Below are positions 1 through 64,000 of a DNA stretch of 64,000 nt, piece after piece. Source of the DNA: Erodium maritimum (lineage: Eukaryota > Streptophyta > Magnoliopsida > Geraniales > Geraniaceae); assembly GCA_963921825.1 (NCBI GenBank), contig OY997594.1:68123675-68187674 (forward strand). Reading direction: 5' to 3'. Every line of letters begins with the position of its first letter. Position 1 is the first letter of the stretch. A program made the translations under genes and the position numbers. Below the pieces are notes generated by a model. The model made no database searches. It worked only from the letters and a program-made list of their open reading frames with translations, and was not told the DNA's origin.

Positions 1-716
1 CCAACAGGGGAAGAAACCCAATGTTCTGTGGGAACATTCCTCCTGGGGACAGGAGCAGCATGGTTCTAGGGGACAAAGACGGATTCCTTCCTACTCTTTT
101 CCAAGGAGCAGGACTGAAGATCACTAGACGGAACCTGTAGAGAGAGGAACTGTTTTCCTACCAACAAAAAGGAAATGCCCGGTGGATGACAACCAGGATA
201 AAGAGTCGGAAGGCTCTTCACGGTCAGTAGGAGGGGGGGGGGTGAAGTTCCATCTCCTCAATAAATGAGCAGTCGGGGTCCATTTGGGGGTCGGCCAAAA
301 ATACCACCCTAGTGGACGTAAGGTGGTAGTGGATCCACCAATTTCTGGAACGGTACTCTCGCGTTTTCGGGGCCATATTTTATCAATCCAGGGAGGACCA
401 CGCACGCTGGTACCTCGAATGAGTTCATAGTCCACCATCACACCTTTCCGGTAGTGGGTCGGCTCTACCCTAGCTCACGATTTGACTCTGCTGTATCGGT
501 GTCTTCGGACGGTACTGTAGTGTTAGTTGTTGAACGTCTTTATAGAGTATGTCGGTTTCTTGAGATTTTATTTATTTTCCACTTCAACCCCATAATGTTA
601 GAGATTTTATTTGGTTATTTACCTTACTTTCTACTCTGTTCTGGTATCCACTTTGGGTTGGGTACTGTTATTTTTACTCGTTTAATATATCAAGTCGTCC
701 CTTTCAAAAAATAAAA
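1..716 (+). mobile_element. LINE 3' end (5' part lies outside the window)
   Basis: This stretch aligns by eye with the 3' third of the LINE at 24471-26929. Shared blocks include the GACCACGCACGCTGGTACCT-like segment near 390 (compare about 26650), a 'gtccaccat' block near 433, and a 'tatcggt(g/a)tcttcgga' block near 494. It ends in an A-rich tail (AAAAAATAAAAATAAAG, from about 708). No coding domain is readable in the visible part, and the 5' flank needed to test for a target-site duplication is not in the window. It is most likely another copy of the same short, ORF2-less LINE family. The family relation is seen in the sequence; the missing ORF2 is inferred from the related copy. Confidence 0.6.
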
Positions 717-882
717 ATAAAGATAATACAAATACAAACTTATAATTAAATAAACTTATCCATGAATATGTGTATTAAATTATAAAATCATAATTCAACA
801 TTCCACTCTTTATTTGATCTTCTAATTAAATTGATTAATTAGTACTAAAATCATCCATTATGCATGAAAAAAAGTTAATAAC

Positions 883-895
883 ACACACAAGTGAC
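883..895 (+). repeat. Left TSD of the 896-3000 LINE
   Basis: ACACACAAGTGAC, identical to 3001-3013, directly abuts the 5' end of the element. Confidence 0.75.
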
Positions 896-3000
896 ATCAC
901 TCGTAAAAGAAAATTATCTCTCTCCCTGTCGAAAGCAACCCTAAACCTAACCCTAAGCATGTGCTACCGAATCTCTACTTATTTCGAGCAATGTGTCGAC
1001 CCAATCCGCAAGGAGGATTCTCTTGTCAGGGCTGCGTCGCCACCGATATCAGTCCCTACAACAGACCTTCCCCCTGCACCTGTCACGCCAACCGCCTGCG
1101 TCACCAAAGTGATGTCAGGTGTCCTGCCCCCATGTCCTTCGCATGTCCGCGTGAGGCCTATAAAAGCAAGGCGGAAGAGGAAGCCACAACACCCACCCGT
1201 GACCTCTCCTCCTCCATCTCAGGCTTTGTCGAAGATTCTGTTGACAACAGTGGTGCACACACCATCTATGGCGATAATGTCTTATGATCCCGGTGCACTG
1301 TCTCTGACCCAAACGTTGTTGAAAACATGACAAGGCCGCCTTCCCAAACAAATGTCCGAGGCATCCCCCACAATCGTTCTATCTCCGGATAGGGTTTCTG
1401 TGGGGAATCAGATACTGGCTAGAGGTGCAACCTGGTCCTCGCTGGTTGGGAATGACACCCTTCCAAATATGGATCGACTCTCGGTCATCCCTACCATCCC
1501 AGTGCCCCGGTTTCTGCTTCACTAGAAAGAGGCCTTAACCCTGACGCCTGCAACGCGAGACGGGATCATGCCCTTTCCTCCGGCCCTTCAGCCACCACCT
1601 CGCTTGCTTGAGTCGGCTGACCAGAACTCTCCCATCCAAGAACTCTAGGAAAGTCTCTCGGGCTGCTCATAGGATTATGATGAACCCTTGGAGATCACTA
1701 TCACCGATGTAGTGATTAATCCGACCGTTTTGTCCCGTCAACAATTCGGGATGATTGGTCGCCTCCTCACTGATCGCCAACCCCATAAAGATACTCAATT
1801 CCGGATCATCATGGAGGCATGGGCAGCCTCGGTAGTAGATCTGGTGATCAAAGACATCACATCTTGTTTTTTTGGTTTCTACTTTGCGCGAAGTGAGGAT
1901 CGGGCTTTGGTTCGCCTGTATGAGCCTTGGTGCTTTGATGGGAAACCGTTGATGCTGGCAGAGATCGAACCGTTCATGCAGGACCTCCTGGCGTTAGATC
2001 GCCTCCAACTTTGGGTTCACACGCATGGTCTCTCACCTTGCGTCAATACCAAGAAAACGGGGAAGATGATTGTGGCGACTTTGGGAACCACAGTGGACGT
2101 CCCCTGTGATGGGTACGGGGAATGTTGGGGCGTGATGGTTTGAGTGCGGTACTGGAATTCACTGGACCATCCTCTCCGTCGCCATCTGCGCCTCCGATTT
2201 CTGAATTTTAAGGCCCGATCACCTGTACCCTCATATATACAAAACTCCCAGCTTTTTATGGGAATTATGGGCGTATAGGTCATACCACGTCAGCATCTGA
2301 TCGTGAGATGCCGGGCATTCATGGCTTTGCCAAGTCCCTGCTACATTACCGGAAGGAGAGGAGGGATAAAGGATACGCCATGGACTGGAAGAAATCGGAG
2401 CGCGTCTCGCTGGGTTTTACTCCACTGCTCCATGACACTACACCTAAGCCCACCTCACATTGTGGAAGGGATCCCACCATGTCCCATAACACTACACCTA
2501 ATGGGTGTGTTTATGGGCCATTATTAGGGGGATCACCCCGGAATGGACCATCCTGGACTAGTCTGGTCAGGGAATCCATAGGGGTACCAGGAATGAAGAG
2601 GGGCTTGGCAGGTGAGCCTCGGGAAGATCAGGCGAGGGCTGGTAAACAGCCTCGCCAGGCCCAATGACTACACTTGCAGGCTTCGGGGACGTTAGGAGGG
2701 GATCCCTGAGTCAAGCCTACCCTTCCCTCACCATTGTCGATCACAGGTTCGGTTTTACAGCAGAAGAAAAGTGTCCCCATCGGAGGACTCAACGGTTCAC
2801 ATGCCCTACCTTGAACAATGTTCATCAGTCTTTCTTAGTTTTTATTTGGTTTCTAGTTTATGTCTTATTTAGCCTTCGTGACACATTATCAGAACGTCTT
2901 AGACGTTTAATTTGTCTAAGAGTTAGTTGTTTGACTCGTCAGGACCCTCAAGCATGTATTAACTCTCTTGGTATGAAAGAATCTGTTTACTAAAAAAAAA
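896..3000 (+). mobile_element. ORF1-only LINE (DUF4283 type) with 13-bp TSD
   Basis: The element ends in TAAAAAAAAA at 2991-3000 and is bounded by the 13-bp direct repeat ACACACAAGTGAC at 883-895 and 3001-3013. This is the footprint of target-primed reverse transcription. Inside is one recognisable domain, a DUF4283 ORF1 domain at about 1688-2143. There is no endonuclease or reverse transcriptase anywhere in its 2.1 kb. The 5' end carries the CT-rich leader typical of plant L1 elements. It therefore looks like a non-autonomous LINE moved by an enzyme supplied in trans. Reading frames upstream and downstream of the DUF4283 domain are broken, so ORF1 is probably no longer made. Confidence 0.75.
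1688..2143 (+). pseudogene. LINE ORF1 fragment, DUF4283 domain
   Basis: The 151-residue frame holds the core of DUF4283, the RNA-binding-like N-terminal domain of plant LINE ORF1 proteins. The pattern is W-x-IKDI-x-FFGFYF, then SEDRALV, then EPWCFDGKPLMLAEI, then LQLWVHTHGLSPCV, which matches the family order of a tryptophan helix, an 'F-x-F-x(4-6)-D-x-V' strand, 'PW-x-F-G-x-x-L' and 'W-V-x-x-x-G-L-P'. The frame stops just after the domain, and the CCHC zinc knuckle that normally follows is not readable. The start codon is arbitrary because an open N-terminal part lies in another frame upstream (860-1330). It is a relic within the 896-3000 element. Confidence 0.65.
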
Positions 3001-3013
3001 ACACACAAGTGAC
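3001..3013 (+). repeat. Right TSD of the 896-3000 LINE
   Basis: ACACACAAGTGAC directly follows the A-tail and is identical to 883-895. Confidence 0.75.
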
Positions 3014-3690
3014 CGATCGCTCAATAATGGATTACATCTAGGAGGGATTCTCGTACCTTACGAGGTAAAATCCAATTTTAGTACATTCACATTCGTAGAA
3101 CACAAATATATCATAGTACAAGATAATATTGATCGCCTCACGATTGTTCTCCACAGAATGACTCGAGCTCTGCCTTCGTTCATTCAGGCATACGATCAAG
3201 CCTTCAACAATGGCCGCATGCTAGTACCATGTCAAATGTATAATCACAAAAAAAAAATTGTACAAAGGTTGTTATCGGTTAAGAAAACGTACTTCGTTTC
3301 AACTTTCTTCTTAGAACCCTGTACCAATTAGGCCGGTCATGTTTCCTTGCATATAGATCAGTTTTGCCAAAAGGACCGACTAGAAAGAAGAGGATAGAGT
3401 GGTCATAAATAGAAGACCTAAAATACATAAACATATAAATGTTACTCCAACAATTGAAATGTTGCCGTGCAGCAACCCTAGTCGTGATTTCTTTTCGTAT
3501 ATCACTCATTATAGTATTGCTGTTTCAAAATAAGTGTCCATCCCCACGATCTTCATTTAATATGTAGATGAACATGTGCATTCAGTGTATTCCGGTGGAG
3601 CTGCTGCCAATGCACTCTGAGGAGCACGTGACACCTCTCAATTGTTTTTTTTTATATATATTTTTTAATCTCTTAAATATTTAATATTTT
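3014..3690. other. Intergenic, nothing recognised
   Basis: Moderately AT-rich single-copy-looking sequence. The only open frame (3279-3509, minus, 76 aa) resembles no family I know and has no supporting context. Confidence 0.5.
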
Positions 3691-4039
3691 TGTTGAAGTG
3701 TGAGCCCAGATCGAAAATGTATGGATAAATTGACCATTTGATATACATCCTGATGTCTCCCCTATCAGCTCGAGCTTTTGAGTTGGATTGAGTTTTAACA
3801 TGATATTCGTGTTGGTTCGGGCCATGACATGTTTGTCAACCCCACCCTATGAAATCCGACCCATATGTAAATGTTCAGTCCTGATATGACCCACGTGTAG
3901 ATGTCTAGTCACTACACGTGATGGAGAGTGTTGAAGTGTAAGTCTCACATCGAAAGTGTGGATATATTGACCCATTGATATATATTTTGATGCCTCCACC
4001 TATCAATTCGAGCTTTTGGGTTGGATAAAGTCTTAATCA
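3691..4039 (+). mobile_element. TRIM-like miniature LTR element
   Basis: Two direct repeats of about 110 bp, 3691-3800 and 3929-4039, both begin TGTTGAAGTGT and end in CA. Shared blocks are 'ATCGAAA(A/G)TGT', 'TTGA(C)CCATT(T)GATATA' and 'TCGAGCTTTTG(A/G)GTTGGAT'. About 128 bp of non-coding sequence lies between them. The sequence just inside the left repeat is a weak tRNA-Met primer-site match, and a purine-rich stretch (GATGGAGAG) precedes the right repeat. The flanks are T-rich (ATTTT and TTTTT), compatible with a worn 5-bp duplication. This matches terminal-repeat retrotransposons in miniature. It is an old fossil without coding capacity. Confidence 0.6.
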
Positions 4040-6779
4040 TTTTTGTTTATTTAATTTTGTTAATTGCAACTAGTATGATTTTTTATTAATTTATTTTTGT
4101 ATTTTACAACTATGGTTGTAAACGAGCGGAGATCGTTAGAGTTCTTCAGTTCATTAAATATTTTCGTTTTTGTATTGTCAAAACTTAAGTCAAATTCGAG
4201 TTTAGGACTGGACTCATTTATTAAACAAACCAAGTCTCCGATGATCCTTTCAAACCTTGCAAACAATCTCATTTTTTTAAGCGAAATGTAGTACTTTTAT
4301 TATTAATTCAAAGAGAAAGAGTCAGTACAAAGATAGGTCTTTCGAAAGGTACATTTCCACAAATTCTATGACAAATCGTCGGTGACACAAACAAGCTTTC
4401 TAAAAAAGAAATCCACTATTACCGAGAACCGCTCAAGATGATGCCTAAACGCTGCTTGATCCCATGGGGAAGAGTCTTTTCTTCATGAGGAGAGCGATCG
4501 AACATGATCTCAACGGTAGTAATGGAAATATATATGTGATTTAAGATTCCCTCCCGGTAAAAGTACCTGAATCTCTGCTCACTACTCCTTGACCTTGCAA
4601 AAAAGAAAACAGAAAAAATAAAACAAACCCAAACAAATAGCCCGATCCACAATCGAGAGGGATATCGAGTAGGATGCATTAGTGGCTGCCAAAGAGGTGG
4701 ATGCTCCAATGGCGGAATCATAGGAGGTGGAGCCTGATCCAGGGTAGAGATTTGGAGTGGTTATGGAAACGATAGTAGAGGGATCAACTTGTGCCAAGGA
4801 GAAAAACCGACATCGACGTCTTAGATGGTGTGATTCGAACGTATTCGGTTTGTGGACGGGGGTAGAGAACATAAGGTTATCATAGGAGGAGGGAGCACGC
4901 CATAGAGGCGGAGAAGAACGATCAGATGAGGATCAGAAGATGCACGACTACGCGGAAATCAAAACCCTACTAGAGAACATATTTCTCTCTACAACCAATA
5001 TCATTTAAACTTAAATTGGATATATTATTTATTCAAGAATATTACAATAACTTTTATTTTTGCGTCGGTTGAAATCTCAGCGCCACTACAAATGTTGAAA
5101 AAAGTATTTGTTTATTTGTATTGATTATCAACAATACTTGATTGATAAATCAAATGGAAGACCAATAAATGATCATAATACGATTATATATCAATAGATA
5201 TTTTGTTAATTTTATTTACAATAATAATATTTCACAAACTTTGAAAATATGAAATCTCTACGTGACGTAATGTCATAACTAATCCTTTATTTTCTTCTTA
5301 TTCAATATTTTATTTTTAAATATAAAATCAAAATATCATAACCGCCCGAAGGCACCAGTGTGAAACGAGCTATAAGAAAGTAAACCAACAACAATGGGGC
5401 ATAACTAAATAGAACCCGAACAACCCGGGGTAATGACAAAGTAGCAACGCCAATTACTATGCCAACTGAAATGAAAATGCAATTCATTCTATGGGTGTAA
5501 TCGGTGTGTGGTGTTTGTAACAAAAAAAGTACCTTGGAAACAATCGCAAGAGAACGAAGAGTAAGGTTTGGCCAACCTTACACAAAAACTCTTGATCCGT
5601 GCACATAGACTATATAGTCTCTCATGAATTCAACGTCCACCACACCTTCTCAGATATGAATAAGGGCCTGAAACCGGATAAATTTGTTGGATCGTGACTT
5701 GATTAAAGATCGGTGCCACCGCTAAGTCAGTTAGTGGGGAGTACCGCTGATCACCAACTGAAAATTGAGACTATCATGAGGATAGGGAAAGGTAAAATTC
5801 CATTTATTCTCTATTGCCCATCCCAAACGCCTCCTAATATTCACAACGTACCAGAGATACCTTTGCAACCTAAATCCGTCAATCTCTATTGCATTAGAGG
5901 CGATTAGTCAGAACCCTAATTCCATACCCGGTGCCCCAACTATGATGTTGTTAGGCTTCGACTTTCTCCTTTTGTTGTGTTACTAGTTACTACTCGCCTA
6001 CCTTAGTCCCTTGCTTGAGGTTGAACAAGGAACCGAGAACCCACTACCCCGTAGGTGACTTGTGGCACCTCTAATCATGTTCAGATCCGAATATTAGGTA
6101 ATAGCCAACGAGAAAAGACGACGATGCATTTGGGAATTCCTACGCCTAAAGGGCGGTCTTCGTCGAGTCGACCCTAGCTGGATTTGGATCCAAACGGGAC
6201 CCGAACTGTCTTCCCGTCCAGACAAACATCGACCCTAGTCGGCCCCCGAGACCTTCCCCATGGGCGGTCATGCCACGCTAGCGATTAGAAACGAGACAAC
6301 CTGAACCTACCGCCAAGTGCCTTGCCTATCCCCTTCCCTCCCCCCAAAGCCTATTCCCCTCCCCGGATGCATACCCCCTGCCTCTACTCCAACCGGTACG
6401 TGACGATGGCCATGGATGTAGATCACCTCTACAAGCCTGACCACCCGACATTGTTGCCACCGTGTGTTGTCCACTTCTAGTGTTGTCATTTTTTTTCTTG
6501 TCGATGTTTTGTGCATCGGGTTAGGCCAGTCACCGATCCTAGGGTATGGATGAATCCGCCGTCCCTAGGAGGTGGTTCTCTACCGGCGAAAAGCCCATAA
6601 GACCCTAATTGGAGAGGGCTCTGTACAATAATTTGAGTTCTTTAATATTTTATATTATTTGTTGCTCCAAAAATATTATCACTACGGATCTGGTTGACGA
6701 CCCCAAGTAACTCACTGTTCGAGACGCCAGCGTAGAGCACCCTGGCAGCTGTTGGGTATGTTTCACCGAGCAACATACA
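4040..6779. other. Intergenic, no confident gene
   Basis: AT-rich from 4040 to 4430 and from 4990 to 5330, more mixed elsewhere. On the minus strand, 4992-4419 reads like a transcribed leader followed by two overlapping frames (4872-4582 and 4721-4419). One contains a hydrophobic stretch of about 20 residues (IGLFVWVCFIFSVFFFA) and a possible acceptor (pyrimidine tract then CAAG) near 4590. I do not recognise the product. The stretch 5540-6780 may contain a decayed upstream part of the plus-strand LINE that ends at 8501, but I cannot place its 5' end. Confidence 0.35.
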
Positions 6780-7010
6780 TTAGGGCTCCTCGTCTTGAGA
6801 AAGGAGCCCGTGTGTTTCCCCGGGCACTATATCTAACCATACAGGCCCTCGGGTCAAAACCCAGATCGGAAAGGTGAATCTCGGTTGGAAAAACTTGGTA
6901 ACCGGCCGAATCTCTGGTGGCAAGGTCATTGAAGTTTCAACACTCATTCTGCTTGGGCAAATAGAGAGTGAAGGAGCTACTACCGGAGGAGTGAAGAGGG
7001 CTGTTGTTGA

Positions 7011-8124
7011 TTTTTTTTGATAAACGAGGTGAAAATCCATTGATAATAGGAGAAGTACAATGGAGTCAGGAAATCAATCAAGACGATTGTTCCTGCAAAA
7101 ACTAAACAACATAAAATAAACAACTAATGCCAAAAACTGAAAGCAACAAGAATGGCAACTAATCGGTACAAGCCCGAACATGAATAAAAGAAACAGCTCC
7201 TCGGGGAAGAAGTGCCAGGTCACGAAAGTGGTACCCGAATAAGTACCCCTCCTGCATGCATCAAAGAGAAACAAATCGATTGCAGCTTCAGAAAAGACTC
7301 CCCAACAGACTCAGCAGTAGAACAAAGAGTTCATGCGAAGCCACAAAATCCAAAAAACCAATGATACTTTGTCCTCAAAGCTCTCGGCCACAAACCGACC
7401 CCTCCCTGAAGAACAGATTCTACTGAACTGGAATTGAAGTCTCCTCCAACACAGATAATATCCGAGAAACTTAGCCTCCTGTAGAAATACAAAAACGGGG
7501 AGAGCATTCCTGATGGTACAAACTGATACTCTGTCGCTCTTGGACGGAGTTTGTTCCTCTCACATTCCATGAGAGGAACTTCAAGCTATCAATTTAGAAG
7601 ACGAACGGGAGGAACCGAATTCAACTCTTCCAGTTCCTCTTCATCACAGACATCATCATAAAGATCTTCTTCATCCTCTTCTAGATCAAGGCGTTCACTG
7701 ATCTCGAAATCGAGGTTTTCAAATTGATCATGAGCAGATTCAGAGATACGCAAGGCTTTGGCACCAACCTGTTTCACGTAGTCCCACTTTCTTTGATTTG
7801 CAGCACGAATAGACTGGTGCTTCTGAATTAGAACCGGTGTCTGATAAGCCACAGGGGAACGATAAACTACAGGCTTCTTCGAAACCTGAGTAGTAGACTT
7901 GGCTGGAATCGGTGAAGCTTGAGTGACACGTCTCTGATGGTCCGACGCTACAGCAGCGTACGATGTAGAGTTCTCCGTTTGCCTTAGAGTTAAACCCGCC
8001 CTAGAATCAGTAATTGAGTTAGAGACAGATTCTCCAACTTGCGAAACCGAGTTATTCTCATCATTTACTGCACGACTGATTTCAACCTTATCCTCTGAAG
8101 ACATAGGCAAACTTATCACCGGAT
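7011..8124 (-). mobile_element. Nested ORF1-only LINE with 13-bp TSD
   Basis: On the minus strand the element runs from 8124 to a T-run (A-tail) at 7011-7018, preceded by the typical plant-LINE end '...TTATCAAAAAAAA'. It is flanked by GGGCTGTTGTTGA (6998-7010) and GGGCTATTGTTGA (8125-8137), 12 of 13 identical. It carries one N-terminal-type ORF1 frame and then 3' sequence; no endonuclease or reverse transcriptase is present in its 1.1 kb. It interrupts an older plus-strand LINE whose two halves line up on either side. Confidence 0.7.
7589..8104 (-). CDS. LINE ORF1-like acidic protein, about 171 aa
   Basis: Open frame of the nested LINE. I chose the ATG at 8104 (MSSEDKVEIS) because it follows a short leader from the element's 5' edge at 8124; an ATG five codons upstream (8119) is also in frame. 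The N-terminal half is Ser/Thr/Gln-rich with a 'SYAAVAS' motif, as seen near the start of many plant LINE ORF1 proteins. The C-terminal third is strongly acidic (LDLEEDEEDLYDDVCDEEELEEL). There is no DUF4283 core and no zinc knuckle. The frame is intact, so a protein could be made if the element is transcribed. Function is unknown; the link to ORF1 rests on context and the short motif only. Confidence 0.45.
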   Translation of the reverse strand: MSSEDKVEISRAVNDENNSVSQVGESVSNSITDSRAGLTLRQTENSTSYAAVASDHQRRVTQASPIPAKSTTQVSKKPVVYRSPVAYQTPVLIQKHQSIRAANQRKWDYVKQVGAKALRISESAHDQFENLDFEISERLDLEEDEEDLYDDVCDEEELEELNSVPPVRLLN

Positions 8125-8501
8125 GGGCTATTGTTGATGCTCCCCGGGATGATCAGGCGAGGGCTGGCAAGCAGCCCCGCCAAGAGGAATGTTAGCCTCA
8201 CCAGGCTTCAAAAACTAGATCTGGGAGGGGTCTCTAGTGGAAGTCTTGCCTCCTACTACTGATGCAGTCCACGCTCATGATTTGGAGCAGGACTTCTAGC
8301 ATCATCTTCTTATCCCCCACCTTTCTTTCCTGCCTTTATGGCGTTCCAATACCTTCTATGACGGTTCAGTTAATTCAAAAAATTGTAAACACTTTGTTAT
8401 ATGTTGGTTCTTTTTCCGTGGTCGGAGAGTATGTTCTCTAGCGTACATTTATGTAGCCGGATTCTAAATTTATGATATTACACCTATTAGTCAAAAAAAA
8501 A

Positions 8502-8744
8502 CTGACTGTCCAGCTACAATAAACTGATCCCACCTAACAGTAGCGGCCAATATGAATGGATTGTATAGCAGGACTTTCTCGATAACAAAGTTATTCAGCT
8601 CGTCCTAGCGGCAGCAGTTTCAAGTTCTAACCGGTAAGTAGCCAATTCATTTTAATTGAAGGTCGCTAAACAAGATAAATATTGTTTGTTCCACGGTCAA
8701 TCTGCTTAACTAATTGAACTTGTGGGCGCAGTTTGAACTCAACC
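8502..8744 (+). promoter_or_regulatory. Upstream region of DUF247-1
   Basis: About 240 bp separate the LINE tail from the DUF247-1 start. I see no clear TATA box at a fixed distance. The sequence GCAG at 8728-8731, just before the frame opens, could be a splice acceptor of a small 5' exon. Confidence 0.25.
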
Positions 8745-9929
8745 ATGGACGATGAGGAATCAAGAATATGGATGCAATCGATCCATGAAGAGCTAAGTAA
8801 GGTACCGCCTGATGATCCCGTCACCTCAAGAAATAGCATCTGCAGAGTTCCTATGAAGCTCCTGAAGGCGAATCCCGAAGCCTACAGCCCCCGAATCGTC
8901 TCCATCGGGCCTCTCCACCACGGAGTCAGAAACCTGCAGGCCATGGAGCATCACAAGTTGAGGTGCCTGAAATCTTTTCTCAAAAGAACGAGTGCCTGCC
9001 CCACCAACGAAGAAACCCTCTTCATGGAAATGCTAAGTTTAGCGGGCGAGGTCAGGCAATGCTATGCGGAGAACCTCCGCATTGTGTCCGATAAAGACCT
9101 TGCAAAGATAATGTTGGTAGATGGGTGCTTTATGATCGAGCTTTTCATTAAGTACTCGGTCCAACTTGAAGATCCAATATTGGATAACCAGGTCGTGCTG
9201 TCGGATCTCCAGCACGACCTGGTACTGCTGGAGAACCAGGTTCCGTTCTTTGTCCTCGAAAGTTTGTTCCAACTTCGAGTTGTACCTTCACACCACCAGG
9301 TTAAAGATCCTATGTCTAGTTTCGCTTTCTATTTCTTCTCCTCGCTTTTCGGGTTGAGGGAAGAAGCGAAAACCAGTGGAAGATGGTTTCATTTACTTCA
9401 TCTGTTGCACGCCTGTTACGTCCCCTCGGTGTGGACATCGCCTTCTCCTAGTTCCAAACCAGGTAGAGGCAAGAAGCGCAACGTACCTTCGGCTACGGCT
9501 CTAAGCGTTGCTGGATACGAGCTACGGAGCAGCTCGTCTACTTTGTATGACTTGTCGGATGCGCTGTTCTCTGACGGACTCCTTCAGATCTCGCCCTTAT
9601 CGGTGAGGGATTCGACGGATTGGCTCTTCAGGAACTTGATCGCTTTCGAGCAATTCTGCCATGGCAACGGTGACTGCATTGCTTCGTACGCTTTCCTTAT
9701 GGATGGGCTCATCGACAATGAGCAAGATGTGGAACTTCTTGTGCAGAAAAGCATCATAATAAACGAGCTTGGCGAGCTCGATCGAGTTTCAAAACTGTTC
9801 CGCAGCTTGTGCAACCAAGTGGTTTTGAAAGACTTCTATTTCGGGGCCTTGTTCGATGCAAGATTTAACAACCAGGTACATGTCTCTCAATTACACCTTA
9901 CTTATCTTTGTTCGTTGGGTTATACTTGA
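8745..9929 (+). CDS. DUF247 protein 1, C-terminal anchor not seen
   Basis: A 394-residue frame from the ATG at 8745 (AACCATGG, good context); the same frame is open a few codons further upstream without an ATG. The plant DUF247 signatures occur in order: SICRVP (31-36), SIGPLHHG (53-60), MEHHK (67-71), VDGCFMIEL (125-133), LLENQVPFFVLESLF (161-175) and NLIAFEQ (about 297-303). Most DUF247 proteins have a C-terminal W-rich tail and one membrane helix. Here the family match stops at about residue 377, at ARFNNQ, where the DNA reads CAG|GTACAT, a good splice donor. No exon encoding the tail was found downstream. It is therefore either spliced to an exon I cannot recognise or truncated. It is the tandem partner of 11963-13225. 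Biochemical function is unknown; in grasses two DUF247 genes sit at self-incompatibility loci. Confidence 0.8.
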   Translation: MDDEESRIWMQSIHEELSKVPPDDPVTSRNSICRVPMKLLKANPEAYSPRIVSIGPLHHGVRNLQAMEHHKLRCLKSFLKRTSACPTNEETLFMEMLSLAGEVRQCYAENLRIVSDKDLAKIMLVDGCFMIELFIKYSVQLEDPILDNQVVLSDLQHDLVLLENQVPFFVLESLFQLRVVPSHHQVKDPMSSFAFYFFSSLFGLREEAKTSGRWFHLLHLLHACYVPSVWTSPSPSSKPGRGKKRNVPSATALSVAGYELRSSSSTLYDLSDALFSDGLLQISPLSVRDSTDWLFRNLIAFEQFCHGNGDCIASYAFLMDGLIDNEQDVELLVQKSIIINELGELDRVSKLFRSLCNQVVLKDFYFGALFDARFNNQVHVSQLHLTYLCSLGYT

Positions 9930-10582
9930 AGATCAACTGTTTTTATTTGAGCTTTCTGGACATATTATTAAAAATAACGAGGAATCCTTGTTAAAGGGAA
10001 AACTTATTAGACCATAAAAACGTCCAGCGGCTGATGACTATCGGAGGGATAACTAAAGAGAACAACCAAAACGATAATGGTAGAATAAAAATCTCAATGT
10101 ATTCTTCATGCTTCTTCCAGCGCGGAGTTATTGTAACGATTTCGATCACCCTGAGAGCAAATAGGCATAACTTATCGATCTTGATGGTTCTGAGTATGCA
10201 CAACTGAACTCTGTAGCGCCTTCCAAACATCCGGCTTCAGTCCCCTCTCTAATATGACTAAGGGCCCAAACTTTAATGGTTGAATCCCATCGTAGCAAAA
10301 GACTTACTTACAGCTGGTACTTAGTGGAACAAGTGCCACCCTGAAGTTAGTATTCTATGTCTACATATCTATGAAGCTCTTATGGGACATACGGGGGTGG
10401 TGACCGCCCCTCGACTGGGTATGATCGTCCCCCTCATACCCACTGTCCTAGTTAGTCTAATGGCCTGCGGGTTGGGTTCTGCTCTGTTCCTCGGAAAAAA
10501 AGTGGGTTTCTCCTCTTCGGGTCATGTTCCGTCCATCAGCTATCAATCCACCACCACCATCTTCTCTATTTATTCCAATGCT
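9930..10582. other. Spacer downstream of DUF247-1
   Basis: Searched for a C-terminal DUF247 exon (a W-x-x-W-R-A-x-L-like run followed by PW-x-x-IS and a membrane helix) and found none. Two short frames (9991-10230 minus, 10382-10597 plus) have no recognisable similarity. Confidence 0.4.
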
Positions 10583-10773
10583 CAGGGCCGGCCTTGAGAA
10601 TTTGGAGTCCCAAGCCATGTTTATATAAAATTAATATTAATATTAATGTTTATTAATAAAAAATTTATTAATATTTTATTATTAATAAAAAATTACATAT
10701 ATACCCTAATTTTTTTTATTTTTCTTGAGCCCCAAGCCCATGCTTGGGCTGCTTGGCCTCAGGGCTGGCTATG
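10583..10773. mobile_element. hAT-type MITE with perfect 8-bp TSD
   Basis: The 191-bp element starts CAGGGCCGGCCTTGAG and ends CTCAGGGCTGGCTATG. The reverse complement of the end (CATAGCCAGCCCTGAG) matches the start at 13 of 16 positions. It is flanked by perfect 8-bp direct repeats CCAATGCT at 10575-10582 and 10774-10781, the size made by hAT transposases. The interior is AT-rich (TAATATTAAT runs) and non-coding, with a 'CCCAAGCC' motif near both ends. It is non-autonomous. Confidence 0.85.
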
Positions 10774-10781
10774 CCAATGCT

Positions 10782-11899
10782 TAACCTCCGGATCCCTTCT
10801 CAGCACGACTTGGGAAAGGGATCGAAGGCGCTCCGCTACATCACCACCGCATGCGGTGGCTTGACCGTGATCCCACCCGTTCTCTTGCTCTACGAATCAC
10901 CAGTTTCACCAGGAAGTTGAGAATGGCTTCGTGAAGTGTTGCCGTGGTTCAATCATAAGAACACTTGTTGGCTCCGACAAGCAGGCCATGTCTGCTACGT
11001 AGCCTCGTCGGGTTAAATAAGTACCAAACGGGAGAGCGGGACGTTGTTGAGGAGACACGTCTCGTCCTAATAGGATCTAAAAGAACTCGATCCCAAACCT
11101 CCTTCTTTTCTTAGGGACCTCCTTGGATACATGACTTCATCCTTACCCTCATTCCTAAGGGTCTCCATCGAGAGACCAACATATTCGTTAGAAAAACATG
11201 TCTATCTGAGTTGAGTTATGAAAAGTGCAAGCAGTAGGAGTGCAAGCAAAGGGACCACACCCTCAGACTTACCTAGATTAGCTGGCATGTTATTTTCAGG
11301 GTAAGCCCTTCGGGGCTGTCCGCGTTGCCTCATTCTTCCCGTTTGATATTAATCATGTTATCGTTCATCCCGTATTAACCTTAACCCTTGCTTCCCTAGC
11401 TTTGCTCTCTCTCTTTTCCCTACTCCTGTTTATTCTTCATTTCTTTTCAATCGTCGTCTTAGCCAACAAACTCTCTCTTCTAATCTTATTGTTAGAGTTC
11501 ACTGTTCAATTTTTCGTTTAAGTGACAACATATCATTGTTTGCACGGGCTTCGACATCGACATTAAGGACCACGAGACAAGACGCCGACTTCAACATATG
11601 TGGTTGGCAGAGCTTGACGAAGGCAACAGATGCCTTGGCATCGCCCGGTAGTTCTTCAAGGGGTCTATTTTAGGCTACAAGATAAATAGACATTCACTAA
11701 TATTTTGCAAATACGTGAGAAACTAGATGATTAACTCACCTAAAAGTGCAAGATGATAGTTTACCTAAATAATGATTTTTGTATTCTAAAGGAGTTTTCA
11801 TTACTTCAGTTTTTGTCTATTGACTGTTCAGTTTATAGAAGATTTTGCTTATAACCATTACTTATCAACCGGCTGTTTTTTTTCTTCTTCCTTGAGAGT
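10782..11899. other. Spacer between the DUF247 genes
   Basis: No recognised gene. The stretch 10790-11100 reads as a broken frame on the plus strand (a GSKALRYITTACGGLTVIPP-like run) that I cannot assign. A pyrimidine tract followed by AG (about 11874-11896) just upstream of DUF247-2 is a plausible splice acceptor. Confidence 0.35.
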
Positions 11900-11962
11900 G
11901 AGATAATTAGTGAGGGGCAATCAGGCGAAGAGCTGGTAAAGAATAAGGAGTACACGATATGG

Positions 11963-13225
11963 ATGCAATCCATGGTGGAGGAGTTGAACGATGCACCGAC
12001 GGGGACGAACAAGAGCAGCATTTATAGGGTTCCAACTGCCCTTCGCCAGGTGAATGAAGATGCCTACAACCCACACATCATCTCGATTGGTCCTTTCCAT
12101 CACGGCCAAGAAAGTCTGCAAGCTATGGAGCATCACAAGTTGCGCTACGCGTCATTGTTTTTTTCCAGGATCTGCCCAGAAGGATCATCCAAGACGCTAG
12201 AAGCTGTACTCGTCGAGTGTTCGAAAGAAATGTTGCAATCAGTAGACAAAGTGCGCGGTTGCTATGCAGAAAGCGTTGGCTTTAGCTCGTACAAGCTCGC
12301 CAAGATCATGTTGCTCGACGGATGTTTTATTATTGAGCTTTTCATCCGCTGCCATGGGAAAAAACACCTTGACGATCCCATACTGGGTAATGCCATGACG
12401 TTCTTGACCCTCCAGCGCGACCTGGCCCTTCTCGAGAATCAAATACCTTACACGGTGCTTCGATCTTTGTTCGCTATGGTAGAAGACTCGGATCCACCAT
12501 ACTCCCTTAATTCACTGGCTCTCGGGTTCTTCGAATACACTCTAAACTTAAAAGAAGGTTCCTTGCAGGACCGCCACCGGGGGCAGTCCTGCAAGCACCT
12601 TCTGGACCTATTGCTCGGGTGCTACCTCCCCTCCGTGGACGCCAAGCCCAAGAGCCAAAGGGATCAGAGGGAGGAAGCACCCGCGCATTCAGCTTCGGCC
12701 CTTGCCGAAGCTGGAATAACTTTCCAAAAGGCATCCTCGGATGCCTTAATGGATGTGAGTTTTGAGAATGGAGTGTTCCAAATCCCTTCCTTGTGTATTC
12801 ACGAATCTACGCATTCGCTCTTCAGAAACTTCATCGCCTTCGAGCAATGTTGTCCCGTTAACAACGGCAACTTGTTCACTGCCTACATGGTGCTACTGGA
12901 TCACCTCATTGACCGTCCAGAGGACGTGAAATTGCTCGAGGAGGCGAAGATCATCAAAAACAGTTTGGGTGTGCGGGACGATATATCCAATCTCTTCAAC
13001 GACATATGCAAAAACGTTGTCTATGAAGATTACTACTTTACGGATTTGTGCCATAGAGTGGATACACGATATAAGGCCTCATGGCACAGATTGATCGCGT
13101 CCTTCAAACACACCTACTGCCACACTCCATGGAAGTGCATATCTTTATTTGTCGGTACTATGATTCTTATCTTCACTGCGCTTCAGACAATTTACACTCT
13201 TCTAGGTTATTATAATCAGGGTTGA
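11963..13225 (+). CDS. DUF247 protein 2, membrane-anchored, 420 aa
   Basis: Intact 420-residue frame with the whole DUF247 pattern: SIYRVP (19-24), SIGPFHHG (41-48), MEHHK (55-59), LDGCFIIEL (about 118-126), LLENQIPY (about 156-163), NFIAFEQ (about 289-295), then a W-x-RLI tail and one hydrophobic helix at about 390-415 (KCISLFVGTMILIFTALQTIY). The family places the bulk of the protein on one side of the membrane with this C-terminal anchor. The ATG at 11963 aligns with Met10 of DUF247-1. The frame is open back to about 11890 without an ATG, behind a pyrimidine tract plus AG, so a short 5' exon is possible. The molecular role of DUF247 proteins is not settled. Direct tandem neighbour of 8745-9929. 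Confidence 0.88.
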   Translation: MQSMVEELNDAPTGTNKSSIYRVPTALRQVNEDAYNPHIISIGPFHHGQESLQAMEHHKLRYASLFFSRICPEGSSKTLEAVLVECSKEMLQSVDKVRGCYAESVGFSSYKLAKIMLLDGCFIIELFIRCHGKKHLDDPILGNAMTFLTLQRDLALLENQIPYTVLRSLFAMVEDSDPPYSLNSLALGFFEYTLNLKEGSLQDRHRGQSCKHLLDLLLGCYLPSVDAKPKSQRDQREEAPAHSASALAEAGITFQKASSDALMDVSFENGVFQIPSLCIHESTHSLFRNFIAFEQCCPVNNGNLFTAYMVLLDHLIDRPEDVKLLEEAKIIKNSLGVRDDISNLFNDICKNVVYEDYYFTDLCHRVDTRYKASWHRLIASFKHTYCHTPWKCISLFVGTMILIFTALQTIYTLLGYYNQG

Positions 13226-13260
13226 ATATTCTTTAGTTCCCTCTTGGTGTGGTCATGTCT

Positions 13261-13266
13261 AATAAA
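13261..13266 (+). terminator. Poly(A) signal of DUF247-2
   Basis: AATAAA lies 36 bp after the stop codon of DUF247-2, followed by T-rich sequence. Confidence 0.45.
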
Positions 13267-13535
13267 ATATTTGTGAACTTTTCTTTTTGAATGAGATTGA
13301 AAAACTAATAATACGACTTGCAATGATTATTATGTTTTTCCATATTTATATTTAGGGAACGTTTTATTTTTTTTGAGCGAAAGGTGAAATATTATAACTT
13401 TTAAAATCGACTACATTATTGTGCATGCTCCTCGACTATGGAAGATAAGTATGAATGCGCAATGGTTCACTGAGCCTTTTTATATCAGAACCGTCACAGA
13501 CGATATTTTGATGCCGCACGGGCAAGGACAGAAGA

Positions 13536-13536
<1 letters not shown>

Positions 13537-13569
<33 letters not shown>
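13537..13569. repeat. 33-base G homopolymer
   Basis: Uninterrupted run of 33 G, preceded by GAAGAC and followed by AGAGCTC. One of several long G/C runs in the window. Confidence 0.9.
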
Positions 13570-13570
<1 letters not shown>

Positions 13571-13759
13571 GAGCTCAACAATAGTGATGGTGGGAGACAA
13601 AGCATCATCTAGGGACCCCTCCGATGGTCAGTTCTTGATGCTCCCCTCCCTAGAGAAACAATCGATTCTCTGTTCGACAGTCATTGATCCTGCAAAGACA
13701 AACTCAAATTAAAAAAAAATAAGAATGACCCTTTCGATTAGCTAGATCCATAATAGTGA

Positions 13760-14045
13760 AAGGAGTCGATGCGGTTGCGGTAGTGGAGGCCGGGGAGAAG
13801 GACGCGCCGACTGCGACTGCAAATTGGGCGACGGCGACTTCAGGGGCGACTCTAGAGATGGCGGCGGCATCCGAGACGGAGGCGACATTAGAAGCGGCGA
13901 CGACAGCAGGGACGACGGCGGCGACATTAGAAGCGGCGACGACAGAAGGGACGACGGCGGATTCAAGGATAGCGGCGACAACATTAATGACGGCGACTGT
14001 AAAGACGAAAACCCGCGAGACGACGAAGAGATTGGAGACAACGAT
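13760..14045. repeat. GC-rich minisatellite (GCGACGAC-type)
   Basis: Degenerate short tandem repeats built from GGCGAC/GACGAC units. One longer unit, GCGGCGACATTAGAAGCGGC followed by GACGACAG, is repeated at about 13915 and partly at 13885. Open frames on both strands (Asp/Gly-rich and Ser/Pro-rich) follow from the repeat and are not taken as genes. Confidence 0.6.
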
Positions 14046-14059
14046 GTATGTCGTGTAAA

Positions 14060-14820
14060 ATTGGTTATGAGTTTCAGAACCCGAGCCTTGTCATGCGGAT
14101 CACAAGGAAAAGCAACCCTATTGCATCATGTTCGTCATCCCCAAAACGCAATTGTTTTTTTTTCATTATTTAAATTTTGATAAATATGTAGAACAAATAG
14201 TAATATAAGAACACAGTTTTATTTGTACAAAATAAATGAGAATCAAAGACTTTATTAAAATTTATAGAAAAAATAATGAATATTTTTATATGATTAAAAC
14301 TCTAAAATAATAAAATATAATAATAATTATGAATTAGTTACAAAATTAAATATATTATTATTTAATAATTATAATATTAATAAATTATTAATGAATTGGT
14401 GATAAAGGATAAAATAGTCCGTCAACATATATGAATAAGTTCATTTAGATGTAAAACAAAAAAAAAATTATTATTTTATGTCTTGCTGTTAGATCTTACT
14501 AATCGAAGTCTGTAATTAATATTTTAAGTTTTTTTATTTAATATTTCAATTAGTGAATAGTTTATGTCTAACAAAAAAAATGAAAATTTTCTATTTTTAA
14601 CTCTTAAAAGTGATATGAAAATAAAATTAAAAATATTACAACAAATATCATTCAACGGGAAGTGCGTACTTCAAGAGAGAAGAAATCAAATAGAAACATA
14701 CCCTTAACCTTAAAGTTGTGAGAACCCATCAAAGTCATCCTTTTCATAAATGGATGGATGAGATGCAATTGAGTTTTTGACTTGTTGACTGCAAAAACAC
14801 AACACTTTTTAGTATGTGGT
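14060..14820. other. AT-rich intergenic, nothing recognised
   Basis: Very AT-rich, with many homopolymer A and T runs. No frame or known repeat stands out. Confidence 0.5.
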
Positions 14821-14829
14821 AGTGGCTTT

Positions 14830-15610
14830 TTAGTAAAACTATCATATTATTTTTTACCAATTAACTACTTTAATCTTTACCTCTTCATTTGAACATTGAT
14901 CGGCTTCAAACGTGCACCAATATTTTAATTTTTTTCATGACTTTTCTATCAAGATCATTGATGAATATATTTTGAAGCAAGAAAAAAGATAGTTAATTAT
15001 GGGCTAATTTTTTAAAATATATATATATATATCTGGGTGATTTTTATCAAAACTGAATACTACTTTTATCAACACAAGTTGTATCCACATGGAACACTTT
15101 TTTTATCACCTCATTTTCTAAAATTGAACATGATTCTTATCACCTCGTCTCTTGTTTTTATATCCTTTGTACATGTTTTTTATCATCTCATCACATGTTT
15201 TTATAATCACTGAACACTAGTTTTATCAACACTAAACGCTAGTTTTATTAATACTAAACTCTAGTTTATCACGCTTATTATCAAAATTGAACATGATTTT
15301 TATCACATCATCACTTGCTTTTTTATCATCTCAGTGCGTGTGTTTTATCAACATTTAACACTAGTTTATCACCTGGATATGAAATATTTATTAGTAAAGA
15401 TTTATCAACAGTCAACACTATTTTTATCACCATGATAAAAAAAATTCGTGATTAAAAATATATTCAAAATGATACTTGATAGATAGCCCTTGAAAAACTA
15501 AAAGTATTGGCGTATGTTTGAAGTTAATCGGAGTTCAAACGAATCGAGAATGATTAAATTAATAAATTGGTGAAGAAAAAATGGGCACTTGTCCACATGA
15601 CACCATGTTA
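14830..15610. mobile_element. AT-rich element with long imperfect terminal inverted repeats
   Basis: The left arm (about 14845-14980) and the right arm (about 15445-15595) are inverted copies. For example, CTTCAAACGTGCACCAATA (14906) pairs with TATTGGCGTATGTTTGAAG (15505), and TCTATCAAG (14946) pairs with CTTGATAGA (15475). The interior has many copies of TTTTATCA/TTTTTATCAAC at irregular spacing. No coding frame. Outer ends and TSD could not be fixed. A MULE-like or other TIR MITE is the best guess. Confidence 0.45.
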
Positions 15611-15795
15611 TTACAATCTTGCCCTTGCTTATGTGAGAAATGATGAAATTGGTGTATATTTTGGGTGTGTTAGGGGTGATAATGTGACATCATGGTGAAT
15701 ATTAGATCTTAAGTGTGTATGGTTAGGATGGACTCACGTAGTTTTTAAGATAAGGAGGTTTCTAGCTAACTTGTCCTCTCTTCCAAGATATTATA

Positions 15796-16046
15796 AAAGT
15801 AAATAATCATATTATTCCAGTTACAGGTGTCATGTTTTGTTTTAAAACCTTGACAATGGGTTATTTTAAATGCTAGAATAATTATTTCTAAGACCTAGTA
15901 ATGAATTTTTGTATGATAAACTGAACCTCCATGCGATTGAAGCATCAAGGAACTCGAACTCGTATACATTGTCCTCCTTGGAAACATCTCGACTACATCT
16001 CCCTTATTCTCCAGCATCTTCCCGAATGTTGTCTAATGGACATGCA
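15796..16046 (-). pseudogene. Carboxylesterase 3' remnant (third copy)
   Basis: This stretch aligns with the 3' flank and last coding part of the two esterase copies at 20964-21938 and 32636-33607. Shared blocks are ATAATCATATTATTCC, CTTGACAA(T/C)GGGTTATTT, ATGAATTTTTGTATGATA, GCATCAAGGAACTC, CTCCAGCATCTTC and the final ATGG(A/T)CATGCAT. On the minus strand it would encode the region from about Asp273-His-Asp to the stop, but many substitutions have destroyed it. It ends abruptly at about 16046, where LINE sequence starts. It is more diverged than the other two copies are from each other, so it is an older member of the same local family. Confidence 0.75.
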
Positions 16047-16523
16047 TTTTTTCCCGTTCAATACTAGGGATGGGATTCGTTCCTCTGGCTCTGGAAGGAT
16101 CTAGTCGTCACCAGAGATATCTAGCGACATCTCCGACTTCGTTTTGAGGGATTTGTTGAGGCCATTACCGTCCAGCTTCAGTACGAGAAGATCCCACACT
16201 TTTTCTATCGATGCGATAGCCTAGATCATCTAAACAGGGATTGCATGACAATTCTGTCAAGGTAGAGCGACATGCAATAAGGTACTCTGATGATCTTTGG
16301 GATCTCGTAGGTATTCAGACCGATGGGTACTTCCAGGCAAATTCAGAAGCACCGTCACATTTATCTATGTGTTGGACCATTAACTTGTACTGGGAACGAC
16401 CCTCTCATCGATCCAACCTTTCATGGGAGCACAACGAGAGACCCCCCGGGAGACATTCCATGCTTCAATACAATTACTACATTAGGGATCGATTTTCCAA
16501 ATTGGAGATCAAAGGAAATCCGA

Positions 16524-16873
16524 CCTACAGTGTTGCCTAATTTACAATTAAGTATGTTTGCCATGTTATCTGAATTAGGAGGATGGGAAGATATCGGGAA
16601 GGGATAGGTAGTATGTAACCCGACTCTGATACTTGTTCGACCTACAGTCTTTCCTAATTAACAACTAAGTATGTTTGCCATGTCATCTGAATTAGGAGGA
16701 TTGGAAGGTATCGGGAAGGGATAGGTAGTATGTAACCCGACTCCGATACTTGTCTGACCTATAGTCTTTCCTAATTTACAACTAAGTATGTTTGCCATGT
16801 AATCTGAATTAGGAGGATGGGAAGGTATCGGAAGGGATAGGTAGTACGTAACCCGACTCCTATACTTGTCCGA
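16524..16873 (+). repeat. 117-bp tandem repeat, three units
   Basis: Units at 16524-16640, 16641-16757 and 16758-16873 (117, 117 and 116 bp). Each begins CCTA(C/T)AGT and contains AAGTATGTTTGCCATGT, GAATTAGGAGGAT and GTAACCCGACTC; a fourth unit starts (CCCGCAGTCTTTCC) and breaks off. It lies within LINE copy A. Confidence 0.85.
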
Positions 16874-17024
16874 CCCGCAGTCTTTCCTAACTTGGGCTAG
16901 TTGGGATTTCAGCTAACCCAACATACAGATCCCAACACAGTGGTATATGCCTCTGCCACCACCTTGACTGCCATTGATACTCAGTTTTCCACAGCTACCT
17001 CGTCCAAAGGATGAGTCATTGATT

Positions 17025-17037
17025 GGGGGGGGGGGGG
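17025..17037. repeat. 13-base G run in LINE A
   Basis: Sits after GATGAGTCATTGATT, the same place as the 29-G run in LINE copy B at 30188-30216. Confidence 0.9.
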
Positions 17038-17988
17038 AACCGACCGACTAGCTTAAAACTAGAAAGGATATCAAATTCCAAAACCCCCCAAACGGGATTC
17101 CCGTCGAGCTAAGAATATGAAGGAACTTGCATGGGACAAAGCTAAGCAAGTATTAACACTCAAAGACACAATCAAAAAGTGGTTTTTTGATCTAATGGAT
17201 GTCGACCATGATGCGAAACATGACTAACTACTAAACAGTATTGTTGGGAGCGATGATGGTTGAGAAGGCATTAGGACAACCCTCTCACCCCGAGTTTGGG
17301 GCCATTTTTCCTGGTCACGCTCCCTACGACGAGGAGTATCTTCAACCAACAAGCCAAGACCACCACCTAATTGGGTATTTAGATATCTACTATTGTTGTT
17401 GTCCCCCTCCTAATCTCTCCTAATAATGTGTATGATAGGAGTTGTTTGTGAAGCCTAGGACACCATTACACCGATGTTCAATGGGAGCATCAGTGTCACG
17501 CCCCAAATCCGATTTTGCCCAGACTCGAGACGTGACTAAATATTTACAGTAAAACCAAAAAAATGATGAAAAAAAATAAAGTTTCCAAATGATATAAATC
17601 CTTCAAAATGTAAAGAGTCACAACTCAAACGGTAAAATACAATCTCCAACATAAAAGAGTGCACGTCTCTAAAACTAGATAAACTCTCAAGCTCCCAAGC
17701 TCCGAGAGTCCAGCTAATACTGCTCCCGCTTAAAACCTGAAACACAACAAAGACAGGAGGGGTGAGCTTACGCTCAGTAGGGAAAATGCATAACCAGGTC
17801 ACCCTTGTTGTTTAATAAATAGGAGTTCACAAGTTCATTCAAATCTTAATAAAACGAGAAACCAAACCGATGATGAAATACGGAGGCAAACCGAATGTTT
17901 AACAATTTTAAAGAGTCAATAATGTTCGTAGGAAAATAAGAGAATCAATGCATTTCTTAAATACTCAATAGAAGATCGAACGTTCAAG

Positions 17989-18393
17989 TAATGCCGTGGG
18001 ACATGAATTCGCCACCCTCCGATCCACAATACTCGTTGTGTCATGTCGGATTTTCCCTCGGTCCAGAGGAGACGCATAACGTCGCAAAGACGTGTAACGT
18101 CGAGAATGCCGGAAACATCCCTAGGAGGACGCATATCATCGGGATTCTCGGAAACGTATCCAAAGGACCATATGTCATCGGGACAAGTAGAATAATGTCG
18201 TGGGACATGTAGTCGCCACCCTCCGATTTACAATACTCTCTGTGTCATATCGGATTTTCCCTCGGTCCAGAGGAGCGCATAACGTCGCAAAGACGTATAA
18301 CGTCGAGAATGCCGGAAACATCCCTAGGAGGACGCATATCATCGGGATTCTCGGAAACGTATCCAAAGGGTCATATGTCATAGGGAACCAAGG
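17989..18393. repeat. Tandem duplication of about 203 bp inside the solo LTR
   Basis: Two units (17989-18192 and 18193-18393) are nearly identical: TAATG(C/T)CGTGGGACATG, CCCTCGGTCCAGAGGAG, AACGTCGAGAATGCCGGAAA, ATCCAAAGG. Confidence 0.85.
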
Positions 18394-18537
18394 TAATGCT
18401 CCCGTAGGACGCATACACTTGGGTGAATCAACCAATAACTAATCCCTACAAGTAAACCATCCAAAAGCTCCACCGAGTCCAGTAACCAATGTCCTGGAGG
18501 ATCCAATAATCAATGCCCCGGAGGGTCCAATCCACCG

Positions 18538-18850
18538 GCTATGATACTACCCCACAGCGGCACTTCCTTCGGTGTAGGTACCATTCCGGATACCGATTAT
18601 GATACTACCCCACACCGGCACTTCCTTCGGTGTAGGTACCATATCGGATACCAAGTTATCATCTTAGGTACTACCTCACACCAACATTCCTCTTTGGTGT
18701 GGGTACCTTATAGGCACTACCCCACCCGCAGTGTGGGTGCCATACCGAATACCAAATTATCAGCTTAGGTACTACCCCACACCAGCATTCCCCTTTGGTG
18801 TGGGTACCTTATAGGCACTACCCCACCCCCAGTGTGGGTGCCATACCGAT
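18538..18850. repeat. Repeats of about 58-60 bp inside the solo LTR
   Basis: Recurring ACTACCCCACA(C/G)CGGCA, TTCGGTGTAGGTACCAT and CCTTATAGGCACTACCCCACC blocks at roughly 60-bp and then 120-bp spacing. Confidence 0.7.
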
Positions 18851-20626
18851 ATAGAAACTAGCTTACGGACTCACAAGAGGGTAATACACTCAACAATCAA
18901 GGAGCAACCAACGCTTAACGAATCACGATCCCATCACAACACACCACAAGAATCACTCATAATCTTACACTTACCAGTTACTTACCAACCATGACCCATC
19001 GGTTCATCGATCACCTGATCGTACCGCTTGGCATAATCAGTCATACTCGATCCCTCATTCAATCATTCAGTCATTCAAGCATTCAAGCACTCAATCAAAC
19101 ACACAATTAAGCAGTCAAGCATTCATTTTTGGTCAAACGAATTATCTAGTTGTATTAGACTCTTTAACTTATCTAAAATTAGGCAACCAAGCATGTGAAC
19201 CTAACACAACAACTAATCCGAGGGCTCATCACGGCCTCTCTACCAGTAAATCAATTCCCAAGTATCGAAAGCGAGTTACACTAGTGATTTACATCCTAAG
19301 CATGCTTACTAGACATGTCCGGTTATTAGTAATTGAAGGACGATTATTCTAGTTATTCGCATCTTATATGCAATTCTAGGACCTTTCCGGTTTTATTAAC
19401 CTAATAGGCATACTAAGCGCTATTTAAACGAGGAGTTAAGACTTTTCCTACCTTGTGGTCTTCCTCTAATACTCTTTTGTCAAGCTCGGTAGTTTCTACT
19501 CCGTTCTTCACACGGGTTCCGGCGTGATATTCGTTCTTCTAGCTCGGGCCCAAGTTCTTGTTCTCGGGCGAAGTCCCGTCTAGGTTTGACAAATAAAATG
19601 TCCAATTAATACCGGTAATTGTCCAAATTAATTTAATTAAACAATTAATTAACCTGAATTTAAAAAAAAATTTCTTTAAAACTGGGTTGACCCGGATCCG
19701 ACCCGGATCCAAGCCCAAACCCAGATCAAGAACCCAGAACCCGGATCTGACCCGGAACCGGTCCAGTCCCGACCCGGACCCGAACCAGATCCGGCTCCAG
19801 CCCGGTCCGAACCCGAGCCCATGTCTGAGCCTGGCCCGAGTCCATACTAGGCTAAGGCCCGTCCCTGGTTGCTGTCTGGTCTGGCCCACGATGCTCCGGC
19901 CTATTAGCTTGTCACGGCCCACACGACCTGACCCAAGCCTTCGTTGGCTCGGTCTGAGATGATGCAACTCCGGCAAAACCAGAGCTCTCCGGCCACCGTC
20001 GACGGTGTTAGGGGAGTTCGAAGGGGCGGCATAAGGGCGGAGGCGAGATTTAAACTCCCGGAAAAACCGTGAACGCAGCGTTCGTGACCCCGACGTGACC
20101 TAGAACTCGGCTTCTTCTCAGATCTGACGAGCTCAGAGTCGCCGGCGATGGTTACGTCTGAACCCGCCTCTAATCGAGCTCGTCTCGAAGGTTTTCAGGT
20201 GCGGTGCGCTCGGGAAGGAAGGGAAAGGGACGAGCGAAGCACCCACCTCTCGAATTGCTGTCGCCGGCGAGGGTTGAACCGGAGAACTCAAACCCAAGGC
20301 GTTCCGGCGAGTTCTTGTCGATTCTGGGGACGGGGCTCGATTGGTACCAAAGAGAGGAAGGGGATGCTGACGAGCGTGTCGGCAAGGGAGGAGAAGATGG
20401 GCGGTGAGGCTCGTTGAGGGATCTGGTTCGCGAGATCGGGAGAGGAAGTGCGAGAGGAGAGGAGGCGCGATGGAGACAAGATTCTAGGGATTCGTGCGCG
20501 TAAATGGGTAGCCGAAGAGACGAGGGTAGGGTTAGGTATGCGGGATGGGCCGCTTGGGCCAGCACAAGGGACTTGGGCTTGGTCTTGTTCCGGCCCAGGC
20601 GTGGGTCTGGCCTGACCAGCCCAATT

Positions 20627-20647
20627 CCCCCCCCCCCCCCCCCCCCC
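20627..20647. repeat. 21-base C run
   Basis: Lies in the solo LTR. On the element's strand it is a G-run after AAAAAAA, as in the gypsy LTR near 63133-63145. Confidence 0.9.
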
Positions 20648-20963
20648 TTTTTTTCTCCTTTCAATTTTCCATTCGTTGCAAAAACATACGTAATGTTTCA
20701 TGTTTCAAAACATTACCCTATCGAAGGAGTGGGTTTTTACAACCAGATTGTAATCTCGACCGTAAAGAATTCATTCTGTTATATTTTGTTTCGACAAGAA
20801 CACTATTGATCAATGAAGTACATCATTTTCAAAAAAAAAACAATCATATTATTCCCATTACAGACGCCATGTTTTACCTAACCTTTTCTTTTTTGTAATC
20901 CACCTATGCGTTTCGTTATCAAGGCTTGACAACACGTTATTTCAAATGCCAGAACAATTAACT

Positions 20964-21938
20964 CTAAGACCCATTGACGAATTTTTGTATAATAGAATGA
21001 AGCTCCACGGCCTTATCAGCATCAAGGAACTCCAACCCGTGTGTACCGTCCTCCTGGAACACACTCTGGACCGCCGCTCCCTTCTCCTCCAGCATCTTCG
21101 CGAACGCCGTCTGATGGTCATGCATCACGTCCCCTTCGAACCCAGTCACCAGAAACCTCCATCCGAGGGCTCTCATCTTCTCCACGTCCTCCGACCCCCA
21201 CCAGCCGTCGGATTACAGTACTCGTGATCACGGTCCGCACCCACCGGCAGGGCATGTCCCCACATCTCATCCAAAACACTCGGCGGAACAAACGGGTCGT
21301 CGATCATCCTCAGCTCGGTCGGCGTCCTCCGGCTCGACCCGAAGAAAGGGTGGTGCAGTATCATCCCCCTGATCTCCACCGGCCTGAGCTCGGAGGGCGC
21401 CGCCGCCGCACGTAAGCCCACGTGGTACGCTATGTTGCCGCCGGCGCTGTTCCCCATGAGGAAGCAGCGGGACAGGTCGGCGTGGTCTCGGAGCCAGTCG
21501 ACCCTGGGCGGAGTTGGTCTTGATCCAGTGGAGCGCGTGCGTGGCTTCGTCGTACGCGGCGGGGAGGCGGCGCTCGGGGGCGAGGGGGTACTTGAAGGAG
21601 ACGACTACGGCGGGGATGGAGGCGGCCATGTCGGAGCAGAAGATGTGGAACATGGTGCTGTCCGGGGAGCAGAGGACGAAGCCTCCGCCGTGGTAGTAGA
21701 ATACGACGGGGAGCTTATTGGCGCCGTGTATCAGGGACTGGCTCGGGAGGTAGACGCGGAACCATGCGTCTGGGCCGAGCCTGACGTCCTTGGAGAGGAC
21801 GGGAGTGGGATTGTTGGGATCGTAGGTCGGGGTGGGCTCGCTCGACGGAAGGTCTAACGTTCGAATGACTGAGCCGTCTGGATTGACAACTACTTGGAGT
21901 CGCTGTTCGGCTCCGGAATGAGGTTCAGCTGCTGCCAT
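20964..21938 (-). pseudogene. Carboxylesterase (CXE) copy A, frameshifted
   Basis: Nearly identical to the intact copy at 32636-33607, starting at MAAAEPHSGAEQRLQ (ATG at 21938). The oxyanion motif YHGGG, the nucleophile motif GNSAGGN and the DGTHGLEF histidine are all encoded, but not in one frame. Compared with the intact copy there is one extra C near 21502-21504, after codons for NSAQ, and one base missing in a C-run near 21195-21199, after TAGGG. The frame is thus broken upstream of the catalytic serine and again before the catalytic Asp/His. No full esterase can be made. The flanking sequence on both sides is also duplicated (20742 to about 22170 matches 32402 to about 33842), so this is a segmental copy, not a retrocopy. 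Sequencing error could mimic either single-base change. Confidence 0.85.
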
Positions 21939-22167
21939 TGTGTCTCGGGGAGTTCTAAGTTATACGATAGGACCTTGTTATTATATATGTGGAGACATAG
22001 CCCTTAATTAAGTGATATTATTTTTGTGTTTGATTCACTTAAATAGTCGGCTTGAACTTTTAGTCCTAAGGGATGACTGTGTTTGATTCCACTTAATTAA
22101 TAGTCGGCTTCAACATGCGAATATTCAAAAGTTCATAACTTTTTTGTTAAATTTCTACCGGTTTAAT

Positions 22168-23977
22168 CTATTCAATTATTGGTTGTAGACTAATCACTTC
22201 TAACCGTAATAAATAACCATGCATGTCATTTCAAGAGTGTTGTATAATTGTTCAATAATACGTTGGGGTAGAACCTCAAAATTCTTGCGCACTACCGCAA
22301 AGAAAAAGAATGTTGCATGAAAAAGATATTTTTTTTTAATAATTGAATTATTGGTGTCAAAGTCTGAGATGGCATGACCCATCAAACATTTGGGAAGACA
22401 CAAGATCTTTTTTTATAGGGAGTGGAGGAGGCGGTTGGAGTACAAGGGACCCTTTTCTGTATGCACTGATGGCTCGAGGACCTTAACAGACCTATTCAAG
22501 GGGTAGGGGCTCTAGTTTACATCTTCCAGTCACCTATTCCATCTCGGGACTGGGTTCGGACACGGAGAACTCATCAGATTCGGTGGACGACACAGGGAAA
22601 CAGGAAGGGGCGATAAGCACCACTTCCTCGACCAATGAGTCGATAGAATGCCAATCCTTGGTCTTGTTAACATATTATTGTTATTTCAATTTCAAAGCCA
22701 CGATGTTAGGACTTTCGGCATTACTTTGTCCTTGTTTTATATTTAGATCAGTTTGATGGCTCTTTTGTGGCTTGTGCATTTGAGTTTTTATTTGTAATAG
22801 GGTTAATTACTAATGAATTTTTGATCAGGTGCAACAACAAGATGTCAACCAAGAAATTATGACATGTGATCTGACATCTCAATTCATGAAACAGAATGGA
22901 AACAATATGAACACAATCAATCACACATGAAGACACACAATTGGTTACCTAGTTCGGTGTATCATACCTACATCTAGGGACATTCTACCAATGGACTGAT
23001 TTCACTATAGTGTAATAATCAACATATAAGTTTCTCAGATCATTCAGATCAAAACTATGTTATCATTATAGAGTGAAAAACCTATCTCTAAAGATCAACA
23101 CGAGCTCTAAAGATCTTCTCGATTTATATAGCTCCTCATCTTTGTAAACGCGTGCCTCCTAGGGTTTTGCAAACCTTAAAGTCACGGTTACGCTGGACTC
23201 TGGTTTCCTTAATTATTCATCAGAACTTCCCAAAAATACAACCCATAAGGATCTTTGTAAATATCTTATGAGTTAAAAAAAAACACGCGATCTCTGTAAA
23301 CTCTGGTTTCCTTATTCATCAAAACTTCCAAGAACTCTTTCATGAGTACATGTATACTAGGAAAACAGATCTTATTTCCCAATACAAGTAGAACCGCGTC
23401 AACGCCTCATATTCTCCCATATTACTTCTCCACTTTGTCATACTCGTCGTTCCTCCGATCCCGATTCCACGACGACCATCTCGTTTTGCAATTCCCGAAG
23501 TCATGGCCAAAGCTGCTCTGACGTCCATGTCACCAAGGCTTCCTATACCCTTCGACGACATCTTTAACGTCGTCTTACTTTTTCCATGCACTACCATCAA
23601 TCCATCGTGCAAGATAAACCTAAACTTATTGACTCGGGATCTGTATAAATTAGGTTAGATTATTTAGGTACAAACGCTAGAGTTTATTATTAGGATTTAG
23701 TCGGATATGAATTGAGGTTTAGGAATTGACTTAGAATTTAGGGATTTAATTGATTTAGAAATAAGGGATTTACGGTCTGTTGGGGTTAATTGATGTACAC
23801 CATAAAATATATCTTCTCTTTGCGATCAAGTGCACAAGAATTTCGGGTCCTACCCTATCTTATATATAACCTACCCTTGAAATAACATCCATAGTTATTT
23901 ATTATGGCCCTTGAAATAACATGCATAGTTATTTATTACGGTTAGAAGTGATTAGTCCACAACCAATAATTGAATAG
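22168..23977. mobile_element. 1.8-kb element bounded by 68-bp inverted repeats
   Basis: 22168-22235 (CTATTCAATTATTGGTTGTA...) is the near-perfect inverse of 23910-23977 (...CAACCAATAATTGAATAG). The right arm has an extra partial copy (CTTGAAATAACATCCATAGT at about 23876). The interior has no recognisable transposase; a 90-aa minus-strand frame (23340-23612) is unassigned. I could not find a flanking TSD. It could be a non-autonomous TIR transposon or an inverted duplication. It begins just where the duplicated esterase block stops matching its partner. Confidence 0.45.
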
Positions 23978-24454
23978 AATAGATCGTTCGTCTGGAAAAG
24001 CAAAGCAAAAGAAGTTCCCAAACACAATTAGTTTTTCTCTCTAAACTCTATGAAAAGTTTTTTTTGTCGTACCACCTAAAAGTCATGGTTGTAACTATGA
24101 CTTTTATCACAGCCTATACTAGGGCTGGGCACGGCCGGTTAACCGGCACCGACAGCTACTCAGACCACCGAAACCGATATTATCGTTGAAGCAAAATACC
24201 TCACCGACACCGTCACCTATGGCCGGCAAAAGTGTCAAAAACCGTCGGTTTAAATAACCGCCGATGTCGGTTAAAACCCGACTACACCGAGCCCATTGGG
24301 ACAGAAATAGGTTCTTGGGCCAAATTTCTTTTATCCATGTTTTAAAATTCAATCCTCGATACTTTAATCAAATTTAATTTAGTCTTGGATTTATATAAAT
24401 GGTTTCAGACTTATTCCGTGTGCTTCAATTATTTTCAGACTTAATTTGATGATG
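23978..24454. other. Intergenic with a possible hAT-like fragment
   Basis: From 24122 the sequence AGGGCTGGGCACGGCCGG and repeated CCGGTTAACCGG/CGGTTAAAACCC motifs resemble the ends of common hAT MITEs, but the other end and the TSD are not clear. Otherwise AT-rich. Confidence 0.3.
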
Positions 24455-24470
24455 AAGTATTGATCAATGC
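24455..24470 (+). repeat. Left TSD of the 24471-26929 LINE
   Basis: AAGTATTGATCAATGC, identical to 26930-26945. Confidence 0.85.
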
Positions 24471-26929
24471 AGGGGCATGTAAAAGGAAAGACGCGCAGCC
24501 TCTCTCTATTCTCTAGGATTTAGGTTTTGCGATGCAGTCGTCTTTCATGGCTAGGTCGGTAGCAACGGCGAGCGATGAAGGCGGTGAGGCAGATGGGGTT
24601 CATTGGGGGCCGTGTCTGGTGGATGCTGGCGAACGGGGGCCGTCTCCGGTGGCGGGGGAGGAACTCGGTCGCGGTTGGGTGGAGCCGGAGGAGGAGACGG
24701 AGCAGGACTCCGATCCTTCGATGGAGGAGACGCCGGCGGAGGAAGTCACGCCGGTGGTCTCGACTGGAATCTGGTCAGGGAGGGAGCCGGGTCTCCCGAC
24801 GCTGCAATTCTCGGCGGTAGCAGTGGGAGAGGAGGGCTGGGTTGTGGGAGGTCGAGTCCGCTCCGGGCCGGCCATCCTCCGTCATACGGCGGCGAGGGGC
24901 CCCAGGCCACGCCGGCTGGGTGCTGGGGAGGATCGGGGCAGGGTGGCTCGAGGGGCTGTGGCTGCAGAGGAGGTGGTGCTGCATGGCGGGGAAGGCACAC
25001 CGGGGCTGCATGGCGTGGTGGCCGGGCCGGTGGGGATTTCATCGGATGCGTCGTCATGGACGGAGGGGAAGACGAGGTCAACGGAGTCGGAACTGGGGCT
25101 GGCAGTGAGGGAGGTGCCGGAGGTGCTGCCTTGGCGGCGAAGACAGGGGAAGGAGCCCATGGCGGCTAGGGTTTCGCCAGTTCGGGCCAGGGAGGAAGCG
25201 GGCTTGGGCCGAGGGCTCATGGCTGATGCCTGTAGGCCTGTTCGACCACGGACTAGGCTGGGTCCTCATCCGGGCTGGACCAGGGGAGGTGTGGGTGACG
25301 TAGCCGAGTGGGCCGCTCGATATGGGGCGGGCCGGGGTGCACAAGGTGGGCCGACCTTCACGGGTGGGGCGGATCCGAGGACCGGAACAGATCGGGTGCC
25401 TATCTCGTCTCTCAGGGGCGAGCCACTAGTGGCTGATGGAGCTGGTAGGGGGGAACAGGTGGAGCTGGACCGTCAGATGGGGGCTATGCGGATCAGGGAA
25501 GTCGTGGTCCCCGTTCAGGAGGTTACGGGCAGGGGTAATTTTTATAAGTATGCGATGGCGGCAAAGGTCCTGACCTCCAAGACTGTATTCTGGAAGTCTG
25601 TGGTGGCGCGTATGGAGGACATCTAGGGGATGAAGGTCGAGGCAAAGCCACTGGAAGGTGGCCTTGTGGCCTTTTTCTTCAGGACGGCCAAAGAAAGGGA
25701 GAGGGTTCTTCTGGGTGACCCCTGGTCCTTTAGAGACTCTCTGGTCTTGTTTACAGACCTGAGGGCGCATATGCAGGTTAGTGACTTGCAGTTTCACCAT
25801 TTCTCGGTTTGGGCGCGGGTCTCAAATCTACCGATAGGGGCCTGGACGAGGGATGTGGGCTTCAGGATTGGCAACGCACTGGGCGTCTGTCAAGGCGTGG
25901 ATGTTGATAAGGACGGGCTCTGCTGGGGGGGACTTTATGAAGGTTCGGATCAGGGCTGATATCAGGATTCCTCTGCAGAGCCAGCTTTGGTTCCGCCTTT
26001 CTGTCTCGCAGGTACGAACTCGTCTGATAATTTCTTATGAATTTCTACCTGAACATTGCTTCGGGTGCTGCTGTGCGGGTCACCTCTTCCCGGTCTGCCC
26101 GGTTGTGGGCAGTTCGAGGGGTGTATCCCTACGCGCACCTGGAGACCCGCAATCGGCCTTGTAGAAGGCGAAGCATGGGAAGGCCACCCCGGGGACGAAC
26201 TGGACCTACTTAGGTGGGTCGGACAGAGGTGTAGGGGGTCGGACAGAGGTGTCCGAGCTAAAGAGGCCCCACGAACACCAGGAAGGACGGAGGGGTCGGG
26301 ATGGTGGGGGCGCAGTCAAGCAGGGGTCGAGGAGGACCGATCTGCGTGGATGGCAAGGGATGTGGCCCCGTCTCTGTCTGGGAATAAGAGACTAGTGAGG
26401 GAGGAGGAGCCGGAGGAGGAAGAGGACTCGGTGGCGTCCAATGAGGTTTCACCTACAGCGGCGGGGGGCTCCAAGCACCCTCGCCTCCAGGAATGAGTTG
26501 GACGGGGGCCAGGGAGGGGTTGGTCGGTTGTACCTTCTCCTTGGTGTACTGGTGGCATTGGTACCACCAACAGCTGACAGGTTACTCCCCTACCACTTCG
26601 GGGTCAGCATTCTCGCGTTCAGGAGCCCTACCACTATCATGCAAGGGAGGACGACGCACGCTGACATACCGGGGGAGTAATTGGTCCACCACTGTTTACC
26701 TATCGTCTGGTCTGCTCGATCAGTTCTCTTGGTTGGCGTACACTATATCGGTATCTTCGGATGCTACCGCAGTCCCAAATCCCCGACCTACTATTATGCT
26801 ACAGAGCACATTTACTCTTTATGCACTTGTTTTTCAATTATTCCAGTTTGATTTATGTACGGTGACGTCCCATTGTGAAGTCCCCGAGTTAAGTTATAAT
26901 TAATGAATATTACCATTTCCTCTCAAAAA
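24471..26929 (+). mobile_element. ORF1-only LINE with perfect 16-bp TSD
   Basis: The element is flanked by the perfect 16-bp direct repeat AAGTATTGATCAATGC (24455-24470 and 26930-26945). It ends in a short A-run at 26924-26929, which merges into the repeat. It has a 61-bp leader, an ORF1 of DUF4283 plus zinc-knuckle type (24532 to about 26164), an acidic C-terminal coding remnant and a 3' region of about 400 bp that matches 300-716 of this window. No endonuclease or reverse transcriptase is present in 2.46 kb. The perfect TSD and nearly intact ORF1 point to a fairly recent insertion. It needs an enzyme from elsewhere. Confidence 0.85.
24532..26164 (+). pseudogene. LINE ORF1: DUF4283 plus CCHC knuckle
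   Basis: ORF1 starts at ATG 24532 (MQSSFMARSV) with a Gly/Arg/Glu-rich N-terminal half of about 320 residues, then the DUF4283 core: NFYKYAMAAKVLTSKTVFWK, VEAKPLEGGLVAFFFRT, KERERVLLGDPWSFRDSLVLF, and HHFSVWARVSNLPIGAW. A zinc knuckle C-x2-C-x4-H-x4-C (CFGCCCAGHLFPVC) follows at about 26059-26100. Two breaks are seen: one TAG at 25624-25626 within the DUF4283 core, and a frame change near the G-run at 25926-25932, after which the knuckle is read. The long GC-rich frames on the other strand here are shadows. ORF1 of plant L1 elements binds element RNA; this copy is probably dead unless the stop is read through. Confidence 0.75.
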
Positions 26930-26945
26930 AAAGTATTGATCAATG
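26930..26945 (+). repeat. Right TSD of the 24471-26929 LINE
   Basis: AAGTATTGATCAATGC directly after the A-tail, identical to 24455-24470. Confidence 0.85.
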
Positions 26946-27294
26946 CGTCTACAAGTTTCGAACAAGACCACATAAATAATTAAATGAAAAAGAACACATA
27001 TCTACGTTAATTCAACAAATTCGAAACAACCAACATTTGACAGAGGTGAACAAAGTAGATCTGAAATTAAATATACAAAAAACAAATCAAATACAAATAA
27101 TTAAATACGTAAGATTACTCAAAAAAAGTTCAATCCCTCTAAGGATTCATATGATACTATGTTTAACAAATACTAGAAAGAACTAAAACAAATCGGGATA
27201 AAACAAAACAAGCAATATTTTCTCAATAGATCTATAAATATAAAAACTCAGCTATAACAACCATCAAAAAACAACATATTAACACGCATAAATG
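26946..27294. other. AT-rich intergenic, nothing recognised
   Basis: A-rich sequence without open frames of note; target region between two LINEs of opposite direction. Confidence 0.5.
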
Positions 27295-29960
27295 TTTTTT
27301 TTATCAGAGAGAAAGAAATGCATTAAAAAGGAGGTGTGGGTCCTGGGATAGAAACCACAACAACCAAACCAAAGTCCAACAAAACAAGACGGTAAAAAGC
27401 CAAAAGCAACAAAGGAAACAGACAAGACAAAACAAACACCCTGGTCCACCACAACAACTTCACCAGACTAGTGAACAGTACCTCAGGAGACCGCTTGGGC
27501 AACCATGATCGGACTAGTGAACAGTACCACAGGAGACCGCACGGGTGAATCTTCTAGCCTCAAGAAGGCTAAGTAATTCATGCCCCTCCACCCGAAAACG
27601 GGCAGATCGGCCCCAACCTGCGACTCCGGAACAAGTACTCACCGGACCCTACCAAGGTAAAGCAACCCCAAAACGACTCCCGAACAAGCACTCACTAGAC
27701 CTGGTAAGAGGACCGGGGGAAAAGGTGCTGAAATCCTCAAACATGACACAACAATCAACAATTCATCCTTATACGCACCTAGTTAGCACAGCACCCGGAG
27801 ACTCGACCCACTCGAGGAAGGTGAAAGAACGACCAGCCGCTCCCAAACTGGAAAAAGAACCCTGCTGAACCCTAGCTAGAAGAACGCTTGGATCAATAGC
27901 AGCAGTCCCTGAGAAGACCCGGCGATTGCGCTCCAACCAAATCTGCCAAAGGCACAACAACCCAATACCGATCCACTTAGACCTCAGTCTACGCAATCCC
28001 AATAGCGAGGTCCAAGACACAAGAAACAGAGCCGGTGATAGCGGAAGAACACCCACAAATGAAACCATAAGTCCTGCTCAAGGTAGTGACTGAACGTTGC
28101 ATCAACAGGGAGAAGCGACCGAGCTTGGACTACATCAGTTGTAGGAGGCATGACTTTCACCAAGGACCCTTCCCGAAGCCAGTCCCTACAGCACGAGGGC
28201 CGTAACATCCCTCCTAGCAAGGTTTCTTAGCAATCCTCGAGTGATCATCTCGAAGTTCACCAGCCGACCCCTCTTCGCTCCTCCAGCACAAGCTCCATCT
28301 CTATCTCTGTGCCCAAGTAGAATGAAACCTAAAACTTCGGTTTCTTTGCTACAAGGAAATTGGTCGACCACCAAGTTTTTCCTGCCAAGATCGATATTCT
28401 CGACCTAGATACTGACCTGAAGACCTATATCATTAGGTACAGTGCTCGGGGATGTAATTGGACCCCATCCTTGAGGCAAGCTCTTAGGTACAATGCTCGG
28501 GGGTACGAGTCCATCCCTTCGAGGTAAGCTCCGAGGCCCCTGATTTCCCCAATCTGTCGCGTATTGCTTGATGCTCCAATCCTTCTGTTACTCCATCATG
28601 TATGAGTCAAAATGTGGTGCCTTGCTCTTATCTCGGTTGCACTCCTGGATTACACGTCCAATCAGCCCATAGTTAAAAAAAGACGGCGACTTCGTGTAAG
28701 TGAGTGAGACTCGGACCGTGTCCGGGAATTCCCTGAACCGTAGCAGCAGTTGGCGATGCAGATGACGTTCCATGAGGTGTCAGAACTTCACTCTCACCGA
28801 ACCTCCCGAGCAGAGCCCTTCTCTCGGTGTTAGTGAGGCAGCATCCCCCACCAACCGTGACAATGTCCCTAGCATCTGTTGCCCATCCCATGTGGAGGAC
28901 GATGAAGACGTGGCTTCACTGCTGGGCAGAGGAGAGTCGGCATCTACCTCAAAGAAGACGAAAACCGGGAAGAGAGGTCTGGTCACCAACAAAAACCTTC
29001 ACCGTAAGCTGAAGGATCTGGGCAGGGAAGAGGGGAAATTTATTTTGGGGCATAGCGGTAAGGAAATCACAGGGACACTTGAACGAGAGGATGTCGTTCG
29101 GGTGATTGGGTCCATAGTGCGGACTCACATCCTTATGAACCAGCCACACTTCCATCAAGGGACGTTCGGGTGATTGGGTCATCCTCTTCCGTGCACCAGC
29201 AGCGACGTTCACAAGGATAATGGCCGATGGAACTTCAACACATAGCGCCCCTGGATGCGCGCGTCCTCCACCTCATAACTCTCCACGCTCTCGGAGTAGG
29301 GGACCAGCAACCGAATCAACAAAGGGTCGATCATCACCCGGCTTCTGCCGAATCTTCGCGTGTACAAAAGCCAGAGGGTTTAGAGCGGACCCTACAGGGA
29401 GACTTATCGCAGGAGGCCAGCTGGTGCCCCAGGTAGGAGAACGGGGTCCCGAGTTAGGTCTCGGGTCCATTGTCACACGGGCACCACGTCCTCTAGGCAA
29501 CCCCTCAGGTCTCGGATCCAATGTCATGGGGCTGGAACTAGCTCCCCCCCGAATACCAATCATTGCAACACCGTCTTCCAGATTCCCCTTCAGAGCAGCG
29601 TCATCTCCTCGGTCCTTGGTCCCCCGAACAACTCCAGAGATAGCCCCTCCGGCGGACAAGCAGTCCTTCAGATGTTGCCGTGTCCAGCTTCCTGTAGGGG
29701 TGTCCATGGATATCGACACATCCTCCCTCGGGTACAAAAACGGCCGACCACCGACCCACCGACCTCAGGGTCATGCCCTAGAGCAGCTCCTCCGTAGGAT
29801 TCCGAAACCCTAATCTGCCTTCGCAGCAAGCCTTGACGAAGAACCCTGGAGGATACCTCCACCACACTCTTGCGTCGCCCATGTTTGTTACGGATCAGGC
29901 GTTGGGTTCTAGCTGTCACCGTCGTGGTCGTGAAGAACTCCAATTACTCTGCTACAGTCT
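27295..29960 (-). mobile_element. LINE C, minus strand, internally shortened
   Basis: On the minus strand the 3' end is a T-run at 27295-27302, preceded by the plant-LINE style TCTGATAAAAAAAA. The 5' side near 29810-29960 contains a CAGATTAGGGTTTCGGAATC leader, followed by ORF1-like Gly/Arg/Pro-rich frames (29943-29668, 29737-29273). Near the 3' end the frame 28068-27769 carries the ORF2 C-terminal motif LCLWQIWLERNRRVFSG. The reverse transcriptase core is absent. Its 3' UTR resembles 33842-34050 (repeated 'GAACAGTACCTCAGGAGACC'). The 5' boundary is approximate and no TSD was found. Confidence 0.55.
27769..28068 (-). pseudogene. LINE ORF2 C-terminal fragment
   Basis: The frame contains SKWIGIGLLCLWQIWLERNRRVFSGTA, which matches the tail that follows the zinc-binding RVT domain in plant LINE ORF2 proteins (consensus 'LWxIWxERNxRxF'). 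Upstream reverse transcriptase and zf-RVT domains are missing, so it is a remnant. Confidence 0.6.
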
Positions 29961-30049
29961 GGACCGTCGCTGCCCTAGGCATCACCAGAGCAAGGTCATA
30001 GTGAACCCGGTGAAGCAAACTAGGGTTCGGCTTCATGGGAGCCAACCAA

Positions 30050-30187
30050 TAGCTTGTAGCAGTTGGAATTTGGCTAACCGAATGTGTAAACCCCCAACCT
30101 AGTGGTATACGCCTCTGCCATCACCTTGAGTACCACTGATACTCAGTTTCCCACAACTGCCATGTCCCAAGGATGAGTCATTGATTC

Positions 30188-30218
<31 letters not shown>

Positions 30219-32499
30219 AACAGACCAGTTAGATTAAAACAAGAAAGGATATCAAATTCAAAAACCCCCTAAACGGGATCCCCGTCGAGCTAAGAATATG
30301 AAGGAACTTGCACGAGACAAAGCTAAGCAAGTAGTAGCACTCAAAGACAGAATCAAGAAGAGGTTTTTTTGAGCTGATGGATGTCGACTATGATGCGAAA
30401 CACGACTATCATCCACCATCCTCCAGAGTATCGATGAAGACTACTAAGCAGCCTCATTGGGAGTCATGATGGGTGGTACTTTGGGTGAGCAGGCATTAGG
30501 ACAACACTCTCACCCCGAGTTTAGGGCCATTTTCCTTGGTCACGTTCCCTATAGGGCGAGGAGTATCGTCAATCAACAAGTCAAGACCACCGATGAAGCT
30601 GGTGACTTTCTCCTCCTTTTGCTCGGATTTGATCTCAACATATGTGAAGTACTGCGAGATCATTAGCCATGTGTAGAAAGACACAAGGAGTCCCATCCTG
30701 GCCAGTGGATTTTCTCGTCGATCCAAAAAGCCAAAGAGCCGTGTGCAGACGTTGAAGGTTGATCCCGTCTCAGACCACGTCCATGTTCGTCATCCCAGAC
30801 GAAAGTGTAGGCGTTCGCTTGCTGAGGATTATGCTCCAGGTCGCAACACCTTCAGGTTCTGCAGATTTGTCAAGATCCGATGCCATTGCTTCAAGATCTG
30901 ATAGGATGGGATCAGGGAGGAATGCATGCCCGGATTTGGTTGCTGGAGGATCATTACCTACCCAAGCTATGGTCATTGCTGAGCCTATAACAGTTCTAAG
31001 AGATGTTGCAGGGACGTAGACGGATTCTACTGCGAAGCAACCAGTAGCATCAAGGGTTGTTCGCCGGACTCGGGTAGTGAGGCATGGTAAATTATCCGAA
31101 CAAGAGGACGAGGTGTTTATGAGAAATCTCCCGTTCGAGTCGTCATAATATTGGACTCGAAACTTATTCAGTCTCTTTGGTTCGATTGCTGCCATGTATG
31201 TACTCAAACAACCGAGCCGAAATGTTAGGTATTTTGGCTTCATTCGTTTTTGAATCAAAAGAAGCAACGACTAAGGCGATTAAGGTCCTGAATGGTTTTA
31301 AAATCAATGGGTATCTTGCTTTCGTTGCCTTGGCTTGACATCGTCAGTCGGAATTGGAATAGAAACAAAGTTTTGTATTTCAAAAGGAATACTCTGTTTT
31401 GGGGGTTCAAAAACAGAGCTTCCTTGGACAGACGTGGCTTGAGCCAAAATTGATGGCGAACCTAGCCATAGAGGATGTGGACTTACAGAGCTCCACAGAG
31501 AACATGGTTCAGGGGATTAACGAGGTGTCTACAAGCTTTACCGGAGACTCGCTGGAGTCGGGTTTGCACATTGGTGATCCCGAGTTTCAAGCGAATTCAA
31601 TTTATCTGGATGGCACGGATGAGATTGGAAATCGTGATCTTCTCGTCCTTGATTCTGGTGAACGCGTAATAATTGGGGAGTATGAGATTGCAATCATTTC
31701 TGATTCTGGAAATCGCGATATACGTGAGGTCGATGTTGAGTGTGGTTCGAGTGGGTGTGGGTCTGCACAAGGTGCTAAAGGTGAGCCTGCGTTTGGGCAT
31801 ATTCAAGACCTTGATAAGCCCAATTCAGCTTAGTCCTCTACCAATTCGCAGCAGATGGTGGCTCCGGCTCGTTTTACTAATTTGATTGAACATGTTGTTG
31901 TTGGAGCAATTGTTGACGTGGATCAACAACCATCACAGCAGGTGGCATCTCTGTGGAAGGATGCTCTCGTCAAATAAAAACGGGTGAGTCGTTCCCCTAA
32001 GCATTTAATAGAGTTCTATACCTTGACGTGTAAACCAAAGGTCTCTTTGGACCGGGAAAGGTATGTTCGTCCTGTCCACATTGGGAAACAGGTAGAGTAA
32101 GGCCGAAATGGAAACACTCAAGTTGCAGCCTCGTCTCAGGGAACCGACGCATGAACTACAATTCGTTAATTGGATTCCAAGAAGAAGGACGAGACGACTC
32201 GTCGTTGACTTCGGGAGGCAAGGTTTTGCGGGGTTTTCTTATGTGGTTTTTTGCTCCTTGGGTATTTAGCTCATTGATCTGGTTTTATTGTGCTTATCTA
32301 CTGTTGTTGTCGTCCCCCTCCTAATCTCTCTTATAGTGTACAATAAGAGTTGTTTGTGTAGGCTAGGACGCCAATTACACCAATGTTCAATTGGAGTATC
32401 GGACTGTAATCTCGACCGTAAAGAAATCATTCCGTTATATTTGGTTTCGCCAAGAATACTATTGATCAATGAAGTACATCATTTTCAAAAAAAAAAAAA
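30050..32499 (+). mobile_element. LINE copy B, with A-tail
   Basis: Matches LINE copy A over about 30058-30560 (compare 16905-17350) and at its 3' end 32255-32486 (compare 17370-17493 plus 20742-20830). The A-tail is 32487-32499. Frames at 30457-30666, 30759-31019 and 31399-31833 are ORF1-type remnants of low complexity; no DUF4283 core or reverse transcriptase is readable. The 5' limit is the start of the match to copy A and may not be the true end. The tail abuts the 3' flank of the intact esterase exactly as copy A's tail abuts the broken one. Confidence 0.65.
30188..30216. repeat. 29-base G run in LINE B
   Basis: Follows GATGAGTCATTGATTC, the same element position as the 13-G run in LINE A. 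Confidence 0.9.
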
Positions 32500-32635
32500 G
32501 AAACAAATAATCATATTATTCCCATTACAGGTGATATATGTTTTACCTAACCTTTTATTTTTTAGTTAATCCATCCATGCGTTTCCTTATCAAAGCCTTG
32601 ACAACAGGTTATTTTAAATGCCAGAATAATTAACT

Positions 32636-33607
32636 CTAACACCCATTGACGAATTTTTGTATGATAGAGTGAAGCTCCATGGCCTTCTCAGCATCAAGAA
32701 ACTCCAACCCGTGTGTACCGTCCTCCTGGAACACAGTCTGGACCGCCGCTCCCTTCTCCTCCAGCATCTTCGCGAACGCCGTCTGATGGTCATGCATCAC
32801 GTCCCCTTCGAACCCAGTCACCAGAAACCTCCATCCAAGGGCTCTCATCTTCTCCACGTCCTCCGACCCCCCGCCAGCCGTCGGATCGCAGTACTCGTGA
32901 TCACGGTCCGCACCCACCGGCAGGGCATGTCCCCACATCTCATCCAATACACTCGGCGGAACAAACGGGTCGTCGATCATCCTCAACTCGGTCGGCGTCC
33001 TCCGGCTCGACCCGAAGAAAGGGTGGTGCAGTATCATCCCCCTGATCTCCACCGGCCTGAGCTCGGAGGGCGCCGCCGCCGCACGTAAGCCCACGTGGTA
33101 CGCTATGTTGCCGCCGGCGCTGTTCCCCATGAGGAAGCAGCGGGACAGGTCAGCGTGGTCTCGCAGCCAGTCGACCTGGGCGGAGTTGGTCTTGATCCAG
33201 TGCAGCGCGTGCATGGCTTCGTCGTAGGCGGCGGGAAGGCGGCGCTCGGGGGCGAGGGGGTACTTGAAGGAGACGACTACGGCGGGGATGGAGGCGGCCA
33301 TGTCGGAGCAGAAGATGTGGAACATGGTGTTGTCCGGGGAGCAGAGGACGAAGCCTCCGCCGTGGTAGTAGAATATGACGGGGAGCTTGACGCCGTGTAT
33401 CAGGGACTGGCTCGGGAGGTAGACGCGAAACCATGCGTCGGGGCCGATCTTGACGTCTTTGGAGAGAACGGGAGTGGGATTGTTGGGATCGTAGGTCGGC
33501 GTGGGCTCGCTCGACGGAAGGTCTAACGTTCGAATGACCGAACCGTCTGGATTGACAACTACTTGGAGTCGCTGTTCGGTATCGGAAGGAGGTTCAGCTG
33601 CTGCCAT
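32636..33607 (-). CDS. Carboxylesterase, CXE1/HSR203J type, 323 aa
   Basis: Intact single-exon alpha/beta-hydrolase (fold 3) from ATG 33607 to the stop at 32636. The oxyanion-hole motif HGGG is at 82-85, the nucleophile elbow G-N-S-A-G at 161-165 (Ser163), the likely catalytic Asp269 in GFEGDVMHD, and His299 in EDGTHGLEF. The sequence, for example IMGxSAGGNIAYHxGLRAAA and PxGADRDHEYCxPTA, matches the plant cytosolic carboxylesterase CXE1 of kiwifruit and tobacco HSR203J in length and motifs. These hydrolyse short acyl esters; the natural substrate here is unknown. It is not a gibberellin receptor of the GID1 type, because an acting Ser-Asp-His triad is kept. No signal peptide is evident. It is the intact member of a local family with a frameshifted copy at 20964-21938 and a remnant at 15796-16046. 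Confidence 0.92.
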   Translation of the reverse strand: MAAAEPPSDTEQRLQVVVNPDGSVIRTLDLPSSEPTPTYDPNNPTPVLSKDVKIGPDAWFRVYLPSQSLIHGVKLPVIFYYHGGGFVLCSPDNTMFHIFCSDMAASIPAVVVSFKYPLAPERRLPAAYDEAMHALHWIKTNSAQVDWLRDHADLSRCFLMGNSAGGNIAYHVGLRAAAAPSELRPVEIRGMILHHPFFGSSRRTPTELRMIDDPFVPPSVLDEMWGHALPVGADRDHEYCDPTAGGGSEDVEKMRALGWRFLVTGFEGDVMHDHQTAFAKMLEEKGAAVQTVFQEDGTHGLEFLDAEKAMELHSIIQKFVNGC

Positions 33608-33647
33608 TGTGTCTTTGGGGAGTTCAAAAGTTATACGATAGGACCTC

Positions 33648-33658
33648 GTTATATATGT
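33648..33658 (-). promoter_or_regulatory. Candidate TATA box of the carboxylesterase
   Basis: On the minus strand ACATATATAACG lies about 40-50 bp upstream of the start codon, implying a very short leader. The frameshifted copy has the related ATATATAATAAC near 21975. Confidence 0.35.
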
Positions 33659-33841
33659 GTAGACGTAGCCCTTAGTTAAGGGATATTAATTTTGTGTTTG
33701 ATTCAACTTAAATAGTCGGCTCGAACTTAGGCCTAAAGGATTACTGTGTTTGATTCCACTTAATTAATAGTCGGCTTGAACATGCAATTTTCAAAAGTTC
33801 AAAACTTTTTTATTAAATTTCTACCGGTTTAATGTATTCAA

Positions 33842-35796
33842 TAAGAGTACAATCCAACGAACAGTAACTCAGGAGACCAGCACCTAGGCGTCCCACCCAA
33901 ACCAATGAGCAGTACCTCAGGGTAGACCGGGTGAATCCTCTGGCCCTAGAAGGACTAAGTGATTCGTGCCACTCCGCGTAACAGCAGGTCGACCCCATAA
34001 GCCCCCCGGATGAGTACTCACTGGACTTAAGTGGGAACATAAGTAACTTGTCTTGACACCTGAACAGAAACTCGTCGAACCTGCAGACCAAACAAGGTCA
34101 ACTAGTAATCAACCTCCTTCCGCGTTTCCTAGGCCAAATACACCAGCTAGGACAACGTTGCCAATCGGAATGGGAAGTAGAAGAGCGCAAAGAACCGACA
34201 TTCCACAGAGTATTATAAGACATCAACAGGATACTGCCGAAAAAAACATCACAAACATCAAGAACAGCGTTAAAACTGTCCCGTTACGCGAGAGCCAAAT
34301 CTTCCAAATGGTGATGTAGCACACTCTGACCCCAATATTACAACCATTAAGATCAAAGAAGCGAGCACTGGCATACAGAAACAACCTCAAAACAAACCCA
34401 ACACGGGAGAATAATGGTCTGAAAACCTACTAAGACAATCAAATAAGCACAAGGCAAAACGGCTAAAAAAAGAGTATAACCTGGATTTAGCAACCATGAA
34501 ACACAAAGAAAAACAGGTCTACAACCTAGATTTGACAATCATGAACCTCAAATAAGGTAGCCGTCGTCCAATGAAAACACATACAACCTTACCTGAACTT
34601 GAGGATAATACTGTATCTCATTGGCACCCAAACTCAGGAGGGCACCGACACGCCGATGACCAATATAGCAAACCGACAGAGATATTTTCCGTTGAATAAT
34701 CACCGAAACTCAAAACCCAAAGAAGTAGGACTCCTCAATTTATAAGGCCTAAAGACCCAGTATAACTCGTCATAGGCCAACACCTAAGAGAATGGCACCC
34801 CCCCCCCCCCCCCCAACAATAGGCAGGGATACAAAGGAAATCGAAACGAGCAGAATTTCAACAAGCCACGGGAAAAGAAAAATTTAAGACAAGAACCTTA
34901 CCATCCGCGACGACGAGGGACAAGACCAGATACACAACGAATCCGAGAACAGAAACGCTTCTCAGGGTAGATCTGGTACAAACCACCTGAGAGTCACCTC
35001 GAACGGGTCCGGAGAACAGCCCAGTTACCCTGCAGCAACCCGATAATCCCTCGACAGCACACATATCGGGAACCTCCGCCCAAACCAGTACCACAACGAA
35101 TCCGAGACGGAAGCACTTCCCACGGTAGCACTGATACCTCTTCTCCGGTCACGAAGAAGATCGGGACGGCTGAAAACTTCAACACCCCACCCAAACTCAC
35201 ACCACCACGCAGGCAAGACGAAAATGTCTCGGATCTGCCAGAGGCGGGCCAGATCCGATATCCCACGCCAATGACAAGCTCCGACGAGAACAAAATGGGT
35301 TCCACACGGTCTGAGGAGCAGTACTTCCTACGAGCTCCACGGAAAACTCCACGACAACACCACCCACACCCAAACAACTGGCAAAAGAACAGCTGGCGAC
35401 CCCACCCCCGTAGGTCTCGAGATCCCGAGCCGGGCTCCAACCTACCCAAGGACAAATCTGAAGATGGAACCAGATTTTGCGAGGGAAGTAACCAGAGCTT
35501 AGGCCACGCAACGAGACCAAGCTCCCGCACATCATTGTGACGATGCAAGCAGACGGACGAGCCGTCGAGCTCCGAAACGGTCAGGCCACCAGGACGTCAA
35601 GCACAAGACAAAACGGAGACAGAGGGGGAAGGAGGGAGGAAGGAGAAGAAGTGTAAGATGGGTTGAACGAGAAAGGAGTAGAGTGAAGCCTCCGCCAGCC
35701 ATAGAACTGTGGCCCGAAACCGACGGAGATAAGAGGCGACAATTGAAAAGGGGCTGGTTTTAATGTCTTAGAGAGGGAAAATTTGAGGGTCCTTGA
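33842..35796 (-). mobile_element. LINE-like minus-strand sequence, no coding core
   Basis: The first 200 bp match the 3' region of LINE C (compare 27443-27650): AACAGTA(A/C)CTCAGGAGACC, GGGTGAATC(C/T)TCT and GA(G/A)TACTCAC(T/C)GGAC. The rest is mid-GC sequence with only unassigned minus-strand frames (35548-34994, 35094-34858). From about 35600 to 35790 it looks like a CT-rich leader on the minus strand. It carries a 17-C run at 34798-34814. The left edge is exactly where the esterase duplication stops matching. Boundaries are approximate. Confidence 0.4.
34798..34814. repeat. 17-base C run
   Basis: Uninterrupted C17 after AATGGCA. Confidence 0.9.
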
Positions 35797-36058
35797 TGAT
35801 AGAGTTTAACTCTGTGTGTATATTCACATTCAACACAAGTATAAGTATTGTGTTACAGGGTAAATATTTCAAAACCTATACAATATTATCTACAGAGTTT
35901 GAATTGTTTCAAACTCTAGATATGAACATATCTAGAGTTTGAAACAATTCAAACTCTGTAGATAATATTGTATAGGTTTTGAAATATTTACCCTATCTGT
36001 AACACAATACTTATACTTGTGTTGAATGCGAATATACACACAAAGTTAAACTCTATCA
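35797..36058. repeat. Palindromic left end of the copia element
   Basis: TGATAGAGTTTAACTCTGTG at the start and its inverse at the end. Arms of about 128 bp meet near 35925-35935 (TCTAGATATGAACATATCTAGA). The right arm equals the copia LTR minus its first bases; the left arm is the same sequence inverted. Confidence 0.9.
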
Positions 36059-37296
36059 TGGTATTAGAGACTTACCATTTTTTTTTAAAACCCTATTTTT
36101 TTTTCTCTTTCTCAATCGCTTTCGCAGCGTTAATTTCCATTTTATTGCGTTCTAGTTCCCAAATTGGATCGCATCTATTCCTTCTGCAGGCCTTGATTTT
36201 GCTCTACGCGCAACACTTCCACCTGCATTCTTTGTGTTTCTTCTGCACACAGAACATCCACCCACCGCACCTCCATGGCTGATCCGCGTCATTACCCAGC
36301 TCTTACCGTTGTTAATATTCGATCCTCCATCCCTATCACTCTTGAGATGGAAAAGGGTCAATATTCTTCGTGGGTGGAGCTGTTCCGCATCCATTTCCGT
36401 GTCTACCAGGTTCTACATCATATTCTTCCGGACACAGCCGGATCGAGCCTCCCTCAGATTCCGTCACCTGCTGCTCCGTCCACCACTCCTGCTGCTCCGA
36501 CCAACCAACCTGCTGCTGATATTACAGATGCCACAGACTCCTCGACTGAGGTGTCTACCGAGGTCACAGACACAGCACCTCCGGCGACCACAATGGCTGC
36601 CCTTGGGTCCTCTTCTCCTACCGACGTTCCCCTGGATATTTGGGATCGTCTCGACTCCACCGTGCTCCAATGGATTTATGGTACGATTTCTGGCGACTTG
36701 CTTTAGACAATTATTGTACCGAATAGCACAGCTGCTCAGGCGTGGAACGCTCTTCGCCTAATTTTTTAGGATAATAGGCATTCTCGTGCCGTTTACCTTG
36801 AACACCAGTTTTCTACGACAAATTTAGATAATTTTGCTAATGTTTCTAGTTTTTGTCAAGAGCTCAAAATTGTTGCAGATCAGTTATCTGATTTAGGGGC
36901 ACCTGTTTCTAACAATCGGTTGGTGCTTCAATTGGTTGCGGGGTTCTCGGAAGCATACGACAATGTTGCAACATTGATTCAGAAAAGCGGCCCGCTTCCT
37001 CCATTTTATGAAGCTCGTTCTAAGCTCATTTTGGAGGAGACTCGTAAGTCGAAACAGGCGGCGTACGGTGCTCAATTATCGGACTCAGCATTATATACCA
37101 ACTCAGCTCCTCCGTCTCCTAAAGATGTTGTCGACAAGTCTCATGCTCGTAGTCCCTCTCGTGGTCGGCCATCTGGTCGTGGTAGGTAGAATCTGTCCAA
37201 AACTGGTTGTGGCCGGCAACATCTGAATCAGCGTTCTGCTGCTCAATCTGGGCCTGTTCCACATTTCTCTTGGCCCATGCAATGGGGCGGCCAGCA

Positions 37297-37959
37297 TGTA
37301 ACACCCCGTCGTCCCACACAGGGCCCCACGCGCGGCGATGTTAGGTTTGCAGCCCAATACACCCCAACCCCTCTGGTGCATTGTCCACAGACAAATACTA
37401 ACCTAGGTTGTTGGTGAGACTTGAACCCAAGACCTCACCCTTTATAGCATTTCCTTGAGTGATGCTATCACCAATTGAGCTGGTCTTGGGTTCAAGTCTC
37501 ACCAACAACCTAGGTTGGTATTTGTCTGTGGACAATACACCAGAGGGGTTGGGGTGTATTGGGCTGCAGACCTAACATCGCCGCGCGTGGGGCTCTGTGT
37601 GAGGCACGGCGGGATGTTACAAAAAAAGTGCACTTTTTTGTAACACCCCGCCGTCCCACACAGGGCCCCACGCGCGGCGATGTTAGGTCTGCAGCCCAAT
37701 ACACCCCAACCCCTCTGGTGTACTGTCCACAGACAAATACCAACCTAGGTTGTTGGTGAGACTTGAACCCAAGACCTCACCCTTTATAGCATCACTCAAG
37801 GAAATGCTATAAAGGGTGAGGTCTTGGGTTCAAGTCTCACCAACAACCTAGGTTGGTATTTGTCTGTGGACAATGCACCAGAGGGGTTGGGGTGTATTGG
37901 GCTGCAAACCTAACATCGTCGCGCGTGGGGCTCTGTGTGAGGCACGACGGGATGTTACA
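37297..37959. mobile_element. Double foldback element inside the copia element
   Basis: Two foldback units, 37297-37621 (325 bp) and 37639-37959 (321 bp), lie in opposite orientation around a 17-bp centre, AAAAAAGTGCACTTTTT. Each unit begins TGTAACACCCCG and ends CGGGATGTTACA with arms of about 150 bp. The asymmetric loop (CATTTCCTTGAGTGATGC in unit 1) appears inverted in unit 2, which shows that the units are inverted copies. The whole insert is flanked by CAGCA at 37292-37296 and 37960-37964. It has no coding capacity. TG...CA ends and a 5-bp duplication resemble LTR-type integration, but no primer site is visible. Family unknown. Confidence 0.8.
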
Positions 37960-40900
37960 CAGCAACTATGGCCTGGACAGACTAGTGCGAATTGGGCAGG
38001 TCCTTATGGACCTTGGGCTGGCCCAATACTAGCACCCCTTCCCTGCCTATACCCCACAGCGCCTGGGCAGTGGGTGCGGGCCTCCTCTCCTCAACAGCAA
38101 GCTGCTGTATTGGGGCCCCGCCCGTCCTCCCATCAGGCCCACATAGCGGTTTCTACAGACATCAATTCCGCCAAGGCTAATCTATCGATACAACAGCCTC
38201 CCGACTCCACATGGTACATGGACAGTAGCGCCTCATCTCACATGACATCGAACTCAGGTATCCTTGATTCTTTTGTTAATTTGAACTTAAATCGTTCTAT
38301 TATAGTTGGTGATGGCAATGTTATTCCCATTTCTGGTTACGGTAGAGCATCCATTTTCCCATCTCACCCTTACTACACCTTAAATGATGTCCTGCATGCA
38401 CCCAAAATAGTTAAGAACTTAGTTTCAGTACGACGTTTTGTTAAGGATAACAATGCCTCAATAGAATTTGACCCCTTTGGTTTTTGTGTGAAGGATTTTC
38501 GGACGGGACACCCGATTTTGAGATGTAATAGCACAGGCGAATTGTACCCTGTCACTTCTACTGTTTCACCTAGTTCGTCTTTTCATTCGTCAGCTTTAGT
38601 TGCTTTGTCTCCAGATATTTGGCACTCTCGCCTTGGTCACCCGGGATCACCAGTTTTTGATTTACTTCATCGTTCTAAAGTTATTTCTTGTACGTCGAAT
38701 AAATTGAATAATGTTTGTCATTCTAGTGTGTTTGGAAAGCATATTTGGTTACCCCTTTATTCTTCTTCGTCTGTTACACATGCTCCATTTGACATTATAC
38801 ATGCTGATTTGTGGACGTCACCCATACTGAGTTCTTCTGGACATAAATATTATTTGGTGTTAATTGATGATTATACGAATTTTGTATGGACATTTCCCAT
38901 GGCCCGCAAATCTCAAGTTTTCAATATATTCACCTCGTTTAATATTTTTGTGTCTACTCAATTCAATTGCAAAATCAAAAGCTTTCAGTGTGATAATGGC
39001 AAGGAATTCGACAACACTCCATTTCACAACTTCAGTAATTCCTCTGGCATGGTGTTCCGCTTCTCGTGTCCACACACCTCGTCTCAAAATGGTCGTGCGA
39101 GCGCAAGATACGGAGTTTGAATAACATGGTTCGTACGTTAATAATCCATGCTTCAATTCCTCCTTCGTTTTGGCATCATGCTTTATCTATGTCTACATAT
39201 CTGTCCAATATTCTTCCCTCCAAAACACTTAATTTTTCCTCTCCCACGTTGTACTTATATAAACGTGCTCCCGATTATTCCCATCTTCGTGTTTTTGGGT
39301 GTTTATGTTTCCCTCTCTTTCCGTCCACTTCTATTAATAAGTTGCAAGCTCGGTCTACGCCGTGTGTATTTTTCGGATTTCCTCCGAACCATAGGGGGTA
39401 CAAATGCTATGATTTAAAAACGAACAAGTTCATTATTTCGAGGCATGTTATCTTTGACGAAACCGTCTTCCCTTTTTCATCCACATTTTCATCATCCCCA
39501 CCCTTATATGATTTTTTAACTAATACCATCTCTCCTATTTTACGAAATCATATTTTCCCCCCCGCTCCTTTTCCCCACAGCCTGGCCCTGTACCATATAC
39601 TTTACCTCCACATATTGTTTCTTCCGGCCCAGCAAAAAACGCAGCCGATAGCCCAGACATGCCCATAGCCTAGAGCCCGACCAGGAGCCCGCCTACCCAG
39701 CCCCAGCTCCCCACTCCGCCTGAACCGGTTCCTCTCCACCCTATTCCTGACCCAGATGGGCCCAGCCCACCAGCAGCCGCACGCCCTGCTCTGCAAATCC
39801 CATGCGACACCTTGGTGCAAGCTCCGCAAGTCACCCATCAACACCCGATGGTCACCCGTGGACGCCTAGGCATCGTAAAACCAAAAGTCCTTTTTAACCT
39901 TACTGCCACTACCACAATTTCCCCCATACCTCGTAACCCTAGGGATGCTCTCCTTGACAAAAATTGGAAATCGGCTATGATAGATGAATTTAATGCTCTT
40001 ATTAACAATAAAACGTGGGTCCTAGTTCCTCGTCCTATAGGAGTCAATATTATTCGGTCCATGTGGATTTTTCGCCATAAGACTCGATCTGACGGTTCTT
40101 TTGAGCGATATAAGGCTCGTCTTTTTGGTGATGACAGGTCTCAGCAGGTTGGAGTTGATTGCGAGGAGACATTCAGCCATGTGGTTAAACCATCAACCAT
40201 TCGCATCGTCCTCAGTATCGCGATATCCCGCTCCTGGTCTATTCATCAGCTCGATGCCAAGAACGCCTTCTTGCATGGCAACCTCAGTGAGACGGTCTAC
40301 ATGCATCAACCGCTTGGATTTCGGAATCCTGATTATCCTGACCATGTCTGCCTACTGTATCGCTCTCTTTATGGGCTTAAGCAGGCTCCTCGGGCGTGGT
40401 ACCAACGTTTTACTGATTTTGTCACCACTCTTTGTTTTTCTCATAGCAGGTCGGATCACTCGCTAGTTATATATATATCTTATATTCTCCTTTATGTGGA
40501 CGATATCATTCTTGCTTCCTCGAGTGATGATCTCTGGCGCTTCATTATGACCCATCTTAGCTCGGAGTTTGCTATGAAGGACTTGGGTCCCCTTTCATAC
40601 TTCTTGGGGATTGTTGTCACTCGACATCCTGGTGGCATGTTTCTATCCCAGAGGAAGTATGCTGATGACATTATTGATCGAGCCGGCATGTCGTCGTGTT
40701 CCTCCTCTGCTACACCATTCGACACTCTGGGAAAGCTCAACGCTTCCGACAGTTCTCCGTTTGAGAACCCCACTCTCTATCGTAGTCTTGCAGGGGCGCT
40801 TCAGTATCTCACGTTCACTCGACCAGACATTTCGTATGCAGTTCAACATATCTGTCTCCACATGCATGATACCCGTGTTAGCCATATGGGCGCTTTGAAG

Positions 40901-41455
40901 CGCATTATTCGGTATCTTCAGGGAACGAGGCATCTCGGTCTTCAGCTATACTCCTCGCCCTCCTCCAGTTTGGTTGCATATACTGATGCTGATTGGGCAG
41001 GTTGCCCGGATACACGACGTTCCACTTCTTGTTATTGTGTGTTCTTGGGAGATAACCTGATATCTTGGTCTTCCAAGCCACAGCCGACGTTGTCTCGCTC
41101 GAGCACCGAGGCTGAGTATCGTAGGGTTGCCAATGTGGTTTCCGAGGCATGTTGGCTTCGTAATCTCCTTCTCGAGCTCCATTGTCCAGTTTCTAGAGCC
41201 ACCTTGGTATACTGTGATAACATCAACACCATTTACCTCACCGGCAACCCTGTTCAGCATCAGCGCACCAAGCACATTGAGCTAGACATTCACTTCGTTC
41301 GTGAGAAGGTCGCCAAGGGGCACGTCCGCGTGATTCATGTTCCGTCTCGATCCCAGATCGTGGACATATTCACCAAGGGCTTACCCCGTGTTCTTTTCCT
41401 TGATTTCCAGACCAGCCTGAACGTCCGTGAACCTCCCGCTCAGACTGCAGGAGCG

Positions 41456-41612
41456 TGTTAGAAATAGAACATATATAGAGTTTGAAACAATTCAAACTCT
41501 ATAGATAATATTGTATAGGTTTTGAAATATTTACCCTATCTGTAACACAATATTTATACTTGTGTTGTACTTGTGTTGAACGTGAATATACACACAGAGT
41601 TAAACTCTATCA
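41456..41612 (+). repeat. Right LTR of the copia element
   Basis: TGTTAGAAATAG at the start and GTTAAACTCTATCA at the end, 157 bp, preceded by a purine-rich GCAGGAGCG. Followed by the CTTGA duplication. Confidence 0.85.
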
Positions 41613-42009
41613 CTTGACTAAAGTTGAAAGTTTATTTTCAATTGGCAGAGTGGTTCAACATATAATTCAAGGTCATGGGTTGGAGTCACTGTCTTTGAGT
41701 GTTTAGACTCACATTTCACATTTGTTTTTTAGAAACATAAAATATATACTACCTAGCCAGGAAGTTCCAGTATTGTTCTTCGGTCGGACAAAAAACATCA
41801 TGTCCTATCGGGTCATACCAGTATCGTTCTGCGGTCGAACAAAAAACATCAGGTCCTATCGGGTCATTTTGTCATCCCTGTATTCCAGTGTCTTAGTAAA
41901 TCATGTGTGTGTATGTTCAATGCACCAACAAGACATTAAGTACAATTAATTCAGTATCAATATTTCAAGTTTAAGGAACATGTTTCAATCCACCCGTATA
42001 AAAAAAGGC
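41613..42009. other. Spacer with a possible tRNA-derived SINE head
   Basis: At about 41644-41690, TTGGCAGAGTGGTTCAA resembles a pol III A box (TGGCAGAGTGG) and GGGTTGGAGTCAC, 30 bp on, resembles a weak B box. A 41-47-bp repeat with 'CCTATCGGGTCAT' follows at about 41760-41870. No clear tail or TSD. It also includes the 3' flank of the permease gene. Confidence 0.3.
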
Positions 42010-45000
42010 TCACACTTTACCATTCGGAGCCTTTACATCAATGTTCCTAACCGGTCCCTTGAACCACTTCCTTGCATCCACAACCCACCACACCATGATC
42101 AGACCCAAAACCACCCCCAACGCCACCGGCGCATAGTTAAAAGTATCGAACGAAATAGGATAAAAGGTCGGCAGCAGAAACACCGCGCAAGTGTAACATA
42201 TCCACAGAAAAGCAACAAAACATATCGGCCTCCTCGCCCGCCCGAGGTAGAACGGCCCGGCCCTGAAGTCCTTCTCGGGCATAACCATCCTCGCGAAGAT
42301 GGGCACAGCGTAGCCTCCGACCCATCCTATCGTGCAGATCGATGTTATGGCGGTGAAGACAACGTTGACGGCGAGAATGGGGAGGCCAAGGAGGATGCAG
42401 ATGGCCGCGCAGAGCCAGACCGCGTTCGAGGGGACTTTGTGCTTCGGGTGGAGTTTCTTCCAGACGGAGGAGAAGGGGATGCCTCCGTCTCGGGAGAGGG
42501 CGTATACTACTCGGGCGGCACTGGTGGTGATGGAGAGGCCGCCGAAAAAGAAGGAGCCCCATATGACGAACAAGAGTATGATTGCTCCGGTTGAGTTTTG
42601 GTACCGCCCGTGGAAGGCGTCGTAGAGTATTTGAGCTGGGACGAACACTCCTGCCGTCTCGTTGGTTGGATCGTATAGGTACCCGAAATCCTGAAAATGT
42701 ACATGTTGCAATATGTGTTAGGGACATTAGATTTCGTATGTACTAATCCCATTGGTTGTAAAAGTTTAAATATGTCTACATATATCAAGTCAGGTTGCCT
42801 TAACGTGTAGGATTGAACATCGGTCCACACATATCGATTCAGACTCCTATTAACATGTTGTATGTATCCAATTGTTCCCATTGTTTAGGTTTGGTTCTCT
42901 GGGTTGAGGTGTTTTTTCAAGCACGTTCGTATTTGTTCGTGTGGGTTTCTCATATAGCCTGGTTTTCATTTTAAAGATCTGTTCTCTATTAATATTTGCT
43001 GATTTAAAAAAAACATGTTGTATATAGGTTTACATAAATTAAGTGAGTCTTCCCCTAACGTGCAACAATGACCATAGGTTCAAACTCCCACAAATGAGTA
43101 GCATTCAACAAGGGTTTTACATGTATGATTTAGAATCCTCAAATGGGTATCATCCGACATTGAAAGATTGAACTTTTACCTATGGATTAAAGGGTACAAG
43201 GGAATACATGCAATTATACAATGCAGACTTTTATATGTGGGTCAAATCAAATTAAACTCGAATGTCATGTAAACTTTTACCATTGATCTGTATATATGAA
43301 GACGGTTTAGTCTAACATGTAGAACTGAAAATCTAAACATGGATCATAACATATGGAATACCCTAATGTACATCATCGAACACTTAGATATTTGACTGCT
43401 ACATATAGATTAGAAACCACATAAAAATACGTGCATGATAGACTTTTATATACTGGTCAAATCAAGTTAAACTAGACTATCATCTAAACATGGATCATAG
43501 CATGATAAATAGAACAATAAGTTACCATCATAAGACACGAACACATACCTGAATACTAAAAGTAAGGGCCAAGATATAAGCCCAACCGAACACCGAAATC
43601 ATGCCGATACTAACCAGGATCGCTATAGGACCAGTCTTGTCCGCACCCTTAGTTTCCTCGGTCAGATGAGCCGCAGCATCGTACCCGTAGAGCGAGTACT
43701 GGCTAACAAGAAAAGACATAACGACCACATACGCATGGTTCGAAATCCCAGTAGTCTCGGCCGCTGTCTCAAAGTGAGTGAATACAAACGAGGCAGACTG
43801 CGTCGTCAACGACACGAGAGGCACCATGATAACTATCACTATCCCTCCGACAACCTGCCACCAAATCGAGATTATGTCGATGAAGGCGATGACTTCGAGT
43901 GCGAATGTGTTGAGAACTGCCCATATGAGGGTGAGGCCGATGTACATGCACAAGAACAGCCATTTCGGGGCTAAGTAGCCGCCGTCTTTGTTGGTTCCCG
44001 TGGATAGGAGGATTATACTCTGTAAGGTCTGCGATCCTGCGTATGCCTGTGGTGCAAAAGTCAAACGTGTGTCCTTAGTTTTTACGAAAAAAAGTCAAAT
44101 GAGACGGTAGTTGTCGGTAACTTACTTGTGTGCCGATGCCAGCTATGAGGCCTATGGTTTCGAGCCAAGCACAACACCATGAGGCGAAGGGACCCCATTT
44201 GGGGCCGGCTAGATGGGCGGCCCAGAAGTAAAGCGAACCTGTTGTCTGTTTCAATGTTTAGGATCAATCCAAATTTTAAATTTAGGCCACAAATCTTCAG
44301 GCAATACAAGCCTCAGTATAAATATGAATTTTATTATATTAAAAATAATAACAAATATTTAAAATATTTAAAAAATAATATCAAACAACTCAAAAACACG
44401 ACTCTTAATATCACCAACGTCAACTAACTTTGTATCATCATCTAAATATTTTAAATTAATCAGTATACAACTTAAAAAATTTTGAAGCGATTAGACAGGT
44501 CGCCTAGGCCTAGATGGGTGCTTAGACAGCACCCCGTTGGAATTTCTCTTAATAAAAGTTGAGAGGAAACGCGTTATTCTGATAACTTAGTAGTCTAGCT
44601 ATACAATTATAGGGTCAACACTCAACATAATGAAAATGAAAATTTCCAAGTCGAAATTATGTAAGGTGTACTTAATTACCGGGAAAGAGGAGCAGATCTC
44701 GGCCATGGCTATACCGACGAACCAGGTGAAGAAGGAGACGACGACCCATCCCCAGACAAGACTAGCTGGGCCAGCATAGAGAAGGCTCGAACCATACAAA
44801 GGCGTGATCCCGGTGAAAAGGGTCATGGTCGAAAACGATATGGCCAGAGTTTTAAACAGAGTCTGCAACAACAAACAAAAACATCCAAATCAAGAAAAAA
44901 GAAGAAAAAAGAAGAAGCCAAATATTCCTGGAGGAATAAAGATGAGGACCATTTCTCGTCTGAGTTCCTGCTTGTATCCGAGCTCATTGAGCCGCTTTTC

Positions 45001-45012
45001 GCCTGAATCCAT
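42010..45012 (-). CDS. BAT1/GABP-type amino-acid permease, 514 aa, five exons
   Basis: Intact APC-superfamily transporter. Exons on the minus strand: 45012-44950 (21 codons, MDSGEKRLNELGYKQELRREM), 44862-44680 (61), 44245-44126 (40), 44046-43549 (166) and 42690-42010 (226 plus stop). All introns are GT-AG and in phase 0, and the joins give the conserved series FKTLAISFSTMTLFTGITPLYG, SLYFWAAHLAGPKWGPFASW, AGIGTQAYAGSQTLQ, YGYDAAAHLTEETKGAD and SRDGGIPFSS. Length and motifs fit Arabidopsis BAT1 (At2g01170), a bidirectional amino-acid transporter also described as a mitochondrial GABA permease; about 12 membrane helices are expected. I chose the ATG at 45012 by family alignment, although the frame is open further upstream. 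No breaks seen. A LINE ends about 480 bp upstream. Confidence 0.95.
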
Positions 45013-45107
45013 CGTCGATGGATCGATGATAGCTTGGTACCAACAGTTGGGAGAGAGGAGATAGATACCCAGAAACTGAGATACAGATGAAGAATGTAAA
45101 ATAGAAT

Positions 45108-45121
45108 TATATATATATATT
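45108..45121 (-). promoter_or_regulatory. Candidate TATA box of the permease gene
   Basis: An (AT)n stretch, ATATATATATATAA on the minus strand, about 97-110 bp upstream of the start codon, followed by a CT-rich leader. Confidence 0.4.
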
Positions 45122-45494
45122 GTATGAGAAGCCATGTGAGTGCAACACTTGCATAGTTCCAAAGATAAAGATATGGTTTGACTTTGTGTGCATGAAGCAA
45201 CCATGTTGTTAGTTGCCATGTTTGAATCGTTCCTTAAACAACGGCAGCTTCTCTATTATGTGCATATAATAACAACGGAGTAATGATTAGTGTGTTTAGT
45301 TTCACATTTGAGTTCCTCTTTTCATTGGCTTAATGTTTCTCCACTTTGACTATTCTCTCTTTTAGAGAGAGTTTTGGATGTTTGTCCAACATAAAAGTAT
45401 CATGTGATGGATGCACACTCATCAAACGGTGCGACAGGGACGTGGTAACATGGGTTGACTTCTGACTACCATTGGCATGGTCGAGAACGGTTTC

Positions 45495-47632
45495 TATTAT
45501 CAGAAAATAAATAATACATTAATAAATAATATAAGTTTTAGGAAGGAAATCACAAATCACCAAACTAACAAAAAGATCTAAATAAAGTTTACATGACCCA
45601 AGAGGCCGAACAAAATGAAAAGGAAAAGAGAAGCTCAAGCAGATTGAGAGAGAGTAAGAGTCGACGACACCATCCATGAGCTAGTAGACGGGGCTCGTCG
45701 ATTCGTTTGAAACAACGTAAGTGCCCCGAACTGAATTTTCCGAAGAATGATAGACGGATCAGGGATCAAAGCTCCTTGGAAAACTCTAGCGTTCCGAGCT
45801 AACCAAAGGAACCATTATCCCAAAAGGCTAAGATGAGTCTAACATTTACGCAGGCGGCGCACCCCACAAATCGAAGGCCATGACGAGATGAACAAAGCAG
45901 GAGAAGAAGATAGAGCTAAGGAGACCCCCCACCACTGAAGATCCAAGGACCACACCTTCCAAGCCCATCCGCAAGTAATAAGAAGGTGAGAGGTGTCCTC
46001 AATGTGTCTGTCACACATAGGAAACAACCAAAGACCCACAGGGATCGGGAAACCCATCGCTACCACGAAATATCTAGTAGGGATTGCATCCAGAGCGACA
46101 AGTCAAAAAAAAGATTGGAATTTAGGCGGACCAACACTCTTCTAAACTGCGGAAGCCTAGAAAACATAGTCCACCCCGTCGACGTTGGAAAAGGCATTAA
46201 AACCTGGTGGGGATCCAAGGACCAGGACAATCTGTCAGGACCTGTGAAGTCCAGGCGAACGCCCAAAAGAAAGGTGCGGATGATCTCCAAGTCGAGGAGC
46301 TCTATATCTAAGACTTGACGACGGAAAGTGAAATTCCACCCATCGTTCACCTTGAAGTGAATAACCGGTTGACCTTGCTCCACCAACAAGATGTAAAGGC
46401 GAGGAAACAGAGTCGAAAAAGGAACATCTGTGACCCAAGCATCCTCCCAGAAACGGAAGAAACAACCAGAACCTAACACCCAACAAACCTTCCTCATGTC
46501 AAAAATCTCAGGAAAACGAGGATCTTGAGCTAGATAAGCAATATGACGAAGAAATAGTGAAGATGAGCGATGAGCAAGCGGAAGACAAGAGAGATTCTAC
46601 TTGGACTCGACCCATACATGTCGAGCACATAACACCCTCCGCCATAAGGAAATCCGCTCCGTGGAAAACTGTCACCACCACTACAAGAGCAACCTCTTGT
46701 TGACGGCCTCAAGGTTGCGGATACCAAGACCTCCTGCTAACTTAGAACGACACACTCTGTCCCAACCGACTTTGGAAAAACAACCCCCCATCGAAGAGGA
46801 AGCCCATAGGAGCCGTCATTGGATCCTCTCCATAAGAAGCAAAACCTTTTTTGGGGCTTGAAAAACTGACATGTAAAAGATCCGGAGGTTGGCTAGAGTA
46901 GAGCAAATTAACGTGAGGTGACCCCCGAAAGAGAGAAGACAAGCTTGCCACACCTTAAGTCTCGCCCGGAACTTGGCAATAACCGGGCTCCAAAAGGAGA
47001 CATATCTTGAGTTAACTCCCAATTGAAAACCCAGATAAGTAATAGGAAGGTGACCCAAATAGCAACCCAAGGCCGAGGAGAGATCAAAGCTGGAAGACAT
47101 ATCCATACCAAAGGTCAGTAAAGTGGACTTGTCAAAGTTGGTACGCAACCCCGATACCAGCTCAAAACAATGAAGCAACAAACGAACATGGTAAAGCTGC
47201 TGGGTGTCAGCCTCTAAAAATAAAAGTGTGTCGTACACAAACTGAAGGTGGGAGACGCAGGTGTCAGCTCCTACCCGAACTTCATTGAATAAGCTCAATC
47301 TAATACCGTGTTCAAAGAGCTAATGGAGGCTTTCAGCAGCTATGAGGAACAAGAAGGGGGAGATATGGCACCCTTGACGAACGCCTCAGAGAACGGGAAA
47401 CTGAGTATACATGGAACCAGCAATAAGGACTGAAGAGTGACCCTCAAGGCAAGCAAAAACCCACATAATCCAACGAGACCCAAAACCCATAGCAAGTATC
47501 ACCCGCTTAAGAGACAATCAATCCACCTTGTCAAAGACTTTCTAGAAATCAAGCTTGACCAAAGTCGCATGCCTCTTCTTACGGCGAATATCATCTAAAA
47601 CCTCATTGGCTACCATCACAATATCAACAAGC
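45495..47632 (-). mobile_element. LINE ORF2 fragment (RT end plus zf-RVT), minus strand
   Basis: From 47632 down to about 45495 on the minus strand: the end of the reverse transcriptase, including the decayed YxDD region LQFVYDTLLFLEAD (about 47220-47260), KVWQACLLSFGGHLTLI-type connection sequence (46816-47298), and the zinc-binding RVT tail CDRHIEDTSHLLITCGWAWKVW (45839-46066). The 3' end lies near a TGATAATAG stretch at about 45495-45505. The 5' end is cut at a 59-bp tandem repeat. Several stops and frame changes are present. Its segment 46975-47632 is also present in the LINE at 52076-52742, so two copies of one family are here. Confidence 0.7.
46060..47298 (-). pseudogene. LINE ORF2 remnant, RT C-terminal half
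   Basis: Two frames, 47298-46816 (160 aa) and 46497-46060 (145 aa), carry RT thumb/connection sequence (LLLHCFELVSGLRTNFDKSTLL, GHLPITYLGFQLG) and the following WNFTFRR region. The motif FADD is changed to FVYD, so this copy is inactive regardless of its stops. Confidence 0.65.
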
Positions 47633-47800
47633 TAGAGTATTATAATTAAAATAAATGTTTGTTAGGGTATTATAATGTAAGAAAAACATGATAGAGTATT
47701 ATAATTAAAATAAATGTTTGCTAGGGTATTATAACGTAAGAAAAACATGATAGAGTATTATAATTAAAATAAATGTTTTCTAGGGTATTATAATGAAACT
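47633..47800. repeat. 59-bp AT-rich tandem repeat, about 2.8 units
   Basis: Units at 47633-47691, 47692-47750 and 47751 to about 47800. Each reads TAGAGTATTATAATTAAAAT, AAATGTTT, AGGGTATTATAA. It starts exactly where the LINE ORF2 fragment is cut. Confidence 0.85.
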
Positions 47801-48203
47801 TTCCCAATATTTTATTTATAGATAAATGTGGATCCTTAAACTTTTGGATTTTAGTATAGAATTCTAGACAATGAAAGTTGTCTTGCTAGAAATTAATTTT
47901 CATCATTCATTTTAGATTTTGAGTGTTATAAGTTGATGTTGAAGCTCGTTTGTTCAATATCATTTAGTATAATCTTTCTATATGAACAAATTTTCTTATT
48001 TTTAAATTATATTCTTTTATAAAGAAAAAAAAGCATCGATCAAATTCTCGCTTTAAAGCCCAATAGTTATTGGCATACACTAGTTGGAATTCACACCTCT
48101 GCTAACTTGAGTTTTGCCATAGATCCAACATAATCAAGATTTTCTTCTTGCTTTTCTATAATCTTAACCTCAACTATTTTTCTTTCCCTATATTGTTTCT
48201 CTC
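47801..48203. other. AT-rich intergenic, nothing recognised
   Basis: No frame or repeat stands out; possibly decayed downstream sequence of the resistance-gene remnant, but no kinase-2 or GLPL motif is seen. Confidence 0.4.
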
Positions 48204-48779
48204 CTACAAATGAAGACCAAGTATGTCTGCAATCTGACCTTGAATCCTTTTAATATTTGGGGCCTGAGACACAACACCCATCACAACCTCATCCACAAGT
48301 TTCAACTTTTTGACTTTCTTGCCCACTTCTACTACTAAGGTTGTCTTTCCCACTCCACCCATTCCTCAAGAATGCCATAATTTTCTTCTTATCATCCTTC
48401 AACTCCTCTACAATTTGACCAAAAGAAGATCTTGTAGATTCAGAAGGCAAGAAATCATCAATTCCATCAAACTGGTAATTCCCCTACTCAAAGAGACTGC
48501 AATTTTTGTTGTGAACTATGTCGACTTCAACCATTTGTACCTCTGCAACTATTTTTCACCTCTTTTTTCCATGTTGCTACGCCCTCCTCTATCATCAAGT
48601 TCGACTTGGTCAATATTGTGTTTCACTCGATCATGTTTCAACTCTAGTTCTTGATTCTTCAGCATGAGTGCTTCCATAATTTTGTTAAAACAAAAGACAT
48701 AACGAAGGTGAAAGAGTGCTTTATTTATCACTAATTCCTCTGCTATAGAAAAGACAAACATTCCAATTTCATCTTCCAT
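48204..48779 (-). pseudogene. CC-NBS-LRR resistance-gene remnant (5' part)
   Basis: On the minus strand, MEDEIGMFVFSIAEELVI starts at 48779 and continues with a short coiled-coil-like N-terminus (MEALMLKNQELELKHDRVKHNIDQ). Further along is FDGIDDFLPSESTRSSFGQIVEELKDDKKKIM, then the P-loop GMGGVGKTTLVVEVGKKVKKLKLVDEVVMGVVSQAPNIKRIQGQIADILGL. That order is the start of RPS2/RPS5-type CNL proteins. Breaks: the expected central part of the coiled coil is missing, one in-frame stop occurs after CSLFE (near 48490), the P-loop is in a different frame from the preceding segment, and the frame stops at 48204-48206. Kinase-2, GLPL, MHD and LRR regions are absent. Only about 0.58 kb of a gene usually near 2.7 kb remains. 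Confidence 0.8.
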
Positions 48780-50818
48780 GTTATGTATATATCTATAAAG
48801 AGAAACACTTTAATTAAAATATATATTAGCCAACAAAAGAGTAAGGAAGCGAGGAAATTCTACTATATTCTAATCTAAACCTCCGTCTAATTAGGGGCGA
48901 TCAAAGTGAACTTGAAACTGGCATTCACACCGAAACCAACCAACACCGACGACGAGAGATCTGCGTGTTGCGATGCAACTCTGGTAGGGGAATAACACCA
49001 CTGACATGCCTTGGTCGCAGATATCATTTTTTATATCTTGGAACCATCAGTTAATCGGTGAAAACCGCACGAATCAGTAATCCTTCTCTAGTACTAGCAA
49101 AGCAACTACTTCCTATAATTCTAGGTTAAATGTAGAAGAAGATGCATAATGTCGAGCGTATCAATTTCAGTACAAACTTAGGCCCCTGTCTTTATTTCAA
49201 TTAAGCTTGATAATTTCCAAGCCCAACAACTCTCAAGCCCCATTCACAGAACATATATACAAACATCAATTATTGTTATCAAGTTCATGTAACAAGTTAC
49301 ATGAACCACTTAGAAATACCATAAGGATCTTTATCATTGCTAATAATATTTTTAGATAAACCTAAGGAAAGGCGGATTAATTATAAATCCTTGAACTTAG
49401 TTCCAGTAAGGCCTACCCTCTATATCTTTCCTGAGAATCTAATTACCCAATTTTATAAAGCTAAAAGATCCAAAATTACCCCAATCAAGCAAAAGTAAAA
49501 AAAGTTTAAAACTTTACAGTCAGTTATGCCAAATACTATGCATGCCTTCCTTAGATAGAATGTATTATTACTAACCAATTAAAAACAATGTTTCATTTTT
49601 TCTAAAAAATTTGGAGTGATATACTCCGATAGTTCCCACCCGGTGGTAAAGAAAAAGAATTTCAACCCCACTCGAAAGGAACTACTGTTCAATCCCTTGT
49701 CAACGAACTATGAGGCTTCCAGGCTATGCATTGGTGGTTTGGATTGTCAGTCCCTTCTACAACTTGTCATCCCATAGTGACTACTCTAGGGAGTTAGCAA
49801 ACCATTCACAATTTCATATTGGTGTGTTGGCCTTTTTCTATGGACGGAGCCTTGGCTATGGTTTGGAATGATTAGTCGTTAACCGCTAGGTTAACCACCG
49901 ATCATTTCAAGAGTTGCACTTTGCACCCACGACCATTTCCCTTCCAAGTGACCCGACCATCTAACTAGAGATTAGACCGACTAAACCATTTAGGTAGGTA
50001 CTTCCCGAACAATCGAACCAATTTCTTGAAATGGGCTTCTAATAAAGCTTTGATTTTTAAAGGCTAAAAACATGTAATCGAGCTAATAATGACTGAACCA
50101 TGTGTACAACATTATAATTTTTTCTTGGATATCATCCTTGAGCTTTATAGCCCTAGAATACAAAAATTAAAACTTTAGCCCATTGAATAAATATCTAAAC
50201 TACAAGACTTTGAGAAACCTCAACAAGCCACTATCATCACATATGAACAAATCAAATCAAATATATACACATAAAATTCATACGTACATGAAGTCATCAA
50301 GAAGATATACAAGAAATGAGATGAAAAAGACAAGAATGGGTACTCTATTGAAGGATTGAGTAATCCCTTGTTGAACACCAAAATCCACCTTCTTCATCAT
50401 CTTCCTTTTGTATGTTGCACACCAAGTTAAGATTCCTCTTGCTCTCATTTCCCTTGATGTATAGATGAAACTCCCCATGAACACGAAGCTTTTCCTCTAT
50501 CCTTTTCAAGACCCTCAAGGCTTTCTCTCTAAAAAACTCTGGTGTGGAACACTGTCTTTTCGTCTTTGGGAGTCGGCATTTATAGTTTTGGAAATCGGAA
50601 ATCCCCACGTCGTGGGATCATGGTTTCCATATCATGGAGCTTGTCTCACGCCGTGAAGTCATGAGATTTTCACCGCGTGAAAGAGGTATCGAGGAAAATA
50701 CTTCCGCGTACGAACCACCCGAGGTCTCATAATATTTCAACGTCGTGGACTAATGAGTTTTCCACAGCGTCGAAATATCACTCATCCACGCCGTAGTGGA
50801 GTAAGGAGGCGGTGCTTC
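48780..50818. other. Intergenic, repeat-like, unassigned
   Basis: AT-rich, with a small palindrome at about 49276-49304 (TCATGTAACAAGTTACATGA). The stretch 50590-50810 has repeated 'CGTCGTGGGATCATGG', 'CGCCGTGAAGTCATGA' and 'CGTCGTGGACTAATGA' motifs, of the kind I associate with LTR regions of large plant retroelements. Minus-strand frames at 50278-50608 are unassigned. Confidence 0.35.
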
Positions 50819-52075
50819 TGTTAGTCTTAGTGCCTGTAGTTCAATCATAAATGTCCAAATGTATATATCATCGTTAGCAATAAAATTAAAGCGGCTTTAT
50901 ATTACTTATGTGTTGAAGTAATATATCGATGTGTGTTCCGATATATGCCCACCATAAGAATAGAACCATAGATAAAGATAGATCACACTCGATGAGTCCC
51001 TACTCAATAAAGCTTCGCTAGAAACGACTAGTATGAAAGATGACTCTTTATGGCTCACGTTCTATTAGTCATTGGAATGGGATTCCGGAGTCTGATCATA
51101 GATATCATGTGGTACATGATATTGGACGACCCGACATGAATATGTGTCATAGAACAAGTCATGAACATATTCATTGTCGTATCTTGTCATGTCTCCTTAT
51201 ACCAAGGAGCCTTTGTGATTATTATGCAGTAAACAATTGAGTTTGACCTGAGCCCAACGTTTATTGTGATAGGGTTTGCATAACAACCATGATTGGCTTA
51301 AGGACGGACTGCATGAGTGACACGAAAGACGGCTAAGGGATTTATCCTTCATACTATGGTATGGGAAAGATATCGGTTTTCGGCCGCTTGATCGAGAGTG
51401 ACTGAAAGAACAGCATGTCCATGCACATGATACTGGGTATCAAAGATTCAGTCATCTCACATATCAAGGAATAGTGATTGAGAATAATAAGGATGACGGT
51501 TCTATGCCTTATCTTAATAAGGGTATTGGAGAAAAAAGGATAGTGACATAGACGATATAAAGGTTAGAATCGACATGGTCGATTCGTTATGCAATGTTAG
51601 GCAATACTAAAGTCTCGTTAGTTACCACTTATGTATGATCAAGTAAAATGGAATTTTACGTTGACCTACCAAAATGCATAAACCTAAAGGTCACACCGGA
51701 GGATGAGACTCATTAACACATTTATGGAGAATGGCCAAAAGGGAAGTTGTCTCGGGACATGACCAAAACTTGCTTTTGTGCCATGTGCCCGTAAGCATTG
51801 AGGACATTACGGATCGAGACAAGGCATGAAGTCTTGGAATTGATCGTGTCAGATGATGTTCGACATATCATAGATGGAAGGCGTGGAGACGATAAGCGCG
51901 TCACGGGACCTCGTCGGCAATGGCCACGGGCCATCACCCACGAGGCCCATGGAACTAATTAATTAAGACTTAATTAATTAAGTTATAATTAAGCAAGAAT
52001 ACATTAAGGTGTTGGTGATTCACCACCAACTCCCATCTTACACCATGCTTATGATCATATTTATTATATTTACAC
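50819..52075 (+). mobile_element. Partial copia-type LTR copy
   Basis: Begins TGTTAGTCTTAG and matches 54813-56090 closely in order: 'ACATGATATTGGACGACCCGACATGAATATGTGTCATAGA', 'CGAAAGACGGCTAAGGGATTTATCC', 'CACGGG(C/A)CATCACCCACGAGGCC', 'GGTGTTGGTGATTCACCACCAACTCC' (each block shown in part). It stops at about 52075, where LINE ORF2 sequence begins, so the right part of the LTR is not here. Fossil. Confidence 0.7.
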
Positions 52076-52628
52076 TCACCCGGAACTTGGCAATAACCAG
52101 GCTCCAACATGAGACATGTCTTGGGTTAGCTCCCAATTGAAAACCCAGATAAGTAATAGGAAGGTGACCCAAATCGCAACCCAAGGCCGAGGAGAGATGA
52201 AAGCTGGAAGACATATCCATACCAAAGGTCAGAAAAGTGGACTTGTCAAAGTTGGTACGCAACACCGATACCAGCTCAAAACAATGAAGCAACAAACGAA
52301 CGTGGTAAAGCTGCTGGGTGTCAACCTCCAAAAATAGAAGTGTGTCATCCGCAAACTGAAGGTGGGAGACATAGGTCAGCTCCTACCCGAATTCCATTGA
52401 ATAAGCTCAATCTAATACCGTGTTCAAAGAGCTGATGGAGGCCTTCAACGACTATGAGTAACAACAAGGGGGAGATAGGGCACCCTTGGCGAACGCCTCG
52501 AAAAACGGGAGACTGAGTATACAGAGAATCATCAATAAGGATAGATGAGTGGCCCTTAAGGAAAGCAAATATCCACATAATCCAACAAGACCCAAAACCC
52601 ATAGCATGCATCACCCGCTTAAGATACA

Positions 52629-52976
52629 TCAAATCACCTTGTCAAAGGCTTTCTCGAAATCAAGCTTGACCAAAGTCGCATGCCTCTTTTTACGGCGAAT
52701 ATCATCTAAAACCTCATTGGCCACCATCACACTATCAACAAGATGGCGACCCCTAATGCAGGACGATTGAGTATTGCTGATAAGACTACCAATGACAGAG
52801 CGAAGACAGAGGGAAAGAGTTTTGGCTATAACCTTATAAGTGGCAGTGGTAAGGCTAATGGGCCGAAACTTAAAGAACTCCCTAGGGAAAGAAACTTTAG
52901 AGATGAGGACAATAAAGCTCGAATTTAGCCCTTTGCCGAGCAATCCCGTGGTGAAAAAGTAGTGCACAAATCTCAT
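52629..52976 (-). pseudogene. LINE reverse transcriptase, fingers and motif A
   Basis: Readable block with PISL, QSSCIRGR, VMVANEV and the motif A aspartate in KLDFEKAFD. Motif B follows in the next frame (52345-52632), and the FADD box is not preserved in this copy. Confidence 0.75.
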
Positions 52977-54134
52977 AAAATCATCCCGAATAATATGATA
53001 AGCGATCCTAAAAAAGAGAAGATTGAACTCGTCCGGACCTGGGGATTTATCTCTGTCGCACGAGGAGAAAGCGGAGAAAATCTCTTCTTAACAAAAAGGA
53101 CGCTCCAAATGATTCGCATCTACATGAGAAAGGGTCGAAAACGGAAGAGTGGGGAGCCTGAATCTCTCTCTCCTGTCAGAATGGAACCTAGAAGCGACAT
53201 GCGAAGCAGTAGATGATTTGACAAAAATGGGGTCCGAGTGCTCTACCCCGTCCACTACAACCGAGGAGATAAGATTCCTGATTGCTCTATCTTTTGCCAC
53301 CTTGTGAAAATAGGTTGTGTTGCGATCTCCCTCTAAGGCCCACTCGACGCGGGACTTTTTCCTCCATAAAGCGGCGCACTGACCAGCTTTGGAGTGAAGC
53401 TGACTATTGCAAGAGGTTATATCACAAAGCTCATCCTTAGTGACGGCACGAGAGTCTGCCAACACATCAAAAGTCACTTTTTTATACTCTAGGTCGCCGA
53501 TAACTGTGTCTAAATGACCAAAAACTGTAGTGTTCCAACTACTAAGATCGTCACGAAGATGCTTGAACTTCGACCATGGAATATAGTGGGGTTCTCCAAC
53601 ATCCGAATAAGACGCCCAACAATGCTCAACAAAAGGCAAGAATCCCTCATTGTTTACCCATGCCGAAATGAAACGGAATGGGTGAGGACCCCAGTCTATC
53701 TCAGAGGAAGTCAACAAGATAGGAGAGTGGTCTGAGATCAACCGCGTGAGGCCTGACTGAACGGGGTTCGCAAAGAAGTCAAGCATCTTTGTAGACAAGA
53801 GGAACCGATCGATGGGACTACAACAAGATCAAGGTCCGTACTAGGTGTACTTCCTGGTGTAAAGAGGGAGGTCGACTAAACCATATGCTGATATGAAATC
53901 AACAAAATCACCGCTATCTGCATGAACTCTGTTACCCGGTGACACCTCATCCGAAGTTGCAACCGTGTTGAAATCGCCAGCTATAATCAAGTAGTGGTCG
54001 GAAAAAGGAATAACAGATGGGCGGAGAGACGAAATCTCTCGTCGACCTATAGAGGTGAAAGGAACATAGATATTAAAGATCGTAACTGGTTTGCCGGATG
54101 AGAGATGCTCACCTGACCAAAAAACAATATTTTC

Positions 54135-54395
54135 TTACGAGGAACACATAAGGATCTTGAACATTGGCGTGTTCCAAATAGATATCACACCTCCTAAGGC
54201 CCAAACTGACGGGGTAAAGGTGAAGTCATGGTTAGCTCCAAACACACAAGACTGAATAATAGAGATCGAGAACTTGTCCATTTTAGACTCCTGAATCAAC
54301 ATAAAGTTGGGATGAATGGACCCTATATTAGAGGCCATCAACTTTCTTTTCGAGGAAGAGTTGAGGCCTCTACAATTCCAGGAGAGAAGCTTCAT
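54135..54395 (-). pseudogene. LINE endonuclease domain start
   Basis: MKLLSWNCRGLNSSSKRKLMASNIGSIHPNFMLIQESKM carries the Asn (WNCRGLN) and Glu (LIQES) positions of the APE-type endonuclease of plant L1 ORF2. The frame ends about 86 codons in; the rest of the domain is only partly readable. Confidence 0.75.
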
Positions 54396-54449
54396 TGACC
54401 ACTAGAAGGGTGAGCCACCCTATTTCTTATCAATTTTGTTGTTAAATAT

Positions 54450-54812
54450 TTTTTTTTGATAACTACAATCTTTAGTACTCTCCAAGGAACAAAGTACTTT
54501 AAGAAAATGATTACAAAGGGAGCTTGTTAACTGGAGCTTAAGAAAGGAAAAATTCTAAACCGTTGGACAATATGTCCTAAAATAAGACGGCTATAAGTCC
54601 AAAACAGATGCGAAGAAAGTAGATTAACCCTCATGGTTGACCCACCCTTCACCTTCTGAAGTTAAGGTCGGATCGTCAAAAGCCTTCAATTAAGCAGGCT
54701 GATCGTTTTAAGCGTTTAACTAAGCTTGTGCGACCTATGTCCAAACGTCTATAGGCCGAATGAGTCTTTCACGACTCATAAAACGTGCTTTTGGTTTAAC
54801 GGTATAATTTTC
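54450..54812 (-). mobile_element. Possible further LINE 3' tail
   Basis: A T-run followed by GATAACTACAATC at 54452-54472 has the form of a plant LINE 3' end on the minus strand (TTATCAAAAAAAA). The sequence beyond it has no readable domain. Its upper limit is set only by the LTR that starts at 54813. Confidence 0.3.
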
Positions 54813-57800
54813 AGTCTTAGTTCCTATAGTTCAATCGTAAACATCCATATATATATATCATTAGCAAAAAAAGTAAAACAGCTTTATGTATTACTTATGT
54901 GTTTGAGTACTATATCGATGTGTGTTCTGATCTATGCCCACCATGCGAAGTGGAACCATAGATCGAGATAGAACATACTCGATGAGTACCTAGTCGACAA
55001 AGATTCACTACAAATGACTAGTATGAAAGATGGCTCTTTATGGCTTACTTCTGTTTGTCATTGGAATGTTTGATCATAGATATCACGTGGGACATGATAT
55101 TGGACGACCCGACATGAATATGTGTCATAGATCAAGTCATGAACATATCCATTGTCGTAACTTGTCATGTATCCTTAGACCAAGGTGTATTTGTGATTAC
55201 TATGTAGTAAACAACTGAGTTTGACCTAACGGTTGGGATTGGCTTGCGAACGGACTGCATGAGTGACACGAAAGACGGCTAAGGGATTTATCCCTCATAC
55301 TAAGGTATGGAAAAGATATCGGTTCCCGAACGATTGATCGAGAGTGACTGAAAGAATAGCTTGGCCATGCACATGATACTGGGTAACAAAGATTCAGTCA
55401 TCTCACATATCAAGGAACGGTGATTGAGATTAATAAAGATGACGGTTATATGCCTTATCTCAATCGGGATATCTAGAGATAAAAGGATAGTGACATAAAC
55501 GACAGAAAAGTTAGAATTGATAGGGTTGATTCGTTATGTTGTGTCAGGCAATACTTAAGTCTCGTTAGTTGCCACTTATGTGGGATCAGATAAATGGGAT
55601 TTTACGTTGATCTTCTGACATGCATAAATCTAAGGGTCACATCGAAGGATGAAACTCATTAACACATTTATGGAGAATAGTCAAAAGGGAAGTTGTCTCG
55701 GTTATAACCAAAACTGAGTTTTGGGTCATGTTCCCGTAAGTATTTAGGACATTACGACTAGAGACAAGGCTTGGAGACTTGGGATTGATCGCTTCGGATA
55801 ATGTTTTACATATCCGGTATGGAAAGCATGGAGGTGATGAGCGCTTCACGGGACCTCATCGATAATGGCCACGGGACATCACCCACGAGGCCTATAGGCG
55901 GCCCATACCACAAAAAGCCTATGGAGCTAATTAATTAACCCTTAATTAATTAGTTCTAATTAAGAAATAATTGATTAAGGTGTTGGTGATTCACCACCAA
56001 CTCCTATCTAATCTACATCATGTTTATCACCATGCCTGTCATATTTACACCATGCGTATCACCATGCTTTTCATTTACTATTATTCTATTATGTTAATGG
56101 TATAAATGAAATAAGAGTCATCCTTTTCAACCTAAGAGATACAACACACAAAAAAGAAGACAACTTCTCCCTCTCTCCCACTAGAATTTCGGCCAACAGT
56201 TCTTCTTCCTCCATTTTTGTGTTCTTGAGTCCTCTAAGCTTAGAAATACGTGGCTTTGATTCCCTGAGGGATACGTAGGCGTCTTGGAGACTCAAGCCAA
56301 ATCACTCTTTAACCGGTGTTCTTGGTTTGGTAAGAAATTGTGCTGAATTTTTGTCTTGTGAATCTAATCTATGGTAGTTGGTTCATGGTTTTAATGGTCT
56401 CTTGGTGTTGTTTGTTATTCTGTTGCGAGTTATGTTCATCTCCAACCCTACCTTGAGACCGAACAGTGGTATCATAACAGTGCTACCTTCGGGATTCATA
56501 AGACGGAGTAAATTTTTTGATTTTGTGCTTGTAGTTTCGGTTTTGGCATGTTATTTTGCAAAATTAATTGATAACATGTTCTAGTTTATTGCTTGTGTGT
56601 TTATTGCATGAAAAATGAGATTTTGAAAATTAATTTAAATCTGAATTTTTTTGCACAAAGTTTGATATTTCGGGTCACGAGAGTGGGTCTCTCGGGGAGC
56701 CGAACCTATGATCAAACGGGGCTCCGTTGGACGGAGCTAGGCCGAGCATGACCATTGGATGATCGGAACACCGGGGAAAACCGTTTAGTTAGTCATGCTG
56801 AGTTTGGAACCGTCTTGACGAACTCAAAAATCAAATGTCTAAAAGTTTCAGTTTTGAACGATTTCGATAACCGAGCAATAAATTTTTCGAAACTTGGCGA
56901 TTATTTAAAACTGGAATTTCACTTGTTGTGTGATAACATGCTTGAATGATAACATCTTGTGTGATGTGATGCTTGCATGGTGCACGTAATAGCCCAAATC
57001 TCGTTTTAATTATTTATCACTTTTCACGGCCTACGAGCGTTAGAGTTAACATGCAATTATTATTTCGTAGTGTGGTCGTCGAACTACTTAATTATAATAA
57101 TTATCATTTCCCGACGTGCAAGTCATATATTTAATTGTAATCTTTTGTTCAATACGAAGAAAGGGAAATAAAGATCCATTGGTGCCTTTTTGGGTTTTTG
57201 CATCGGCTTGACGTCGGTGGAGCTTAAGAAGCAAGTGGGAGTTAGTTTAGGGGGCTAGTATGTGAGCATTTATCATTTTGTGATTGGTTTAAGTTTGCAT
57301 GAGTAATTCTAAATGGTTTTTAGAATCGCATGCTTAACTTTATTTTTCGAGCATATCACCTCACATGCAAAGGTAAAATTGGTTTTTAATCGTTGTTTGT
57401 GAGCCCTTAGAACCGTCTTTGCATTGGATGTAGTTTACGGGTTCAAATGAAGAATTAGATTGGATGTAATTGGAGGCATAATTACATCGATATGTAGTTG
57501 ATGTGCTCATCGCATCTTGGATGTGCCAGAACTTTAAACAAAACCATACAAGTAAAATTCAGGTCATGTTAGATACCTCCCTATTCTCAAAAGCTTACTA
57601 CCTCTCCATCCTATGGTTGTCGTGCGCCTTAGAGGAGCATCCATGGGAAAGCGGGGTGGTAACTTTGGACGACATATGTGCGTGTTGTGCGCCTTAATGG
57701 AGCACCTGCATAGTGTCGGGTCATAGTTGACAATTGGTGGACCCGACTACAATTCCCAGCCAGGGTTAAGCTAGGGTATCATATACTGTAAGCTATGTAC

Positions 57801-59458
57801 TTAAGTACATAGCCTAGCCAAGTGTCACATTAGATGTGATTGGACGGGGTACTACCTACATCACTTGATTGAGTGGTGAGCCTTCGTTCAGCTTAATCGA
57901 GTAAATCAGTGATCTTGGTTTTATATTCTAAAGGTTTAGAATTGATTGGTTGGTGTTTGACATGATCTTTAGAAAATTTATTCAGTTTACTAGATTAAAA
58001 TTTGTCTATCATATTTATCAAATGGAAAAAGTAAACAGTAGTTTGTCATAAAAAAACCATGTTTGACGGGGTCAAGCTTAATCGGAAAAACTATCTGGAC
58101 TGGTACAGAAATTTGAGGATAGTCCTCAAATATAAACGCAAAGAATACGTCCTTGATAGGGTTATCCCTCATGTCCTAAAAGAAGGGGCATCTCTAACAT
58201 CTTAATGGACTAGGTCTTACGATAAAATCAGAGATGGTAGTAGATAGGGTGTTGCCCTCCCTTCCTCGTGCGTATGTTGAGTTCACCATGAACTATCACA
58301 TGCACGATATGGAAAACACCATATCAGAGTTACATCGCGTATTTTTAACCGCTGAGAAAAATATCAGGGATTTGGAATGCTAGGATATTCTGATGGTAAG
58401 AAAGGGATCTAGTTTCAAGATGGATACTAGTAGTGGCAAGGGCAAGGCCCCTGCGCAATTAGCGAGAAAGATGAGACACTTGATCGCTCCTAACCCTCCT
58501 AAGACTGTGGGTCCTAAAGGAATTCTAAGGAGGATGAGAATGTCTGCCTCTATTGCCAGAAGCCTGGTAATTGAAAACGGGATTGCAAGAAATCCCTGGA
58601 TAATCTAAAGAAGGGCAGTGGGACTGCGTCATTATCAAGTATTAACTTTATAGAGCTACATCTCCCTATTTTCAAAGATTCATGGGGGGTGGAATGTCAC
58701 ATATGCACTAATGTGCAGTAAATAGAAGGTAGGAGAAGGTTGGAGAAGAACGAAGTGGACCTCAGAGTTGTGGTGACTATTGTAGGAACCATAAGTCTTC
58801 ATTTGCCAAGTGGCCTTTTTTGTACTAAACAATGTATAATGCATACCCATTTTAATAGGAATATTATATTGGTATCCGTGTTACACACCAAATGATATAA
58901 TTTTGATATTGGAAATGGAGTTTTAAATGTTCTATGCAATGATAAATTTTGTGCTTATGAAAACATGGTCGAAGGATTGTACATATTAGATATGGGTAAC
59001 AATGCCTCAAGCTCTATTTATAACGTTAATAACAAAAAGTCTACATCCGACGATTTAGACTAAACTCTATTATGACACTACCGTTTAGACCACATAAACG
59101 AGAAACGCATATCAGCACTTCAGAAGTGCGTATTTTTTAAGTCCATTCGAATTTTATTTGATTGATAGATGTAAGGCTTGTTTGTTGGGAAAACTGACTA
59201 AAGCTCCCTTCATCAGTCGCGGTGAAAGGGTGGGTGAATTATTGGTGTTTATACACTCGGATGTGTGTGGACCAATAAGTTCGCTTGCCAAAAGGGTTTT
59301 TAGCTACGTTATCACATTTACTGATGATTACAGGTAAATATGGTTATGTCTATTCGATGAGACATAAGTCTAAAGCTTTTGATAAATTCAAAGAGTTTAA
59401 GACAGAAGTAGAAAATTGGCTCGGGAAAAGTATTAAGGCACTTCGGAACATAACAAAT
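54813..59458 (+). mobile_element. Ty1/copia element, 5' LTR plus partial internal region
   Basis: The left LTR runs from about 54813 (its first bases are not clear) to about 56465 and is followed by a primer site for initiator tRNA-Met (TGGTATCATAACAG at 56467). Internal parts: gag start MFDGVKLNRKNYLDWYRNL (about 58060), a CCHC-like knuckle near 58540-58590, protease-like ILDMGNNASSS (about 58985) and a pre-integrase/integrase stretch (about 59160-59420). The right part of the element is absent; gypsy sequence begins at 59459. The LTR has a second, partial copy at 50819-52075. Fossil with several breaks; lineage within copia not fixed. Confidence 0.7.
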
Positions 59459-59579
59459 TGTCACGCCCCAAATCCGGTTTTGACCGAATTCGAGACGTGA
59501 GCTAAAACAATAATAATTTTAATCGAAAATAAAGCCAACAAGTCTCAAACTCGGTCAAAACCGGATTTGGGGCGTGACA
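59459..59579. repeat. Palindromic left end of the gypsy element
   Basis: Starts TGTCACGCCCCAAATCCGGT and ends with the exact inverse, ACCGGATTTGGGGCGTGACA. The right arm is the genuine end of the LTR family (compare the minus-strand end at 17494); the left arm is the same end inverted. Confidence 0.9.
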
Positions 59580-60663
59580 ATTTGGTATCAGAGCCTGGTT
59601 ACATTTTGAAAGGATTTTTCAAAACCTCGGACCGTACGTCACCTAGGTGGGTAGAGTGGGTCGTTAGGGTGCTGTGTGTCGGTTACACGAGTCGGATTTG
59701 CCCTTTGCGTAGAAACGAGACGGAATGAGTCTCGGGTTGGTGTAGTGTCCGGCCTGAGTACCGTAGACTTTTTTTGAACCTGTGTGGTTGTTGACGTGTT
59801 GACTTAACTGTTGTCCAAGATCAGACTTGACCGGGCGGTAGAAGTGAAATTACCGAGACCCGAGGTGTAAAAGTTGGAATGAACTGCTGTGTGTATTATA
59901 CTTGGGGTTGAATACTGTGTGCAAAGGTAACTGATTGTCCCGCATAAGCGGATGATTGACTTAATTTACGAACGGGTCATGCCCGATTTTCTGCAAAAAC
60001 TGAAGTGTATGTACCATCACGATCCAGCTATAGGGGCCACTGTAGCTGGACGTGAATGGGGGGATGCCAAGTGGTTACAACGTGATTCGGGGACGCCTGA
60101 ACCGGGTTGTAACGACGCAACGTCAACACGAATGTTATGTTGAAATGAGAATGTGTTAAGAACTTGAACTAAATCGAGGTTGGACTTGTGAAATTGTTTG
60201 GAGTATAAGGTGGTAGTCTGTGTGACTTAAGTGTGCAAGTGTTGATAAAGTGAAACAGGGTGTAACCCTGCTGTGTGTATGTATGATATGTGTGTATATA
60301 TGATATGTGTGATGCACTAGGGTGTTGATTTCTCTGTTGTGTGCTATTGGGTGACTATATTACTATATTGAGTATAATAATACTATGAGTAGTATTGAGC
60401 GGACTGTGTGTGGCGTTAGTTATTATAAGCGCGCTTTCTTTCGAGATAAGGAACTGAGATCTGTGCGTTATCCGTGCAGAGAGTTTTACGTCATGACACG
60501 TACGTATGCCCCACGAGGCACCTGAGGACGGCCAGCTAGGGGCCGAGGACAGCAGCCTACTGCTGAGTATGTCGGGGCGACTAGTGCCCAGGATGCACCC
60601 ACTGGGGGACATGAGAGGACTGAGACAGTCCAGCCGGAAGCTTTTGAGGAGCTGACCCGCACC

Positions 60664-61671
60664 GTGCAGGGATTGGCAGCTGCCTTTTCCCGTAGAGAGG
60701 CTGCAGCTCCTACACCCGAGCCGGTACCTACTGCGACTACAGCGACATCTGAGGAGCCTATGCAGGTTGACAGCTACATTGCGCAGGCATTGCAAGATTT
60801 TCGCAGGCTAGGCACGCCTGTGTTCTCCGGGGAGCCCGACCCCGAGGCAGCCGAGCGATGGATGGAGCGGATCACCTGCAACCTTGATACATCTAGAGTA
60901 ATGAGCGGTAGACTACGAGTTTCATTCACGGCCTTTCACCTGGAGGGTGAGTCCTATCACTGGTGGCGTCTGGAGCAGACGCGAGTTGGGGACGACTTTG
61001 TGTTGTTCAGACAGCGCTTTCTTGAGCAGTACTTCCCACGGGTCGTTCTGGATGACAGGCGTCAGCAGTTCCTGGAGCTGCGACATGAGAGTCTGTCGGT
61101 GTCCGAGTACGAGGCGAGGTTCACCTCCTTGGCTCGCTTCGCTCCGGAGATGGTGAAGACGGAGGATCTTAGATGCCAACGTTTTGAAGGGGGACTCCGT
61201 CCGGCGATCGCGGACCGGGTCGCCGTGTTGAGGACCCAGGTATTCTCCGAGCTGGTGGAGCAGACACTGACTATAGAGCGACGCTTTCGAGAGTCAGCTA
61301 GAGCTCGGGAGGTCAGGCCCAGATCGAGCAGTTCACAGAGACCGTCTGAGTCTCGGGATCCTAGGAGGCAGAGGACCTCAGGATCATTTCAGCCTCAGAC
61401 CCAGCTGAGAGGACCACGACAGGTCGGGTCGTTAGCTTCTGTTGGGCCTCCCGTGTCGGGACGCACTTGCTATCGTTGTAGACAGCCAAGTCACATGGCA
61501 CGAGACTGTCAGATGAGCGGAGGATTAGTGGATCGCCAGATGGATAGACCTGAGGAGAGGTCGAGTGCCGGGCCACTACTGTGTCACCGATGTGGTTGGC
61601 CAGGACACTTCGCTTCCAGGTGCCCTGAGCCGTATCCGGTGGCGCCAGCTCCGCGACCACAGCAGTCGTAG
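60664..61671 (+). mobile_element. Gypsy gag region with two CCHC knuckles
   Basis: A 335-residue frame of the plant retrotransposon-gag family (PF03732-like): RRLGTPVFSGEPDPEAAERWME, YHWWRLEQ, FRQRFLEQYFP, FLELRHESLSVSEYEARFTSLARFAPEM, QRFEGGLRPAI. Two zinc knuckles follow: CYRCRQPSHMARDC and CHRCGWPGHFASRC. Part of the 59459-64000 element; treated as a fossil. Confidence 0.8.
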
Positions 61672-63028
61672 ACGGGGCACTCGCCACAGTTCCAGCAGCG
61701 TCAGGCTCAGACGCAGAGGGCGCCGAGACAGGCAGCTAGCGCACCAGCGCCGGGACATCGCGCTGCGCAGCAGGTGGCCCTTCCACCACCTCCGAGAGGC
61801 GGACCCCGATGTAGCAAGGTCGGGTGTATGCTGTCGTCGAGTCACGGGCGGAGAGACAGGATTACGATCATGAGATCAATTGCGACTTTGAGCGCGCTCT
61901 GGATTAGAGGACATCGCGGCGCATGATGCTTGCGAGAGTCTGGGCGTTTCTTGTGTTTTGACTTTGGAGACTTACTTTCTATTTTAAGACTTGTATTTGA
62001 CTCGTTTGGTTTTGCCGCGTTTAATTACTGAACCAGCTGTGATCTTTTGCATCGTGTAAGTTGCTATCTTGTTGTTTCTTGTTTCGCTCTCCGAGTGACG
62101 ATGAGCTCAGTGTGGCGCAGCGGAAGCATGGTGGGCCCATAACCCACAGGCATCGCTTTCGCCTGCTTCTTTACACTTATTGAGACGTGGGGGTCTAAAG
62201 GTAGAGCCTTGATGCGGTCCTGGCATCGTGATACCCTGACTAAGTACATTGTGATTGACGAGTGTGTGCTGTGTGTGGTGAAAGTGAGGGTACCTCACGA
62301 GGTACCGGGGGACAAATCGTCGATGTACGACTACCACTGCGCTTCCAGGCCAGTAACATTATGGCACCGTACAAAGCGTTGGATGGTAGGTTGGGTCAAC
62401 TGCCCAAGCATGGCACACTTGAGGTTTAATAGTGACCAGTGTGGTCCCGAGTTGCTCGAGAAGCGACTGAAGGGTCGCGTGATCGTGGACGATTTAGAAC
62501 CGCGCAGGGTTGACGCGGAAGCGCGAGGTTGAGATACGCGCGGGGTATTCAAAAACCGTTCAGACCCTGAGGATTTGGTATTTGTGTCTCTACAGTTTTG
62601 TGGTGACTTTGGAAGGATCGACTTGTAAATGGATTGAGCTTACGTGTTGTTTTCTCGTACTATTGTGGGTGGTTGGACGTCGAAGTATGTTATGGGTTGT
62701 TGTGTGCGTAATACTTGTTTTAGTGAAGGGGGTAGTTGAGGAGAAGTGGTGGTGTGTTGAATCCATTGTAAGGACGATGTGAGAGTTGTTCCAGGATCAT
62801 ACCTATACCGACAGACAATTCTGGTATAGGAGATCTCCACCAAGCTACGAGTGTCGTTGCGACATCTCTCCCGATGGAGGATTCCGGTATCGACTAACTG
62901 AGTTAAGTGCTCCAGGTGCTTGAGGGATGAGGGGCTGGGAGTTCTAAGCGGACGTTCCCTGAGATAGGGTCAAGTGGAGCGCGTTCGTTTTAAATTTCGA
63001 GGATGAAATTCTTTTAAGGGGGGTAGAC

Positions 63029-64000
63029 TGTAAAACCCACTTCGTTTTTTTTAAAAGAGTATTAATTTGCAATATGAAAATCTTAGGGGAGGTTTTTGAA
63101 ACAAGTGGTTTAAAGATGAAATTCAAAATCAAAAAAAGGGGGGGAAACAAAAAAGGGCTGGACTTTGGAACTGGGCCGGACCTTGGCCCATTCAGAGAAT
63201 CGGCCGGCCCAACTCGCTGAAACGCGAGGCCTGGCCCAAGTGGCGCGCCTTAAAAGGGGCAAACCCTAAAGGGAAGGGTATTGTTCATCCTTCCCTTCCC
63301 TCGCCTCTTCCCTTCTCTGCGAAACCAGATCGAACTTCGCCGCCGTTCGCTCCCTTCCCCGATCCCGACCTCCTTTCCCTTCATCTTCGTCTGCAACTTC
63401 ATCCTCACTGTCACCTCACCTCGCTCTCACCTTCTCCTTCTTACCCTTTTCCCTAATCGAGCCCGTGCTCAGAGCGAGACTCGCCGGAGTTCTATCGGAC
63501 GAGCTCTTCCTCCCCGAGCTCGATTCGAGCACAACGACGTCAGGAACACACGGTTCGTGCTTCCTCGAACCTTTCCCCTCTCTTTCCCTAACTCGTCGTG
63601 CCTGAAAACGTCCTCTCCGAGCTCGATTCAAGAGAGTTTGGTCGGAACCCTCGCCGGCGACTTCGCAAACCCCAGATCTGGGTCGGAGATCGGTTCTTGA
63701 CGTCGTGCTTGGCATCCTCGACATCGCCCAGCCACGGCCTGAAATCCACCGCCCTTCCCGAGCTTCACCGGCGCTCATCGCTGGGTTTCTGGGTTTCTTC
63801 GCTGCCGGAGACGGTGGCCGGAGCGCAGAGACTCGCCGGAGGAGTCTCCAGCTCGTTGACGAGCTCGATCCTGGGCTAGATGTTGGGCCTGGGTTGTTGG
63901 GCCAAGACTTGGACGCGGGCCTGGATCAGAGCGGATCTTGGGCCAGGCCTAGATCCGAGGTCCGGGTCTGAGTCTGGTCTAGACTCGGGTGGACCGGGTT
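63029..64000 (+). repeat. 3' LTR of the gypsy element (partial)
   Basis: Begins TGTAAAACCCACTTCG after the polypurine tract. It contains AAAAAAAGGGGGGG (63132-63145) and GGGCCGG/TGGCCCA motifs shared with the solo LTR near 20530-20660. A transcript-like leader begins around 63250. The end is outside the window. Confidence 0.7.

What the first reader, a model, noticed from the sequence alone, without database searches (positions are those of the whole stretch)
35797..36058. A copia element that begins with an LTR palindrome instead of an LTR
The 3' LTR (41456-41612) is a normal 157-bp repeat starting TGTTAG. The 5' end is 262 bp and is an almost perfect inverted duplication of that LTR: the end of the LTR (TGATAGAGTTTAAC, inverted) now forms the outer edge, and the arms meet near 35930. 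The element is bounded by CTTGA on both outer sides, so the palindrome seems to have been part of the molecule at integration. A simple LTR-to-LTR exchange would not give this; self-priming or intra-element integration during cDNA synthesis could.
Basis: partly seen in the sequence, partly recalled or inferred. Interest (0 to 1): 0.8.

Follow-up and report, generated by a model that had tools for sequence, protein, structure and literature searches.

The report
Palindromic LTR ends inserted by integrase
A jumping gene carries a mirror-image end that was very probably already there when it was inserted, and the same genome holds other mirror-image insertions made from the ends of related elements, which points to a recurrent copying error whose products are still inserted in the normal way.

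Summary
The 5' end of the copia element (35797-36058) is a near-perfect head-to-head palindrome of its LTR with U5 ends outward, lacking about 12 nt of U3, and the element is bounded by CTTGA on both sides. The arms carry private mutations and share no derived change against the 3' LTR, so the palindrome is about as old as the insertion and unlikely to be an assembly artefact.

The case is not alone. In the window's own 763-Mb genome I found 19 further insertions from related LTR types whose two outer ends are both U3 starts and which are bounded by perfect 5-bp duplications: 16 stand-alone (64-204 bp), one of 989 bp, and two elements with a palindromic 3' end. Of 46 pattern hits 14 have a 5/5 duplication; 0 of 2070 mismatched flank pairs do.

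Best explanation: a growing cDNA strand switches onto a same-sense nascent strand and copies it back to its own priming site; integrase inserts the product. The copying step is inferred. Integration of two cDNAs in trans followed by end joining is the main rival. Ten literature searches showed no description of such insertions.

The parts
35792..35796 (.). left target-site duplication CTTGA
35797..35924 (-). left arm: inverted LTR copy, U5 end outermost (TGATAG), with a private 4-bp deletion
35925..35926. centre of the palindrome (AA); arms overlap by 1 nt if 35924 is counted to both (by hand)
35927..36058 (+). right arm: 5' LTR lacking about 12 nt of its U3 start
36059..36069 (+). primer-binding-site-like sequence TGGTATTAGAG directly after the LTR (initiator-tRNA type, recalled)
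37873..39120 (+). pol piece with Pol_BBD, gag_pre-integrs and rve integrase matches
39812..41461 (+). pol piece with RVT_2 reverse transcriptase match
41442..41455 (+). purine-rich stretch before the 3' LTR (polypurine-tract-like, by eye)
41456..41612 (+). ordinary 3' LTR, 157 bp, with a private 11-bp duplication
41474..41503 (+). native U3 hairpin (13-bp stem, 4-nt loop)
41613..41617 (.). right target-site duplication CTTGA

Best explanation
SHOWN: the element is bounded by a 5-bp duplication that lies outside a head-to-head LTR palindrome, so it very probably entered the chromosome as a linear DNA with a U5 end at both termini; and it belongs to a class of palindromic LTR-ended insertions in this genome, the others found having U3 starts outward. 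INFERRED: a growing cDNA strand switches onto another strand of the same sense (a nascent strong-stop DNA, or itself) and copies that strand back to its own 5' priming site. For a PPT-primed plus strand that site is the U3 start (U3-out palindromes); for a tRNA-primed minus strand it is the U5 end (the window's U5-out 5' LTR). Both are proper LTR termini, so integrase inserts the molecule with a normal 5-bp duplication.
For: Window: CTTGA outside the palindrome; private changes: 3' LTR 4 substitutions and an 11-bp duplication, right arm 2, left arm one 4-bp deletion, 0 derived states shared by the arms; breakpoints of the two arms within 3 nt of each other (by hand). Class: 14 of 46 hits of three U3..U3' patterns have 5/5 flanking duplications against 0 of 2070 mismatched pairs; five more by other routes: C6:10966975-10967083 ATAAG, C1:119680496-119680616 CAATT, C5:65699494-65700482 ATAAT, element C6:13983145-13984234 GGAAG, element C9:41996694-42001794 GATGT. 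Other loci matching the 64-bp palindrome stop at its nt 44-48, the end of the native hairpin's 3' arm, in 38 of 39 and at nt 40 in one. Outward pairs in similarity tables: 5 of 6 are 121-178 bp, the scale of strong-stop DNA. U5-out patterns gave the window and one chance match.
Against: No cDNA intermediate was seen. A hairpin alone has one closed end, so a second strand or an opening step is needed. Overlap at the joint is 1 nt in the window and 0 in C6, so microhomology is not general. One outward pair is 989 bp and holds 5' interior sequence, longer than strong-stop DNA. C9 has a complete 3' LTR and an extra A before its 57-bp palindrome, which needs a further joining step. The U5-out searches covered few LTR types and lengths, so the U3/U5 asymmetry is weak evidence. 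Hits with arms of 18 nt or more and no 5/5 duplication of any kind found: C2:3167923 and C7:262390 (4/5), C7:71508303, C3:6121448, C5:3333923, C4:73426712, C3:73677950.
Confidence: 0.6

Rival explanations
1. Integrase joined like ends of two cDNAs (two U3 ends, or in the window two U5 ends) to one target, and the two free tails were then trimmed and joined by the host (end joining, with or without microhomology).
For: Also gives exact LTR termini, 5-bp duplications, variable joints with 0-12 nt overlap and arms from two templates. The 989-bp case and the near-complete C6 and C9 elements fit without extra steps.
Against: Tails of several kb should leave wide and symmetric arm lengths; 5 of 6 outward pairs found without a length filter are 121-178 bp, and in the three longest cases the short arm is 112, 68 and 28 nt. 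The window arms break within 3 nt of each other. U3-out and U5-out should be about equally common.
Confidence: 0.27
2. A normal insertion was rearranged later in the chromosome (replication template switch, gene conversion, or unequal exchange with an inverted copy).
For: Palindromes and hairpins are prone to such changes; the loop of one LTR (C4:55623236) is inverted.
Against: Would have to put an exact LTR terminus next to the duplication in 20 separate insertions; in the window no derived state is shared by the arms.
Confidence: 0.06
3. They are a DNA-transposon-like (MITE or foldback) family that resembles LTR starts.
For: Short, inverted ends, target duplication.
Against: Four palindromes searched as wholes had no second full-length copy (in one search two other palindromic loci reach 76-77% identity over nt 1-80/81 of 83). 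Arms match LTR starts of two-LTR elements. Ends differ between LTR types.
Confidence: 0.03
4. Assembly artefact.
For: Inverted duplications with tiny spacers are a known artefact type (recalled).
Against: Arms differ by two substitutions and an indel; duplications outside the palindromes.
Confidence: 0.02

Closest known systems
Ordinary Ty1/copia LTR retrotransposon insertion
   Same: RVT_2, rve and gag_pre-integrs matches, integrase before RT, LTR with TG..CA ends, PBS-like and PPT-like sites, 5-bp duplication
   Different: One LTR is a head-to-head palindrome, so both termini are the same LTR end
Self-primed strong-stop DNA and aberrant template switching of retroviruses (HIV-1 self-priming; inverted duplications in retroviral DNA, Olsen & Swanstrom 1985; both recalled, the latter not held)
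   Same: Same type of error: a nascent strand copied as an inverted duplicate
   Different: As recalled, these are cell-free products, circles or defective DNA; here products sit in a genome with intact termini and target duplications, repeatedly
HIV-1 proviruses with asymmetric LTRs (PMC9278108; start of abstract in a listing and passages seen)
   Same: Unequal LTRs explained by template switching between co-packaged genomes
   Different: Deletions, not inverted duplications
MITEs / foldback elements (recalled)
   Same: Short palindromic insertions with a target duplication
   Different: No second full-length copy where searched; arms are LTR starts
Tf1 self-priming, as cited in PMC5445492 (passages seen)
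   Same: Self-complementarity used for priming
   Different: There the normal start of reverse transcription on RNA; here a proposed error on DNA strands

Membership tests
Ty1/copia LTR retrotransposon | RVT_2 reverse transcriptase and rve integrase, integrase upstream of RT | tested here: met
   RVT_2 4.1e-57, rve 1.3e-11; order
Ty1/copia LTR retrotransposon | 5-bp target-site duplication and TG..CA termini | tested here: met
   CTTGA; TGATAG..CTATCA
Ty1/copia LTR retrotransposon | two direct LTRs at the termini | tested here: not met
   the 5' end is a palindrome; only its inner arm is direct
Solo LTR | one U3-R-U5 unit between target duplications | tested here: not met
   stand-alone palindromes end in a U3 start on both sides
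MITE / foldback DNA transposon | family of near-identical dispersed copies | tested here: not met
   for four palindromes; the others were not searched as wholes
DIRS-type retroelement with inverted LTRs | no target duplication, tyrosine recombinase instead of rve integrase (recalled) | tested here: not met
   rve; duplication
2-LTR circle or tandem insertion | LTRs joined head to tail (U5 to U3) | tested here: not met
   head-to-head joint inside U3
Self-primed or strand-switched strong-stop product | linear palindromic cDNA in particles | not testable with these tools
   needs cDNA from an active laboratory element

The most novel reading that the evidence does not exclude
In this copia lineage, palindromic strong-stop DNAs with two identical LTR ends are a regular, integration-competent by-product of reverse transcription (6 outward pairs beside 33 same-orientation pairs in the tables, three of the four tables being centred on LTR types already known to have made a palindrome). 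Integrase accepts two U3 ends or two U5 ends, and the lineage thereby keeps seeding the genome with unique MITE-like hairpins.
Probability: 0.55. Interest if true: 0.85.

Novelty: new variant of a known kind. Interest (0 to 1): 0.77.

Why it matters
Same-sense strand switching is, as far as I recall, known mainly from cell-free products or dead-end DNA. Here it would leave datable fossils in a genome with exact termini and target duplications. It would mean that integrase does not need one U3 and one U5 end, give a route from LTR retrotransposons to unique hairpin insertions that could be misread as MITEs, and allow switching sites of plus- and minus-strand synthesis to be mapped from genome sequence alone.

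Tried and rejected
Nested solo LTR with its own duplication: no such duplication at the arms; the duplication lies outside the whole element. Tandem LTR or simple exchange: wrong geometry. Autointegration: would bury an LTR terminus, while here termini are outermost.

by arm length (cut-off of 18 nt is mine): of 23 hits with longer arms 12 have 5/5 and 2 have 4/5; of 23 with shorter arms 2 have 5/5 (C1:125372865, C2:11207726, each with only an 11-12-nt inverted cap, both counted in the 14) and 1 has 4/5. The other nine long-arm hits: C6:13983145 and the two C9 hits belong to elements with a duplication further out; C6:10966975 holds a 109-bp palindrome with ATAAG; C7:71508303 has a 24-bp flanking repeat instead; C3:6121448 is a rearranged element end without a clean duplication; C5:3333923 and C4:73426712 look like another repeat type; C3:73677950 reads as an ordinary LTR. 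C1:75563900 sits in a larger inverted repeat. Duplications of 4/5, not counted in the 19: C2:3167923, C7:262390, C9:8327559, C1:148240725. Mismatched flank pairs reached 4/5 in 41 of 2070, true pairs in 3 of 46, so the 4/5 cases are weak.

Literature: ten searches answered (listings read); one search was bounded to before 1985 and says little. Two papers were opened for passages.

Full report
Observation. The sequence at 35797-36058 is a 262-bp head-to-head palindrome of the element's LTR. The inner 68 nt of the arms are perfectly complementary around AA at 35925-35926, the outer 63 nt are 97% complementary. The right arm and the 3' LTR (41456-41612) are direct copies, but the right arm lacks the first 12 or so nt of U3. 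The outer edge of the left arm is the U5 end (TGATAG). CTTGA flanks the whole element (35792-35796, 41613-41617). The interior holds pieces of a Ty1/copia element in several frames, with integrase before RT.

Age of the palindrome. Aligned with relatives, the 3' LTR has four private substitutions and an 11-bp duplication; one of the four is less certain because the C2 relative shows the same state at the edge of its aligned piece. The right arm has two private substitutions and the left arm a 4-bp deletion. No derived state is shared by the two arms, as would be expected had one arm been copied from an already aged 5' LTR. With so few changes this is a modest test, but it fits a palindrome as old as the insertion, and the differences between the arms argue against an assembly artefact.

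The window copy in its genome. The window lies in a 763-Mb assembly of 40 contigs; plant-like by inference, species not determined. The U5-out palindrome was seen only here (40 of 118 candidates scored, one pattern). Two relatives have the mirror anatomy at the other end. Element C6:13983145-13984234 ends in a 3' LTR made of LTR nt 1-110 followed by inverted nt 68-1 and is bounded by GGAAG. Element C9:41996694-42001794 ends in a full 3' LTR, one A and a 57-bp U3-U3 palindrome and is bounded by GATGT.

Stand-alone insertions. Three pattern searches for a U3 start facing a U3 start gave 22, 8 and 16 hits, against 2, 3 and 1 for the reversed pattern. All 46 hits, at 45 places, were read with flanks. 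Fourteen have a perfect 5-bp duplication; pairing the flanks of different hits gave 0 of 2070. They are C8:56734438, C3:4328216, C4:41266495, C1:75815916, C4:68479271, C6:2904292, C1:27112714, C1:147790912, C5:56738324, C2:5915061, C7:9883820, C5:16815063 and, with only an 11-12-nt inverted cap, C1:125372865 and C2:11207726. Five more came by other routes: a 109-bp palindrome inside another LTR (C6:10966975-10967083, ATAAG), C1:119680496-119680616 (CAATT), a 989-bp one (C5:65699494-65700482, ATAAT), and the C6 and C9 elements. Total: 19 U3-out with perfect duplications, plus the window. By eye the U3 starts fall into about a dozen types. Of ten loci read as parents, eight have nearly the same interior end before the LTR as the window element; one of the ten (L087) turned out to be the right end of the 989-bp insertion. 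Three stand-alone palindromes and the window's were searched as wholes, without a second full-length copy; two other palindromic loci reach 76-77% over nearly the whole query.

Anatomy of the joints. The general form is LTR nt [1..b] followed by inverted [a..1]. For the 64-bp case two parents match nt 1-47 and 1-46 exactly and then stop, and 38 of 39 other loci stop at 44-48, one at 40; one of the 39 (C2:5915221) is itself part of a palindromic insertion. That stretch is the U3 start plus the whole native hairpin; the rest is the start copied back. The hairpin folds as single-stranded DNA with a 13-bp stem in the window LTR (no shuffle of 200 as good) and a 12-bp stem in L079 (2 of 200 as good). 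Overlap at the joint, computed by hand, is about 12 nt in C1:27112714 and C6:2904292, about 5 in C3:4328216, 4 in C9, 1 in the window and 0 in C6. Joints of the other insertions were not resolved to the base. In C8:56734438 the arms differ at 10 of 78 aligned sites, four of them at the inner end where the arms may already have parted; at two sites the right arm shares its state with only one of nine relatives, which suggests but does not prove two templates.

Length and orientation without a length filter. In the tables I took 132 LTR starts (left out: the palindromes used as queries and one internal hairpin match). Neighbours within 15 kb are 33 in the same orientation (two-LTR elements, and at least one tandem LTR pair), 6 outward (121, 124, 162, 174, 178, 989 bp; one of them, C1:148240725, with a 4/5 duplication) and 1 inward, the window. 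Those tables score only the best candidates, and three of them are centred on LTR types already known to have made a palindrome, so 6 to 33 is not an unbiased rate. Two U5-out patterns over other LTR types gave one chance match and none; by eye they would match 6 of the 10 parent loci read.

Mechanism. Shown: duplications lie outside palindromes that end in exact LTR termini. Inferred: same-sense strand switching during cDNA synthesis, with copying back to the 5' priming site of the nascent strand. This explains exact U3 ends (PPT-primed plus strands) and the exact U5 end in the window (tRNA-primed minus strand), the short second arm (112, 68 and 28 nt in the three longest cases), and a preference for U3-out if it is real. 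The main rival, integration of like ends of two cDNAs followed by end joining, is not excluded.

Known or new. Ten searches of the open-access library showed no description of such insertions in their listings; two papers were opened for passages. Older work on inverted duplications in retroviral DNA is recalled and was not available. I rate it a new variant of a known kind: a known type of reverse-transcription error, here recurrent and integrated with intact termini.

Noticed in passing
window 37297-37959: A 663-bp insertion inside the window element, absent from relatives C2 and C7: two head-out palindromes of a unit of about 174 bp separated by 17 bp, TG..CA ends, CAGCA on both sides. It may be the same phenomenon in another family, or a foldback element.
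   Followed up: partly
L028 (G000 C4:55623236-55623346): LTR whose U3 hairpin loop is inverted (GAATTGTTTC instead of GAAACAATTC).
   Followed up: no
L018 (G000 C8:46278426-46278706): Two LTRs nearly directly head to tail (TTACA|TGTTAG) without interior.
   Followed up: no
L043 (G000 C2:77416178-77416822): Relative of the window element whose 5' LTR is split by an insert of about 490 bp.
   Followed up: partly
L074 (G000 C7:71508303-71508398): 96-bp U3-out palindrome flanked by a 24-bp direct repeat instead of a 5-bp one.
   Followed up: no
window 16519-16890: Tandem array of a 117-bp unit, 3.2 copies.
   Followed up: no
window 20921-21950 and 32593-33619: About 1 kb of direct repeats 11.7 kb apart, 88-98% identical in pieces, possibly LTRs of another element.
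   Followed up: no
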